This document shows, in pieces, positions 1-49,652 of a DNA stretch of 49,652 nucleotides (the stretch's first letter is position 1; each line of letters starts with the position of its first letter). The notes below the pieces were generated by a model. The model searched no databases. It was not told where the DNA came from and worked only from the letters and a program-made list of their open reading frames with translations. Both the position numbers and the translations under genes were made by a program. This stretch comes from a virus, in IMG/VR virus record IMGVR_UViG_3300020160_001949, positions 1-49,652 of that record; one strand, 5' to 3'.

Positions 1-1152
1 CAATTAATGGACCAAGTAAGTGGGGCGGTTTCATTTGAAGCAAAACTAGGATTTGGTGAATTAGAAGAGAAAAATAAATTTATTTTATTATTACAAAGAA
101 TATTAGGTCTTTGTTTTGATAATAGAAGAGAAATTGATGTTAGTGGTAATGCTAAAGTTGCAGAATTAGATGGGGTTGACGAAAGTTTTTTTGAATTTAC
201 AGATATTGATTTACGTTATTTAGATGATTTAATATCAGATATACAAAACGGAGTTGTTGAGTTTGAAGATTGTGAAAATGTTAAGTTTCCTGTAAACACA
301 ACTGCCGTTATGGATAGTTTACTTAAATTCAACGACTTGAGTAAAATTGAGGACATTGAAAAACAAGCGATGAGTTTAACAGATACTTTAATTGATGATG
401 ATAAATGGAAATTACCTAATTCATTTGATGTTAACCTATCGGTTGATTTAAGTTTTTTAACTAATCTACCTAAAGCAATTATGATGGCATTATTATCACC
501 TAAGATAATTTTACCATTATTAATAATGTCAAAGGCTATTTCTCAAACAATTGCAGATACTATAGAAAGTTTAGGTGATTTTATTAAAGCTTTTAAAAAA
601 TATGTTATAAATGTTATGTCAAAAATTGGTGGACTATTTGTCGAGACTCTTTTTGATATTATTAAAAAAGATATTAAAACATTAATTACTGAAATAATTT
701 CTGATATCGCCAAAGAAAAATTATTAAAGAAATACGCAATCATTTTAAAATTAGTTGAATTAATTTTAATTATCGCAAGATTCATTGACGATTGGAGGAA
801 GTGTAAAAGTGTTGTTGATGAAATATTAGCGTTGTTAAATTTAATTGGAAGTTCTATTGGGGGTAGTGGCGCTATTCCCGCACCTTTATTAGCTGCGGCA
901 GAATTATTAGACGGATTTTCAAATACAAGAGCGTCTATTAATGTAATTGAAGAACTACAAAAAATAGGGATACCTACAGGACCTATGCCTGACGGTAGTC
1001 CAAATTTATATTTACAAGCTAAAGTTGCAGAAATTAAAGGGGTTGAGAGAGAAAGAACCGAAAACGGTAAGGTACAAATATTTGTAAAACCATTAGCAGT
1101 AGTTAATGGTGTAACAATGCCTGCGGGTAATATATATGGTAAATCATATTAA
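1..1152 (+). CDS. Partial tail/baseplate-region protein with hydrophobic helical core
   Basis: The reading frame is open to the window edge, so the true start probably lies upstream; the first ATG in view is at position 7. From that ATG 381 residues are visible. The first third is acidic; the middle (about residues 150-190 and 240-265) holds long hydrophobic and amphipathic helices; a Gly/Ala-rich stretch near residue 285 is followed by a short beta-rich tail. It is not recognised. It ends 1 nt before the next gene and is in line with a baseplate hub gene, so a tail or membrane-contacting injection role is plausible but is inference only. Confidence 0.6.
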   Translation, partial: QLMDQVSGAVSFEAKLGFGELEEKNKFILLLQRILGLCFDNRREIDVSGNAKVAELDGVDESFFEFTDIDLRYLDDLISDIQNGVVEFEDCENVKFPVNTTAVMDSLLKFNDLSKIEDIEKQAMSLTDTLIDDDKWKLPNSFDVNLSVDLSFLTNLPKAIMMALLSPKIILPLLIMSKAISQTIADTIESLGDFIKAFKKYVINVMSKIGGLFVETLFDIIKKDIKTLITEIISDIAKEKLLKKYAIILKLVELILIIARFIDDWRKCKSVVDEILALLNLIGSSIGGSGAIPAPLLAAAELLDGFSNTRASINVIEELQKIGIPTGPMPDGSPNLYLQAKVAEIKGVERERTENGKVQIFVKPLAVVNGVTMPAGNIYGKSY

Positions 1153-1153
1153 T

Positions 1154-1351
1154 ATGGATGAAAGAGAAAAAGTTAATAACATTATTAAAAATTTAAAAGA
1201 GAGTTCAAATTCTGAATTAGCTTATGCTCTTGATTTTTTAAATTCTGATTTTGAACAAACTAAAGTTGCAATAATTAAATTAACAAAACACATAGACACT
1301 GTTGAATTAATTTATAATAAAGCATTAAAAGAATTAGAGAGTAGAAAATAA
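1154..1351 (+). CDS. Small helical protein between tail genes
   Basis: This 65-residue protein begins at the ATG two bases after the upstream stop. An in-frame ATG 18 nt earlier would overlap that gene and looks less likely. The sequence is charged and almost entirely helix-forming, ending in a Lys/Glu-rich coiled-coil-like tail. Its stop overlaps the next start (TAATG), so translation is probably coupled to the hub gene. Size and location would suit a small baseplate chaperone or assembly factor, but no family is recognised. Confidence 0.6.
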   Translation: MDEREKVNNIIKNLKESSNSELAYALDFLNSDFEQTKVAIIKLTKHIDTVELIYNKALKELESRK

Positions 1352-2934
1352 TGAATAATTACGAAAACAAAAGATTATGGACAGGGTACGTTGTTGATAA
1401 CGAAGACCCTCTTATGGTTAATAGGGTTAGGGTTCAATTCGATACTCGAAATAATGAGGCAATACTAAAAGGTGTTCCCGAATATGTTGATAATAGAAAA
1501 ACAATTGCCGATAACGGTAAAGATTTAAATCCTGAATTTAAATGGACATCTATTGACCCTTTTGTGTTTTTACCTTTAATACCTTTGTTTGTTAAAATTA
1601 CTCCTAAACTAAAAGAGTCGGTTAATATAATATACCCAAATGTAGATACTAATTACACCGAACAATATTATATACAAGGGACTTTAACTTCTCCTTTAAC
1701 TTTATATAACGACAATTACGAAGCTACTAGAAGATTTGCAACAAGAGATAGAATTGCTCAATCTAAGAATCTTAAAAATGTACCTGGAGTTAATAGAAAT
1801 AATAAGGCAAAATCTATTCAGAAAAAATATACTCATCCACCAACTGAAGGGGCTTTTATGGAACCTGATGATGTGGGATTACAAGGTAGAGGTACTTGTG
1901 ATTTAATAATTAAAGAAGGTGATATTATTTTAAGAGCAGGTAAAACCACCACAATACCTAAAAATTCTAAAACAAATGTTGATGTTAAAATAACAAGAAG
2001 TTTTATCCAACTTTCAGATTTTAATGACAGAATTATAGATTTAGGTACTTCTGAAACTGCCAGATTAGAACAAGATGTTTTATTTGTTAAATCATTAGTA
2101 GAGTGGAACATTGTTAATCCCGATAACTCGGCAACTCCTAATCAATTTATTTTAGACATTTATTTATATAACTTACCACAAAAGCCAGGGTATACGACAA
2201 ACAAAATATATCGAGATACTCCTATAGAATCTGCGGATAAAAGTTTGGTTTATTATGTACAATACACTAACCAAACTATGGAAAATGTTATTGATTTAGT
2301 AAATAATTTTATTAATCAGTGTAATACTGGAGTTATCAATCTACCCCCTAATGAAATTAAAGAAATTAGTAATCAATTTCCGTTGTTTTTTAGACCGTCA
2401 CCATTAACGTTAAAATGTCTAACAACTAATAATGGTTCACAAGAATATAAAAATATTTCAGAAATTAATTCAAAAATTAAATTTAAGTCTATTAAACAAG
2501 GAGATGGTTTAATTTTTTATAAGAACAAAACAGGTCAACAATCTACAGTTAGAAAAGAAAAAATTAAGAATTATGATACTCAAGGTATCCCTACAACATA
2601 TAACATTTTAGGTGCTGATAAATTATTAATACTTTCACACGAATCAAAAATACCAAGTAAAGGTAAGATAATTTTAGATAGTACAACTATGAGAGGTATG
2701 GACCAAAAATTCTTAGTTGAAAAAGTTTTACCAAATACTGATTCTATGGTTAGAGGTGAAGAACTTATGAAATTTTTAAATTTAGTTGTTAAATTTTTAG
2801 TTGCTCACGTTCATCCTTTTCCTGGTGTTCCTCCCGTTCCTGTTGCAACTGATGGAACACAAGCAATTGACATTCTTACTCAAATGCAAAACGCATCTAA
2901 CACTATTCTTAACGAGAATATCAGAATTAACTAA
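1351..2934 (+). CDS. Baseplate hub / puncturing protein with gp5/VgrG-type OB fold
   Basis: The protein has 527 residues. The N-terminus (about residues 9-30) carries the pattern TGYVVDNEDPLMVNRVRV, typical of the OB-fold domain of T4 gp5, VgrG and related baseplate spike proteins. The middle is beta-rich and repetitive (residues 180-260). Residues 480-500 contain HVHPFPGVPPVP, a His/Pro pattern seen in phage hub and spike proteins. It is expected to sit at the tip of the tail tube and pierce the outer membrane. No lysozyme domain is evident, unlike T4 gp5. The start overlaps the previous stop. Confidence 0.72.
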   Translation: MNNYENKRLWTGYVVDNEDPLMVNRVRVQFDTRNNEAILKGVPEYVDNRKTIADNGKDLNPEFKWTSIDPFVFLPLIPLFVKITPKLKESVNIIYPNVDTNYTEQYYIQGTLTSPLTLYNDNYEATRRFATRDRIAQSKNLKNVPGVNRNNKAKSIQKKYTHPPTEGAFMEPDDVGLQGRGTCDLIIKEGDIILRAGKTTTIPKNSKTNVDVKITRSFIQLSDFNDRIIDLGTSETARLEQDVLFVKSLVEWNIVNPDNSATPNQFILDIYLYNLPQKPGYTTNKIYRDTPIESADKSLVYYVQYTNQTMENVIDLVNNFINQCNTGVINLPPNEIKEISNQFPLFFRPSPLTLKCLTTNNGSQEYKNISEINSKIKFKSIKQGDGLIFYKNKTGQQSTVRKEKIKNYDTQGIPTTYNILGADKLLILSHESKIPSKGKIILDSTTMRGMDQKFLVEKVLPNTDSMVRGEELMKFLNLVVKFLVAHVHPFPGVPPVPVATDGTQAIDILTQMQNASNTILNENIRIN

Positions 2935-2942
2935 TTCTTTGA

Positions 2943-2950
2943 TATTTATT
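2943..2950 (+). promoter_or_regulatory. Late-promoter-like motif TATTTATT
   Basis: TGATATTTATTAG lies 15 nt before the ATG of the 2965 virion gene. It is one of 17 copies of R-TATTTAT-W placed in the sense orientation before virion-type genes. Confidence 0.5.
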
Positions 2951-2964
2951 AGTAAAAAGAATAA

Positions 2965-4503
2965 ATGTCAACTCACAGGTCATATTTTAGCAAAAACAAT
3001 ACGATAATTAGTGATTCTCTATCCAACACTGGTAGAAATCCTATAACTGATTTATATTTTGGGTCTGCAGTAGATACAATTGCACCAAACGGATACACTA
3101 GATTTATATTTGATTTAGATTTATCACAATTATTTGAAAAAATTTTAAACGGAACTATTACAACTGAATGTGTTGATAATATGACCCATACTTTAACTAT
3201 GACGAATACAATTCGTTTTGACGATGAGTTATTGAATAGTTATAATTCAGACCAAAGAAGAAGAGCAAGTTCATTTGATTTAATTTTATTTAGAATCCCT
3301 GAGACTTGTATCACTCAAACAGGTACTACTACAACGACTACTCAATCTTGTAATCCTTCTCCTCAAACTTGGGATGAAGGTGTTGGGTATGATTACAATA
3401 ATACACGTAAAGCCGTTAATACAAGTATTGGGACATCTGTTAGTAGTGCTCCTTTAATTGATAATGAATATTCTACAAGACCTTCTAATTGGTTTCAAAC
3501 AGATAATTTAAATTTATGGTCTGAACCTGGGATGTACTCAAACACAAACACATCACAATTTGTAAACTATGATGATTTACATATTGTTGATATACAACAT
3601 TTTGACAAGGGTAATGAAGATATTAATTTTGATATGAGTTCAGAAATTAATGGTATTATTGACGGTACAATAACAGGAGTGACTGGATGGGGTATTGCGT
3701 ATAGACCTGATTTTGAATTGATAACAGGTTTAACTTCTAACTATAGTGTTTCTTTTTTTACAAGACACACTCAAACATTTTACGAACCATATCTACTTAC
3801 AACTTACGATGATTTAATTCAAGATGATAGAAATTTATTTGTTGAGAAAACCCCTAATAAACTTTATTTATTTGCCTATGTTGATGGTGATTTAGTTAAT
3901 TTAGATTCTAATCCATTGGTGTCAATATTAGACCCAAATGGAGACCCTATACCATCATTAACTAACTTACCGACGTGTCCAAGAACAAAAGGTATTTACG
4001 AGGTTATTATACCACCTATGAGCGGTTACAACACACCTTGTCAATTTACTGACGTTTGGTCAAATGTTGTCTACAATGGAGTAACTTTACCTAATGTGGA
4101 AAATGAGTTTACACTACAAACATATAAGAATAGAATGATTATCGGACCTCAATCCAAAGAACCTGAGGTGTTTGGTTTTGATTTTTATGGTATCAAACAA
4201 GATGAAAAAATATTAAACACTGAATCAAGAAAAGTAGGTGTTGTCATTAAAAAGGCTTATACCACTAAACACTTACTCCAAAATGTTGACTCATATTACA
4301 GAGTATATGTTAGAGAAGGAAATACTGAAGTACAGGTTCAAGATTGGACTAAAATAAATAGAACCCCTAATGAATATTATTTTATTTTTGATACTGTCGA
4401 TAAAATACCTAATGAATATTATATCGACATAAAAGTGAATACTAGTGGAGAAACTGATGTTTATAAAAGAACAATTAAGTTTTTAATTGTCAATAAAAAA
4501 TAA
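2965..4503 (+). CDS. Putative virion structural (tail/baseplate) protein, 512 aa
   Basis: This is a beta-rich, Asn/Thr/Tyr-rich protein with a low-complexity Thr tract near residue 120 (TGTTTTTTQS), as is common in tail and adhesin components. It has no transmembrane segment or signal peptide. The C-terminal part (about residues 390-510) has the alternating pattern of an Ig-like or wedge domain. It follows the hub gene by 30 nt and is preceded by its own late-type motif. The family is not recognised; a baseplate wedge or fibre connector is the best guess from context. Confidence 0.6.
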   Translation: MSTHRSYFSKNNTIISDSLSNTGRNPITDLYFGSAVDTIAPNGYTRFIFDLDLSQLFEKILNGTITTECVDNMTHTLTMTNTIRFDDELLNSYNSDQRRRASSFDLILFRIPETCITQTGTTTTTTQSCNPSPQTWDEGVGYDYNNTRKAVNTSIGTSVSSAPLIDNEYSTRPSNWFQTDNLNLWSEPGMYSNTNTSQFVNYDDLHIVDIQHFDKGNEDINFDMSSEINGIIDGTITGVTGWGIAYRPDFELITGLTSNYSVSFFTRHTQTFYEPYLLTTYDDLIQDDRNLFVEKTPNKLYLFAYVDGDLVNLDSNPLVSILDPNGDPIPSLTNLPTCPRTKGIYEVIIPPMSGYNTPCQFTDVWSNVVYNGVTLPNVENEFTLQTYKNRMIIGPQSKEPEVFGFDFYGIKQDEKILNTESRKVGVVIKKAYTTKHLLQNVDSYYRVYVREGNTEVQVQDWTKINRTPNEYYFIFDTVDKIPNEYYIDIKVNTSGETDVYKRTIKFLIVNKK

Positions 4504-4518
4504 ACATAAAAAATTAAA

Positions 4519-4526
4519 TATTTATA
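4519..4526 (+). promoter_or_regulatory. Late-promoter-like motif TATTTATA
   Basis: AAATATTTATAAATA lies 11 nt before the ATG of the 58-residue gene at 4538. Same motif and orientation as before other virion-type genes. Confidence 0.5.
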
Positions 4527-4537
4527 AATAAAAAATT

Positions 4538-4714
4538 ATGTCAATATCAGCAGGAACTTACGATTACACAGTTTGTATTATATGTAGCAGTGGAGACACT
4601 GAAACCGCAGTTACAGTTGAGGTACCTCATCCATCATATACTAATAATAAAGGTGAAACTGTGATACAAACTCAAATGGTAACATTAGGAGGATTAAACG
4701 GATTAAATAACTAA
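4538..4714 (+). CDS. Small (58 aa) stand-alone copy of adhesin-like C-terminal module
   Basis: ATG at 4538 opens a 58-codon frame closed by TAA at 4712-4714. The protein (MSISAGTYDYTVCIIC..., ending QTQMVTLGGLNGLNN) is nearly identical to the last 57 residues of the next gene, with a CxxC pair. The two DNA copies share 48 identical bases (4598-4645 and 5256-5303). It carries its own late-type motif, so it is probably a separately expressed structural module (fibre tip, decoration or trimerisation unit). Function is inferred only from context. Confidence 0.6.
   Translation: MSISAGTYDYTVCIICSSGDTETAVTVEVPHPSYTNNKGETVIQTQMVTLGGLNGLNN
4598..4645 (+). repeat. 48-bp direct repeat, copy 1
   Basis: Identical to 5256-5303. 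Both copies encode the same part of the C-terminal module (TETAVTVEVPHPSYTN). Homologous recombination between them would remove 658 bp and fuse the small gene to the tail of the larger one. Confidence 0.9.
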
Positions 4715-4748
4715 AAAATAAAAATTAAAAAAAAATAATACAAAAGAT

Positions 4749-5372
4749 ATGCCAAATTATATTATAAATGAATGTATAACTAATGATGTATACATTCTTT
4801 CTGCAGCAACATTAACTTCGGGAGCCACAGTAGAGTTTGGTATTAGCGAGACTCCATTTTGTGGTACTGTTGGAGCAGTAACATTGAGTGCTGAAACTCT
4901 AAATATATACTTTCTTCAACTATATGACGATTGTTGTGCGTGTTTAGAAGGTGATGGTAGAGAATCTTTAAATTTTAAATTTATACGATGTGGTACATTA
5001 GAAGAGATTGATATAGAAGGAACTAATTTCTGTACAAGTTATGGATTACCTTTAACAGGAAGAACTTATGAAATACAATATGGTTCTGAAACTCCATTCT
5101 GTGCAACATTTACGGAATTAAGTCCAACAGGACAAACCAATTATTTTTACGTTGGTGGTCCTTTTAATGATTGTAAAACTTGCCAAACCGAAACACCAAC
5201 AATATCCGCTGGAACTTATGATTACACTGTTTGTGTGATATGTGACGATGGAAGTACTGAAACCGCAGTTACAGTTGAGGTACCTCATCCATCATATACT
5301 AATGGTTATGGTCAAACTGTAATACAAACTCAAATGGTTACATTAGGTGGGTTTAATGGATTAAATAGTTAA
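4749..5372 (+). CDS. Cys-rich modular virion/adhesin-like protein, 207 aa
   Basis: There are two related internal repeats of about 60 residues, each with the pattern (S)ETPFC...(Y/F)xxx...DCxxC (about residues 28-62 and 112-148). They are followed by the 57-residue module also encoded alone just upstream. Such small Cys-bearing beta repeats are frequent in fibre or decoration proteins of marine and Bacteroidota phages. There is no signal peptide. The exact role (head decoration or tail fibre) is not known. It lies 34 nt after the 58-aa gene and probably shares its transcript. Confidence 0.62.
   Translation: MPNYIINECITNDVYILSAATLTSGATVEFGISETPFCGTVGAVTLSAETLNIYFLQLYDDCCACLEGDGRESLNFKFIRCGTLEEIDIEGTNFCTSYGLPLTGRTYEIQYGSETPFCATFTELSPTGQTNYFYVGGPFNDCKTCQTETPTISAGTYDYTVCVICDDGSTETAVTVEVPHPSYTNGYGQTVIQTQMVTLGGFNGLNS
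5256..5303 (+). repeat. 48-bp direct repeat, copy 2
   Basis: Identical to 4598-4645; lies inside the C-terminal module of the 207-residue protein. Bases just outside both ends differ, so the identity is sharply bounded. Confidence 0.9.
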
Positions 5373-5392
5373 AATAAAATACAAAATATTAA

Positions 5393-5884
5393 ATGAAAAA
5401 AGTTTTTAAATTAAAAGAGTCTGAATTAATCAAAATAATTGAGAAGGTTGTTAAAGAACAGACTGAAGAAAGATATATGTTTTTTAGTAATCTAGAACAA
5501 ATTCAAAGACAAATGGGTTTGTTGTTAGATTTAAACCACGACCAAGTTAGTGAAATTTTAGAAAATGGTCACGATTGGGCTCAAGACCATATTGCTACTG
5601 CCAAAGAATCTATTGACCAAGTGTTTGATTTTTTAATGAATGAAACTAAGAGTTTCCATAAAATGGGAGATGAATTAGGTACCGCACCAAAAGAAGATTT
5701 ATTGGTTATGGGGGAAGGAAGAAAAAAATCAGGTACTAAATTATGTAGTAGAGGTAAATCAGCCGCTAAAGCAAAATTCAAAGTTTATCCTTCGGCATAT
5801 GCTAATGGATATGCGGTTCAGGTGTGTAAAGGTGATATGCCAGGAACTGATGGAAAAAAACGATGTTCTCCACCATATTGTTAA
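5393..5884 (+). CDS. Putative internal virion protein with capsid-targeting-like leader and KVYPSAYANGYA motif
   Basis: This 163-residue protein begins with MKKVFKLKESELIKIIEKVV followed by KEQ, a leader shared in pattern with several other proteins here and similar in logic to T4 capsid-targeting peptides. The C-terminal 50 residues are basic and Cys-containing, with LCSRGKSAAKAKFKVYPSAY then ANGYAVQVCKG. I know this motif from many phage proteins of unknown function. The gene closes the plus-strand tail operon, and a bidirectional terminator follows. A role as a packaged DNA-binding protein is inferred from the basic tail and leader. Confidence 0.6.
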   Translation: MKKVFKLKESELIKIIEKVVKEQTEERYMFFSNLEQIQRQMGLLLDLNHDQVSEILENGHDWAQDHIATAKESIDQVFDFLMNETKSFHKMGDELGTAPKEDLLVMGEGRKKSGTKLCSRGKSAAKAKFKVYPSAYANGYAVQVCKGDMPGTDGKKRCSPPYC

Positions 5885-5888
5885 AAAA

Positions 5889-5919
5889 TAAAAAACCCTC
5901 AATTATGAGGGTTTTTTTT
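5889..5919. terminator. Bidirectional intrinsic terminator
   Basis: ACCCTC-AATTAT-GAGGGT with an A-run before and a T-run after. It sits between two convergent genes and can serve both strands. Confidence 0.85.
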
Positions 5920-6346
5920 ATTCTTCAATACTTAATACTTCTAAGTCAAAAATCAATTTTTTACCTGCTAAAGGATGATTACCATCTATAACTACAGTTT
6001 CATCTTTGATTTCGATTACTTTAACGTTAATTGGACCCATTGGACCCATACCTTGTAACATTTGTCCTTCTTGGATATCTTCAGGAACTTGGTTTTTAGG
6101 TATTTCAATTACCATCTCAGGTCTCGGCTCTCCATAAGCTTCAGTATGTTCCAATTCAATTGTTTTAGTTTCTCCTTCGGACATATCAAGTAATCCTTTC
6201 TCAAAACCAGCAATTAATTGACCTTCGCCTAATTTTACTTTTAAAGGCTCTCTACCTTCAGCTAATGATGAATCAAACACTGAACCATCTTCTAATTTAC
6301 CAGTGTAGTTCACACTAACGGTATCTCCGTTTTTAATTTTTTTCAT
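5918..6346 (-). CDS. FKBP-type peptidyl-prolyl cis-trans isomerase (SlyD-like)
   Basis: The 142 residues form a complete SlyD-like FKBP. N-terminal NGDTVSVNYTGKLEDGSVFD is the FKBP strand and turn; GEGQLIAGFEKGLLDMSEGE is the active-site core. An insert-in-flap region follows (EDIQEGQMLQGMGP..., chaperone-like IF domain), and the chain closes with GNHPLAGKKLIFDLEV, characteristic of SlyD/FkpA-like enzymes. The His-rich metal-binding tail of E. coli SlyD is absent. It catalyses prolyl isomerisation and assists folding in the cytoplasm. In a phage it may help fold abundant virion proteins. It is transcribed alone on the minus strand. Confidence 0.93.
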   Translation of the reverse strand: MKKIKNGDTVSVNYTGKLEDGSVFDSSLAEGREPLKVKLGEGQLIAGFEKGLLDMSEGETKTIELEHTEAYGEPRPEMVIEIPKNQVPEDIQEGQMLQGMGPMGPINVKVIEIKDETVVIDGNHPLAGKKLIFDLEVLSIEE

Positions 6347-6418
6347 AATATTTGTTTTGTATTAGAAAATATAAGTAATAAATATTTCGATATCAATACC
6401 AATAATTAAAAAAAAATA

Positions 6419-6449
6419 TTGTCTAATTTAAATTTTATTCATATATTTG
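6419..6449 (+). promoter_or_regulatory. Bacteroidota-type promoter (TTG-N20-TATATTTG)
   Basis: TTG at 6419-6421 and TATATTTG at 6442-6449 are 20 nt apart, and the gene at 6476 starts 26 nt after the -7 box. It fits the -33/-7 consensus of Bacteroidota housekeeping sigma factors. Confidence 0.65.
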
Positions 6450-6475
6450 TATAATCAATCAATACTAAAAAAAAA

Positions 6476-6892
6476 ATGTTATTACTAACCAAAAAAAGTA
6501 GACTAAGGTTTAGAGTTAGACTACGTAAATTTTTTAAAACTTTATCAGTCAAAATAGATGGTGGAGAAACAAAACTTGACGATATTCAAATTGAAGCTAT
6601 TAACATAGTTAAAAAAATGATTGTAAAACCTGAGGCAACATTATTAATTGCCCCAATTTCTTCAATATGTTATATTGAATGGAAACACTATTTTGTTAGA
6701 TTTGGTGATTCTGCATTAACTATAACTAATGGTAAATTCTCTTATTATATATGGTTACCATCTAGGTCTATAGACTCTTTAAGAGAAAATTTTTATCGTA
6801 ATGTAGAACTACGTAGAAAAAATATGGAAGTTAGATACGATAAAAGAACTTTGGAGAATATGAAATCAATCTCTAATGAGGTTAGAAATTAA
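6476..6892 (+). CDS. Conserved-looking hypothetical protein, 138 aa
   Basis: It is a basic protein, rich in Arg/Lys at both ends (KKSRLRFRVRLRKFFKT at the start), with a hydrophobic centre and aromatic beta strands (ICYIEWKHYFVRFG, FSYYIWLP). No signal peptide or clear transmembrane span. The ATG is preceded by a host-like promoter and no Shine-Dalgarno. The stop abuts the convergent gene at 6893. Not recognised; an early host-interaction role would suit the promoter class but is unproven. Confidence 0.55.
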   Translation: MLLLTKKSRLRFRVRLRKFFKTLSVKIDGGETKLDDIQIEAINIVKKMIVKPEATLLIAPISSICYIEWKHYFVRFGDSALTITNGKFSYYIWLPSRSIDSLRENFYRNVELRRKNMEVRYDKRTLENMKSISNEVRN

Positions 6893-7852
6893 TTATTTAT
6901 TATTAATTACTTCATTAATAATATCTTTTAAGAGTCTTGAAAAGGACTCTTTTTTTGTTTTATAACTAACCATTTTAGGTTTGTTACCTGTACCTGATTT
7001 ACTATGGGTTTTTTCGGCCTTTCTTTTTTGTTGACAAGCAGATTTCTTTTGAGAATCTGACATTTTACCCGCAACCCCCGCAGCTCTACATTTAGGATAA
7101 CCTTTGCTTGAAGCCTCAGGTCTACCACAAGGAGGATGTTTACCATCAACTTTTCTACATATATTAACCCAAGGTCCTTTAGGTTGTTTACTTCCTTTAG
7201 GTTTCTTTTTAGTCCCAAACCATACTCCTAAATCTTCAACTACAGTATCCTCAGTTATTTCAATCCATTCTTTAACTGTATGCACATCGTGTACATCTCT
7301 ATCGTAAGTCCCATCTGAATTTTTTTCCCAAACGCCAATAACTTTTTTAATATTATTTCTCAAACTTTTATTTTTACTTTTTTTATTAGTATGATGGTTA
7401 GAGTGTACATTAAACGGAGATAGTTCACTATTTTTCCATTTTTTTAAACCTATTTCTATTGGTGCGGTATAAGGTCCTGAAGTTACAGATGTACTCGTTT
7501 CATCAATTTTACCTTTTAAAAATTGGTTAATTATACCCCCATCATCATCATTTTGAATCGGGTGGTTTTTAGAATATAATGAACTTTTTTTTGATTTAGA
7601 TTCTAATTTTTTTATAACTTTTTTAGGTTCATCCATTGTACCATCATAACTATCAACCGCCAATAAAGCGTTAAAATATTTTGAAACTGGTTTAGTAAAT
7701 GGGGTTAATTGACTATCATCAAAAAGTCTTTTACCCAATCTTAAAGGTGCGACATATGAACCTCTACTACCTCCAGAATCTGAGGTACCCTCATTAATTG
7801 GTTTTTTAAAATACCAATTTCTTACATCTTCTTCAAGTCTATCTCTATACAT
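6893..7852 (-). CDS. DUF5872-type basic protein with N-terminal phage repeat modules
   Basis: There are 319 residues. About residues 25-60 and 122-150 are related modules (GSYVAPLRLG...SQLTPF and GPYTAPIEIG...SELSPF), followed by HPIQNDDDGG, a pattern I know from phage structural-region proteins. The C-terminal 100 residues carry KGPWVNICRKVDGKHPPCGR, then CRAAGVAGKMSDSQKKSACQ, the DUF5872 signature seen in phages and giant viruses. The tail is very basic and ends in an amphipathic SRLLKDIINEVINNK. Likely a virion nucleic-acid-binding protein; function unproven. A late-type motif lies 27 nt upstream. Confidence 0.7.
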   Translation of the reverse strand: MYRDRLEEDVRNWYFKKPINEGTSDSGGSRGSYVAPLRLGKRLFDDSQLTPFTKPVSKYFNALLAVDSYDGTMDEPKKVIKKLESKSKKSSLYSKNHPIQNDDDGGIINQFLKGKIDETSTSVTSGPYTAPIEIGLKKWKNSELSPFNVHSNHHTNKKSKNKSLRNNIKKVIGVWEKNSDGTYDRDVHDVHTVKEWIEITEDTVVEDLGVWFGTKKKPKGSKQPKGPWVNICRKVDGKHPPCGRPEASSKGYPKCRAAGVAGKMSDSQKKSACQQKRKAEKTHSKSGTGNKPKMVSYKTKKESFSRLLKDIINEVINNK

Positions 7853-7878
7853 TTATAAAAAAATTTTTTATTATTATC

Positions 7879-7886
7879 TATAAATA
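7879..7886 (-). promoter_or_regulatory. Late-promoter-like motif (coding strand TATTTATA)
   Basis: On the minus strand GAAATATTTATAG precedes the DUF5872-type gene. The orientation serves that gene and not the divergent plus-strand gene. Confidence 0.5.
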
Positions 7887-7894
7887 TTTCATTT

Positions 7895-8149
7895 ATGGAA
7901 AATACTCAAGAAAACGAAAAAGAACCTATGGGTTATCTTTTTGATACTATCGCTTACTATAATATAGAAGACTTAGAAAAGTTTGTAACAAATATGACTC
8001 CTGACCAAGCTCTTTATTGTGTTATACAAGCGTCCAAGTCAGCTTATTCTAAAAATATTTTTGAATTAGAAGAATCTGAGGTTTTATCTAAAGCAATAAG
8101 AAAATTATCAATTCCTAATGTCATTGAAGATGCACCTGTTGAAGAATAG
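7895..8149 (+). CDS. Small acidic hypothetical protein upstream of methylglyoxal synthase
   Basis: This is an 84-residue acidic helical protein without Cys, signal peptide or transmembrane region. Its 3' end overlaps the start of the methylglyoxal synthase gene, so the two are translationally coupled and probably work or are regulated together. Not recognised. Confidence 0.6.
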   Translation: MENTQENEKEPMGYLFDTIAYYNIEDLEKFVTNMTPDQALYCVIQASKSAYSKNIFELEESEVLSKAIRKLSIPNVIEDAPVEE

Positions 8150-8531
8150 AATTAAAATTGCGGTGATTGCTCACGACGGTAAAAAGGCTGATATGGTTTC
8201 ATTTATTATGAAACGATTAGATTTTTTTACTTCTGAAAATGTAGAGGTTATTGCCACTGGTACTACGGGTAAACATTTAATTCACGCAGGTTTAAGTAAA
8301 GTCCACACTGTATTAAGTGGTCCTATGGGTGGAGACGCTCAAATCGCATCAATGATTACTGAAGGTAAAATTGATGCAGTTATATTTTTTATTGACCCAT
8401 TAGAAGTACATCCTCACCAAGTAGATGTTAGTATGTTATTAAGAATTTGTAATGTACACGACATACCTTTAGCAACTAACTATAAGACAGGTAAAATGGT
8501 TATAGATTGTTTGGAAAATTTTCCAAAATAA
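8130..8531 (+). CDS. mgsA: Methylglyoxal synthase
   Basis: The protein matches methylglyoxal synthase along its length: IKIAVIAHDGKKADM (phosphate/His loop), EVIATGTTGKHL (GTTG phosphate-binding loop), VLSGPMGGDAQI (catalytic Asp of GGD), VIFFIDPLEVHPHQVDV (active-site DPL and His) and LLRICNVHDIPLATN. All key residues are present. The enzyme converts dihydroxyacetone phosphate to methylglyoxal and phosphate. ATG 8130 gives 133 residues; an ATG at 8118 adds four residues and overlaps the upstream gene more. E. coli MgsA is 152 residues, mainly longer at the C-terminus. A phage copy suggests redirection of host triose phosphate. Confidence 0.93.
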   Translation: MHLLKNRIKIAVIAHDGKKADMVSFIMKRLDFFTSENVEVIATGTTGKHLIHAGLSKVHTVLSGPMGGDAQIASMITEGKIDAVIFFIDPLEVHPHQVDVSMLLRICNVHDIPLATNYKTGKMVIDCLENFPK

Positions 8532-8555
8532 TTCATTTAATTAAAAAAAAAGTTG

Positions 8556-8563
8556 TATATTTG
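8556..8563 (+). promoter_or_regulatory. Bacteroidota-type -7 box TATATTTG
   Basis: TATATTTG ends 23 nt before the ATG of the lipoprotein gene at 8587. A clear TTTG at -33 is missing (TTTA is present), so confidence is moderate. Confidence 0.5.
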
Positions 8564-8586
8564 TATTGTAATTAAACGTCAACAAT

Positions 8587-8817
8587 ATGAAAAACATAGT
8601 ATTAATAATCTTATCAGTAATATTCTTATCATCTTGCGCCGTACAAAAAATTGAATTAGCTAACGGTAAAAAAGTTTCTAAAAAAGAATATCAAAAAATG
8701 TTAGACAAAGCTTGGGATGAAAGTTTTGGTAGAATGACTAACGATGAAAAAGACTTATTGTATAGTACCCCTATCATCATAGATACTATGAATGTAGTTC
8801 CTGATACTATTAAGTAG
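8587..8817 (+). CDS. Small predicted lipoprotein
   Basis: The 76 residues start with a lipoprotein signal peptide (MKNIVLIILSVIFLSSC) and a lipobox LSSC at residue 17. The mature part is charged and hydrophilic. The ATG is 23 nt after a TATATTTG box. Phage lipoproteins of this size often act in superinfection exclusion or lysis control at the envelope, but nothing here fixes the function. The stop abuts the convergent gene at 8819. Confidence 0.75.
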   Translation: MKNIVLIILSVIFLSSCAVQKIELANGKKVSKKEYQKMLDKAWDESFGRMTNDEKDLLYSTPIIIDTMNVVPDTIK

Positions 8818-8818
8818 T

Positions 8819-10291
8819 TTATTTTTGAAATTTAATGTTTTGTCCTTTTTTATACATTTTTGTATTATAACCAGCGTCTTTTAATAGAGTATAAGAACCA
8901 TCGGGGTTAGGTGTTTTACCAAAAAACCCTCCGTTTATAAATTTCTGAACAACCTTTTCAGGAGTATCGTTATTAGTAGTATTAACTAATATTGGTTTAA
9001 TAACTATTGTTGATACGTTATTAGTTGTTGTTTCGGTTCTCGGTACTATTTTAACTTTATCCCCAGGAAAAAATTCTGTGTCTGTTGAAGCTTGTTTAAA
9101 ATATTTCAATATGATGTAGGTTCCATCAGTTTCAGTTTTTTTATTAAAAATACCTTTATCAATGTAAAATTTAATACTGGCCTCAGGGTTAGACATAGGA
9201 AATTGTTTTATATTGCCAGTTAATTTTGGTAAATTACTTGTATTTGTATCCACACTTCTTTTTTGACCGCTATCGACTCCTTTTTTCTTTAAATTACCAC
9301 AATTATCAAGTTCTAATATTGTAATATCACCAGTTTTACCTCTACCTATTGCAGGAGTACACTGATGAAATATTATAGTATTTCCTTTACTTATCTTAAC
9401 TTCAGGTCTGTCAGAATGACAATCTTCAGGTGATAAACACTGTAAACTGATAATAATATCCTTACTTTCATTACCAATAATTGATTTAGCCTTTGCATTA
9501 TCAACAACTAATTTACCACTTGTTCTATTACCTCCAACAGGAGGATTTTTGAGTCCATTATTTAAATTTGCCTTACCTATAGAAACTCCGTTTAATTTTA
9601 CGTCAAATAATGCCACATCACAATCGTGGTCACCTCTACAATTAAATGGTTTACCATCGGTACCTACAGACGGTTGAACATTTGGATTATTATACATTAC
9701 CTCAACGGTTAACCCTATAATACATTCTTCTGGTGATTTAATAGTTAAATCAACTTTAACATATCTTTCACCATCATATGCAGGATTGTTTTTATTACTC
9801 TCTCCTTTAACATATTTCGTAGTACCTAATCTAAGTTCAGATGGTTCAAATATCGGCATATTTTTTATAACTCCTTGGTTAAATAAATTTGAAAAATACT
9901 CAGTTAAGTATTTTTTCATTGTTTCCGCTCTTAATTTTGATAGTTCTAAAGGTTTTAAAGATTTTTCTTCCGAATAATCTGAGGCATTTCCTGAGGATGG
10001 GTATTTTTCTCTATCAAAATTAGTAACTTGCGATTCACTGGCAATAATTTTTACATATACTATTCTACCCTTATTATCTACTAAAAATTTTGAAGCGCCT
10101 TCTAAGTCTGATTTTAATTTTTTAATATCTTTATTAGAAAAATTAGAATACTTACCATCGTCAAAGAACGATTGTCCTGACATAGTATATTCGGTTTTAC
10201 TTAATGGTGCGGTTTGTTCTAAAATATTATATAATGATAATATCCCGATTTTTTCTTCTTCCGTTATTAATAATTTTCTTCTACAAGACAT
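8819..10291 (-). CDS. Large putative virion protein with leader, OmpA-like and C-terminal repeat regions
   Basis: There are 490 residues. The start RRKLLITEEEKIGILSLYNI then LEQ resembles the shared capsid-targeting-like leader. About residues 60-180 resemble an OmpA-like peptidoglycan-binding fold (LSKLRAETMKKYL), though divergent. The middle is beta-rich with paired Cys. The C-terminal end holds two related units of about 45 residues (IKFYIDKGIF...DGTYIILKYF and VQKFINGGFF...DGSYTLLKDA). A late-type motif lies 15 nt upstream. A peptidoglycan-contacting virion protein is a reasonable inference. Confidence 0.6.
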   Translation of the reverse strand: MSCRRKLLITEEEKIGILSLYNILEQTAPLSKTEYTMSGQSFFDDGKYSNFSNKDIKKLKSDLEGASKFLVDNKGRIVYVKIIASESQVTNFDREKYPSSGNASDYSEEKSLKPLELSKLRAETMKKYLTEYFSNLFNQGVIKNMPIFEPSELRLGTTKYVKGESNKNNPAYDGERYVKVDLTIKSPEECIIGLTVEVMYNNPNVQPSVGTDGKPFNCRGDHDCDVALFDVKLNGVSIGKANLNNGLKNPPVGGNRTSGKLVVDNAKAKSIIGNESKDIIISLQCLSPEDCHSDRPEVKISKGNTIIFHQCTPAIGRGKTGDITILELDNCGNLKKKGVDSGQKRSVDTNTSNLPKLTGNIKQFPMSNPEASIKFYIDKGIFNKKTETDGTYIILKYFKQASTDTEFFPGDKVKIVPRTETTTNNVSTIVIKPILVNTTNNDTPEKVVQKFINGGFFGKTPNPDGSYTLLKDAGYNTKMYKKGQNIKFQK

Positions 10292-10306
10292 TTAAATAAT
10301 ATTTAC

Positions 10307-10314
10307 TATAAATA
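10307..10314 (-). promoter_or_regulatory. Late-promoter-like motif (coding strand TATTTATA)
   Basis: AGTATTTATAG on the minus strand precedes the 490-residue virion-type gene. Confidence 0.5.
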
Positions 10315-10334
10315 CTTTAAAAATTTAAAATACT

Positions 10335-10366
10335 TTTGGTGAATTGGATATTTCGCCGTATATTTG
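10335..10366 (+). promoter_or_regulatory. Bacteroidota-type promoter (TTTG-N20-TATATTTG)
   Basis: TTTG 10335-10338 and TATATTTG 10359-10366, 20 nt apart, with no coding frame downstream; it drives the small RNA that starts at about 10372. Confidence 0.75.
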
Positions 10367-10371
10367 TATTG

Positions 10372-10482
10372 TGATTGAGGGAAACGATTAAGATACAATT
10401 AAATCAATCATATTGGTTGGGTCGAAAGAAACTCAATTAGGACGGAGAAGGAACGATTTAGATACAACCCTCCGTCTTTTTT
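10372..10482 (+). ncRNA. Twin-loop small RNA with own promoter and terminator
   Basis: Between a consensus promoter and a terminator lies a transcript of about 110 nt with no plausible coding frame. It folds into three hairpins: TGATTGA/TCAATCA (10372-10378 with 10404-10410), TTGGGT/ACTCAA, and the terminator stem GACGGAG/CTCCGTC (10441-10447 with 10470-10476) followed by T7. Hairpins one and three display the same 16-nt loop sequence AACGATTNAGATACAA (10383-10398 and 10452-10467, one mismatch). Repeated exposed loops suggest binding of one protein or RNA target twice, as in sponge RNAs. The class is not recognised. Confidence 0.72.
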
Positions 10483-10895
10483 TATATCCAAATAACTAAT
10501 TGGTCTTCACCAACTCTAAAAGGATTATCAAAAGATTCCCTAAATACCGTCACAATTAATAGTTTCCAACCAACACCACCTTCATTAATAGCTTTAATTG
10601 CTATTGCCATTTCTTTTTCAGGTGATTTTATTACAAAATAATCGTTGTTCTTAATATCACCAATCGCTATCGACTCAGCAATTTTTTTACGGGCTAATTC
10701 AATAATATATTTAATTTCTGCATTAGAAATCTCTTTAGTGTTATAATCTTGAATATCTGTTCTAGTCCTTCTATCGTAAGCGTGAGGACTTCTATCTAAT
10801 TCAAATGAATACGTTACCTCAATCTTAGTGAGTAATGTACCTATTTTTTTCTCTAATAATAATTGTTCTTTAATTATTTGACGTAATCTATTCAT
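10482..10895 (-). CDS. Hypothetical protein with short virion-type leader, 137 aa
   Basis: It starts MNRLRQIIKEQLLLEKKIG, fitting the shared leader pattern (IKEQ or LLLE as possible cleavage sites). The rest is an alpha/beta domain with RSPHAYDRRTRTDI near residue 35 and a compact beta C-terminus. Not recognised. A late-type motif lies 4 nt upstream of the ATG, so the mRNA may be nearly leaderless. Its stop shares bases with the tail of the small RNA terminator on the other strand. Confidence 0.55.
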   Translation of the reverse strand: MNRLRQIIKEQLLLEKKIGTLLTKIEVTYSFELDRSPHAYDRRTRTDIQDYNTKEISNAEIKYIIELARKKIAESIAIGDIKNNDYFVIKSPEKEMAIAIKAINEGGVGWKLLIVTVFRESFDNPFRVGEDQLVIWI

Positions 10896-10899
10896 ATTA

Positions 10900-10907
10900 T
10901 ATAAATA
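10900..10907 (-). promoter_or_regulatory. Late-promoter-like motif (coding strand TATTTATA)
   Basis: GGTATTTATAT on the minus strand, 4 nt before the start codon of the 137-residue gene. Confidence 0.45.
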
Positions 10908-10916
10908 CCTATAAAA

Positions 10917-10947
10917 TAAAAAAAGGGGACTGAATCAGTCCCCTTTT
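10917..10947 (-). terminator. Terminator after the major capsid gene
   Basis: GGGGACTGA/TCAGTCCCC hairpin followed on the minus strand by a T7 run; it lies 21 nt after the capsid stop codon. Confidence 0.88.
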
Positions 10948-10967
10948 AGGTATCATTAAGATATTGA

Positions 10968-12800
10968 TTATCTTAACTCGTTTAAGTCAAATGTTCTAAC
11001 TCCATCAACTTGGATACGTCCGTAGAAACGGTTGTTAACCATTTTCTTAGCGTATCTTGTCATAATACCTTTGATAGGTGTGAAGTTGAATGGATTGTAC
11101 ATTGTAGGAGTTAATTGTAATGGTACGTATGGAGCGTAGATGTAACCAGTGTCTAACAATGATGTACCTTTGTGTCCCATTAACACAGTGTTAGGTGGGA
11201 AGTAAGGGTCACGGTAAACTTGGTATCTACCTGCTAATGTACCAACTCTTTCAATACCCATATTGTATTGGTCTTGCTCAGGAGCCGCGTTAGATACGTG
11301 GAAGTATTCTAAATCGTCAAAGATTGCACTGATTTCAGAAGAAACAACAATCCAGTTAGCACCACCTCTTAAAGTAGATTTGTGGATTTGAGCTGAAATT
11401 TGGTTGATTGCCGTAATCAATGTTTGGTTCCAATCTTTCTGAGTATAAGCGTTAGTTTGAGGAACTCTTTTCCATCCGTTGTAATCCCAACGTAATGTCC
11501 AAGCCGCACCTTTACGTAAGTCACGTAAAATTTCACGGTCGATTTCTGCTGCAACTTGTTCAGATAATAAAGCCGTTAATTCAGCTTCAGCATCGATGTT
11601 GTGGAAAGCCGCAACGTCTTGAGCTAACTCAGGAGACCATTGTGCTCTTAATTTTCTTTCAGTTACAGAAACAGTTACTGATTCTAAGTCGAAAGAAACC
11701 TCACCAATTTTATCTTCAAATTCAAGTTCTTCATATCTTCTGTAAACACCGATGAAAGAATCACCTGATGCTGCAGTTTCAATAGTAGTACCTGTGTAAC
11801 CGTCAAGAGAATCTTGACCACAAGTAGCACATACTGGACACTGTAAGTCAACTTCTAAGTAGATACAACCTGTAGCGTCACAGATATCGTAGAATGAACC
11901 ACCGTTACCTGCTGGATTACTACCACTTGTTCTTGGGAAGTTAGTTTTAGTATTTTCACCGTATTGAACGATTCCTTTACCGTATTGTTGAGTTACTACT
12001 CTGAATGATAAAGAAGTAGCAGCTTCTACAGTACAAGTACTTGCAGTACTAACTTCTAAACCAGGACCTGCGATAATGTGTAAGTCAGAAAGGAATGCTT
12101 CGTTATCCATTTCGTTACCATCAGGACCGATTAATTTACCAGCACCTGCGTTAGCGAAACCACATAATTTCATAATTACTTTTCTAACGTTTACTCCATC
12201 ATACTCGTCAGTAGCGTCTACTAAGTTACTGTTAGACCAAACTTGTAATGTAGTGTTAGCCGTAATAACTTCAAATCTACCTTTTGAGTAGTCGAATAAA
12301 CCTGCTGGGTTTAATGTTGGTTCAGAACCTTCATAGAATAAATCGTAAAGGTTTTTAGTGTAAGCACCTGTACCTTGGTAACCTGCGTCAGGGTTTCCAG
12401 GATAGTTTCCAGGAGAACCGATTGGAGCGTAGTGGTCACCAGATGTTGTAGTACCTGTGTTATAACCTTGGATTTTAGGTACGAAGTAGAACAATTTACC
12501 GATTGGTAAGTTCATTGCTTGTACTGATACGATGTCATTCGCTAATAATTTAGAGAATACTCTTCTTACGATAGGGAATACAACTGTTTCGAATGAACCA
12601 GATGAATCTGTCGCAGAAGCTTCGTTGATTAAGAAAGAAGCTTGGTTTTCATATAACTGAGCTACGTTCTCTTTTAAGTGACCTTTAAGACCCTCTAAGA
12701 ATCCTAATTTGTCCCATTTGTTGATTGTGTCTTCTTTAATAACTTTAAGGTGTTTTAAACCAATGTTACCAACAAGACCGCTTTCTAATAATGCACCCAT
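10968..12800 (-). CDS. Major capsid protein (T4 gp23-like)
   Basis: There are 610 residues. The core FPIVRRVFSKLLANDIVSVQ then AMNLPIGKLFYF matches the conserved gp23 strand (MVRRAIP..IAFDICGVQPMNSPTGQ in T4). The C-terminal part, with its VYRDPYFPPNTVLMGHKG and YAPYVPL patterns, also fits gp23. The N-terminal 60 residues form an amphipathic propeptide ending in LINE before ASATD, a good T4-type prohead protease site after Glu60. A Cys-rich insert of about 60 residues (CDATGC...CPVCATCG) is unlike T4 and may be an outer decoration domain. Strong terminator downstream; transcribed with scaffold and protease. Confidence 0.93.
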   Translation of the reverse strand: MGALLESGLVGNIGLKHLKVIKEDTINKWDKLGFLEGLKGHLKENVAQLYENQASFLINEASATDSSGSFETVVFPIVRRVFSKLLANDIVSVQAMNLPIGKLFYFVPKIQGYNTGTTTSGDHYAPIGSPGNYPGNPDAGYQGTGAYTKNLYDLFYEGSEPTLNPAGLFDYSKGRFEVITANTTLQVWSNSNLVDATDEYDGVNVRKVIMKLCGFANAGAGKLIGPDGNEMDNEAFLSDLHIIAGPGLEVSTASTCTVEAATSLSFRVVTQQYGKGIVQYGENTKTNFPRTSGSNPAGNGGSFYDICDATGCIYLEVDLQCPVCATCGQDSLDGYTGTTIETAASGDSFIGVYRRYEELEFEDKIGEVSFDLESVTVSVTERKLRAQWSPELAQDVAAFHNIDAEAELTALLSEQVAAEIDREILRDLRKGAAWTLRWDYNGWKRVPQTNAYTQKDWNQTLITAINQISAQIHKSTLRGGANWIVVSSEISAIFDDLEYFHVSNAAPEQDQYNMGIERVGTLAGRYQVYRDPYFPPNTVLMGHKGTSLLDTGYIYAPYVPLQLTPTMYNPFNFTPIKGIMTRYAKKMVNNRFYGRIQVDGVRTFDLNELR

Positions 12801-12827
12801 TTTAGTATTTTTTTTTTAAGTTTTATT

Positions 12828-14306
12828 TTATTTAATGATGTTCATTTTTGACATCAAATCCTTCATTCTTAAGAATTGAGGATTTTCGTAAGTTTTAGAC
12901 TCAATTAAGTTAACTGCCGAACCTGAAGATGGATTTCTTTCCATTTTTTCTTGTAATGATTCTTTAACAACTGTTGCACTTCCTTGAGTAGATAACTCAT
13001 CTTTTATTGTTTTATAAAGAGATTTAGACTCTTTTAAAGATTCAATGGAATCAAATCTTCTTAAAATGTTGATTTTTTCGTTTTTAGTTGTTGAATGTTC
13101 TGTGAATAATCTTGTAGCGTATGCTAAATTTGAATTAAACACTGCAACTTCATTTAACTTACTTCTGAAAATGTTTAAAGCTTTTCTATACTCTTCGTTT
13201 CTTTCTCTTAAAGTAACTAGCTCTTTTTCTACGTTCTCAACTTTTAAGTGACGTGGTGCTGCTTTTGGTTTATCTAAACCATTTCTACCCCATCTTTTTC
13301 CATTACCTAAGGTTCTTGATGCTTCAGAAGTTTCACCGTCTTGTTTAACAGTCTTTTTCATTTCCATCTTTTTACCTTCTTTGTATTCGAATTTAGGTTT
13401 ACCCATTCCCATACCTTTTGGTTTCATTGTCATAGAACCTTCTTTAGTTTCCATCTTTTTACCTTCTTTGTATTCGAATTTAGGTTTACCCATTCCCATA
13501 CCTTTTGGTTTGAATCCTTCTTTTGTTTCTGATTTTTTAATATCAGCGTTTTCGTTCCAGCCTTCATTGAATTCAAATTCTTCTTCAGATTCTTCGTCAT
13601 CGAAGCTTCCTAAGTTTTCTAAGTTGTCAAAGTTGATTTCAAACTCTTCGTCTTCATCTTCATCGTCCATAGAAATTTCTTCGAAATCTTCCATATCGTC
13701 ATCCATTTCAATTTCAAACATAACTTCAGAATCATCGTCATCATCAGATTCTTCAATGTCTAATTCAACATCGAAATCATCTTCACTTTCACCTAACGAA
13801 ATTTTATATTCAACGTCTTCATTAGCATCTTCAAGGTCAATTGTATCACCGTCTTTTTTTACAATAATACCGTCTTCCTCACCCATTGCTTTGAACACTT
13901 TTAAAATTTCTTCGTCAGATGCCATAGTTAAATCGATTGGTTCTTCGTCATCCATATCCATAGATGTGAAATCGAACTCATCATCAGCAGACATATCATC
14001 CATATCTTCAGTATCGTCCATACCTTCAATATCTTCTAAATCGTCCGCCATATCATCGTCCATTTCGTTATCATCTGAATCCTCGTCTTCTACATCTTCA
14101 ATATCAGTATCCAATTGTTCGTCAACTTCCATTGTGATGTCTTCAAGGTCAGAATCTTCTTCAGTCTTTAAAGACTCTTTTACTAATTCGCTGATTTCTT
14201 GCTTCATTGTTGAAGCTAGTATTCCTTTTGCATTTTCAGCAACTACATTTTCCAAACTTTTCATTTGGATTAGTGCCTCTTCTACAAGATTTTGTTTTTC
14301 TGCCAT
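12828..14306 (-). CDS. Prohead core scaffolding protein (gp22-like position), very acidic
   Basis: The start is the ATG at 14306 (MAEKQNLVEEALIQMKS); an in-frame ATG further upstream would cross the late motif. About residues 55-250 are dominated by Asp/Glu with short hydrophobic positions, followed by a Lys/Met/Gly-rich tandem repeat (KPKGMGMGKPKFEYKEGKKM twice) and a C-terminal helical coiled-coil (about residues 340-490). The position between protease and capsid genes and the acidic helical character fit a T4 gp22-like scaffold that is degraded by the protease during maturation. Sequence similarity to gp22 itself was not evident to me. Confidence 0.75.
   Translation of the reverse strand: MAEKQNLVEEALIQMKSLENVVAENAKGILASTMKQEISELVKESLKTEEDSDLEDITMEVDEQLDTDIEDVEDEDSDDNEMDDDMADDLEDIEGMDDTEDMDDMSADDEFDFTSMDMDDEEPIDLTMASDEEILKVFKAMGEEDGIIVKKDGDTIDLEDANEDVEYKISLGESEDDFDVELDIEESDDDDDSEVMFEIEMDDDMEDFEEISMDDEDEDEEFEINFDNLENLGSFDDEESEEEFEFNEGWNENADIKKSETKEGFKPKGMGMGKPKFEYKEGKKMETKEGSMTMKPKGMGMGKPKFEYKEGKKMEMKKTVKQDGETSEASRTLGNGKRWGRNGLDKPKAAPRHLKVENVEKELVTLRERNEEYRKALNIFRSKLNEVAVFNSNLAYATRLFTEHSTTKNEKINILRRFDSIESLKESKSLYKTIKDELSTQGSATVVKESLQEKMERNPSSGSAVNLIESKTYENPQFLRMKDLMSKMNIIK
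13345..13512 (-). repeat. Tandem repeat inside scaffold gene
   Basis: Two near-identical DNA units encode KPKGMGMGKPKFEYKEGKKM, with about 100 bp between equivalent positions. The repeat may set scaffold length or bind a partner. Confidence 0.8.
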
Positions 14307-14323
14307 TTTTGATTTTATTTGTA

Positions 14324-14331
14324 TATAAATA
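14324..14331 (-). promoter_or_regulatory. Late-promoter-like motif before scaffold and capsid genes
   Basis: AAATATTTATATAC on the minus strand, 17 nt before the scaffold ATG. The capsid gene has no motif of its own and is probably transcribed from here. Confidence 0.6.
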
Positions 14332-14474
14332 TTTCCAAATATCAAAAAAGATTAAGATAACGATATTGTTAAATTAATTTTTTTAGATTATTGGGTTTAT
14401 TTTTTTATTTTTTTATAAATTAACGTCAGATTTAAGTATATAATACAACAAATATAAATATCACCATAAACGAA

Positions 14475-14500
14475 AAAAGGAGGACTATTGTCCTCCTTTT
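14475..14500 (-). terminator. Terminator after DUF4494-like gene
   Basis: AAAAGGAGGAC-TATT-GTCCTCCTTTT hairpin with T-run on the minus strand; it separates the protease unit from the scaffold and capsid unit. Confidence 0.85.
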
Positions 14501-14518
14501 AAATAATTTATCTATTGA

Positions 14519-14731
14519 TTAGTCTTCGATAACTTCATCAATTTTACTTTCAGATACTGAAGTGATTCTCCAATCTTGGCTAAATGATTCATATCTTTTA
14601 GTAACTTTAGCCTCAACGTCTGTTACTGAAAAACCTTTAACCAATTTTTCTTCTCTGATTTTTTTAATCTTCCCTGTATTCTCGTCAGGTAAATCGTACT
14701 GAATTTTTGCTACAAAATATTTTTCGTCCAT
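14519..14731 (-). CDS. DUF4494-like small protein
   Basis: The 70 residues start MDEKYFVAKIQYDLPDENTG and continue KIREEKLVKGFSVTDVEAKV, the same layout as the Bacteroidota DUF4494 family (WF.CKVRYEK...EPYLVDALSFTEAEA). Function unknown. It lies 5 nt after the prohead protease gene on the same transcript and ends at a terminator. Confidence 0.6.
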   Translation of the reverse strand: MDEKYFVAKIQYDLPDENTGKIKKIREEKLVKGFSVTDVEAKVTKRYESFSQDWRITSVSESKIDEVIED

Positions 14732-14736
14732 AATAA

Positions 14737-15465
14737 TTATTTTCCTAAATAATCGGATAATTTTTTCATTAAGTCAAGCGATTTGTTTCCTGAATTAACA
14801 TTCATACCTGTTGCCCTTGCCATTTGCATCTTTTTTTCCTCATCTAAATTCTCTTCATAGTTTGTTCTATCTTCAGGATTTAAAAATAAGTAAGCTCCTG
14901 GTGTTGATGGTGATGATACTAAATCAAAACAAATTAATTCGAAATCGTCTTGTACTTCATTTTGTTCTCCCTTTTTTGCTAAAGACCCAACCCCTCTTGA
15001 AGAGATACCTAAAGTAACTCCTTGTCTTAGATAGTTTGCGGCCATATCTCCTTTACAGGAAATTACCCCTCTTTCGTGAAAACCTGGTGATGTTAATAAT
15101 TTAATCTTACCCATTAGGATATTACCTTCCCACCAAATATCGGTAATTGAGTGGGACACTCTGTCTAAATCAATTAAAGATGATTCAGGGTGATTTAATT
15201 CTGAAAGTGCGGTACCTTTAGCAATTGCTTTTTTATAATTATCCGCTTCTCTTTTTAATATTCTTTCAGGATAAACTCTACCATTTCTATTTGGTGTATT
15301 GTATTTCTGTAAAACCGCATAGAATTCAAATGGTTTTGAATAATCTAAAAAATTCTTAGATTCTTTGATTATCTCTGAATTATATTTGTCGTTTGGTGAC
15401 ACATATCCAGCATCCCATTCAATCAGTATTCCTTTACCTGTTTCGCTTGGTCCTAATATTTTCAT
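14737..15465 (-). CDS. Prohead maturation protease (T4 gp21-like, family S77)
   Basis: The 242 residues hold the serine protease signature: TALSELNHPESS with catalytic His92, and GVTLGISSRGVGSL with catalytic Ser155/156, plus the LVSSPSTPGA substrate-loop motif. NRNGRVYPERIL near residue 60 is typical of phage prohead proteases. It cleaves scaffold and capsid precursors after (L/I)xE. It sits between the DUF4494-like gene and the virion genes 15510 and 16225, as in T4-like head clusters. A late-type motif is 14 nt upstream. Confidence 0.92.
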   Translation of the reverse strand: MKILGPSETGKGILIEWDAGYVSPNDKYNSEIIKESKNFLDYSKPFEFYAVLQKYNTPNRNGRVYPERILKREADNYKKAIAKGTALSELNHPESSLIDLDRVSHSITDIWWEGNILMGKIKLLTSPGFHERGVISCKGDMAANYLRQGVTLGISSRGVGSLAKKGEQNEVQDDFELICFDLVSSPSTPGAYLFLNPEDRTNYEENLDEEKKMQMARATGMNVNSGNKSLDLMKKLSDYLGK

Positions 15466-15479
15466 TTTTTTCTTTTCTA

Positions 15480-15487
15480 AATAAATA
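15480..15487 (-). promoter_or_regulatory. Late-promoter-like motif before prohead protease
   Basis: ATATTTATTTAG on the minus strand upstream of the protease ATG. Confidence 0.5.
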
Positions 15488-15509
15488 TACAGTAATTTGG
15501 ATATTATAT

Positions 15510-15956
15510 TTAAACCTTTGAAGTTTGTTTTTTGGTTAATGTAAAACTAAAGTCTTCATTTTTAATAAAATTGTTTTTAATGATTTCGTCTGATATTGAT
15601 TTTATACTATGTTTTAAGTCTATTGATTTAAAATCATTGTCAGGTTCTTTAAGATATAAGTAACATTCTAAATTTAAAAAAGATTTTTTATTTAATTGTA
15701 TCCCACTTGACCTAAGGTCTAAATCTACAATAAATTTATCTTCAAAAATACTTGTATTTATTGACTCAAGGACTGAATGTTTTATTGACCTTGAGAGGTT
15801 ATTTACAACCCTATTAGGTGATTCAATTTCAATCTTAGGTTCCGCCCAAGTTTGAATGTTTATGTAAATTGACTTTAAATTTTTTGAATCTACCGTACCA
15901 TAATTAACTTTGTAATTTCGGTACCCCGAAAGTTTTGCACTTTTGCCTTTTTTCAT
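15510..15956 (-). CDS. Hypothetical head-region protein, 148 aa
   Basis: It starts MKKGKSAKLSGYRNYKVNYG and is a mixed alpha/beta, Lys/Asp-rich protein with a beta-strand pair (FIVDLDLRSSGIQL, LECYLYLKEP). No signal peptide or transmembrane region. Located among head genes but with no motif I recognise; a neck or completion role is possible. Divergent from the bS21 gene, with which it shares a 96-bp upstream region. Confidence 0.6.
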   Translation of the reverse strand: MKKGKSAKLSGYRNYKVNYGTVDSKNLKSIYINIQTWAEPKIEIESPNRVVNNLSRSIKHSVLESINTSIFEDKFIVDLDLRSSGIQLNKKSFLNLECYLYLKEPDNDFKSIDLKHSIKSISDEIIKNNFIKNEDFSFTLTKKQTSKV

Positions 15957-16007
15957 TTTTTTTCATATTGTGTACTGTTTATGTTTAGTAAAAAAATACA
16001 CAATATT

Positions 16008-16022
16008 TTGTCATTAGTCAAA
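16008..16022. promoter_or_regulatory. Putative operator TTGTCANNAGTCAAA (copy 1)
   Basis: TTGTCATTAGTCAAA lies 31 nt before the bS21 ATG; 13 of 15 bases match a site upstream of the ClpC-like gene (26330-26344). A degenerate -7 box GATATTTG follows at 16040-16047. Confidence 0.5.
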
Positions 16023-16052
16023 ATATTTTTATATTAGCAGATATTTGTAATT

Positions 16053-16241
16053 ATGTTAATAGTAAAGATAGACCAAAAGACCCCTATTGAGAAGGCACTT
16101 AAAACTTTAAAGAGTAAAGTTATTAAGACAAAACAAAATGAGAATTTAAGGGAAAGAAAAGAGTTTGTAAAAAAATCAGTTCAAAAAAGAACGATTAAGA
16201 AAAACGCTATTTTTAGACAAAAAATTAAAGACTCTCATTAA
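16053..16241 (+). CDS. rpsU: Ribosomal protein bS21
   Basis: The 62 residues align over the whole bS21 family: MLIVKIDQKTPIEKALKTLK, then KVIKTKQNENLRERKEFVKK and TIKKNAIFRQKIK, basic throughout. bS21 binds the 30S platform near the anti-Shine-Dalgarno. In Bacteroidota bS21 helps hide that sequence, so a phage version could change mRNA choice on host ribosomes. It is a plus-strand gene alone inside the minus-strand head cluster and carries an operator-like repeat upstream. Its 3' end overlaps the convergent gene by 17 nt. Confidence 0.93.
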   Translation: MLIVKIDQKTPIEKALKTLKSKVIKTKQNENLRERKEFVKKSVQKRTIKKNAIFRQKIKDSH

Positions 16242-16929
16242 GATTTTTCAATTTCAATAATGACACTGAATCCATAGTGTCATTTTTTATTTTTGAAATT
16301 GTCTCATCTATTTTAGACTTAGTTTCTTTGTCTGAATTTTTAGATAAAGTTTCTAATTTTTCAATAACCATTTCGCTCAACACCTCATATCTTTTAGATA
16401 TTTCACTCTCTGACAATGTAGAATATTTTTTAATTTGTTCTAAATCAGATTCGTTTAAATTTTCTAAATAATTTTTAATAGTTGAGTTAGCAACTTCTAC
16501 CATTTTTTCTAACGGTATATTAATACTTTCGGTCTGAATTTTTTTAGAACTAAGAGTGTTAACAATGTTTTGTTTACTTGCAATTATATTTTCAATGATA
16601 AATGTATTTTTATTTAATACATTATCAATATCTTTATATTGATTTTCAGACTTAACATTTTTAGTCCATTCTACTAATTTAGAAATGGTATTCTCATTAA
16701 TGTTTAATCTTTGGTATATGTCAACACATTCCGATAAGTAATCATCGGCAAAATCCTTAGAAAACCCTTTTTCTTTTGATAACTCATCATAGATATGATA
16801 AGCCATATTAAGTAGTTCGTTTTCTAAAACTAATTTTTTAAATGTTTTAATTTCATTATTAAACGTATTAGTTTTATATGATTCAACTAATTTAGTTTCT
16901 ATTTTAGATTTTAAGTGTCCAAATTCCAT
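16225..16929 (-). CDS. Helical virion-region protein downstream of portal
   Basis: ATG at 16929 gives 234 residues (MEFGHLKSKIETKLVESYKT...). The only codon that would extend it is a TTG overlapping the portal stop. The protein is almost wholly alpha-helical and rich in Lys, Glu and Ser, like a coiled-coil scaffold or head-core protein. The N-terminus (KIETKLVES) loosely fits the leader pattern. It follows the portal gene, so it may be a portal-proximal core component. A late-type motif lies between them. Confidence 0.6.
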   Translation of the reverse strand: MEFGHLKSKIETKLVESYKTNTFNNEIKTFKKLVLENELLNMAYHIYDELSKEKGFSKDFADDYLSECVDIYQRLNINENTISKLVEWTKNVKSENQYKDIDNVLNKNTFIIENIIASKQNIVNTLSSKKIQTESINIPLEKMVEVANSTIKNYLENLNESDLEQIKKYSTLSESEISKRYEVLSEMVIEKLETLSKNSDKETKSKIDETISKIKNDTMDSVSLLKLKNLNESL

Positions 16930-16944
16930 ATCAATATTTTTATT

Positions 16945-16952
16945 AATAAATA
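16945..16952 (-). promoter_or_regulatory. Late-promoter-like motif after portal gene
   Basis: GATATTTATTAAT on the minus strand, 15 nt before the 16929 start codon. Confidence 0.45.
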
Positions 16953-18788
16953 TCAACTATTTAGAAGTTTATCCAAAGCATCTCCTATTTCACCTAAAGA
17001 GTTTCTTCCTCTTGATAAATCAATCACTTCCTCTTCTGTTAAAAAGTCATCACTTTCAAGTAAAATATTTAAATTTTCTCTTTTAGATTCTGGGGTAATT
17101 CCCGCTGGTTCTGTTGTAGGTTCAGATGCAATAGGAGGTTCTTCTCCTCCACCTAAATCACTCATCCCACCTAACGATGATGGTGATGTTTCCCCACCTG
17201 TATCATCTCCTGTTTCAGAAGTAGATGTTGTTCCAGTAGTACTACCATATAACTTGTCTACAGTATCAAAAATACCTGTTTTTGAAATTACTGTTGGGGT
17301 ATCTGTTAATTCTTTACCAACTGCTCTTTCGAGTCTTTGTTGTTGTAAATCAAGTCTAATTTCCTCGTCAGAGAACCCAAGTACGTGTTTCTTAGCCCAA
17401 GATACTGATACAGGAGCAATACCTTCAATTGCGGTTACCGCATCTTTGTATAATAGTATTTTTTCTTTCCAAACATCAACTTTTAATAAATCTGCTTGTG
17501 TTGACGGATTAGTTAATGTTAATGTGAAATTAGATAATTCATCTTCAAACCCTAATAAAAATAAATGAATGATTGCAACTTTATTTAATTCTTGCAACAT
17601 ACTTTTTTGTATTCTATTAATAGTTCTTGCAAAACGAATATCTAATAATGATAAGTTTTTACCGTCTCCTACAGATTCTTCAAATCCTAAATAAGCTTTA
17701 GGTATTCTTAACGCGGTTACTAATTTCTTTTGAATATATTCAATATCCGCAATTTCTGAAAGGTTCTGAGCTCCTGGTAATGTTGTAATAGGGTCAGGTG
17801 CCGCCATATCACGAACAGGAATGAAGTAATCTTGGTCAACCGCCATTTGATTGAATCTCATATCGACATTACCTGTTTTAGAGTCCACAACTTGGTCTCT
17901 TTTGAATTTGTTAGCAACACGTTGCACATACGGTTCAACGTCTTTATCATCCATATTACCGACAAAGACTTTAAATATCCTTCTTTCAGGTGCACGTGAT
18001 GTACGATATATTAACATAGCGTCTTCAGATAACAATAATTGTTTCCAAATACGTCTGGCTTTTTCCAACATAGAAGTACCATATGGGAGTTTTCTATCAT
18101 CACCTAATAATCTAAAGTGAGCGATTTCCCAAGTATTAAATTCCATATCTCTATTTTTCCAATTAAATCTTAACGCTTTTTGGTCAGATTCGTTATTGTC
18201 CAAATTAGATTTACCTTTCATACCCCTTTCAATCCTTTCGATTTCAATGTTAGGTAATTGCATACAACCAACAACTCCTTTGTCAGGGTCTAATTTTAAA
18301 TAAACAAAATTATCACCATATTTGCAAGTGTTTCTTGTCCACATTGCTAAATTGGTATTGATGTCTAAATTATTATTAAATAAATCCGTTAATACTGATT
18401 TAATTCTTTTTGACTCTGAATATATTTGTAAAATGTAACCATTTTGGTCTGCAGTTGTAGATTCTTCAGCGTAGATATCTAAAGCCGCAGATATTTCAGG
18501 TGTATACTCCATTGATTCATAATCATAGTATGAGGCTAATCTTGTAGGTTCAAAGTAAACCCCTTGAGTATATAAATTGTTTTCAATTTTAGTCCACTGA
18601 TTCGCTAAATAAACAGTTTGTTGAGCCTGTAATTTGGCTTTCTCAAATTCTTGTTGATTAGTAGTCTTAAGTAACTCTTTCTTATCATATCTAAAAGTCG
18701 GGTAATCCTGATTCAATAATGAATTAGGACCAAAAGTTTGTGATAACCTTTGCCAAACAGTTAAATTGTTATTTTTATTATTTTCCAT
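16953..18788 (-). CDS. Portal protein (T4 gp20-like)
   Basis: The 611 residues carry the T4-type portal signature: MEYTPEISAALDIYAEESTT near residue 93, KYGDNFVYLKLDP, and LIYRTSRAPERRIFKVFVGN around residue 285. These are followed by RVANKFKRDQVVDSKTGNV and VTALRIPKAYLGFEE. The C-terminal 80 residues are low-complexity Ser/Gly/Thr. The dodecameric portal forms the DNA entry vertex. It lies next to the large terminase gene in the usual order. Confidence 0.95.
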   Translation of the reverse strand: MENNKNNNLTVWQRLSQTFGPNSLLNQDYPTFRYDKKELLKTTNQQEFEKAKLQAQQTVYLANQWTKIENNLYTQGVYFEPTRLASYYDYESMEYTPEISAALDIYAEESTTADQNGYILQIYSESKRIKSVLTDLFNNNLDINTNLAMWTRNTCKYGDNFVYLKLDPDKGVVGCMQLPNIEIERIERGMKGKSNLDNNESDQKALRFNWKNRDMEFNTWEIAHFRLLGDDRKLPYGTSMLEKARRIWKQLLLSEDAMLIYRTSRAPERRIFKVFVGNMDDKDVEPYVQRVANKFKRDQVVDSKTGNVDMRFNQMAVDQDYFIPVRDMAAPDPITTLPGAQNLSEIADIEYIQKKLVTALRIPKAYLGFEESVGDGKNLSLLDIRFARTINRIQKSMLQELNKVAIIHLFLLGFEDELSNFTLTLTNPSTQADLLKVDVWKEKILLYKDAVTAIEGIAPVSVSWAKKHVLGFSDEEIRLDLQQQRLERAVGKELTDTPTVISKTGIFDTVDKLYGSTTGTTSTSETGDDTGGETSPSSLGGMSDLGGGEEPPIASEPTTEPAGITPESKRENLNILLESDDFLTEEEVIDLSRGRNSLGEIGDALDKLLNS

Positions 18789-18824
18789 ATTTTAAATTTA
18801 ATCAATCAAAAAAAATTATAAAGG

Positions 18825-20594
18825 TTATCTTTGAGAACCCCCGAACAACCATAAATATTTTTGATAATCATTTTTAGTCGCTTCATTATTATAATTATGG
18901 TGATTTGGTATTCCAGCTGGCATTACAGGATTAAACGCAATATTTCGACTAGATTCTTCGTTATTATTAATAGTCCAAGAACTTAACATCGCCTTTGTTT
19001 GTTCAGTAACTTTAGTTAATTGATTAAATGAATTTTCACCCACATAAGTCGCCATTGCAATTGCCATAATTAAATCATCGTGATGACCTTTTTGATGGTC
19101 AGGTCTACCATTTACGTAAATAAAAGTATTCATTTCATTGAACAATCTATTACTGTAAATTTTAAATCCGTGTCTCATTGACTCTTCAAAGGATGAAATA
19201 ATTTGAACACGTTTATTGTTAAAATTAAGACCTGGAATTTTGTCTAACGCTTTTGGGTCGTATTTCCATTTATTACCCATTTCAACACCGTCAATATACA
19301 AGTTTTTATAGTTCATTTCTTGTAATTTTCTTGCGGTTGAAACCCCCATACCACCTGTGATATCGATTACTATAAACGCATTATACATCATAGCCCATTT
19401 GTACGCAATCTCAGCAGCAACGTCTGGCGGTATTTTACCAATATATTCTAATACTTGTTCTCTCTCATCAAAATCAATAATAATCATTGATGTAAAGTCT
19501 TCAGAATCACCTCTTGATACGTCAACTCCCATAATGTATTTGTGACCTTCAACAGGTTCTTTCCACATCCATAAAGCACCACCCATCATTTTGTTGTTTG
19601 GTTCTTTTAACATATTTTGTTTAATATCCTGTAACTGTTTTGAGTCAAATACGTTATCACCTGAACCTAAGAAATTACATTCCAACTCCTGAGATACTTT
19701 ACGTTTGTCGTATTTAAGTTTTTTAACCATACTTTCAAACCAAGATGAAGTTGGTTTAAACCCATCCGAAATTTTTTGTTTTATTTCTTCAAAATCTCTA
19801 GTTCTTGGGTCGGTCTTCGATAAATCAATAATTTCTAAATCTTTATAATCTTCACGATTTAAGAAATAGTGAATTAAATCTTCAACTTTAATTAATTGTA
19901 AATCTTTTGTGTATCTTGGGTCTTTAAACCAAAACATCTCAGAGATTTTGAAATCGTTCATACCTCTTAATGCTTGGTCATAAATCTCATAATAAATTGG
20001 GTCGTATCCGTTTGGAGTTGATACCACAATAACCTTACCCCCTGTAGATAGGGACGCCATACACGCTGACCAAAAATCTCCGTCAGCCTCAATAAACGCG
20101 GCCTCGTCAAATATAAGAATTGTTGGGGTATATCCCCTTAACGCATCTCGTGATGTTGCTACGGCTTTAACTTCACATCCGTTAGTTAACTTATAATGTC
20201 TTTGTGAATTTTTTTCATTCGAGAATCCAACACCAGTCCAATTTGGCCACTGTTCTGTAAATCCTCTAATTTTGTTAGCCATCTCCATTGATGTATCTAA
20301 CTTGTTGGCAATAATTAGAATTTTTTCAGGTTTCTTTTTAGATGCAAAAACTATTTTTTTTGAAGCCCAAGCGGCGGTAACTGTAGACACACCTGCTTGA
20401 CGGTATTTTAAAGCAATATTTTCGTTATAATTTTCGTAGTCTTCAAGTAATGATACTTGGTCAGGGAATAATTCTAATGGTACATACTGTGACACAGTAT
20501 TATCGTAAGTTTGTAGATAAGTTTTAAGTGCGTAAGGAGTATTCTTTACGCACTTAGTATATTCTAATATTAATTGTTCTTTTGTGAATGACAT
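18825..20594 (-). CDS. terL: Terminase large subunit (T4 gp17-like)
   Basis: There are 589 residues. The ATPase domain has KYRQAGVSTVTAAWASKK (Walker A-like, residues 63-80), TILIFDEAAF (Walker B with D163-E164) and VSTPNG (motif III). The nuclease domain has IMGVDVSRGDSEDFTSMIII (catalytic Asp near 358) and KGHHDDLIMAIAMA near the C-terminus. The enzyme pumps and cuts DNA at the portal. Its length is close to gp17 (610). A small terminase subunit is not obvious nearby. The stop is followed within 40 nt by the portal ATG. Confidence 0.95.
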   Translation of the reverse strand: MSFTKEQLILEYTKCVKNTPYALKTYLQTYDNTVSQYVPLELFPDQVSLLEDYENYNENIALKYRQAGVSTVTAAWASKKIVFASKKKPEKILIIANKLDTSMEMANKIRGFTEQWPNWTGVGFSNEKNSQRHYKLTNGCEVKAVATSRDALRGYTPTILIFDEAAFIEADGDFWSACMASLSTGGKVIVVSTPNGYDPIYYEIYDQALRGMNDFKISEMFWFKDPRYTKDLQLIKVEDLIHYFLNREDYKDLEIIDLSKTDPRTRDFEEIKQKISDGFKPTSSWFESMVKKLKYDKRKVSQELECNFLGSGDNVFDSKQLQDIKQNMLKEPNNKMMGGALWMWKEPVEGHKYIMGVDVSRGDSEDFTSMIIIDFDEREQVLEYIGKIPPDVAAEIAYKWAMMYNAFIVIDITGGMGVSTARKLQEMNYKNLYIDGVEMGNKWKYDPKALDKIPGLNFNNKRVQIISSFEESMRHGFKIYSNRLFNEMNTFIYVNGRPDHQKGHHDDLIMAIAMATYVGENSFNQLTKVTEQTKAMLSSWTINNNEESSRNIAFNPVMPAGIPNHHNYNNEATKNDYQKYLWLFGGSQR

Positions 20595-20597
20595 ACA

Positions 20598-21869
20598 TTA
20601 CTTAGGTCTTGAGATACCCAAGCCACCTAAGAAATCGTCAAGTCCGTCATCGTCATCTTCGTCGTCATCTTCATAACTACCTAAAGAATCTTCTAGGTCA
20701 CGTTTCTTTAAATCAGAGATAATATCGTTTACCATATCTTTAACGAATTTCTGACCTTCAGGACTACCTGATAATATTTTTTTAGCAACATTAAAAAACT
20801 CTTCAGTTTCTAATGCTGAAAATCTTGCAAATAGATAGTGTTGGATATGTTTTTTATCGTCATCGAATAACTCAATAGGATATGCTTGTAAGAATTTCTC
20901 CCAAATAACAGGTCCTAATCTTAAATCCCATATTTCGTTTGGTAGAGTATCAGTACTACCCATAATCATTTGTTGTGATTTAGGGTCGTCAGGTAATCCG
21001 TGAGTACCAAAAACTTCCATAACACCTTTAATTAATTCGTGAAGTAATACAGGAAAAAATACTCCTCTGGCAATAATTGTAGGAGGGTCAGTTTGGTCGT
21101 CAATTTCCTCTTTACCTGCCATACTTTGTTCATTACCCGCCATCATCATAACCGCTTCGTCAGGCATCAACCAATAAATTAAATCATTAATTGACATTAA
21201 AGTACCATACAAACTAACTAAATCAGGATTTATTTTATTTAAAGACTCTCTACTTAACTCAAACATATAATGACCTTTTTTAGAGGACCCTTGAATTAAC
21301 GCATTAATAAATCTACGTTTAGCCTTTTCTCTATCAAATTTTTCCATTGCGGACATAAAATCTTCAAGGTCTTCTTCGGCTTTTTGTCCAAATTGAGCTT
21401 CAATTTCTTCTTCCTCAGGTTCTTCACCTTGTTTTTGAAATCTACTTTGGTCAATACCTCCCATTGGTACTAATTTAGCGTCAAATTGAAATTGGTCAGT
21501 AATACCCATCTCATCTTTAACTAACTTTACCGCTAATTTTTCTAAATATTCTTTGTTTTGAGATTCTATTTGTAATACCTTTTGAACTGCTCCCATTAAC
21601 GCTCTTTGTAATTGCATAAAAGCGTTTTGGCCAGTTATTTCCTGCATACCTGTATATCTCTTAACTTTTTCTACAACATCTTTAAACCTTTTAGACGCCA
21701 CTAATTCTTCAAAATTATCAGGTGTACCATTTTTATCTACATCTGGAAATGCAGGGTTTTTAGATAATGTAGTCTGTTGTAATTTAAGCTTTTTTTCTAA
21801 ATCAGGGTTCATTCTTTCAGAACCTGAATATTCAATAGCCTCTTTTGTATCTTTTTTTAATTTTGCCAT
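20598..21869 (-). CDS. Hypothetical virion-region protein, 423 aa
   Basis: A Lys/Glu-rich alpha-helical protein with a strongly acidic C-terminus (EDDDEDDDDGLDDFLGGLG). It contains a possible EF-hand-like DVDKNGTPDNFE near residue 45 and a central Met-rich stretch. It lies 3 nt before the terminase gene and overlaps the stop of the next upstream gene, so it belongs to the same operon. Not recognised; it could be a neck or portal-associated protein. Confidence 0.6.
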   Translation of the reverse strand: MAKLKKDTKEAIEYSGSERMNPDLEKKLKLQQTTLSKNPAFPDVDKNGTPDNFEELVASKRFKDVVEKVKRYTGMQEITGQNAFMQLQRALMGAVQKVLQIESQNKEYLEKLAVKLVKDEMGITDQFQFDAKLVPMGGIDQSRFQKQGEEPEEEEIEAQFGQKAEEDLEDFMSAMEKFDREKAKRRFINALIQGSSKKGHYMFELSRESLNKINPDLVSLYGTLMSINDLIYWLMPDEAVMMMAGNEQSMAGKEEIDDQTDPPTIIARGVFFPVLLHELIKGVMEVFGTHGLPDDPKSQQMIMGSTDTLPNEIWDLRLGPVIWEKFLQAYPIELFDDDKKHIQHYLFARFSALETEEFFNVAKKILSGSPEGQKFVKDMVNDIISDLKKRDLEDSLGSYEDDDEDDDDGLDDFLGGLGISRPK

Positions 21870-22597
21870 TATTTCTTAAATTTAATTCCTAGTGAGTCAA
21901 ATGACATCCAACTTGGCATCGTTTTATTAGCCTTTGGAGCTGGTGATGTTTTTGGTTTGTAAGGACTATCCTTATCAGGTTTTGTAGGTGTTTTGACAGG
22001 AGTTTTAACAGGAGCTTCTTTAGTGTCCTCACTAACTTTACCCATCGACATTAATTTACCAATAGGTAAATTCATTTTTTTCTCTTCCACCATATTAATT
22101 AAATCTCCTTTTTTCATTTTAGGTTGAATGTATTTTTCAACCAAAGATACGATTTTATTTTCCAAAATCACGTCAAAAGGTAATTTATTTTCATTCATAG
22201 ATTTTTTAATTGCTTGTACACATCTTTCAAATTTAGGTGTTTTTTTAGGGCCTAATTGACTATGACATATTGCCCAAGGATTTGGTTCAAATTCTTTTTT
22301 AGACTTCTTCTTTTTAGTTTCTGTCATTTCACCCTCATTTTGAGTTGCGTAAATATTACCTGAAGAATCTTGTTTAATTGAAACTCCATCTACAACCGCT
22401 CCTGTTGTTTTTGCAGCTGAAGCAGGTATTTTGGTAGTTTTCACTTGTTTTGTAGTTTGAGTTACTTGTTCCTTAGTTTCTTTTTTACTCTCAATTAAAT
22501 TTTTGTGTAACTTATCAATCTCTGACTCACTTAAAGTCATTAGTGTTCTTTGGCTAAGACCAAATTTAACTAGATTCGCATATTTGTTAGTTTTCAT
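21869..22597 (-). CDS. Hypothetical protein with NPWAICHSQLG motif, 242 aa
   Basis: The N-terminal half is a helical, Lys/Thr-rich linker. At about residues 110-133 there is FEPNPWAICHSQLG and KFERCVQAIKKS, a Cys/His pattern recurrent in uncharacterised phage proteins. The C-terminus is Pro/Lys-rich and probably disordered. It overlaps neighbours on both sides (shared stop/start bases and an 11-bp overlap upstream), showing tight operon structure with the terminase unit. Function unknown. Confidence 0.6.
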   Translation of the reverse strand: MKTNKYANLVKFGLSQRTLMTLSESEIDKLHKNLIESKKETKEQVTQTTKQVKTTKIPASAAKTTGAVVDGVSIKQDSSGNIYATQNEGEMTETKKKKSKKEFEPNPWAICHSQLGPKKTPKFERCVQAIKKSMNENKLPFDVILENKIVSLVEKYIQPKMKKGDLINMVEEKKMNLPIGKLMSMGKVSEDTKEAPVKTPVKTPTKPDKDSPYKPKTSPAPKANKTMPSWMSFDSLGIKFKK

Positions 22598-22997
22598 ATA
22601 CTACTTTTTTTTCAAATTCAAGAACGATATCTCGTTCATATAATTTATCTTTAATTTCTTGTTCTGATTCACCAAATCTAAAAACAAGTCTTTTTGTTGT
22701 GGTAAAATCAATATCTTCGTTTTCTTTCTCCCAAGCTAATGCTACAACATCATCCATAGAATCCATAAAACTAAAAAAATCAGAGTTCTGAATTAACTCA
22801 AATTCTAGTGAGGTGTTTTTCAGTACTCCAACTTTTTTTATAAACTCAAGTTCAGGTGGTTTTGGATAACCATTAGATGGTTTTGACTCCCAAGATTCTC
22901 CCCAAACATTTTTTATATCGTCAGAAAAAATAAATTCATACATATTATCACCTTTATAATTAGGACCTAATCCATTAACATAAACTAAGTGAATCAT
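22587..22997 (-). CDS. Hypothetical protein, 136 aa, head operon
   Basis: A compact alpha/beta protein starting MIHLVYVNGLGPNYKGDNMY, with aromatic-rich N-terminal strands and a C-terminal acidic helix (ESEQEIKDKLYERDIVLEFE). It has no export signal. It overlaps both adjacent genes by a few bases. I recognise no family; its conserved-looking N-terminus suggests a structural or assembly role. Confidence 0.6.
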   Translation of the reverse strand: MIHLVYVNGLGPNYKGDNMYEFIFSDDIKNVWGESWESKPSNGYPKPPELEFIKKVGVLKNTSLEFELIQNSDFFSFMDSMDDVVALAWEKENEDIDFTTTKRLVFRFGESEQEIKDKLYERDIVLEFEKKVVYEN

Positions 22998-24355
22998 AGA
23001 ATTTGACCTTTAGGTGTAACTTTATATTGTTTGTTATTTATTTCAAAAACTAAATTTTTCTTATTAGTTTTACCAACTAAAGTAGCCGATTTTTTTTCTT
23101 GTAAAAATTTTCTAGCCGCTATTTCTTGGTCGATACTTTCAGATAATCTTTTAATCTCACTATTACGTTTACTGATTTTTTGTTTGTTTTCGTTAACTCT
23201 TTGTTTTGACAAATCATCATTAAATTTTTTCTCAGATTCATTAATACTAAAATATTTCATAAGAACATTTTCAATTTTAGCTTCCATAAAGATAGAATCT
23301 GCAATTTTACCTACGTGGTTAAATTCATCTTCCTCTTCACTGAACTGACCTGGTGTCATACCTTTCATAAGTGTTTTGTCTGCAATATCTTGAGCTAAAT
23401 CTGCCCAAGTTTCACCAACTTCACCAAAACCAAGAGGTTCTTCAGTTTCAACATCATCTGCAGGTACTTCTTCTTCACCTTCTTCTTCATCCCCAAAATC
23501 CATATCTTCTTCATCCCCAAAATCCATATCTTCTTCGTCTTCAATACCTTCAAATTTATTAAGAATATCTTCTCTATCATCTTCATCAAGATTATTTAAA
23601 TCTAATGCAGACAATATAGAATTAATAACATACTTAATATCTTTAGAAGACATTTGATTTTCTTCATCAGAATTAAGAGTTCTTAATTTTTGACCTAATT
23701 TACCTGTAAGTTTTTGGATTAATTTAAAAGTAACTACATCATCTTTATCGTCGTCACCAACTGGTTCTGTAGTACCTTCTTCGTTACCTCCCATATCCAT
23801 ATCATCCATAGGTGGTTCTGGCATATCCATATCATCCATAGGTGGAGGAGGTACATCTCCTCCTTCTGTAGGTGGAGCTGGTGGGGGTGGTAATGTTGCC
23901 GCAGGTGATGCAGGTGCAGGTGGTGCGGGTACATTTTCTACGTCTTCGGTAGGGTTAGTATTTTTTTTTTCAGCGTTTGGTGTTTTCAAAACGAATTTTT
24001 TTTGTTCAGAAAACAAAGAAACACCTTCCTTATTATTATGTAATTCATTCATTTCTTTAGTCATTAAATTTAATCTTTTTAATGCTTGTGAATATGAATT
24101 AAAATATTTTCTATCTTGAATAGGTGCGATATATCCTGTTTCAGATTCAGAAATTGTTTGTTTAATAATATAACCAGACTTTTCTCTTATGATTTGATAT
24201 TCATTTCCATCGGCTAGTGTTAAACTATACTCACCTTTGGACGTTTCATTAATTGATGAAGGAACGTTTTCTCTAAATTTAGATAATTCAATTATCCTTT
24301 GAATTTTATCCATTCCTTGAAGTTTTTCACTCCCTAGTGGTTTTAAATCTCCCAT
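22994..24355 (-). CDS. Acidic, Pro-rich putative core/scaffold-like virion protein, 453 aa
   Basis: The N-terminal domain includes TGYIAPIQDRKYFNSYSQAL then KRLN (about residues 75-98), a pattern I associate with phage virion-region proteins. Residues 140-190 are Pro/Ala/Asp-rich (PAPPAPASPAA, PPPMDDMDMPEPPMDDMDMG). Residues 270-310 repeat DMDFGDEED. The C-terminal 130 residues are a basic coiled-coil ending in a small beta domain. It leads the terminase-portal operon. The composition resembles prohead core proteins. Confidence 0.62.
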   Translation of the reverse strand: MGDLKPLGSEKLQGMDKIQRIIELSKFRENVPSSINETSKGEYSLTLADGNEYQIIREKSGYIIKQTISESETGYIAPIQDRKYFNSYSQALKRLNLMTKEMNELHNNKEGVSLFSEQKKFVLKTPNAEKKNTNPTEDVENVPAPPAPASPAATLPPPPAPPTEGGDVPPPPMDDMDMPEPPMDDMDMGGNEEGTTEPVGDDDKDDVVTFKLIQKLTGKLGQKLRTLNSDEENQMSSKDIKYVINSILSALDLNNLDEDDREDILNKFEGIEDEEDMDFGDEEDMDFGDEEEGEEEVPADDVETEEPLGFGEVGETWADLAQDIADKTLMKGMTPGQFSEEEDEFNHVGKIADSIFMEAKIENVLMKYFSINESEKKFNDDLSKQRVNENKQKISKRNSEIKRLSESIDQEIAARKFLQEKKSATLVGKTNKKNLVFEINNKQYKVTPKGQIL

Positions 24356-24460
24356 TGTATTGTTAATTTAATTTTTTTCTTATTTATTAGTCTTACTTAT
24401 TTAGGTTATTGACTATAATATTTTTTTCTTTATAAATATATCAATATGCCCATTATTTCA

Positions 24461-25213
24461 TCAATCGTTTATCTTATTTTCCATAGATAAACGTTTATCC
24501 ATAAGTTCATTCTCAAAATCGTATAACTTTTCGATATATCCATTTCTTCTAAGAACTTTAAAAACCAAGTTTTCTGTTGAGTACTCTCCTCCTTTGTCTA
24601 AACCACACTTTCTAAATTTCTTAATTTTATCTTTATATTTTTGGATTAATTTTTTAGAATCTTCAAGCTCTTCATCTGACGCATTTTCAATAACACCATC
24701 AATTATATCCATCCATTGTTTAGATTTTGACTCAATTTCTTTTTTATTTATCTCAACATCTTCTTTCTTAGGTTTTTTAATCCAATCATCATATAAAATA
24801 GAATAAACCCCAGTACTTTCGTGAGGTTCGTTTTCATCTTGAGCATATAACTCAACTTCATAATTCTTAATCTTAATATCGTGATTAGAATTAAATAATA
24901 ATTTTTTTAGATTAAATAATTTTTGATATAATTCTAAAGATTCTGTTGGGAATTGATTAAAGTCAATCAATATGTGTAAATCAAAATCAGAATATTTTGA
25001 CCAATTGTAATTTGATAATGACCCTGTTAGTATGATATCATTAACAAAAACAGGAACATCTAAGAATTCTATAAACTCATAAGCAATCTCAAGTAACCTT
25101 TCTCTTATTTCAGGTTTCATTTTTTCAACACCGCCTTTAGACAAATCCCATACAAAAGGGTTGAGTTCGTCTTGTAGTAAAAAACTTTTTAAAATGCTCT
25201 GATTAGATTCCAT
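24461..25213 (-). CDS. Nucleotidyltransferase-fold protein
   Basis: The 250-residue protein has the pol-beta nucleotidyltransferase signature around residues 60-90: ILTGSLSNYNW followed by SDFDLHILIDF (GS motif plus DxD metal ligands), and a third acidic strand ELYAQDENE. The C-terminal third is helical. Such enzymes transfer NMP to proteins or nucleic acids. It is too short and lacks the domains of a CCA-adding enzyme, and its substrate cannot be told from sequence. A late-type motif is 3 nt upstream. Confidence 0.7.
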   Translation of the reverse strand: MESNQSILKSFLLQDELNPFVWDLSKGGVEKMKPEIRERLLEIAYEFIEFLDVPVFVNDIILTGSLSNYNWSKYSDFDLHILIDFNQFPTESLELYQKLFNLKKLLFNSNHDIKIKNYEVELYAQDENEPHESTGVYSILYDDWIKKPKKEDVEINKKEIESKSKQWMDIIDGVIENASDEELEDSKKLIQKYKDKIKKFRKCGLDKGGEYSTENLVFKVLRRNGYIEKLYDFENELMDKRLSMENKIND

Positions 25214-25216
25214 AAA

Positions 25217-25224
25217 TATAAATA
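25217..25224 (-). promoter_or_regulatory. Late-promoter-like motif before nucleotidyltransferase
   Basis: GGTATTTATATTTATG on the minus strand: the motif ends 3 nt before the ATG, so either the mRNA is leaderless or a later start is used. Confidence 0.45.
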
Positions 25225-25242
25225 CCTAAAAGTTTAACTTTG

Positions 25243-25485
25243 TTAAACCTTTTTGTATTTATGAATTTTTGAAATGTTTGAGTTAAAGAATTTACCTTGC
25301 GATTCGGCCATTCTAAATTGTGTGTAAGTCTTATGAGGAACGTCATCATATTCATATTTCGCTCCGTTTTTAAATTCTACGACTAATTTACTTGTTTCAG
25401 TGTCGTATTCTGCTCTTACTAAATTACTTGAATCTATTTCATTAATAATTTTAGTACCGTCAATAATTTCTTTTTTAATTGCCAT
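25243..25485 (-). CDS. KTSC-domain protein
   Basis: The 80 residues match the small KTSC domain: SSNLVRAEYDTETSKLVVEF, KYEYDDVPHKTYTQFRMA and a final GKFFNSNISKIHKYKK. The domain occurs alone in phages and at the end of some lysyl-tRNA synthetases and is proposed to bind RNA. Here it is stand-alone, in line with the genes at 24461 and 25501. Confidence 0.82.
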   Translation of the reverse strand: MAIKKEIIDGTKIINEIDSSNLVRAEYDTETSKLVVEFKNGAKYEYDDVPHKTYTQFRMAESQGKFFNSNISKIHKYKKV

Positions 25486-25500
25486 AATTTACTAATTAGG

Positions 25501-25794
25501 TTAGTTTAATGGAGTTTCATCATCAATGTGTTTCATCTCTTTTTTAAGATAATCTACAAATTCGTTATGGTCAATATCAAAATACATTCTTATCTCATTA
25601 AATAATCTTTTGTGTTCTTGACTAAATTGTTGATAATAAGCCATTATATCTTTTGGGTAATAAGGTGGTTTTACTAAATCTTCTTCAGACCATCCCTCTC
25701 TTTTGAAACAGTGTCTAAGATTACGGTATATAGATTGTAATTCTTTATCCGAATCAAGTTGTTTAATATATTTTTCAAAAGGTCTCATAGTCAT
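25501..25794 (-). CDS. Small helical hypothetical protein, 97 aa
   Basis: Charged and alpha-helical with WSEEDLVKPPYYPKDIMAYY near the middle and DIDHNEFVDYLKKEMKHIDD at the end. No motif, signal or membrane span. It shares a transcript with the KTSC gene (15 nt apart). Preceded by a TATATTTATG sequence close to the ATG. Confidence 0.55.
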   Translation of the reverse strand: MTMRPFEKYIKQLDSDKELQSIYRNLRHCFKREGWSEEDLVKPPYYPKDIMAYYQQFSQEHKRLFNEIRMYFDIDHNEFVDYLKKEMKHIDDETPLN

Positions 25795-25812
25795 AAATAT
25801 AATAAAAATAAA

Positions 25813-25836
25813 AAACCCCCAATTTGTGGGGGTTTA
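25813..25836 (-). terminator. Terminator after UVR-motif gene
   Basis: AAACCCCC-AATTTGT-GGGGGTTT; on the minus strand it is followed by a T-rich run. It lies just after the 25839 stop codon. Confidence 0.8.
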
Positions 25837-25838
25837 AA

Positions 25839-26246
25839 TTATGACCTTAATTTTTTTAACTCGTCTCTAATTTCGATTGCCTTTTCAAAATTTTGTTCAT
25901 CAATCATTTTTTTAAGTTCCAATTCTAATTTCTCAAGATTTTTCAAATTCTTTTCAAAATTTTTAATTTGGTCTCTTAATTTAACCGCTGATTCAAAATC
26001 TTCACTTTCAATAGCAACCTCTAATTGTTTCTTCAATTTCATTAAACCATTTTTATCATTAGATTCAGGTTTAAATTTTTTAGTAAATGTAGTAATTTGA
26101 AGCGAACCGTCTTCATTTTCATAAACTTGTTTATCCCAATTTTTTAAATCTAAATTGGATTTCCAAGTCGAATTAAATTGATTGTCAAATTGAGACATCA
26201 TTTTGTCAAAGTCTCTAAAAAAATCATTAAAATCTCTTCCAAACAT
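25839..26246 (-). CDS. UVR-motif protein, possible McsA-like partner of the Clp ATPase
   Basis: The C-terminal 75 residues hold two UVR motifs: LKKQLEVAIESEDFESAVKL then RDQI, and ELKKMIDEQNFEKAIEIRDE, each a helical hairpin as in UvrB/UvrC, McsA and the ClpC middle domain. The N-terminal 60 residues (MFGRDFNDFFRDFDKMMSQF...) are aromatic and lack the zinc-binding Cys pairs of McsA. It is divergent from the ClpC-like gene, whose own middle region carries a UVR-like helix. This arrangement suggests an adaptor that docks to that ATPase, which is inference. Confidence 0.72.
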   Translation of the reverse strand: MFGRDFNDFFRDFDKMMSQFDNQFNSTWKSNLDLKNWDKQVYENEDGSLQITTFTKKFKPESNDKNGLMKLKKQLEVAIESEDFESAVKLRDQIKNFEKNLKNLEKLELELKKMIDEQNFEKAIEIRDELKKLRS

Positions 26247-26329
26247 AATTTTTAAATTTTTTATTAATTTTATTTTTTATTTTCAATAATTCTATCTAAT
26301 TTTGTTCCATTATAATAATATTAGAAAAA

Positions 26330-26344
26330 TTGTCACAAGTCAAA
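26330..26344. promoter_or_regulatory. Putative operator TTGTCANNAGTCAAA (copy 2)
   Basis: TTGTCACAAGTCAAA; 13 of 15 bases match the site before bS21 at 16008-16022. It lies in the divergent region between the UVR and ClpC-like genes. Confidence 0.5.
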
Positions 26345-26350
26345 TACATA

Positions 26351-26397
26351 ATATGACTTTTTGTCATATGTAAATATTTTGTACTGACAATTTGTCA
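26351..26397. promoter_or_regulatory. Inverted repeats upstream of ClpC-like promoter
   Basis: ATATGAC-TTTTT-GTCATAT (26351-26369) and TGACA-ATT-TGTCA (26385-26397) share the half-site TGTCA with the operator copy at 26330. They fit binding sites for a dimeric regulator of the ClpC-like and UVR genes. Confidence 0.55.
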
Positions 26398-26401
26398 AAT
26401 G

Positions 26402-26432
26402 TTGAATTTTTAAAATAATTTTAGTATCTTTG
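26402..26432 (+). promoter_or_regulatory. Bacteroidota-type promoter (TTG-N20-TATCTTTG) of the ClpC-like gene
   Basis: TTG 26402-26404 and TATCTTTG 26425-26432, 20 nt apart; the ATG is at 26450, giving a leader of about 10 nt. Confidence 0.78.
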
Positions 26433-26449
26433 TATAAAATAACGAACAT

Positions 26450-28474
26450 ATGATAGAGTCAATGGATAACGAAAACCAAAAAGAAAACAAAAGAACCTCA
26501 GATTCATCAACACCCGCGTTAGATAATTTTAGTCGTGATTTGATTAAATTGGCGGAGCAAGGTAAATTAGACCCTGTTGTTGGTAGAGAAAAAGAAATTT
26601 TGCGTATCGCACAAATTCTTTCTCGTAGAAAAAAGAATAACCCAATTATTATTGGTGAACCTGGTTGTGGTAAAACCGCAATTGTCGAGGGTTTGGCAAT
26701 GAAAATATATGAAGGGGATTGTCCAAGAAATTTAGCAGATAAAAGAATTTTATCCTTAGATATGACATCTATTGTTGCTGGTACAAAATATAGAGGTCAA
26801 TTTGAGGAAAGAATGAAAGTGGTTATTGAAGAGTTACAAGCAAACCCTGATATCATTGTGTTTATAGATGAAATTCACACTATAGTTGGTGCGGGTAATT
26901 CGTCAGGTTCATTAGACGCTTCTAATATCTTTAAACCAGCACTTGCTCGTGGAGAAATCCAATGTATTGGGGCTACTACTTTAGACGAATACCGTAAAAA
27001 TTTTGAAAAGGATGGGGCGTTAGAACGTAGATTCCAAAAAGTGATTGTTGATGGAGCAACTAAGGAAGAAACTTTAGTAATTTTACAAAACTTAAAAGAT
27101 AGGTATGAGAATTTTCATAAAGTATCTTTTAGTGATGAAGTACTTCAAACTTGTGTTAATTTAGCTGAGAGATATATTACTGACCGAGAATTTCCTGATA
27201 AGGCTATTGACATATTAGATGAAGTTGGTGCTCGTAGTCAAGTTGATATTAAATTACCTGAAATTATTGAGGAGTTAAAGTTGAAGGCTCTTGATATTAA
27301 AAATCAAAAAGTTGAGGTAGTTAAAAGTCAGAAGTATGAGGAAGCTGCTCAACTTAGAGACAAAGAAAGAAAAATCACGTCTAAACTTGAAGACGAAAAA
27401 AAGAAATTTGAAGAAAGTTTAAATACCAAAAAGAAAGAGGTTACTTTGGAATTGGTTTACGATGTGGTTTCAAATATGACTAAAATACCTGTTAGTAAAT
27501 TAAATGCCGATGATACTAAAGCATTAGTTGATTTGGATGTTAATTTAAATAATAAAGTTATTGGTCAACCTGAAGCGGTTAAGCGTATTGCAAAATCGAT
27601 TCGAAGAAATCGTTTAGGTATTAAGGACCCAAATAGACCAATTGGTTCATTTATATTCTTAGGGTCGACTGGTGTTGGTAAAACATATTTGGCAAAACAA
27701 TTAGCCAGAGAAGTTTTTGGTAGTGAAGATAATCTTATCCGTGTTGATATGTCCGAATACCAAGAGAAACACACAGTATCTCGTTTGATTGGGGCTCCTC
27801 CAGGATATGTTGGGTATGATGAAGGTGGTCAATTAACCGAACAGGTTAAAAACAAACCTTATTCTGTAATCTTATTTGATGAGATTGAGAAAGCAAACAA
27901 AGACATCTTCTCATCTTTACTTCAAATGTTGGATGACGGTCATATGACTGATGGTTTAGGTCGTAAGATTAACTTTAAAAATTGTATCATCATTATGACA
28001 TCAAACTTGGGTGTTAAAAAACTACAAGATTTTGGTAATGGTGTTGGTTTTTCAAATTCAAATAACGCATTTGTTAATGAAGAATTAAGAAAACAAACAT
28101 TACAAAAAGAGTTAAAGAAATTTTTTGCACCTGAATTCTTAAACCGTATTGACGATACTATTATCTTCAATAGCTTAGGTCAAAATGATGTTGATAAGAT
28201 TGTTGCAATCGAATTAGATAAACTAAAAGTTCGTTTAGATAATATGAAATATCAAATTACATTTGATGATTCAATTTCTAAGATGATTTCTAAAGTTGGA
28301 TTTGATGAGATGTATGGGGCTCGTCCTTTAAAAAGAGCGATTCAAGACAAAGTTGAGGACTTTATTTCGGAAGAAGTACTTAAAGGGAACATTAAAGAAG
28401 AAATTACTTATGTCCTAATTACGGAAGATGGTGAAAATGTAACCATCCAAACTAAAAAGAAAAAAGGGGTTTAG
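26450..28474 (+). CDS. clpC: ClpC-like AAA+ unfoldase lacking the N domain
   Basis: The 674 residues contain both AAA+ modules. D1: Walker [10 protein letters not shown] (69-77), Walker [12 protein letters not shown] short UVR-like middle segment (about 283-312, [14 protein letters not shown]). D2: Walker [12 protein letters not shown] (405-415), Walker B ILFDEIE (474-480), and GARPLKRAI sensor-2. The loop [12 protein letters not shown] (527-538) matches the ClpP-docking (V/L/I)GF loop, so it should dock to ClpP; ClpB lacks this. The N-terminal Clp repeat domain is replaced by a 20-residue polar tail, so substrate choice must differ from host ClpC. No phage ClpP is in view. ATG 26462 is an alternative start. 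Confidence 0.93.
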
Positions 28475-28490
28475 TACCCCTTTTTTTTTA
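28461..28490 (+). terminator. Terminator of ClpC-like gene
   Basis: GGGGT-TTAGT-ACCCC followed by T9 directly after the stop codon. Confidence 0.85.
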
Positions 28491-28493
28491 TAT

Positions 28494-28525
28494 ATAAAAA
28501 AACCCTCAATTTGAGGGTTTTTTTG
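28494..28525. terminator. Bidirectional terminator between ClpC-like and peptidase genes
   Basis: AACCCTCAAT-TTGAGGGTT with flanking A and T runs, placed between convergent genes. Confidence 0.82.
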
Positions 28526-28526
28526 T

Positions 28527-29357
28527 TTACCAGTATTTGAATGTCACAGATTTCTGAGGACTATGATGATATTTGTTATAACCTAACAAATCTATCATTT
28601 TCTTACCCATTTCAATCCCATTAAAAGTATCTTCCACAACAACATATTCATTTTTAGTGTGGTAGTTATAATATCCTATTGAAAAGTTTATACAAGAAAA
28701 ATCAAATTTAGTTTTAAGGGCATAAACATCGGTATATGGGTGTATCATATACTGTCTTTTAGGGTTCATATTTTCACTGATGACTTTATCACATTTTTCA
28801 AAAAATTCACTATCTCTACTGAATAGTTTTGCTCCAAAACAAGTTTCGGTAATCATCCAACTTTCAGGAGCGTCAAACTGTATGGCGTATCCCACATTTG
28901 TAAAAAAACTTGGGTCTGCATATCTTGAGCCGTGACAACCAGTTTCTTCTGAAACAAAAAACGCTGCTTTTAAATTAGGTAATTCTTCGAGTAATTCAAG
29001 ACAAGCGAAAACTCCACATTTGTCATCACCACCAATACCTGTAGGGTTTCCTTGGTCGTTATAAGCTTTTAAAGATAATTTTAATTCTCCATCGGTATTT
29101 GGTAACATTTCTTCCCTAACATTAATACTATCTAACTTATGTACAGTATCGGTATGTGAAACAACGCAAGGAAACATAAAATCTTCAGAGATTTCACCAC
29201 TTTGTTTAGTGGCGTAAACATTCAAATGTTCGTCAACGTAATATTCGATATTTTTACTTTTTAACCAATCAACTATGAATTGGACCATTTCCTCTTCTTG
29301 GTAAGTATAAGTAGGGACCGATAACACCTCTTTGAGTAATTGCAAATTTCTTGCCAT
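28527..29357 (-). CDS. M20/M28-type zinc aminopeptidase
   Basis: The 276 residues show the di-zinc peptidase pattern: CVVSHTDTVH (first metal His and Asp), GIGGDDKCGVFACLELLEEL (bridging Asp), AFFVSEETGCHGSRYADPSF (catalytic Glu pair), AIQFDAPES (metal Asp) and YYNYHTKNEYVVVEDT (final His). This is close to peptidase T and M42/M20 enzymes that trim short peptides in the cytosol. It has no signal peptide. It is convergent with the ClpC-like gene, which suggests peptide recycling after Clp proteolysis. A -7 box TATATTTG lies 20 nt upstream. Confidence 0.85.
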   Translation of the reverse strand: MARNLQLLKEVLSVPTYTYQEEEMVQFIVDWLKSKNIEYYVDEHLNVYATKQSGEISEDFMFPCVVSHTDTVHKLDSINVREEMLPNTDGELKLSLKAYNDQGNPTGIGGDDKCGVFACLELLEELPNLKAAFFVSEETGCHGSRYADPSFFTNVGYAIQFDAPESWMITETCFGAKLFSRDSEFFEKCDKVISENMNPKRQYMIHPYTDVYALKTKFDFSCINFSIGYYNYHTKNEYVVVEDTFNGIEMGKKMIDLLGYNKYHHSPQKSVTFKYW

Positions 29358-29376
29358 AATTTTTGTATATATTAGA

Positions 29377-29407
29377 CAAATATACGAAAAATATTTTAAT
29401 CAAACAA
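29377..29407 (-). promoter_or_regulatory. Bacteroidota-type promoter of peptidase gene
   Basis: On the minus strand TATATTTG (29377-29384) with (A)TTG 20 nt upstream. Confidence 0.55.
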
Positions 29408-30427
29408 TTCAGGATGATATAAAAAATTATTAAATTGTTCTAAATCGTAATTACCCTTTTTAAAATCCATTGTACCCTTTTTCTTATATTCAATTTCAAT
29501 ATTATTGGTTTCGGGATTAACTCTGATAACTTTAAACATCATTTTACTTTCATCCTTAGGTCTGCCATACCAAACATTAAATTTAAATTTTTTAGTAACG
29601 TATGATACAATATTTTTATATTGTTCTAAATCGGCAAATTTATCATCATCTTCCATATCTGAAATAATATTGTCTAATTGATATGAGATACTTCGATTAA
29701 ACGAATCATAATCAAATTCATCAGATGTAAAATATTCATATATTTCATTATAGTAATCACCATTAACTGATTTAGTATGTCCTATAGTTTTTAATAGAGT
29801 TAATAAATCACTATTTTTATCACCATACTTATCGTAAAGTTTTATTAAGTTATCTACAGTTGTCACATATCTATTAAAACAACCTTGACTGTTATGGATA
29901 CCTTCATCATAGAAAATTTCACACAATTCTTTGGTAATTTCTTTTTCCATAGAAGATTTATAAGCCCCGTCCATTTCCGATTCATAATCCCCGATAATGT
30001 AATCGATTCTATTATTAAATAATTCCTCTAATAGTTTACAAAATTCTACGTTTTTCCCATCATCATCAAGATTTAAATTTGGGGCAATGAGTCTTTTAAT
30101 TTCCTCCATTTTTTCACGATTTTCTTCATTAAAATAATGAGGAAAAACATACCCTTCTCTCCAATCTTCTTCCGCTCTGTAGTTATCAAACAATTCTAAT
30201 CCACTGTAAGTTGAAAAAAGATGGGTTAAGAACCAAATATCATCGTTATGAAAATCAAATAATTTAAAATATTGTTCGTCATTTTCAAATCTTAAACTAA
30301 TAATTCCATTTGGTCTTACATTAAAAATTAAATCGTCAGTTAACTTATCTCCGTCTAACAATCCTCGTTTAAACATATGCAATTGCATATATAACCAATC
30401 AGGATTTGACTCTTTTAATATTTTCAT
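29396..30427 (-). CDS. Acidic hypothetical protein, 343 aa
   Basis: Begins MKILKESNPDWLYMQLHMFK, then an acidic alpha-rich protein with many Asp/Tyr residues and a basic beta-rich C-terminus (KFNVWYGRPKDESKMMFKVI). The first nine residues loosely fit the virion leader pattern. No recognised domain. A late-type motif lies 16 nt upstream, suggesting a late, possibly packaged protein. It is divergent from the tmRNA gene. Confidence 0.55.
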   Translation of the reverse strand: MKILKESNPDWLYMQLHMFKRGLLDGDKLTDDLIFNVRPNGIISLRFENDEQYFKLFDFHNDDIWFLTHLFSTYSGLELFDNYRAEEDWREGYVFPHYFNEENREKMEEIKRLIAPNLNLDDDGKNVEFCKLLEELFNNRIDYIIGDYESEMDGAYKSSMEKEITKELCEIFYDEGIHNSQGCFNRYVTTVDNLIKLYDKYGDKNSDLLTLLKTIGHTKSVNGDYYNEIYEYFTSDEFDYDSFNRSISYQLDNIISDMEDDDKFADLEQYKNIVSYVTKKFKFNVWYGRPKDESKMMFKVIRVNPETNNIEIEYKKKGTMDFKKGNYDLEQFNNFLYHPELFD

Positions 30428-30443
30428 CTATATTTACTTTAAC

Positions 30444-30451
30444 AATAAATA
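30444..30451 (-). promoter_or_regulatory. Late-promoter-like motif before 343-aa gene
   Basis: AAGTATTTATTG on the minus strand, 16 nt before the ATG. Confidence 0.5.
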
Positions 30452-30460
30452 CTTAAGATG

Positions 30461-30492
30461 TTTGGATATTTACAAAACTATTAGTATCTTTG
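30461..30492 (+). promoter_or_regulatory. Bacteroidota-type promoter of tmRNA (TTTG-N20-TATCTTTG)
   Basis: TTTG 30461-30464 and TATCTTTG 30485-30492 are exactly 20 nt apart, 19 nt before the mature tmRNA 5' end. Confidence 0.85.
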
Positions 30493-30511
30493 TAATGTTC
30501 TTTGAAAATAT

Positions 30512-30896
30512 GGGGATGAATGGAATCGATTGGCATAGTTGGTTATCGGTGGCACGTAGGAACTGAGTTAATTCCTTAAAAACTGATTCAAACGATTAGA
30601 CGGCAACGTTCTAGACAAAATGGCTCTATTAGGTCTTGTTAAACAAGATGAGCTTGTAGCGGTAGCGTAAGCACAACTACATTCGGGTCGGCAGACATAT
30701 AACCCAGGAACAGGAGTCTTTGATGGGTTTGGTTTCTACCCTAAAGAAACTAAGTGGAGGAATAGTTCTCAGTAAACCGAACCACTTTAAAAATAAGGGA
30801 ATTGTGAATTTCGGAGTATTAGAAAATACTGACCTAAACGTGTAGTCACCTATAGTCAAGATGAACAAGACGAGAGTTCGAATCTCTCCATCTCCA
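30512..30896 (+). ncRNA. ssrA: Transfer-messenger RNA (tmRNA)
   Basis: The 5' end GGGGATG pairs with 3' CATCTCC to form the tRNA-like acceptor. GGAATCGAT..GG and GGTGGCACGTAGG match conserved tmRNA 5' elements. GACGAGAGTTCGAATCTCTC is the TPsiC arm. A PK1-like fold (GGAA..TTCC with AGTT/AACT) is followed by TTAGAC and an open tag frame, 30602-30667, stop TAA 30668-30670. Read from GGC, the tag has 22 residues, ending QDELVAVA. Its end differs from the usual ALAA and may alter protease choice. CCA is not encoded (ACTA follows). It rescues stalled ribosomes and tags the product. Own promoter and terminator. Confidence 0.93.
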
Positions 30897-30904
30897 CTAA
30901 AATG

Positions 30905-30934
30905 TTAAGGGGGTTTATCGCCCCCTTAATCTTT
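30905..30934 (+). terminator. tmRNA terminator
   Basis: TTAAGGGGG-TTTATCG-CCCCCTTAA followed by TCTTTT. Confidence 0.85.
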
Positions 30935-30969
30935 TAAAACCAGTATTGACAATTTCTATGGATATACTA

Positions 30970-30977
30970 TATTTATA
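30970..30977 (+). promoter_or_regulatory. Late-promoter-like motif before lipoprotein gene
   Basis: ACTATATTTATAATC, 47 nt before the 31025 ATG; the longest distance among the motif copies. Confidence 0.4.
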
Positions 30978-31024
30978 ATCTGAAATTATAATAAATCAAA
31001 CTATAAAACAAAAACAAAACAAAA

Positions 31025-31189
31025 ATGAAAAATTTAATTTTCGCAATCGGTGTAGTAGCAGTATTATCTTCTTGTGGTGGTAACACTAAAACTGAAGAAG
31101 TATCTAAAACAGATTCAACTGCAGTTGTTACTGACTCTACAAAATGTTGTGCAGATTCTACTATGGTAGACACTACATCGGTAAAGTAA
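31025..31189 (+). CDS. Small Thr/Ser-rich lipoprotein, 54 aa
   Basis: ATG at 31025 after an A-rich leader, TAA at 31187-31189. MKNLIFAIGVVAVLSSCGGN is a lipoprotein signal with lipobox LSSC at residue 17. The mature part is polar with a CC pair (STKCCADS) and many Thr/Asp. It is likely an outer-membrane-attached small protein; function unknown. A bidirectional terminator follows. Confidence 0.72.
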   Translation: MKNLIFAIGVVAVLSSCGGNTKTEEVSKTDSTAVVTDSTKCCADSTMVDTTSVK

Positions 31190-31207
31190 TTTTTTAATTA
31201 CTTAGCC

Positions 31208-31239
31208 AATAAAAAACCCTCAAATTGAGGGTTTTTTTT
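31208..31239. terminator. Bidirectional terminator
   Basis: AACCCTCAAATTGAGGGTT with A and T runs, between convergent lipoprotein and M15-type peptidase genes. Confidence 0.85.
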
Positions 31240-31900
31240 ATTTTGAAAAGAATGATAAAAAATCTTCTAAGGCTTTAAGTAAATCTCCACCATCAATTAA
31301 GTCTTTAATCTTTTTACCGTTATATTCTTGATTTAAAATGTTATTTAATAATTCATTCTCATCGTCACTACCACCGTATTCACCACTTAATTCTTCTTCA
31401 GATGCCCCCGCTTTATTTGATACGTGTAAGTGATTATAGTGATTTCCACCTGTATTTGTTTGCCATAACACCGCTTTATCATTACCTGACTCAGTATTCC
31501 AAATATACCCCAAATCAACTAAAGCATCTTTGACTTTAAAACCTAATTCTCTAAATTTTGAATTTCCGTTTGTTGAGTTTGTTGCTCCTCCTGAACCTAT
31601 ACCATCTAAAATTGCAACGTCTACTCCTGTACCATTCATATGTCGGCTAATTCTATCAGTACCTGCAACATTTTCATTATGACCTGATTTAGCCGTAGTT
31701 ATAGTTAAAATAACACCAGTCGCTTCACCAGCTTTCTGTAAATCGTCTAACAAACCTTTATTTACTTTATCGTTTTTAGTTGCATCATTATCATATTTAA
31801 CGTTAGAATATGACGTATCTTCCAACTCAACAAACTCAAGTTCATTAAGTAACATCAATTTTCTAACCTTATTAATATCTTCAACTAATATTTTACTCAT
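31238..31900 (-). CDS. M15-type D,D-peptidase-like protein with virion leader
   Basis: The 220 residues contain the zinc signature of M15 peptidases: SRHMNGTGVDVA (His87, Asp94) and NHYNHLHVS (His157/His159). These enzymes cut peptidoglycan cross-links or stems. The N-terminus MSKILVEDINKVRKLMLLNE then LEF fits the shared leader, so it is probably packaged in the virion and used at infection, though an endolysin role is also possible. The C-terminal 60 residues are an acidic amphipathic region. No holin is adjacent. A late-type motif is 3 nt upstream. Confidence 0.8.
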   Translation of the reverse strand: MSKILVEDINKVRKLMLLNELEFVELEDTSYSNVKYDNDATKNDKVNKGLLDDLQKAGEATGVILTITTAKSGHNENVAGTDRISRHMNGTGVDVAILDGIGSGGATNSTNGNSKFRELGFKVKDALVDLGYIWNTESGNDKAVLWQTNTGGNHYNHLHVSNKAGASEEELSGEYGGSDDENELLNNILNQEYNGKKIKDLIDGGDLLKALEDFLSFFSK

Positions 31901-31903
31901 AAT

Positions 31904-31911
31904 AATAAATA
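31904..31911 (-). promoter_or_regulatory. Late-promoter-like motif before M15-type gene
   Basis: AAGTATTTATTATTATG on the minus strand. Confidence 0.5.
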
Positions 31912-31917
31912 CTTTAA

Positions 31918-32625
31918 TTATACTAAATCTATAAAAATTCTAAAATTCTCCATCATCCAGTTTGGTATATTATCTGATGGGTCGTCAAGATAAAAATTTC
32001 TAGGCCATTCATCTAAAGTTAACGTTAGAGCATTTTGTATTTGGGAATACTCTTCAAAATTTCCACTTATAAGCTCTTCATCAACGTCCCCAACTAAATC
32101 ATTAGGATTATATTCCATAACAGGATTTGTTTCAGTAATCCTAAAAGTTAAATTTAAATACAATTCATCTTTGAATTCACTAACGTTTATTCTCGGTATA
32201 AATTTACCTAATAACTCAACATACTCCTTTTTACCGTTATGAAATCCTATAGGTAATTTATTAATATTTTGTAAATTATCTAATAATGAAAGTTTAAACG
32301 ATTTCGTTAAATGTAATATTTGATTAAATGGTATTGAACCGTAAGCATAAAAAACATCAAAACCTACAGGTTGTTTAACATATGAAATAATAATATCGTT
32401 AGGTTCAAATGAAATATATTCCGAATATTTTATAATTTCATTTTTTAAATTAATACCTATTATGATTAAGTTATATGGTACATCACTCTCATTAATAATA
32501 TCAAAAACAACTTTAACATTGTCATACATATCAGTATCGACTTCAACTATTTTAATAATTAAACCTGGTGAATATTCTTTACCGTCAATAAAATGTCTTA
32601 TTATTTTTTCTAAACCTTTAACCAT
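31918..32625 (-). CDS. Hypothetical beta-rich protein, 235 aa
   Basis: A beta-rich protein with alternating hydrophobic strands through the first 120 residues and an acidic C-terminus ending NIPNWMMENFRIFIDLV. No export signal or known motif. A late-type motif in a palindromic region (ATAAATAC-TGG-TATTTAT) lies upstream and is shared with the divergent gene. A tail or baseplate role is possible, but nothing in the sequence proves it. Confidence 0.55.
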   Translation of the reverse strand: MVKGLEKIIRHFIDGKEYSPGLIIKIVEVDTDMYDNVKVVFDIINESDVPYNLIIIGINLKNEIIKYSEYISFEPNDIIISYVKQPVGFDVFYAYGSIPFNQILHLTKSFKLSLLDNLQNINKLPIGFHNGKKEYVELLGKFIPRINVSEFKDELYLNLTFRITETNPVMEYNPNDLVGDVDEELISGNFEEYSQIQNALTLTLDEWPRNFYLDDPSDNIPNWMMENFRIFIDLV

Positions 32626-32629
32626 ATGT

Positions 32630-32649
32630 TATAAATACTGGTATTTATT
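32630..32649. promoter_or_regulatory. Divergent pair of late-promoter-like motifs
   Basis: TATAAATACTGGTATTTATT: one motif serves the minus-strand gene at 32625 (32630-32637) and one the plus-strand gene at 32667 (32642-32649). Confidence 0.55.
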
Positions 32650-32666
32650 ATTAAATTATTAACTTA

Positions 32667-33449
32667 ATGAAACTTATCGCACTAGCCAAATCACTAAAAC
32701 CTTTTTTACAAAAAGAGATTACTTTAGAAGGGATTTATAAAGAAATTCTAACTAATAGTTCAATACCATTTAAATCTATGTTAACACCTGTTGAGGTTGT
32801 TAAATTAGTATTCATTACTAAAAAAGTTTTAAATAACGAGGACCCTAGAACTATTATGTCTAAATTGGATAATAATTTATTTTTATTTTCAACAGTAGAA
32901 TTTGGTGATAATACTCAAGAAGAAGAATGTGAAGAGTGTTATGGTGATGGTAGATACGATTGTCGTAATTGTGATGGTGAAGGTGAAGAAGATTGTCCTG
33001 AATGTGATGGTGATGGCGAAGATTCAGACGGACATACTTGTTCAGAGTGTCAAGGAGGAGGTAAAGTAACGTGTGGTGAATGTGATGGTGAAGGTAGAAT
33101 AGATTGCGATTATTGTGATTCTAATGGATATGTTAGTACTGATGAATATGTTCCTTATGATTTAGGTGGATACATTTCGTATGATGAAAATTTAAAAAAT
33201 GAAATTCAATCTAGAATAATGAGAAATGATTTTGAAGACCCTAAATTTAATTCAAAAATGACTTTTCTACTTAGTGTTGACCAAGTAGAAATGAAAGAAG
33301 GTGAGAGTGAATCAATTAAACCCGAATTTGAAAACAGGGAATTTTACCTTGAGATAATAACTGACGATGTATATGAAAGTTTATTGTATGGTAATAATAG
33401 AATTATATCGTCTCAATTTGATACAACTCCTTTAGAGAGATTTACCTAA
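32667..33449 (+). CDS. Protein with DnaJ-type Cys-rich zinc domain
   Basis: In the 260 residues, about positions 88-155 contain repeated CxxCxGxG-like units (CEECYGDG, CRNCDGEG, CPECDGDG, CSECQGGG, CGECDGEG, CDYCDSNG), as in the DnaJ zinc region. No J domain (HPD) is present, so it is not a classic DnaJ. The flanks are helical before and beta after. It may bind unfolded polypeptides or act as a zinc scaffold for virion assembly. Transcribed alone on the plus strand from a late-type motif. Confidence 0.75.
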   Translation: MKLIALAKSLKPFLQKEITLEGIYKEILTNSSIPFKSMLTPVEVVKLVFITKKVLNNEDPRTIMSKLDNNLFLFSTVEFGDNTQEEECEECYGDGRYDCRNCDGEGEEDCPECDGDGEDSDGHTCSECQGGGKVTCGECDGEGRIDCDYCDSNGYVSTDEYVPYDLGGYISYDENLKNEIQSRIMRNDFEDPKFNSKMTFLLSVDQVEMKEGESESIKPEFENREFYLEIITDDVYESLLYGNNRIISSQFDTTPLERFT

Positions 33450-34055
33450 TTACTTTTCTAAGTGACCCATTAAAACACCACCTATTGCCGTGGCGTGAAC
33501 TTGTAAATGATTAATAGATTCCATATCAAGTTTTGTTTTTCTCTTACTATAATCTAATCCTAAAGTACCGATAAATTTATTATCAATCGTTTTAATTGCA
33601 AATAAATAACCTGATTTACAATTTGTATCTTCAGCAATATACTTTAAACCGTAAGTTGCAATATTTTCGTCTTTAAAATCAGAAATTTCAATAACGTCAT
33701 TTTCTAATAATTGATTGATTGATTTACTAAATAAATTAACTGGAATATTTTGAAAATTTAATTGTATTGAATTTGTGTTTTGGGATACCGTTTCATAGAT
33801 TATACTGAATTTTGCCATAGATTTTCCTGTGGGATAGAAATGACCTCCATTATGAAATTGCGTTATCCAAACTCTATCAGCTTTAAATTCTTCTTTAACG
33901 TGTTCAATTTTTGAAGTTATAAGTTCACTAACTTGTAGAGCGTCTTTAACCATATCAGGTTTTTGTTTCTTTTCTAACTTATTTTTAACGTATAATAACG
34001 CTAAGGGTCCTATTACACCTGTTATAAAGGCTACGATAACTTCACTCGACATCAA
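33450..34055 (-). CDS. Membrane-anchored GAF-like protein
   Basis: Residues 5-25 are a single N-terminal membrane span (VIVAFITGVIGPLALLYV), followed by a coiled segment. About residues 45-200 have the GAF-domain layout with DRVWITQFHNGGHFYP (residues 60-75) and LFAIKTIDNKFIGTLGLDYS. GAF domains bind small ligands. Anchored inside the envelope, it could sense host state or alter the membrane. No output domain is fused. A late-type motif lies 26 nt upstream. Confidence 0.7.
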   Translation of the reverse strand: MMSSEVIVAFITGVIGPLALLYVKNKLEKKQKPDMVKDALQVSELITSKIEHVKEEFKADRVWITQFHNGGHFYPTGKSMAKFSIIYETVSQNTNSIQLNFQNIPVNLFSKSINQLLENDVIEISDFKDENIATYGLKYIAEDTNCKSGYLFAIKTIDNKFIGTLGLDYSKRKTKLDMESINHLQVHATAIGGVLMGHLEK

Positions 34056-34081
34056 TAATATTTTTTTAAAAATTAATTTAT

Positions 34082-34089
34082 TATAAATA
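34082..34089 (-). promoter_or_regulatory. Late-promoter-like motif before GAF-like gene
   Basis: ATATATTTATAATAAA on the minus strand. Confidence 0.45.
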
Positions 34090-34126
34090 TATGTTTATAA
34101 AAAAAAATACGACATAATGTCGTATT

Positions 34127-35209
34127 TTAAAGTTTTTCAAACTTAGGTTTGAGGTATTTCCATATAATATGGTCATATGGTTTTCTATCCCACATTGCAA
34201 AACATAGTGATTTAACTTTAGGATGTACTTTATTAAGTTCTAAATGTTCTGCAAATTCTTTCTTAGTAGGTTCAACTTCTCTATCACCATACTTTCCATA
34301 TCGGAAATAGTCGTGTAGTTTTCCCGCATACTCAGAATAACGATAATGGTTATAATTTAAAGTTGAAACGTACTGTTTTACTTTTTTATAGAATTCATCA
34401 GGAACGTCCTTCAAATAATCCTCCATTTTACCTCCAGTACTTAAAACCTCCCAAACACCAGTAGTAGATAGGTTAGTCATTATTTTATGAAGACGAAGAT
34501 ATTCTTCACCTTTTATCTTCATTCTATCTCCATTAGAGAATCTAACCACAAACCCTTCTTTATTATCTGCAATTGCGTGTTTTAAGTAAGTGTAGTCAGA
34601 TATACCATCATATTTTCTAACGATATTAAACCCTAAGTTGTTTAAAAGGTTTTTGAACCTAACATCTACATTATTACCTGAGTGTATGTTAACCTCGTAA
34701 CCATCTTTAGTGTGTATCATTCCTAATAATACCAAATCTTCAAAATCGTAAGAACAAACTATTCTATTCTCAGGATAGATTATTTCAAACAAATAAGTAT
34801 AGTCAGGGTTTAATCTCTGATATTCATATTTTTGAAGTAACTCAGTACCTTTAACCGATTGGTCAGAAGTAAAAGAACCACGAGTCGCAAGAACCCACTC
34901 ACCTTTGTAGTTGAATAAGATTCCCAAAGAACCGTCCATTTTTTCATACACATCAAAATCCTCAGTTGGAGTGTGTTGGTTTTCTTCTATGTTGAAGAAT
35001 TTCTTAAATGGTCTTGCAACAACATTACCCTCATTGTCAGTAACCAATCCACGGCATTGTTTGGTAACATCATCCCAAAATTTATATTGGTTATTACCTT
35101 CACCGTATTGAACCTTTGGAGTATAGTTCCATATAGTCAAAGGAAGGGTAGGATGCACTTGTTTTTGCACCAACTCTTTCTCGTAATATTTGTTCAATTG
35201 CTCTAACAT
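34127..35209 (-). CDS. RNA ligase, T4 Rnl1 family
   Basis: The 360 residues carry nucleotidyltransferase motifs of the Rnl1 clade: motif I VYEKMDGSLG with adenylated Lys90; motif III around YTYLFEIIYPENRIV (138-152); motif IV KEGFVVRF (217-224); motif V RMKIKGEEYLRLH (Lys231/Lys233). The C-terminal domain is helical as in Rnl1. The enzyme seals 3'-OH/5'-P RNA ends with ATP, classically repairing tRNAs nicked by host anticodon nucleases. A consensus host-like promoter sits only 4 nt upstream of the ATG. The kinase/phosphatase partner of T4 (Pnkp) is not in view. Confidence 0.92.
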   Translation of the reverse strand: MLEQLNKYYEKELVQKQVHPTLPLTIWNYTPKVQYGEGNNQYKFWDDVTKQCRGLVTDNEGNVVARPFKKFFNIEENQHTPTEDFDVYEKMDGSLGILFNYKGEWVLATRGSFTSDQSVKGTELLQKYEYQRLNPDYTYLFEIIYPENRIVCSYDFEDLVLLGMIHTKDGYEVNIHSGNNVDVRFKNLLNNLGFNIVRKYDGISDYTYLKHAIADNKEGFVVRFSNGDRMKIKGEEYLRLHKIMTNLSTTGVWEVLSTGGKMEDYLKDVPDEFYKKVKQYVSTLNYNHYRYSEYAGKLHDYFRYGKYGDREVEPTKKEFAEHLELNKVHPKVKSLCFAMWDRKPYDHIIWKYLKPKFEKL

Positions 35210-35213
35210 TTTA

Positions 35214-35245
35214 CAAAGATACTAATTTTTTATTAATTAATCAAA
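35214..35245 (-). promoter_or_regulatory. Bacteroidota-type promoter of RNA ligase gene
   Basis: Minus strand TTTG (35242-35245)-N20-TATCTTTG (35214-35221), 4 nt before the ATG, suggesting a leaderless or near-leaderless mRNA. Confidence 0.78.
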
Positions 35246-35578
35246 ATGATTTTCTATTTTCCACACACTAAAGTGGTCATATTCGTCTTCACTACCGCTA
35301 CCATATAATCTTCGACTAACCTCATATTTAGTTTTATACGATAATTGTTTTGCTATTAAAATTCTGGAGTTTGGATGAATCATCTGTACCATTGAAATAA
35401 AATTAGAACCTTCATTTTCTAAGTTTTTGATTCTGTTTACTTTCTCATCAACATAATCAGAACCATCTTCTTTAAAACAAACAGTCCAAAATTTAAGGCA
35501 AGCTCTTTTTAACTCATCAAAGACCGAATCTTTAGGAGGAGTATAAAAAAGTTTAATATCTTTACCAAGAGTCAACAT
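35237..35578 (-). CDS. Hypothetical protein, 113 aa, RNA-repair operon
   Basis: An alpha/beta protein with Cys-containing KRACLKFWTVCFKEDGSDYV near the middle and an aromatic C-terminus. It overlaps the start region of the next upstream gene by 17 nt and ends the operon that begins at 38727. No recognised family; it runs into the RNA ligase promoter region. Confidence 0.55.
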   Translation of the reverse strand: MLTLGKDIKLFYTPPKDSVFDELKRACLKFWTVCFKEDGSDYVDEKVNRIKNLENEGSNFISMVQMIHPNSRILIAKQLSYKTKYEVSRRLYGSGSEDEYDHFSVWKIENHFD

Positions 35579-35780
35579 CTGTTAAATCTAATTCTGTTCT
35601 TGTATGGTGACTATAAACCGTAATTCCACTACCAATACCTGTTGGTGTTATTCTCCAAGTGAATGTACCGTATTCACCATAAATTGCTTTAATGTGTGAT
35701 AACCACTCATCATACATTTTTTGTTGTTTCTCTGTGAGTTCCTCGTGTATCACGGTTTTTCTCGTATTCTTTCCTCCCAT
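35562..35780 (-). CDS. Hypothetical small protein, start uncertain
   Basis: The frame allows 72 residues (MGGKNTRKTVIHEELTEKQQ...), but this start overlaps the upstream gene by 71 nt. ATG 35717 (MYDEWLSHIKAIYGEYGTFT...) leaves an overlap of only 8 nt and 51 residues, and seems more likely. The protein has two beta strands and no motif I recognise. Confidence 0.45.
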   Translation of the reverse strand: MGGKNTRKTVIHEELTEKQQKMYDEWLSHIKAIYGEYGTFTWRITPTGIGSGITVYSHHTRTELDLTDVDSW

Positions 35781-35928
35781 TACATTTAGTTTTTTCGTTT
35801 ATATTCCAAAGTTCTTTTCCACCATTTATCATATGACAGTTGTGGGGTCTGTCCATTTTTTTAGAAAACCCCACAATCATATCATTATGTTTATTCCTTA
35901 CCGACCAAGGACATTCTTTACAAGCCAT
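35710..35928 (-). CDS. Small putative zinc-binding protein, 72 aa
   Basis: MACKECPWSVRNKHND followed by HNCHM and KTKCNGRKEY places four Cys and two His in a pattern typical of small phage zinc proteins that begin CxxCPW. The last 20 residues are low-complexity and overlap the next gene, so the C-terminus is less certain. It starts at the phosphoesterase stop, in the same operon. Function unknown. Confidence 0.55.
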   Translation of the reverse strand: MACKECPWSVRNKHNDMIVGFSKKMDRPHNCHMINGGKELWNINEKTKCNGRKEYEKNRDTRGTHRETTKNV

Positions 35929-36587
35929 TACCCGACTACCCCCGTTAATTCGTCTAAGTGATGGTCATTACCAATTTCAGACACTTTTTCTCTGTGACGT
36001 AATAATGGAACTATTTCTCTCATAACGTTGTACGGTCTGAACTCAGGGTGTCCATCCATCCCAACATCCATACGTTGTCCTTTACCAAAACGTAAGTTTG
36101 TTGGTAAATGACAGTGTCCGTGAAGGTGCATAACACCCTTATTTAAACCGTCCCAAGAACTAATTGGGTAGTGCATCAAACGAAAAGTATGTTCATCAAG
36201 TTTTAATGTGTTATAATGTGAAACACTTTTAAAATAACCCTGACATCCTTGTCGGTTGTTTTCAATGTGGTGGTCGTGATTACCTAAAACCAAGTGAATA
36301 TTTTTACAAACAATTCGGTCCCAAAATTCTTTGATTGATTCAAAACCTCCAAACGACCAATCACCAAGACAGATTAGTATGTCGTCTTGCATAACATTTT
36401 CGTTAATGTTATTAACAATTTTTGCATTCATTTTATCCAAGGTTTCAAAATCACGAGTTTGTGAAATTGGGATTGACCCATCGGGCATACGCCAGTTTGT
36501 CGTACCACGACATATATTTTTGTGATTATAGTGAGGGTCTGAAAAAATCCACACATCACCTTTAAAATCTTTATCTATCTTAATCAT
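35928..36587 (-). CDS. Calcineurin-like metallophosphoesterase
   Basis: The 219 residues contain all family motifs: FSDPHYNHKNI (DxH), CLGDWSFGG (GDxxF), LVLGNHDHH (GNHD), MHYPISSWDG and LHGHCHLP (GHxH). Such phage enzymes act on phosphodiesters or phosphomonoesters of nucleotides or RNA. Next to CYTH and cREC genes, it is a candidate for processing RNA ends such as 2',3'-cyclic phosphates, which is inference. No signal peptide, so cytoplasmic. Confidence 0.9.
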   Translation of the reverse strand: MIKIDKDFKGDVWIFSDPHYNHKNICRGTTNWRMPDGSIPISQTRDFETLDKMNAKIVNNINENVMQDDILICLGDWSFGGFESIKEFWDRIVCKNIHLVLGNHDHHIENNRQGCQGYFKSVSHYNTLKLDEHTFRLMHYPISSWDGLNKGVMHLHGHCHLPTNLRFGKGQRMDVGMDGHPEFRPYNVMREIVPLLRHREKVSEIGNDHHLDELTGVVG

Positions 36588-36588
36588 C

Positions 36589-37050
36589 TTATTCTGCTAA
36601 TTTCTTATTACTAAATTCTTTAATACCTGTTACCTCATATAAAATTTCTTTTTCAATGTATTTTGGAAAATTGATTTTATCGTTAATATCTTTTAACTCA
36701 ACTTCAAGGATTATTATATTAATCCCGTTGTACTTATCAATCTCAAATTTAAGTCCTCTATATTTGATTACTGTTCTTGTCTTATTTATGTGTAACGAAT
36801 TACTTAAATTTAATTCGTTAAATTCTTCTTGAGTTAATGTTATTTCTTCTTCCTGATTTACACCTTTAGAGATATTAGTTTTCTTTGTTTTGAATATCTG
36901 TATATCACCTGTTGGTGTTTCAACTTGATACCTATAACGATACCCATCGGAGTGATACCACTGTTCAATTTGATAAACAGTATTAATTCTCTCTAACCTT
37001 GGGAATCTTTTTAACAAAAATTTTCTTTCTATCTCTTTAAATGTTTTCAT
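36589..37050 (-). CDS. CYTH-fold triphosphate tunnel enzyme
   Basis: The 153 residues start MKTFKEIERKFLLKRFP, with the ExExK signature (Glu6, Glu8, Lys10) that defines CYTH proteins. Basic beta strands RYRYQVE and FKTKK, and acidic IILEVELKD, line the tunnel. CYTH enzymes hydrolyse inorganic triphosphate or RNA 5'-triphosphates, or form cAMP/ThTP. The gene start overlaps the previous gene by 4 nt. Beside phosphoesterase and cREC genes, a role in 5' RNA end processing is plausible. Confidence 0.85.
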   Translation of the reverse strand: MKTFKEIERKFLLKRFPRLERINTVYQIEQWYHSDGYRYRYQVETPTGDIQIFKTKKTNISKGVNQEEEITLTQEEFNELNLSNSLHINKTRTVIKYRGLKFEIDKYNGINIIILEVELKDINDKINFPKYIEKEILYEVTGIKEFSNKKLAE

Positions 37051-37535
37051 ACTAATTCTATTTCTTTTTTAAACCATTTAGGGGTATCTCTGTTTTTCCA
37101 TACCGCAAATCCTGATTTTGCTCCAATATAATAATTTCGATACGACTCAACAACAGATTTAACTTTATACTCGTCAGGCATTGCTTTTGGTGGTTCAGTA
37201 AATCCTTTGTCACAAATGTTTGCTTTATTTGTGACACACCACTCAATCACATCCTGTGATTTATGTCGTTTTCCATATCGGTAAGTATATTCTTTACATA
37301 ACTCTAAACCCAGTTCACAAAGATACAAATAATTTGTCAAACTTTCACGAGTCCATATAGCACAAGGATGATTTTTATGTGATAATTTATACGGAACTTG
37401 GGGAGTAACTTGGGGGGTCAAATGATGAACCCCACATAAAAGTTGAGCAGTCTCAAGTATCATTTTAACTACGTGTTTATCACAATGATATTCGGCACAT
37501 TTTTTTACATCTAAATCAAGAAAAAATATATTCAT
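37047..37535 (-). CDS. Widespread phage protein with CDKHVVKMILETAQLL motif
   Basis: This 162-residue protein begins MNIFFLDLDVKKCAEYHCDK and continues HVVKMILETAQLLCG, a Cys/His-rich pattern I know from many phage proteins of unknown function. Later segments HKNHPCAIWTRESLTNY and YYIGAKSGFAVWKNR complete the family layout. A zinc or nucleic acid role would fit the conserved Cys/His. It overlaps both neighbours by 1-4 nt in the operon. It does not match the T4 DenV glycosylase. Confidence 0.6.
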   Translation of the reverse strand: MNIFFLDLDVKKCAEYHCDKHVVKMILETAQLLCGVHHLTPQVTPQVPYKLSHKNHPCAIWTRESLTNYLYLCELGLELCKEYTYRYGKRHKSQDVIEWCVTNKANICDKGFTEPPKAMPDEYKVKSVVESYRNYYIGAKSGFAVWKNRDTPKWFKKEIELV

Positions 37536-37786
37536 TATTTATCAAATTGTCCCCACCAAGTAGGAATGTTAACTAATATTGCAACTTCAACAATAACCAT
37601 TAAAACACGACCAAAAGTTGTTGTAAATGCCCACCAATTATACGGATTCCAATCCCAAGCAATAAAACTACCTAAAAGATAAAATATCCCGTTAGAAATA
37701 ACTAACGGGAGTATTATCATCCACATAACATTTAAAATCGCCAATAACTTATATCTTAATTTATCCATATTATACTGTATGTTCAA
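37535..37786 (-). CDS. Small two-span membrane protein, 83 aa
   Basis: Residues 13-38 and 58-76 are hydrophobic spans with Trp-rich boundaries (WDWNPYNWWAFTT between them). Positive charges before the first span suggest the N-terminus is inside. It may be an antiholin, exclusion or transport protein; none can be fixed. It overlaps the cREC gene by 17 nt and the next gene by 1 nt. Confidence 0.6.
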   Translation of the reverse strand: MNIQYNMDKLRYKLLAILNVMWMIILPLVISNGIFYLLGSFIAWDWNPYNWWAFTTTFGRVLMVIVEVAILVNIPTWWGQFDK

Positions 37787-38180
37787 TTTGTACTCTTACA
37801 CAATTTTGAGGTAAACGATTGATGTGACGGTAATTGTTGATGTATCCCATCATATTTGCACTACCGATAGCATTGGCTGAGTGAATTACAACATCAACAA
37901 CAGGTTGTCCATCCATCCATTGGTCAACTAACCATTTAGTACAATCCATACCTGTTTTTTCAGTAATGTTATCGTAATTCAATTTGTAATTTTGATAAAC
38001 ATTTTTATGCCATTCCGCCATTGCAGTATCACCTAAATCGTGGTCCAAAGAAATTAAACTAATATTTTCTAATCCGATTTCAGTTACTTTTTCTACAAAT
38101 TCTTCGTAAGAACGAACAATGACCCATTGGTCTTTTTCAATAGGAGTTCTTACATCATCCAAATATATTCTTTGTTTCAT
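37770..38180 (-). CDS. Cyclic-phosphate-processing receiver (cREC) domain protein
   Basis: Start at ATG 38180 (MKQRIYLDDVRTPIEKDQW); an ATG at 38210 is possible but lies 4 nt from a TATTTTTG box. The 136 residues match the cREC family: YLDDVRTP (acidic pocket), ISLISLDHDLGD, GMDCTKWLVDQW, VDVVIHSANAIGSANMMGYI. The family is an atypical receiver predicted to act on 2',3'-cyclic phosphates in RNA repair, by established comparative genomics. Here it is in an operon with CYTH and phosphoesterase genes. Confidence 0.85.
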   Translation of the reverse strand: MKQRIYLDDVRTPIEKDQWVIVRSYEEFVEKVTEIGLENISLISLDHDLGDTAMAEWHKNVYQNYKLNYDNITEKTGMDCTKWLVDQWMDGQPVVDVVIHSANAIGSANMMGYINNYRHINRLPQNCVRVQIEHTV

Positions 38181-38226
38181 ACTATAATTTTTTTTACTAA
38201 TTCTTTTCATTATACAAAAATACTAA

Positions 38227-38727
38227 TTAACTACCAACTCTCCAAGCTGAGTTTATAATCTTACGAGTTTTTTTAGAATCCTCTAAGTTACCCATAACAA
38301 CACCATCCTTTATTGTAAAGGCGTGACTTCTAACACAGATGACAAAAGTACCAATAGGGTATTTTTTAATAAAAGTACCCACGGTCATTTGTCGATTAGT
38401 TTTTTGACCCTTAACCTTAACTTCATAATCCAAAGTATAAAAAGAACCTGAAGTATTTGGTTTTCCAACGGGTTTGCAAGTTTTACGACCGATACGAGTA
38501 CGTTCTCTTGAAATTTTATTCATACCCCCAATAAAGTTGTAGGTTCCTTGTCGGTCTTTACGGAAAAAAGTTTCTTTAATGAATGTATGAGCCCTATCGT
38601 ATTCAATTCCAAATGCCGACGCAATTGCTCGAACAACACAATCGTTAGTTTCACTTTTAGCGATTATAGATTCAGAATATCCTTTAATCGCTTCAGATGT
38701 ATTACAATAAGGGAGTTGATTTTTCAT
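38227..38727 (-). CDS. Papain-like/C39-like Cys-His protein, first gene of RNA-repair operon
   Basis: The 166 residues show a papain-like pair: NDCVVRAIASAFG with Cys30 at a helix start, and GTFVICVRSHAFTIKDG with the partner His in the following strand, as in C39 and related thiol hydrolases. The central part is basic (KISRERTRIGRKTCKPVGKP). It might be a peptidase, deamidase or transglutaminase-like modifier; activity is not provable here. It leads an operon of nine tightly packed genes from a consensus promoter. Confidence 0.65.
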   Translation of the reverse strand: MKNQLPYCNTSEAIKGYSESIIAKSETNDCVVRAIASAFGIEYDRAHTFIKETFFRKDRQGTYNFIGGMNKISRERTRIGRKTCKPVGKPNTSGSFYTLDYEVKVKGQKTNRQMTVGTFIKKYPIGTFVICVRSHAFTIKDGVVMGNLEDSKKTRKIINSAWRVGS

Positions 38728-38731
38728 ATAA

Positions 38732-38762
38732 CAAAGATACGAAAAATTTTTTATCTGGCAAA
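38732..38762 (-). promoter_or_regulatory. Bacteroidota-type promoter of RNA-repair operon
   Basis: Minus strand TTTG (38759-38762)-N19-TATCTTTG (38732-38739); first gene ATG is 5 nt downstream of the box. Confidence 0.78.
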
Positions 38763-38763
38763 A

Positions 38764-40011
38764 TTAAATAATCCAGGAATTAACTTCAGATATTGATTTA
38801 ACACATATTTTTTCTAAGGATAATACAACCTCATCAATATTTTCAATATCAACACCACCAAGAGACATTCTAAACCAACCTGCGTTTTTATTAGACCCAA
38901 AATATTCGAATGGTACCAACCCAACACCACAATGTTTAATTAAAAATTGTACATAGTTTTCAACGTTACCAAAAAATTGAGATTCTCCTAAATAAATCGA
39001 AATATAGATACCCCCTTCAGGTTTTTGATAATCAATTCTAAACCTTCTTTGTTTTAACTCTTCAATTTTTTCACAGATTATATTTGATATTTCAGAATAC
39101 TGTTTCACTTTATTAGAAACAAATTCATTCATTGAATTATAATCATTTAGATACTTTGCAACTGCCGTTTGTTCAGGTTTAGGAGACCAAGCTCCGATGT
39201 GAGAGAATATTTCGGTCATTTTAGAAATGATTGATTTAGGACCAAAAACCCAACCAACTCTAACACCTGTGGCACATAAGGATTTAGATATTCCATCAAC
39301 ACAAATTAAATAATCACGTATTTCAGGACAAACTTCTAATGGATGAGTAAATAAACCATCAGAAACTAAGTCAGAATATATTTGGTCAAAAAACAAATAT
39401 GTTTTTTTAGATTTTTCTTTATTAACCTCAACAATCTCATCACAGATTTGTTTTAGTGTTACTTTATCTATAACACGACCTGTAGGATTTTGTGGCGAAC
39501 ATAAACAAAGTAATCTTGTATTGTGTAGTTTACCTTTAACATCTTCAAAAGTTGGGAAAAACGAGTTTTCAGGTTTACATTCTATAGGGATTTTTATTGC
39601 TCCGTGTAAAAAAGAATAATGATTGTTATTCCAAGATGGTACAGGGTACATTACAGAATCGTCTGAATCAACAATAGTTTTAAATATTGTGTAAATTAAT
39701 GGTCTAACGCCACACCCGATTAAAATTTCGTCTTCAGAATAACTAATCCCTCTTTTTTTATTAAGATATTCACTAACAGATTTTCTCAAATCCAATTCAC
39801 CTGGAGACATTGGATAATTTGTTAAATCATTTTCGTATGACTCAACAATATACTCTTTAAGTTTTTTTGGAATTGGATTTATTTTAGGGTTAAAATCACC
39901 AATACTGAAGTTTTGTACTGGTTTTGTTTTTGATACCTCTTTAATTTGTTGTGAAATTTTAATAATTTCAGAACCAACAATATTGTTTCCTACGAATGAT
40001 AAATTTTGCAT
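38764..40011 (-). CDS. PLP-dependent class I/II aminotransferase
   Basis: The 415 residues include all fold-type I landmarks: YPMSPGELDLRKSVSEYLN, LCSPQNPTGR (Asn175), YLFFDQIYSDL (Asp209, Tyr212), VDGISKSLCATGVRVGWVFG (PLP-binding Lys243) and WFRMSLGG (substrate carboxylate Arg381). It is full length and looks active. It resembles aspartate/aromatic aminotransferases; the amino donor cannot be told from sequence. An aminotransferase is unusual in a phage; it could replenish amino acids or build a modified nucleobase or surface compound. It lies directly after the tRNA-Ser gene, at the end of the tRNA array. Confidence 0.92.
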   Translation of the reverse strand: MQNLSFVGNNIVGSEIIKISQQIKEVSKTKPVQNFSIGDFNPKINPIPKKLKEYIVESYENDLTNYPMSPGELDLRKSVSEYLNKKRGISYSEDEILIGCGVRPLIYTIFKTIVDSDDSVMYPVPSWNNNHYSFLHGAIKIPIECKPENSFFPTFEDVKGKLHNTRLLCLCSPQNPTGRVIDKVTLKQICDEIVEVNKEKSKKTYLFFDQIYSDLVSDGLFTHPLEVCPEIRDYLICVDGISKSLCATGVRVGWVFGPKSIISKMTEIFSHIGAWSPKPEQTAVAKYLNDYNSMNEFVSNKVKQYSEISNIICEKIEELKQRRFRIDYQKPEGGIYISIYLGESQFFGNVENYVQFLIKHCGVGLVPFEYFGSNKNAGWFRMSLGGVDIENIDEVVLSLEKICVKSISEVNSWII

Positions 40012-40053
40012 AAGGTAAGTATAAATCTTTGTATGAACTTAGTCAACTTTTTG

Positions 40054-40139
40054 CGGAAGATGTTGGGCTCGAACCAACGCGACCTTTCAGTCCTACCTGT
40101 TTAGCAAACAGGCCCCTTCACCAACTTGGGTAATCTTCC
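40054..40139 (-). tRNA. tRNA-Ser(GCT)
   Basis: Acceptor GGAAGAT/ATCTTCC, anticodon loop TTGCTAA, long variable arm, T-loop TTCGAGC. CCA is not encoded. Reads AGC/AGT. Last tRNA of the array, 42 nt before the aminotransferase gene. Confidence 0.95.
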
Positions 40140-40144
40140 AATAG

Positions 40145-40218
40145 TAGTCCCTGAGGGATTCGAACCCCCAACCTTTTCGTCCGTAGCGAAACGCTCTAAT
40201 CCGTTGAGCTAAGGGACT
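40145..40218 (-). tRNA. tRNA-Arg(ACG)
   Basis: Acceptor AGTCCCT/AGGGACT, anticodon loop CTACGGA with ACG (A34 needs deamination to inosine by host TadA), T-loop TTCGAAT. Reads CGN. Confidence 0.95.
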
Positions 40219-40219
40219 A

Positions 40220-40440
40220 AAAAACGTTCAGCTCTTTTGAGTTGTCCCCAATACCGAATTTCAGCGGCAACCCACTTTCGTGAGGGGTTAGAACTAGTGT
40301 GTTAACTTACTCCTGCCACTGGTACACTAACCAACCGACTTAGACTCAAGTAATCGGTTCAGGTCCCTGTGGTAGTGACACCACTTCTCATCATACGGGA
40401 GCATATTAGGCGGGAACTACCTCTTTTTTTATATTTCCGA
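40220..40440 (-). ncRNA. Structured spacer RNA between tRNA-Ser(TGA) and tRNA-Arg(ACG)
   Basis: No coding frame or T-loop signature is present. The minus strand can form GTGGT/ACCAC, AACCGA/TCGGTT and a CCTCAC-GAAA-GTGGG tetraloop hairpin. It can also form a pseudoknot made of AGTGGCA/TGCCGCT (40314-40320 with 40263-40269) interleaved with GGTTAG/CTAACC (40327-40332 with 40286-40291). The RNA is likely released from the tRNA transcript. Class not recognised; fold is by eye. Confidence 0.4.
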
Positions 40441-40457
40441 AACACGGAAACCACGTG

Positions 40458-40545
40458 CGGTGAGAGTAGGATTCGAACCCACGGTACCCTTTCAGGTACT
40501 TCGGTTTTCAAGACCGACGCAATCGACCAACTCTGCCATCTCACC
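40458..40545 (-). tRNA. tRNA-Ser(TGA)
   Basis: Acceptor GGTGAGA/TCTCACC, anticodon loop CTTGAAA, long variable arm, T-loop TTCGAAT. Reads TCA and related codons. Confidence 0.95.
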
Positions 40546-40581
40546 GTATAACCGACCTAGCTCGGTAAACACATCGGATGG

Positions 40582-40655
40582 GGTAACTAACGGGAATCGA
40601 ACCCGTGACACCTTGAACCACAATCAAGTGCTCTACCTACTGAGCTATAGCCACC
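40582..40655 (-). tRNA. tRNA-His(GTG)
   Basis: Anticodon loop TTGTGGT; acceptor GTGGCTA/TAGTTAC with G-1 opposite C73, the His identity element. The three following bases read CCA, so here the 3' end is encoded. Confidence 0.95.
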
Positions 40656-40663
40656 ATATTAGT

Positions 40664-40795
40664 AGTCAAGGTCGGACTCGAACCGAATACCGTTCAAGAC
40701 GGAATAGACAACCTTACAACTTCTCGCGTCCAAAGGGTTATGGACCGTGGTGTCTTCAGGACTCGGGTACCATCCCTCATTACGCCCACTTGACT
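40664..40795 (-). ncRNA. 132-nt tRNA-like RNA with enlarged core
   Basis: The ends form a perfect 7-bp acceptor (AGTCAAG/CTTGACT), next to a T-arm-like TTCGG-TTCGAGT-CCGAC. Between them lies about 100 nt with hairpins GTCC/GGAC and CCGT/ACGG in place of normal D and anticodon arms. No loop has the T33-anticodon pattern of a tRNA. Too short for a group I intron insertion. It may be a tRNA mimic or a degenerate tRNA; unrecognised. Confidence 0.45.
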
Positions 40796-40796
40796 A

Positions 40797-40863
40797 ATTA
40801 CCCCACTTCACCAGATTAACGGACTGGCTGCCATATGGGAGTGGGGGTTTCCCGTTAATTCGG
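40797..40863 (-). ncRNA. Small pseudoknot element next to tRNA-Phe
   Basis: Two perfect interleaved stems: ATTAACGG/CCGTTAAT (40852-40859 with 40815-40822) and CCCCACT/AGTGGGG (40840-40846 with 40801-40807). It lies immediately 3' of tRNA-Phe in the transcript. It could be a processing or stability element. Fold by eye only. Confidence 0.4.
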
Positions 40864-40870
40864 GACTCCG

Positions 40871-40943
40871 TGGAACGGGGCGGAATCGAACCGCCGACAC
40901 CTTGCTCTTCAGGCAAGTGCTCTACCAACTGAGCTACCGTTCC
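40871..40943 (-). tRNA. tRNA-Phe(GAA)
   Basis: Acceptor GGAACGG/CCGTTCC, anticodon loop CTGAAGA, T-loop TTCGATT. Confidence 0.96.
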
Positions 40944-41278
40944 AAGTATGATAATGATGGAGTACCCGTCTCGCTCCAATCTTAACGGCTTCTTCTGAGT
41001 TTTATCAGTGCACTGGCCGAGGGTGCTGAATTCCGATTCCACTCTGGATTGTCGACATCCATTGAATGGGGAAAACCATTATCAATATTATTAAAATAAA
41101 TCACTTTCGCCCCCTGTATATAGTTTACAGTAAACTATCTACTGTAAACCTTGGATGCTTAAGGTCATCCTTAACTATTAAGGGAGCCACCCGTGATTTA
41201 ATATTTTTTTCTTCAAAGAACTCACTTTTCAGGGGGAGTAGGTCACCATCCTACCAACTACCCACTCCCCCGTCCAAC
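40944..41278 (-). ncRNA. Promoter-driven structured RNA leader before tRNA-Phe
   Basis: A consensus promoter ends 8 nt before this stretch, which has no coding frame. Structures include GGGGGAG/CTCCCCC with an inner GTAGG/CCTAC, GGATG/CATCC, and a 10-bp perfect hairpin GTTTACAGTA/TACTGTAAAC (41140-41149 with 41123-41132). A TGGAT-GTCGACA-ATCCA T-arm-like hairpin is also present. The CCCCCTG segment can pair instead with a later CAGGGGG, giving two alternative folds. It may be a separate RNA cut from the tRNA-Phe precursor or a regulatory leader. Confidence 0.5.
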
Positions 41279-41285
41279 TACAATA

Positions 41286-41317
41286 CAAATGTACTGCGAT
41301 TTTTTTAATTAACCAAA
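41286..41317 (-). promoter_or_regulatory. Bacteroidota-type promoter inside tRNA array
   Basis: Minus strand TTTG (41314-41317)-N20-TACATTTG (41286-41293). Confidence 0.78.
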
Positions 41318-41375
41318 CATTTTTTATTCACTTCCGAGTTTGGACGTGTTTTACTTCCGAGTTTGGCATTTTTTG

Positions 41376-41448
41376 TAGTTCCTGTAGGAATCGAACCTAC
41401 GACATCTTGTATGTAAAACAAGCGCTCTCCCAACTGAGCTAAGGAACT
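41376..41448 (-). tRNA. tRNA-Val(TAC)
   Basis: Acceptor AGTTCCT/AGGAACT, anticodon loop TTTACAT, T-loop TTCGATT. Confidence 0.96.
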
Positions 41449-41453
41449 GTAAG

Positions 41454-41525
41454 TACCGATGGGTGGTATCGAACCACCGACAACTTCCGTATGAAAGAAG
41501 TGCTCTACCACTGAGCTACATCGGT
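41454..41525 (-). tRNA. tRNA-Met(CAT), elongator type (or Ile2)
   Basis: Acceptor ACCGATG/CATCGGT with a paired first base, anticodon loop TTCATAC, T-loop TTCGATA. No initiator features. It could be a lysidine-modified Ile tRNA if C34 is modified. Confidence 0.92.
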
Positions 41526-41531
41526 ATTTTG

Positions 41532-41602
41532 TTGTCCCTGAAGGATTCGAACCTCCACTAGGTGGACCAAAACCACCTGTCCTGCCATTAGACCAAAGGA
41601 CA
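41532..41602 (-). tRNA. tRNA-Gln(TTG)
   Basis: Acceptor TGTCCTT/AGGGACA, anticodon loop TTTTGGT, T-loop TTCGAAT. Confidence 0.95.
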
Positions 41603-41609
41603 ATTTAAG

Positions 41610-41690
41610 TGGGAGTGGAGGGATTCGAACCCCCAATGTCATAAGACCACTGATTTACAGTCAGCTAAGCAACCGTTGCTCAACACTCCC
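41610..41690 (-). tRNA. tRNA-Tyr(GTA)
   Basis: Acceptor GGGAGTG/CACTCCC, anticodon loop CTGTAAA, class II variable arm GGTCTTATGAC, T-loop TTCGAAT. Confidence 0.95.
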
Positions 41691-41696
41691 AATTTA

Positions 41697-41825
41697 GGAA
41701 AACAGAAGATGGTCGAGTGGACATCTGTTTTTACGATTAGCATTACTTGGGTGAATACCTGCCAACTCCGATTGTACTAGTCAGTATTCACTCTCGAACT
41801 ATCAGTACAATCATTCCCTAATCAA
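41697..41825 (-). ncRNA. Pseudoknotted RNA between tRNA-Asn and tRNA-Tyr
   Basis: Two long perfect stems interleave: GATTGTACT/AGTACAATC (9 bp; 41804-41812 with 41770-41778) and GTGAATAC/GTATTCAC (8 bp; 41784-41791 with 41751-41758), giving an H-type pseudoknot. The 3' end is an AAAACAGA/TCTGTTTT hairpin (41724-41731 with 41699-41706) followed by TTCC. There is no coding frame. The RNA is flanked by tRNAs, so tRNA processing would release it. Class not recognised. Confidence 0.6.
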
Positions 41826-41838
41826 CCTAATTTTTTTG

Positions 41839-41910
41839 CGGCCAGGGAGAATTACGATATCTCGACCTATCGCTTAACAGGCGATTGCTCTTCCTCTGAG
41901 CTACCTGGCC
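41839..41910 (-). tRNA. tRNA-Asn(GTT) with unusual T-arm
   Basis: Acceptor GGCCAGG/CCTGGCC, anticodon loop CTGTTAA. The T-arm is GAGA-TATCGTAAT-TCTC: the usual T54 and A58 are replaced by A and T. The same arm is in tRNA-Trp. Its first bases overlap the 3' end of the HNH gene. Confidence 0.9.
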
Positions 41911-42449
41911 AATTTTTTACTTATTGAGTAACCATTATGTTCTAAAATTTTAATACACCACATTAATAATTCGTCAGTTGTTAAGTCACCTTTCATATTG
42001 TTAACAGTCGGAGTTAAAATCCCCAAATTTTCAAGGGAGTTATTCCCCCCTCTACTAACAGGTATTATGTGGTCAAAATGATATTCGTCTTTAAATAAGT
42101 TAATATCAATTCCCGTCAAATAACATTTAGCATCCTCACCAAATTTTTCAATAACCGTCTCCCAAGTAAATGTAGTTTCAAAGTCTTTATTAATTTTACC
42201 CTGAACGGAATTATCACGTTTATTAAATTTTCGAACACATTCTTTTTTATACCTATTTTTTCTGTATTTATAAGTTTCTAATTTTTTTAGAATAATGTTT
42301 TCTCTTCGTTTTTTAGTTCTATCCTTAACTTTTTCTTTTTGACCTACACCACAATAATATGAAATTGTTGATTTAGAACAATTTAGTATTTCCTGTATTT
42401 GTTTGTAAGTTTTACCTTCTTCTCTAAGTTGTAATATTTTTTCTTTCAT
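41901..42449 (-). CDS. HNH endonuclease with N-terminal helix-turn-helix
   Basis: The 182 residues begin with an HTH of resolvase/transposase type (EGKTYKQIQEILNCSKSTIS), then a basic linker. The HNH nuclease follows: CYLTGIDINLFKDEYHFDHI, IPVSRGGNNSLENLGI, LTPTVNNMKG (catalytic His in FDHI, Asn of the NLGIL element, and final Asn). Free-standing HNH genes often home next to tRNAs. The stop codon lies within the tRNA-Asn acceptor (GGCCAGGTAG), showing precise insertion. A late-type motif is 13 nt upstream. It could cut DNA of phages lacking the gene. Confidence 0.88.
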   Translation of the reverse strand: MKEKILQLREEGKTYKQIQEILNCSKSTISYYCGVGQKEKVKDRTKKRRENIILKKLETYKYRKNRYKKECVRKFNKRDNSVQGKINKDFETTFTWETVIEKFGEDAKCYLTGIDINLFKDEYHFDHIIPVSRGGNNSLENLGILTPTVNNMKGDLTTDELLMWCIKILEHNGYSISKKLAR

Positions 42450-42462
42450 AATACTCTTTATT

Positions 42463-42470
42463 AATAAATA
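42463..42470 (-). promoter_or_regulatory. Late-promoter-like motif before HNH gene
   Basis: TAATATTTATTAAT on the minus strand. Confidence 0.45.
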
Positions 42471-42483
42471 TTACATTACTCTA

Positions 42484-42517
42484 AAAAGTTCGATACAATC
42501 ATTAAAAATTCGAACTA
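42484..42517 (-). terminator. Terminator after tRNA-Trp group
   Basis: Minus strand AGTTCGA/TCGAACT hairpin followed by TTTTTAG; separates the tRNA-Trp group from the HNH gene. Confidence 0.65.
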
Positions 42518-42520
42518 TTG

Positions 42521-42592
42521 CACGGGTGGAGAATTACGATATCCCGACACCTGGTTTTGGAGACCAGTGCTCTGCCCCTGAGCTACACCCGT
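42521..42592 (-). tRNA. tRNA-Trp(CCA) with unusual T-arm
   Basis: Acceptor ACGGGTG/CACCCGT, anticodon loop CTCCAAA. T-arm GGGA-TATCGTAAT-TCTC has A54 and T58 in place of the universal T54-A58 pair, exactly as in tRNA-Asn. Confidence 0.9.
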
Positions 42593-42597
42593 ATTAG

Positions 42598-42671
42598 AGG
42601 TCAGAGTCGGATTCGAACCGACGAATACTTGTTTTGCAGACAAGCCCCTTAAACCACTTGGGTATCTGACC
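42598..42671 (-). tRNA. tRNA-Cys(GCA)
   Basis: Acceptor GGTCAGA/TCTGACC, anticodon loop CTGCAAA, T-loop TTCGAAT, discriminator T. Confidence 0.95.
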
Positions 42672-42675
42672 GTAG

Positions 42676-42750
42676 TGTCCCCGAAGAGATTCGAACTCTT
42701 GACCCCTCCATTAAAAGTGGAGTGCTCTAAACCAACTGAGCTACGAAGAC
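42676..42750 (-). tRNA. tRNA-Lys(TTT)
   Basis: Acceptor GTCTTCG/CGGGGAC with two G-T pairs, anticodon loop CTTTTAA, T-loop TTCGAAT. Confidence 0.95.
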
Positions 42751-42756
42751 ATTAAG

Positions 42757-42830
42757 TTGTCACAGATGGGCTCGAACCATCGACCTTTCGCGTATCAGGC
42801 GAACGCTCTAACCAACTGAGCTATGTGACA
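42757..42830 (-). tRNA. tRNA-Ile(GAT)
   Basis: Acceptor TGTCACA/TGTGACA, anticodon loop CTGATAC, T-loop TTCGAGC. Confidence 0.95.
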
Positions 42831-42848
42831 ATGTTTAGTTTTACAAAA

Positions 42849-42856
42849 CAAATATA
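42849..42856 (-). promoter_or_regulatory. -7 box TATATTTG before tRNA-Ile group
   Basis: TATATTTG on the minus strand, 19 nt before tRNA-Ile; no good -33 element found. Confidence 0.45.
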
Positions 42857-42898
42857 ACCATTTTTTGGTATATAACGCTCTATTTTACTAATTTTTTG

Positions 42899-42970
42899 TC
42901 GGGGTAGCAGGAGTCGAACCTGCCGCCTCTTGGTCCCAAACCAAGCGTCTCTCCCCGAGACTATACCCCG
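42899..42970 (-). tRNA. tRNA-Pro(TGG)
   Basis: Acceptor CGGGGTA/TACCCCG, anticodon loop TTTGGGA, T-loop TTCGACT. Confidence 0.95.
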
Positions 42971-43008
42971 ATTATTTACTTACCAATATTTCAAAGAACA
43001 CATAAAAC

Positions 43009-43038
43009 AAAAAACCCCGAACCTAAGTTGGTTCGGGG
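43009..43038 (-). terminator. Terminator of the 36-residue gene unit
   Basis: CCCCGAACC-TAAGTT-GGTTCGGGG with a T6 tract on the minus strand. Confidence 0.85.
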
Positions 43039-43075
43039 TCTCGATGTTTGTTATTTGTCTAACTTAATCTTATCC

Positions 43076-43186
43076 TTAATTTGTTTCATCAACAACCGAA
43101 CCAATAAATGCCATACGCGGATACCAACAGTTACTAAACTGTTTTACCACGTTAATAATCGACATATGTTGTTTATTAGTTCTCAT
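43076..43186 (-). CDS. Very small protein (36 aa) with its own promoter and terminator
   Basis: ATG 43186, TAA 43076-43078. The peptide MRTNKQHMSIINVVKQFSNC then WYPRMAFIGSVVDETN is amphipathic with one Cys and no signal. The 180-nt unit lies between a consensus promoter and a strong terminator, with a 30-nt leader, which argues it is a real small gene or an RNA that also encodes a peptide. Not recognised; a peptide that modifies a host factor would fit. Confidence 0.5.
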   Translation of the reverse strand: MRTNKQHMSIINVVKQFSNCWYPRMAFIGSVVDETN

Positions 43187-43224
43187 TATTTCTAATTTTA
43201 TTGTTGTTTTACTTATAACTATTA

Positions 43225-43255
43225 CAAAGGTACAAAAAGTTTCCTGATTGTCAAA
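43225..43255 (-). promoter_or_regulatory. Bacteroidota-type promoter of the 36-residue gene
   Basis: Minus strand TTTG (43252-43255)-N19-TACCTTTG (43225-43232). A TTGTCA half-site like that before the ClpC-like gene overlaps the -33 box. Confidence 0.75.
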
Positions 43256-43270
43256 TAATTTTCTGTTTTT

Positions 43271-44869
43271 TTATGCTCCGCCAGTATTTTTCTTATCAAT
43301 ATCCTTTGCGGCGTTCATTGCGTAGGATTTAGTTTGACCCTTAACATACTTACCAACCGCCTTTTTATTTGTTAGTTTAATATCAACACCTGTTTTCTCT
43401 TTAATCTTATCCGCTAAAGCATCCTCACCTTTATTTTTAGCAATATTCATCATCTCTTGAACTGTTTTATTACTACTTTGTTTTTTAATAAAATTATCGG
43501 TAAGTGTCTCAATTTCTTTTTTATGATTATTAATTGTTTGAACAACTTTAAGTTCTTCAGGATTAAATGGTATTTTATTAATTGTTTTTTCGGCAATTTT
43601 TTCAAAGGTTGCCGAACCAATACCTTTAAGTGCAGGTATTTCGGATGCAAATGGTAAAACACTAAATGCCATTGTAAGACCAGCTTCGGCGTTTTTACCT
43701 TCTGAGAAATATATTGCAGAATCGGCAATTCCAAGACCTGCCGCTAATAAAGGTCCAACAAATGGTATAAACATACTTGCAATTTGTAACCCTTCAATAA
43801 CTTTGTGACCTTCTTCTGCAGTTAATCCTCCCCCAACACAAGTAGGTTTTGCTCTATCGTAAACTCCCTTAATTTGGGAAGCATTTACCGAGTCGTAAAA
43901 AGACGCCATAAAGTTATAAACCCCTTCAGGGAAATATACGGTTGCATTATTATTTGTACTGGCAACTACGTCTTGTAATAATTTACCCCATTGAAAATAA
44001 AAATCGGATAGAATAAAGTTGGCATATAATGGAGTAATTTTATTTTTATTGTGTGTCCATATTGCAGATTGTGGATTATTTATTAAATCTTTTATTGAGG
44101 TACCATAAGATGTTAATTTTTTACTTACCATTTTAACATTACCTAAACTAGACAAACCTATTTGTAAACATTCTGTATTATTCCACCCAACTCTATTTGT
44201 TTGGATATCGGTTAAATATTTTATACTAAAAAGAGCGGCTAAGTTATAGTGTTGGTTAGGACTACTTGGAGTTGGGAAAGTATATCCTCCAAAACTATCG
44301 ACAATAAGTCCTTGTGATTTTAAGAATTGATAATTTTTTTGATATTCTGTACTTGTTTCATAACAAGCCTTTTTACCTTTAGAATCAACATACTGACCGT
44401 TTTTAGAACAAGCCTCACTTCTTTCTTTCTTTTCTTTTTGCTCTTGCCAAGTTGCTAAGTTTTCCCAATAATATTGGTCTCCATATGATTTACCACATAA
44501 ATTTTTAGATAGATAACCTGACAAAACTTTTGTTTTATCGTAAAACCAAGAATTTGCAGAACTATTCCAAAACTTACCAGCGTTTTGACCGTCACAATAA
44601 TAAACAGTTGATGGTTTTATTTTTTTACCAACAACTCTATCAACAGATGCGGTAAATGATGCTCCTCCTGTGGATTTATCTTTCTTATCTCCATATTGGT
44701 GAGCGGTGAATCTTGTTCCTTTAGGTATTTTAATTTGACCACCAAGCATAGTATTTTTAGTCAAAATTCTATCTTTAACTAACGTATACGTTTGATTAAC
44801 AGGCTTATTAGTTTTAGTCGCCTGTTCAATAATACTTTTAAATTGATTTTCGGTAATGATTACTCTCAC
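43271..44869 (-). CDS. Large putative injected/virion protein with leader, 532 aa
   Basis: The start codon is GTG (44869); the leader RVIITENQFKSIIEQ is the clearest member of the shared pattern (ITEN..KSIIEQ). Residues 35-120 are basic and beta-rich with Cys; the middle (about 180-330) is mixed. Residues 360-420 are hydrophobic and Gly-rich (IASMFIPFVGPLLAAGLGIA, AGLTMAFSVLPFASEIP), resembling membrane-interacting regions of injected toxins or internal virion proteins. The C-terminal 100 residues are Lys-rich helical. Likely packaged and ejected with DNA; no enzyme domain was recognised. Confidence 0.6.
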   Translation of the reverse strand: MRVIITENQFKSIIEQATKTNKPVNQTYTLVKDRILTKNTMLGGQIKIPKGTRFTAHQYGDKKDKSTGGASFTASVDRVVGKKIKPSTVYYCDGQNAGKFWNSSANSWFYDKTKVLSGYLSKNLCGKSYGDQYYWENLATWQEQKEKKERSEACSKNGQYVDSKGKKACYETSTEYQKNYQFLKSQGLIVDSFGGYTFPTPSSPNQHYNLAALFSIKYLTDIQTNRVGWNNTECLQIGLSSLGNVKMVSKKLTSYGTSIKDLINNPQSAIWTHNKNKITPLYANFILSDFYFQWGKLLQDVVASTNNNATVYFPEGVYNFMASFYDSVNASQIKGVYDRAKPTCVGGGLTAEEGHKVIEGLQIASMFIPFVGPLLAAGLGIADSAIYFSEGKNAEAGLTMAFSVLPFASEIPALKGIGSATFEKIAEKTINKIPFNPEELKVVQTINNHKKEIETLTDNFIKKQSSNKTVQEMMNIAKNKGEDALADKIKEKTGVDIKLTNKKAVGKYVKGQTKSYAMNAAKDIDKKNTGGA

Positions 44870-44872
44870 ATA

Positions 44873-44880
44873 TATAAATA
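44873..44880 (-). promoter_or_regulatory. Late-promoter-like motif before 532-aa virion gene
   Basis: AAGTATTTATATATGTG on the minus strand, 3 nt before the GTG start. Confidence 0.5.
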
Positions 44881-44892
44881 CTTTAAGAGTAT

Positions 44893-45423
44893 AAAAAAAG
44901 AAAGGTTCTAAATCATCCCCACGCCATTTTGGGAGAACCTTTCAAAGTTAAGTATATCTTGGCGACATAATATCCCACACCATTATGACTAAGATTTGTT
45001 AGCCCATAGTAACCATCCTTGGTGGGTTTCTACTCTCACACTCCGTCCATATTTACTAACCTAATCGATGTGTCATAGATTTTCAGATATTGCGTTCAGT
45101 GTTACCCTCAGGACATCTTCACCCTACCCCCAAAGTTACGTGGCGAGTCTCACTCGGAAGCTGAGTGTGTATTGTAGAATTGTCCAGTATTTCTACAACT
45201 TGTGGATTGTATTACGACTAATTAAAGCCCCCTTACCCCCTCTATCCATAATGGGGAATCCTATCTAACCTGTGTAGCCTCCCCCATAGCCTTGAAGCCT
45301 TCAAGTCAGGTTCACACACCATAACAGTCGGATATCTCTGTTAATCGTGGGGTCTTAAATAGAGTATGACGTATGCTCGTTTTATAGTTGTTTCCATCCG
45401 CAAACTCACGGTTCTCTCTATTT
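44893..45423 (-). ncRNA. Large structured RNA of 531 nt, candidate ornate phage RNA
   Basis: A consensus promoter predicts a 5' end near 45423, exactly at the first base of an 8-bp stem AAATAGAG/CTCTATTT (45416-45423 with 45357-45364). The 3' end is a 10-bp hairpin GAAAGGTTCT/AGAACCTTTC (44934-44943 with 44900-44909) plus T7. Inside are CTTGAA/TTCAAG, TTGTAGAA/TTCTACAA (8 bp), CACTC/GAGTG, CATAAT/ATTATG, and a pseudoknot AACCTG/CAGGTT interleaved with ATGGGG/CCCCAT. There is no coding frame above 66 codons, and GC content exceeds that of flanking genes. Size and tRNA context resemble ROOL/GOLLD; no motif of RNase P, SRP or group I introns was seen. Confidence 0.78.
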
Positions 45424-45429
45424 CTTTTA

Positions 45430-45460
45430 CAAATGTATGGATTTTTTTTTAATCTTCAAA
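45430..45460 (-). promoter_or_regulatory. Bacteroidota-type promoter of the 531-nt RNA
   Basis: Minus strand TTTG (45457-45460)-N19-TACATTTG (45430-45437), 7 nt before the RNA. Confidence 0.82.
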
Positions 45461-45463
45461 CAA

Positions 45464-46048
45464 TTAAGATAAAAAAGACAAAACTTTTTCTTTAATTCCA
45501 GATTGTTTTAACCCTTCATTCGCGCTTGGAGTTAAGACAAAATTTTCTAATCCCCAATCGTGAGTAAACTTCATACCATAATACATACCTGTTTTACCCA
45601 TATCAAGGTCATCGATTGATACCCAATGAGTAACTTCGGGATGGTCGTGTAAGTACTGTTTAATTTCAATTGTACGAGTTTGTTGTAAGTCCCAATCTCT
45701 AGACCAAATAAAGTTATTTCCGTGTACCGTACATTCACTTAAATTAGGTGTAAAGGCAATTGGTTTTTTTGAAATACCTTTTGACTCATAGTACTCACCC
45801 ATTTCCTCAACATTTGCCCATCTTTTCCAATCCGAAGATACAACAATCTCAGCACCAGTTTCTTCTAAAATTTTATTTAAAACTTTAACCGCCTTTTCGT
45901 TGAAATTGTCAAATCTATACTCGATTGGCATACCTTTAACATCCATAGTAAGTTTATTACCTTCCCATTTTTGTCTTTTCTTGTAACGACCTCCCCACTC
46001 TGTGGATAAACAGATTACTCCGTCGTGGTCTAAAAATATAACTTTCAT
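45464..46048 (-). CDS. HAD-superfamily phosphatase, RNA-repair (Swiss Army Knife) type
   Basis: The 194 residues have HAD motifs: IFLDHDGVI (nucleophile Asp7, acid/base Asp9), EIVVSSDWKR (motif II Ser), and THWVSIDDLDMG (motif IV Asp pair). The cap is absent. The layout (DHDGV, VVSSDWK, VSIDD) fits the HAD subfamily found fused in multi-domain RNA-repair proteins. It could remove 5' or 3' phosphates from nicked RNA. It sits beside the tRNA array and the 531-nt RNA, with a -7 box upstream and a small membrane-protein gene 1 nt before it. Confidence 0.8.
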   Translation of the reverse strand: MKVIFLDHDGVICLSTEWGGRYKKRQKWEGNKLTMDVKGMPIEYRFDNFNEKAVKVLNKILEETGAEIVVSSDWKRWANVEEMGEYYESKGISKKPIAFTPNLSECTVHGNNFIWSRDWDLQQTRTIEIKQYLHDHPEVTHWVSIDDLDMGKTGMYYGMKFTHDWGLENFVLTPSANEGLKQSGIKEKVLSFLS

Positions 46049-46049
46049 A

Positions 46050-46217
46050 TTATTTTTTAATTATATAACCTAAATTTTCAAAAATTAAAATCATCCCTAC
46101 AAATGATAAGATAATACAAATTATCTTCATAAACAAATCTAAAGGTGTTTTTTTACTCCAAATAACACCAAAAAAGAAAAACAATAGTGTTGCGATAATA
46201 TTGAATATTAGTTGCAT
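46050..46217 (-). CDS. Small two-span membrane protein, 55 aa
   Basis: ATG 46217, TAA 46050-46052. MQLIFNIIATLLFFFFGVIW is a hydrophobic span, SKKTPLDLF a cytosolic loop, and KIICIILSFVGMILIFENLG a second span. It ends 1 nt before the HAD start, so the genes are coupled. Possibly a holin-like or exclusion protein; unproven. Confidence 0.6.
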   Translation of the reverse strand: MQLIFNIIATLLFFFFGVIWSKKTPLDLFMKIICIILSFVGMILIFENLGYIIKK

Positions 46218-46222
46218 AGTTT

Positions 46223-47176
46223 TTATTTATTTATTAGGTCAAAGATACTAATTTTTTTGTAAGGTTTGTTAGGGATTATTGTAATTTTTTTAATTTTTTT
46301 CGATAATTCTACAGGGTCTTGGTTTGTTTCAAGATATTCTTTAATTAATGATTGTAATGGTTTTGCCAAACTATTATCAATATTAGTGTGAGTACAATTT
46401 GAAACTGCGTAATTTACAACTTTTGTCTTTTCTTTATTGATTGGGTAAGCGTTACCTCCTGATAATAATTCTTCTTGGAATTCATCAATATCTCTAACAT
46501 AATAATTTAAACACACTTTAACGTTAGATGGTATCATACAATTTAAAACTAACGTTTCTTGAACTCTTCTAGTTTTATCCTTATACTGAGGGTCAATTGT
46601 TATTAACAAATCTACGTAAATATTTAAACTTTTAAGTTTTTCACAAGCTTTAATTAGATTATAAGAGCCTAAACTATGACCTAATAACACTACTTTACCG
46701 TTAGGATTTAATTGTTTGAAATAATAAACCTCTTGTATAATGTCTTCAGTTGTCAAAAGTAAATTGTGTGTACCAGTGTAGGTAGATACGTGGGTACTAT
46801 CATTAAAATATTTTTTTTCGATTTCACCTAAACCTGGAATATCTCTACTATCGTGATTTTCAACCATTGTTTTATTTTTACTTAAAACATCTTCGTGAGG
46901 ACTAACAAAAGTTCCTTGGGCAATAATAACTAAAGTGTTTTCACTCTTTTTGAGATAATTCATATCATACGGAGTTAGTTCAACTTTATTACTATAATAA
47001 GTTAACTTCATTTCGTGTGCGGTTATTAAAAACCCTAAAATCCCTAACAAAAATAATGGGATTGATTTTAATTTTAATTTGGTAACTTTAATTAAAAACA
47101 CAAATAACACTAATGTTGCACATAGGTTAAATATTAATTGTGAGTGTACTAAGAAAGATGATATAATTTCTGTCAT
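46223..47176 (-). CDS. Membrane-anchored alpha/beta-hydrolase
   Basis: Two hydrophobic spans (residues 12-30 and 39-53) are followed by a hydrolase domain. VVLLGHSLGSYN holds the nucleophile elbow with Ser168, LLITIDPQYKD a candidate catalytic Asp195, and NCTHTNID a candidate catalytic His. The layout resembles lipases and esterases. Placed in the envelope, it could damage membrane lipids during lysis or block a second phage. It does not overlap its neighbour (5-nt gap). Confidence 0.72.
   Translation of the reverse strand: MTEIISSFLVHSQLIFNLCATLVLFVFLIKVTKLKLKSIPLFLLGILGFLITAHEMKLTYYSNKVELTPYDMNYLKKSENTLVIIAQGTFVSPHEDVLSKNKTMVENHDSRDIPGLGEIEKKYFNDSTHVSTYTGTHNLLLTTEDIIQEVYYFKQLNPNGKVVLLGHSLGSYNLIKACEKLKSLNIYVDLLITIDPQYKDKTRRVQETLVLNCMIPSNVKVCLNYYVRDIDEFQEELLSGGNAYPINKEKTKVVNYAVSNCTHTNIDNSLAKPLQSLIKEYLETNQDPVELSKKIKKITIIPNKPYKKISIFDLINK
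46240..46247 (-). promoter_or_regulatory. -7 box TATCTTTG before membrane-protein/HAD unit
   Basis: TATCTTTG on the minus strand inside the end of the hydrolase gene; the -33 element is poor. Confidence 0.45.
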
Positions 47177-47252
47177 ATTTGTTTTTTTATTTTAATTATA
47201 ATAAAAAATTACAGTAAATAAATTATGGAAATGAGTTTGTTAGAATGTTTTG

Positions 47253-47326
47253 TAGTGACGATGGGATTTGAACCCATAACCTTGACCGTATAAGAGTCCT
47301 GCGCTCACCAATTACGCCACGTCACT
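47253..47326 (-). tRNA. tRNA-Ile(TAT)
   Basis: Acceptor AGTGACG/CGTCACT, anticodon loop CTTATAC (UAU reads ATA), T-loop TTCAAAT. Base pair 27-43 is G-A. Bacteria usually read ATA with lysidine-modified tRNA(CAT), so a TAT anticodon is unusual. Confidence 0.88.
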
Positions 47327-47331
47327 ATATG

Positions 47332-47405
47332 TGGTCCCTGTAGGGTTCGAACCTACGACCCCCTGATTATGAGTCAGATGCTCTAACCGACTGAGCTAAG
47401 GGACC
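47332..47405 (-). tRNA. tRNA-Met(CAT)
   Basis: Acceptor GGTCCCT/AGGGACC fully paired, anticodon loop CTCATAA, T-loop TTCGAAC. Elongator type, or lysidine-modified Ile2; the two cannot be separated here. Confidence 0.92.
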
Positions 47406-47410
47406 TAAAT

Positions 47411-47516
47411 AAAAAAGTAGTCAGAGGTTGGTGGGACTATTACCTAGGGGCTAGCACCCGTTCCCTAATAATCGGTGGACACCGATTGCCCAAATTAGGT
47501 ACACCAACTTGACTAC
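47411..47516 (-). ncRNA. 100-nt closed-fold RNA with terminal T-run
   Basis: The ends pair over 13 bp (GTAGTCA..TTGGTG with CACCAA..TGACTAC; 47502-47516 with 47417-47433), followed by T6. Inside are TACCTA/TAGGTA, GGGC/GCCC and an AATCGGT-GTCC-ACCGATT hairpin. No T-loop, no anticodon loop and no coding frame, so it is not a tRNA. It sits between a 56-residue gene and tRNA-Met. Class not recognised. Confidence 0.6.
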
Positions 47517-47523
47517 AGATACC

Positions 47524-47694
47524 TTAGAACAGTATTAAATCTCCGTGGCAATTATCCCACTCATCAATCCAATTTCTAATTGGTTCAATATTAATGTTTT
47601 CGGTATCAAATCTCTCGACTTGAGTACCTTGTTCTTCGGTGTTAACTTTTTCAGTTATATTTTTATTTTCGTTTGGGTCAAATACATAATACAT
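47524..47694 (-). CDS. Small acidic protein, 56 aa
   Basis: ATG 47694, TAA 47524-47526. MYYVFDPNENKNITEKVNTE then a helical acidic chain with RNWIDEWDNCHGDLILF at the end. No signal or membrane span. It lies between tRNA-Thr and the 100-nt structured RNA. Not recognised. Confidence 0.5.
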   Translation of the reverse strand: MYYVFDPNENKNITEKVNTEEQGTQVERFDTENINIEPIRNWIDEWDNCHGDLILF

Positions 47695-47716
47695 TTTATT
47701 TGTGTGGGTTTTTTTG

Positions 47717-47790
47717 AGCCTCCAGTCGGAATCGAACCAACGACCTGCTGATTACAAATCAGCCGCTCTGACCTGCTGAGCTATGGAGGC
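47717..47790 (-). tRNA. tRNA-Thr(TGT)
   Basis: Acceptor GCCTCCA/TGGAGGC, anticodon loop TTTGTAA, T-loop TTCGATT, discriminator T. Confidence 0.95.
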
Positions 47791-47803
47791 AATTACCATA
47801 TAA

Positions 47804-48088
47804 TTATTTGATTTTCTTATATATGTAAGTTATAGTATCTCCGATTTTATAGATATCTGACCTATCTGTTGAAAATCTTTGACCACACTCTGTTTTGTAG
47901 TAATACTTTGGAGTTAATTCGTTGATAGCGACAGGTTGTTTAACCCAAGAACTGTCAATCACACACTTAACTACTTTATCACCAGGTTCAATTTTATTAC
48001 GGTTTTCACATCCAACTAAAAAGAAGGCAACAAAACTAATCAATACGAACCAAAGAAGTGCTAACAAGATAGGGATATTTTTTTTCAT
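47804..48088 (-). CDS. Small predicted lipoprotein, 94 aa
   Basis: MKKNIPILLALLWFVLISFV then AFFLVGC gives a lipoprotein signal with Cys27 in a (F)LVGC lipobox. The mature chain is a small beta domain with two further Cys (VVKCVIDSSW, KTECGQRF) and an acidic/Tyr-rich end. Likely envelope-bound; function unknown. A consensus promoter ends 4 nt upstream of the ATG. Confidence 0.75.
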   Translation of the reverse strand: MKKNIPILLALLWFVLISFVAFFLVGCENRNKIEPGDKVVKCVIDSSWVKQPVAINELTPKYYYKTECGQRFSTDRSDIYKIGDTITYIYKKIK

Positions 48089-48092
48089 ACAA

Positions 48093-48124
48093 CAAATTTA
48101 CAACATATTTTTTAAACCGCCAAA
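48093..48124 (-). promoter_or_regulatory. Bacteroidota-type promoter of lipoprotein gene
   Basis: Minus strand TTTG (48121-48124)-N20-TAAATTTG (48093-48100). Confidence 0.72.
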
Positions 48125-48360
48125 TACTTAATTGAATTTTTCTTAATCCATTCAGGGTCGTGTTTAAACTCTTTCCAATTATCAAAATCTTTTAATTCTT
48201 CCAAAACCTCAATCGGTATTAAAGTAAATCCATCAGGAGCAATACCGTCAAATTTATGATACGATGCGTATTCAATTTTTTCTTTAATCATTTGACAAAA
48301 TAATTCATCATTAATAAAATTATTATGTTCTTGTTCTAAAAAGTCTTCGTTAGTATTCAT
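48112..48360 (-). CDS. Hypothetical acidic protein, 82 aa
   Basis: Start ATG 48360 (MNTNEDFLEQEHNNFINDEL); a frame start further upstream would run into tRNA-Arg. Helical, rich in Glu, Asp and Phe, with a C-terminal KEFKHDPEWIKKNSIKYLA. No known motif. Its stop overlaps the -33 box of the lipoprotein promoter. Confidence 0.55.
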   Translation of the reverse strand: MNTNEDFLEQEHNNFINDELFCQMIKEKIEYASYHKFDGIAPDGFTLIPIEVLEELKDFDNWKEFKHDPEWIKKNSIKYLAV

Positions 48361-48374
48361 AATCAATTGATAAG

Positions 48375-48448
48375 TGACCTCGGAAGGATTCGAACCTTCG
48401 ACCCACAACTTAGAAGGTTGTTGCTCTATCCATCTGAGCTACGAGGCC
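48375..48448 (-). tRNA. tRNA-Arg(TCT)
   Basis: Acceptor GGCCTCG/CGAGGTC, anticodon loop CTTCTAA, T-loop TTCGAAT. Reads AGA/AGG, common codons in this AT-rich genome. Confidence 0.95.
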
Positions 48449-48453
48449 ATATT

Positions 48454-48630
48454 TTATATTTTTTTAATGTTATATTTATGACCTGAGTCTGAATTTAATT
48501 CAAATATTTTCCTCATTTGATTAGCCTCGTCCTCAGTCTCAAATTCCCATATCTCATTTTGAGAATTCAATATTATTACGGGCAATTCAACACCGTTTAA
48601 ATTCTTAATAAATTTTATAATAACCCACAT
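48454..48630 (-). CDS. Small hypothetical protein, 58 aa
   Basis: ATG 48630, TAA 48454-48456. MWVIIKFIKNLNGVELPVII then LNSQNEIWEFETEDEANQMR: a beta-beta-alpha small domain with a charged tail. It starts 23 nt after a consensus promoter and ends 6 nt before tRNA-Arg, so promoter, gene and tRNA may form one transcript. Confidence 0.58.
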   Translation of the reverse strand: MWVIIKFIKNLNGVELPVIILNSQNEIWEFETEDEANQMRKIFELNSDSGHKYNIKKI

Positions 48631-48652
48631 AGTTTTTTTGTTTCTTTCATTA

Positions 48653-48684
48653 CAAAGGTACGGATTAAATATGAATTAATCAAA
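48653..48684 (-). promoter_or_regulatory. Bacteroidota-type promoter of 58-aa gene
   Basis: Minus strand TTTG (48681-48684)-N20-TACCTTTG (48653-48660). Confidence 0.75.
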
Positions 48685-48838
48685 TAAGTCCAAGTAAAAT
48701 TAGTGATTTATGGATTAATAACAACATTAATATGAATACGCCAAAAATCACAGTATATCCAAAAACACGATTATTACCCATCACTTGTTTTTTTGAACGT
48801 CCTTGCCATTCATCAGAATCCCAATCATCATTACTCAT
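48680..48838 (-). CDS. Small single-span membrane protein, 52 aa
   Basis: ATG 48838, TGA 48680-48682. Acidic/Trp-rich head (MSNDDWDSDEWQGRSKKQVM) followed by a C-terminal span GYTVIFGVFILMLLLI and short tail. The stop overlaps the next promoter. Possibly a tail-anchored protein; not recognised. Confidence 0.5.
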   Translation of the reverse strand: MSNDDWDSDEWQGRSKKQVMGNNRVFGYTVIFGVFILMLLLIHKSLILLGLI

Positions 48839-48865
48839 ACCTATAAGTATTTAATTGTTTATTTG

Positions 48866-48937
48866 CGGTCCCACGGGGAATCGAACCCCGAACTCAGCCG
48901 TGACAGGGCTGCATTATAGCCGTTTAACTATGAGACC
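48866..48937 (-). tRNA. tRNA-Asp(GTC)
   Basis: Acceptor GGTCTCA/TGGGACC, anticodon loop CTGTCAC, T-loop TTCGATT, discriminator G. Confidence 0.95.
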
Positions 48938-48942
48938 TTTTG

Positions 48943-49015
48943 AGCGGATAGTGAGAATCGAACTCACATCTTCAGCTTGGAAGGCTGAAGTAATGAACCA
49001 TTATACGATATCCGC
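48943..49015 (-). tRNA. tRNA-Gly(TCC)
   Basis: Acceptor GCGGATA/TATCCGC, anticodon loop CTTCCAA, T-loop TTCGATT, discriminator T. Confidence 0.95.
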
Positions 49016-49024
49016 TTATTATTG

Positions 49025-49097
49025 AGCGGTAGACAGGATTCGAACCTGCGACCCTAACCTTGGCAAGGTTATGCTCTACCAACTGAGCTACTACCGC
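49025..49097 (-). tRNA. tRNA-Gly(GCC)
   Basis: Acceptor GCGGTAG/CTACCGC, anticodon loop TTGCCAA, T-loop TTCGAAT. Confidence 0.95.
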
Positions 49098-49101
49098 GTT
49101 T

Positions 49102-49179
49102 AGATGAGTCGTGGACTTGTGTACCACTTTTGTCCCCCTTTAAATTATTCACTAACCCCAGGTGTAGGGAAACCCATCT
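49102..49179 (-). ncRNA. tRNA-sized RNA without T-loop
   Basis: 78 nt closed by AGATGGGT/ACTCATCT (49172-49179 with 49102-49109), with GTGG/CCAC at the T-arm position but loop TACACAAGT instead of TTCGA. The inner part cannot form a standard anticodon arm. It may be a decayed tRNA or a tRNA mimic between tRNA-fMet and tRNA-Gly. Confidence 0.4.
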
Positions 49180-49182
49180 TAG

Positions 49183-49257
49183 TTGCGGGGGCGGGATTCG
49201 AACCCACGTAGTTTGGCTTATGAGACCAAGCTGGAACCAACTCCAGTCCACCCCGCG
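49183..49257 (-). tRNA. tRNA-Met(CAT) with initiator C1-A72 mismatch
   Basis: CGCGGGG pairs with CCCCGC, leaving C1 opposite A72, the bacterial initiator mark. Anticodon loop CTCATAA. D-arm spacing is unusual (TGGA then CTGG/CCAG), and the anticodon stem ends GGT/GCC instead of GGG/CCC. Confidence 0.82.
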
Positions 49258-49261
49258 ATAT

Positions 49262-49361
49262 ATCTTTGTCATCACTTCGGCCACATCGTGAAAGCCGCCC
49301 CTCACGCGTTGTTTAAAGGAATCCGATTGCGGCCTCATCCTACCGAGTTATGATAACTTTG
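49262..49361 (-). ncRNA. Structured spacer between initiator-type tRNAs
   Basis: No coding frame. GCCGC/GCGGC and CGTGA/TCACG can form an interleaved pair (pseudoknot), enclosed by GGCC/GGCC; AGTTA/TAACT gives a small hairpin. Stems are short, so support is weak. Confidence 0.3.
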
Positions 49362-49434
49362 TTGCGAGAGGAGGATTCGAACCTCCGACCTCAAGGTTAT
49401 GAGCCTTGCGAGCTACCACTGCTACTATCTCGCG
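49362..49434 (-). tRNA. Initiator tRNA-fMet(CAT)
   Basis: CGCGAGA/TCTCGCA with C1-A72 mismatch, GTGGTAGCTCG D-region, anticodon stem CAAGG/CCTTG, loop CTCATAA, T-loop TTCGAAT. These are standard bacterial initiator features apart from a two-GC anticodon stem end. Confidence 0.9.
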
Positions 49435-49440
49435 ATGTTG

Positions 49441-49514
49441 TGGAGATGGTGAGAATCGAACTCACCTCAGATTGATTGCAAATCAATCTCGTCGGCCTTG
49501 AGACATACACCCCC
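49441..49514 (-). tRNA. tRNA-Ala(TGC)
   Basis: Acceptor GGGGGTG/CATCTCC with G-T pairs, anticodon arm ATTGA-TTTGCAA-TCAAT, T-loop TTCGATT. The D-arm (TGTC-TCAAGGCC-GACG) is atypical. Confidence 0.82.
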
Positions 49515-49520
49515 ATCATT

Positions 49521-49652
49521 TTAAACGTTGTACTTATCTCCTAATTTATTAATTAGGTCAAGTTCTTCGTTACTCATTCTATGATAAGAATTGGCAATTC
49601 TATCACAAAACATTCTGTGGTCTTTTTCCATCCAACCCATTTTAGTGTCTGA
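49521..49652 (-). CDS. Partial small hypothetical protein at window edge
   Basis: The frame is open to the window edge; an ATG at 49640 would give 39 residues (MGWMEKDHRMFCDRIANSYH...). It ends NKLGDKYNV before tRNA-Ala. Helical, charged, not recognised. The start may lie beyond the window. Confidence 0.45.
   Translation of the reverse strand, partial: SDTKMGWMEKDHRMFCDRIANSYHRMSNEELDLINKLGDKYNV

Follow-up and report, generated by a model that had tools for sequence, protein, structure and literature searches.

The methylglyoxal bypass has an established overflow role in bacteria, and cyanophages carry auxiliary genes, talC and cp12, that act on carbon flux. Bacterial methylglyoxal synthase (MgsA, EC 4.2.3.3) is described by the families NF003559 and TIGR00160 and by structures 6f2c, 8u2v and 1b93, and viral mgsA is already known in passing: a Lake Baikal study names it in a single line among viral auxiliary metabolic genes, on a scaffold of 120 kb that is akin to Caulobacter phage Cr30 and accounted for as much as 8.8% of the reads of a sample (PMC8066274), and another single-line mention reports viral mgsA from a deep-sea brine pool (PMC11252502). 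In the passages concerned, both mentions come without active-site, tree, locus or selection analysis. They were the only two that we found in the open-access literature, which also yielded no study of phage MgsA function.

Here we describe an mgsA gene in a 49.7-kb virus record (IMG/VR IMGVR_UViG_3300020160_001949), which was analysed over its whole length and is called the window below. Compared with the bacterial enzymes, its product has the same fold, the short-form length class and all active-site residues, but it is virus-encoded, lacks the C-terminal extension of E. coli MgsA and belongs to a set of phage copies in which R29 and F33 are fixed, Y118 is nearly so and position 97 is mostly Q. 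Its nearest cellular relatives in trees are the short-type (~125 aa) MgsA of Bacteroidota (e.g., L134), from which the viral copies differ in forming their own clade with phage-specific residues. The likeness to talC and cp12 lies in the redirection of host central carbon that we propose, whereas the enzyme and the hosts are different and there is no homology.

A T4-like phage and its likely host

Genes for the major head protein, portal and terminase, all of T4 type, lie on one contig and show the window to be a T4-like phage. That contig is the one that bears mgsA, and the locus recurs in independent contigs, as befits a phage genome rather than contamination. The genes that define the locus and its phage context are as follows.

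6893 to 7852, minus strand: divergent 319-aa gene with a phrog_23735-like segment, a syntenic marker of the locus
7895 to 8149, plus strand: p84, a small, mostly helical protein of 84 aa and no known family, overlapping the mgsA start by 20 nt
8130 to 8531, plus strand: mgsA, methylglyoxal synthase, 133 aa, identified by NF003559, PDB MgsA chains and Foldseek, with the start taken from relatives L005 and L006
10968 to 12800, minus strand: major head protein (phrog_138), E 3.5e-66, marking the phage context
16953 to 18788, minus strand: portal protein (phrog_213), E 1.1e-66
18825 to 20594, minus strand: terminase large subunit (phrog_2)

A Clp-type ATPase and a T4-type RNA ligase are also encoded, along with 24 tRNA genes that all lie on the minus strand between 40053 and 49514; the anticodon of the one at 49182-49257 is ambiguous.

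The host is likely a member of the Bacteroidota, because the closest cultured match of the terminase is Flavobacterium phage vB_FspM_immuto (27.7% identity) and because TAnnTTTG, which we take to be the Bacteroidota-type -7 promoter word, is moderately enriched before window genes (9 genes versus 3.5 expected). Sites of this word belong to 26450 (plus), 28530-29357 (minus), 34130-35209 (minus), 37773-38210 (minus), 38230-38727 (minus) and 8587 (plus); in several cases the word stands 12 nt ahead of the start codon, which hints at this host and at very short leaders.

A second word, TATTTAT on the sense strand, occurs within 60 nt upstream of 15 of the 57 window ORFs versus 1.4 expected, with many of these in the structural-gene region (e.g., the minus-strand ORFs with ends at 10291, 10895, 14306, 15465, 25213 and 32625). 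It is the reverse complement of the T4 late TATAAATA word and is a candidate late promoter. We considered a late promoter of T4 type (TATAAATA) ahead of p84 and rejected it: the window contains the word 15 times versus 11.5 expected, which is no enrichment, and its complement at this place is better explained as belonging to the minus-strand gene that diverges here.

Identity and active site of the enzyme

The stretch 8130-8531 is a real, full-length MgsA carried by the phage, which confirms the methylglyoxal synthase named in the earlier note and does so beyond the level of an MGS-like domain. The protein scored 152.2 bits against the NCBIfam MgsA equivalog NF003559 (cut-off 84, E=7.6e-45), fell slightly below the TIGR00160 cut-off (143.4 versus 146.9 bits), matched Pfam MGS at 3e-17, and found PDB MgsA chains at E 1e-31 to 4e-25 (best E 1.2e-31). 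An AlphaFold model built with 21 phage homologues (pLDDT 84, pTM 0.80) has the MGS fold, and its best Foldseek matches were all solved MgsA structures, led by B. subtilis MgsA 6f2c (TM 0.83, E 5e-13) within a range for the B. subtilis, Borrelia, Thermus and E. coli enzymes of TM ~0.8 and E 5e-13 to 2e-9; the fold family that ranked next, represented by carbamoyl-phosphate synthetase with its MGS-like domain, was far weaker at E 1e-5. Against PHROGs v4 the protein had no significant family match, so that family-based viral annotation can overlook MgsA.

The start codon deserves a word, since the mechanical ORF (table 11) begins at an ATG at 8118 and runs to a stop codon that ends at 8531. Neither of the relatives L005 and L006 has an ATG at the position equivalent to 8118, and L006 has a stop codon just upstream, whereas the ATG matching 8130 is common to the window and both relatives; we therefore prefer 8130, the start that had been claimed for this ORF.

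For the active site, we placed the E. coli numbering (H19, D20, K23, T45, T47, T48, S65, D71, D91, P92, H98, D101) on the phage protein with the help of the PDB matches.

8172 to 8186, plus strand: HDGKK loop, residues 15-19 (E. coli H19, D20, K23); H, D and the second K do not vary among the 53 distinct phage homologues
8256 to 8270, plus strand: TGTTG phosphate-binding loop, residues 43-47 (E. coli T45, T47, T48); threonines invariant
8316 to 8336, plus strand: SGPMGGD, residues 63-69, with the catalytic Asp corresponding to E. coli D71; S, G, P, G, G and D in 87/87 full-length copies
8394 to 8426, plus strand: DPLEVHPHQVD, residues 89-99 (Asp89 = D91, His96 = H98, Asp99 = D101); D89, P90, H96 and D99 invariant

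The catalytic residues Asp71, Asp91, His98 and Asp101 and the phosphate-loop residues T45, T47, T48 and S65 thus all have their counterparts, and the whole set of twelve is invariant in 53/53 distinct phage sequences. All the active-site motifs are present, as the earlier note had it, and they are kept among the full-length phage homologues, with HDxxK, TGTT and SGPxGGD carried by 87/87 and DP[LM]xxHPHQVD by 72/87. Phage-specific features accompany them: R29 and F33 are fixed, Y118 nearly and H52 mostly, and Q97 replaces the bacterial E/D in 40 of the 53 distinct sequences. The window MgsA is very probably catalytically active, and the reaction expected from its family membership is the conversion of DHAP to methylglyoxal and phosphate.

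The p84 slot, ancestry and selection

In the window lineage, mgsA sits between p84 and varied genes upstream of the major head gene. Thirteen p84 homologues lie beside mgsA (alignment A2), and none was found beside mgsA in other phage groups; the predicted p84 model (pLDDT 81.5) matched uncharacterised phage (Caudovirales) proteins in BFVD. Ten relatives with the same gene block (L250-L253, L255-L260) keep p84, and mgsA was not found anywhere on their whole contigs. Base-level comparison of L018 and L019 with L251, L253, L258 and L260 revealed that the p84 ends align at the same stop codon, and that where mgsA is present an ATG lies inside the p84 end, whereas contigs without it have ACG there and pass straight on to the next gene. 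On the terminase tree, the presence and absence of mgsA requires at least 3 changes.

These observations make p84 a core gene of the window phage lineage, beside the head region, and mgsA an accessory gene whose slot is constant, immediately behind the p84 stop codon, and which has been repeatedly gained or lost. The coupling of mgsA to an 84-residue gene, proposed in the earlier note, accordingly holds as a matter of position, with a real p84 ORF, a 20-nt overlap and translation of mgsA that is probably coupled to that of p84, but not as a matter of function: because p84 is kept whether the slot is occupied or empty, it is not a partner, and a functional pairing was rejected by this presence/absence test.

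Elsewhere in the viral clade the neighbourhoods of mgsA differ, the gene lying near a tRNA-like sequence (L036, L038) or thymidylate synthase. In L036 and L038 a tRNA-like 3' end stands just before mgsA (about 7930-8000), which suggests tRNA-adjacent insertion in another phage group. As for the divergent 319-aa protein, its segment KKKPKGSxQPKGPWVNICR (phrog_23735) is variably present in otherwise similar relatives (window, L009, L014, L016, L090), and we read it as a mobile domain.

Close relatives of the window MgsA were found in 56 viral contigs, a profile from phage copies matched 169 viral contigs, and a broader profile revealed that at least 398 IMG/VR contigs encode MgsA, on contigs of up to 311 kb. 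Among GenBank phage records there were 22 MgsA matches, all below 48% identity. Three of these, OR848172, MT835478 and MT835555 (L262, L261, L263), were considered as cultured relatives and rejected: they are UNVERIFIED records with the gene orders dapB-mgsA-cca, ftsW-mgsA with a PBP nearby, and ftsW-mgsA, and because all three inspected loci are bacterial sequence none was counted. Such bacterial-looking 'phage' records can mislead searches for phage mgsA.

Scanning genome contigs with phage peptides yielded no more than 5 matches, all bacterial and distant. Our cellular sample was 296 genomes from the phylum of a Bacteroidetes MAG, of which 139 encode MgsA, in two types, long (~150 aa) and short (~125 aa), and the phage profile fits the short type best. 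In a tree of 99 rows, all 53 phage sequences grouped in one clade (98/96) whose neighbour was the short type, while the long type branched far away; in an enlarged tree, 61 of the 64 viral rows formed one clade (98/91) adjoining short-type Bacteroidota MgsA. The remaining three (L277, L269, L271) fell at the poorly supported base of the enlarged tree, so that a single origin for every viral MgsA is not fully upheld. Deep branching in these trees is uncertain, as they rest on ~133 columns. The source of viral mgsA was likely an ordinary chromosomal gene, since the short-type gene L134 adjoins phosphofructokinase on a 1.05-Mb contig.

Viral mgsA is under strong purifying selection, with a median dN/dS of 0.10 over the 78 pairs with usable dS. 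The window and its closest relative (L001) differ by one residue (dS 0.61, dN 0.003), and in the window's closest relative group mgsA is 99% identical versus 93% for terminase. Taken with the trees, this marks a host-derived gene whose function has been kept by selection. The earlier note had called the gene an unusual auxiliary function: selection and the phage locus bear out the auxiliary part, but it is less unusual than that wording implied, given at least 398 viral contigs and the brief published mentions (PMC8066274, PMC11252502).

Possible roles during infection

The products of MgsA are a potent electrophile and free phosphate, and few metabolic enzymes combine both. The explanation that we favour, at a probability of roughly 55%, is that the window carries an active MgsA of ancient Bacteroidota derivation, which serves as a phage accessory gene for methylglyoxal bypass and phosphate release. 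The gene would have been acquired long ago from a short-type chromosomal gene of Bacteroidota, and since then passed down and swapped between large T4-like and jumbo phages as cargo of the moron (accessory) type. During infection, the enzyme would drain DHAP and so open a methylglyoxal bypass of lower glycolysis, which would free the phosphate held in triose phosphates and keep upper-pathway carbon moving once the host can no longer balance glycolysis, with host glyoxalases and reductases removing the methylglyoxal. Taken by itself, the phosphate and bypass role is a plausible proposal to which we give somewhat less than even odds; we judge it the most likely of the roles, with overflow relief second and a toxin third.

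Phosphate inhibits E. coli MgsA at 0.3-0.5 mM, and under phosphate limitation the enzyme has been proposed to be of use by liberating phosphate from DHAP (PMC11850910); the reaction and this control make the phosphate release suggested in the earlier note a reasonable proposal. Because the cellular enzyme is inhibited by phosphate, the phage MgsA would act mainly under phosphate shortage. The phage protein terminates ~24 residues short of the E. coli C-terminus. It retains counterparts of D20, P92, R107 and V111, which we take to be the E. coli residues tied to phosphate control, and it is missing the C-terminal region with R150, presumably tied to allostery, so that its phosphate response is not to be assumed. 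With this allosteric region missing, we can venture, as a speculation that is on balance doubtful, that a widespread, mostly single-origin viral MgsA lets large Bacteroidota phages shift infected cells to the methylglyoxal bypass and so mobilise triose-phosphate Pi, possibly with a relaxed phosphate brake; if true, such phages would scavenge phosphate from internal sugar phosphates instead of by uptake.

The gene phoH is present in 17/26 mgsA-bearing contigs, which is weak evidence because phoH is common in large aquatic phages. Two points count against the phosphate role: the absence of mgsA from close relatives means that it is dispensable, and its place among head genes means that, if it is expressed late, its phosphate would reach DNA synthesis late.

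The alternative that survives best, though we consider it rather unlikely, is a carbon overflow valve, in which infection stalls lower glycolysis and MgsA relieves the resulting sugar-phosphate build-up and redox imbalance (towards lactate/propanediol), the phosphate being incidental. The known bypass role in bacteria and the phosphofructokinase beside the nearest cellular type of the gene speak for such a valve, but partner enzymes of the downstream route were not found in the contigs searched.

Less probable still is a weapon or takeover function, the other idea of the earlier note, in which methylglyoxal damages host macromolecules, stops host growth or excludes competing phages. The same active enzyme is predicted here, and a search of 26 mgsA-bearing phage contigs for glyoxalase (PF00903), DJ-1/PfpI (PF01965) and aldo-keto reductase (PF00248) detected none of them, so that the phage itself would not be removing methylglyoxal. 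This absence fits a metabolic or a weapon role alike, however, and many contigs are incomplete fragments, which makes missing detoxification genes weak evidence; moreover, methylglyoxal would also attack phage DNA and proteins, cheaper killing routes are open to a lytic phage, and the many host-phylum genomes that own mgsA presumably tolerate the compound. A repurposed MGS fold, that is, a non-catalytic ligand-binding or regulatory protein comparable to the MGS-like domains of carbamoyl-phosphate synthetase or PurH, might account for the phage-specific residues and the frequent Q97, but is highly improbable given catalytic Asp/His and phosphate-loop residues that are invariant in every phage sequence and structural matches that favour true MgsA so far above carbamoyl-phosphate synthetase.

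Because hundreds of viral contigs keep mgsA, whether phages manipulate the methylglyoxal bypass can be tested directly, and sister phages that naturally have or lack mgsA provide matched pairs for comparison. The window also encodes a class I/II aminotransferase (38767-40011, minus strand) and an M20/M42-like peptidase (28530-29357, minus strand), which are possible further metabolic cargo.
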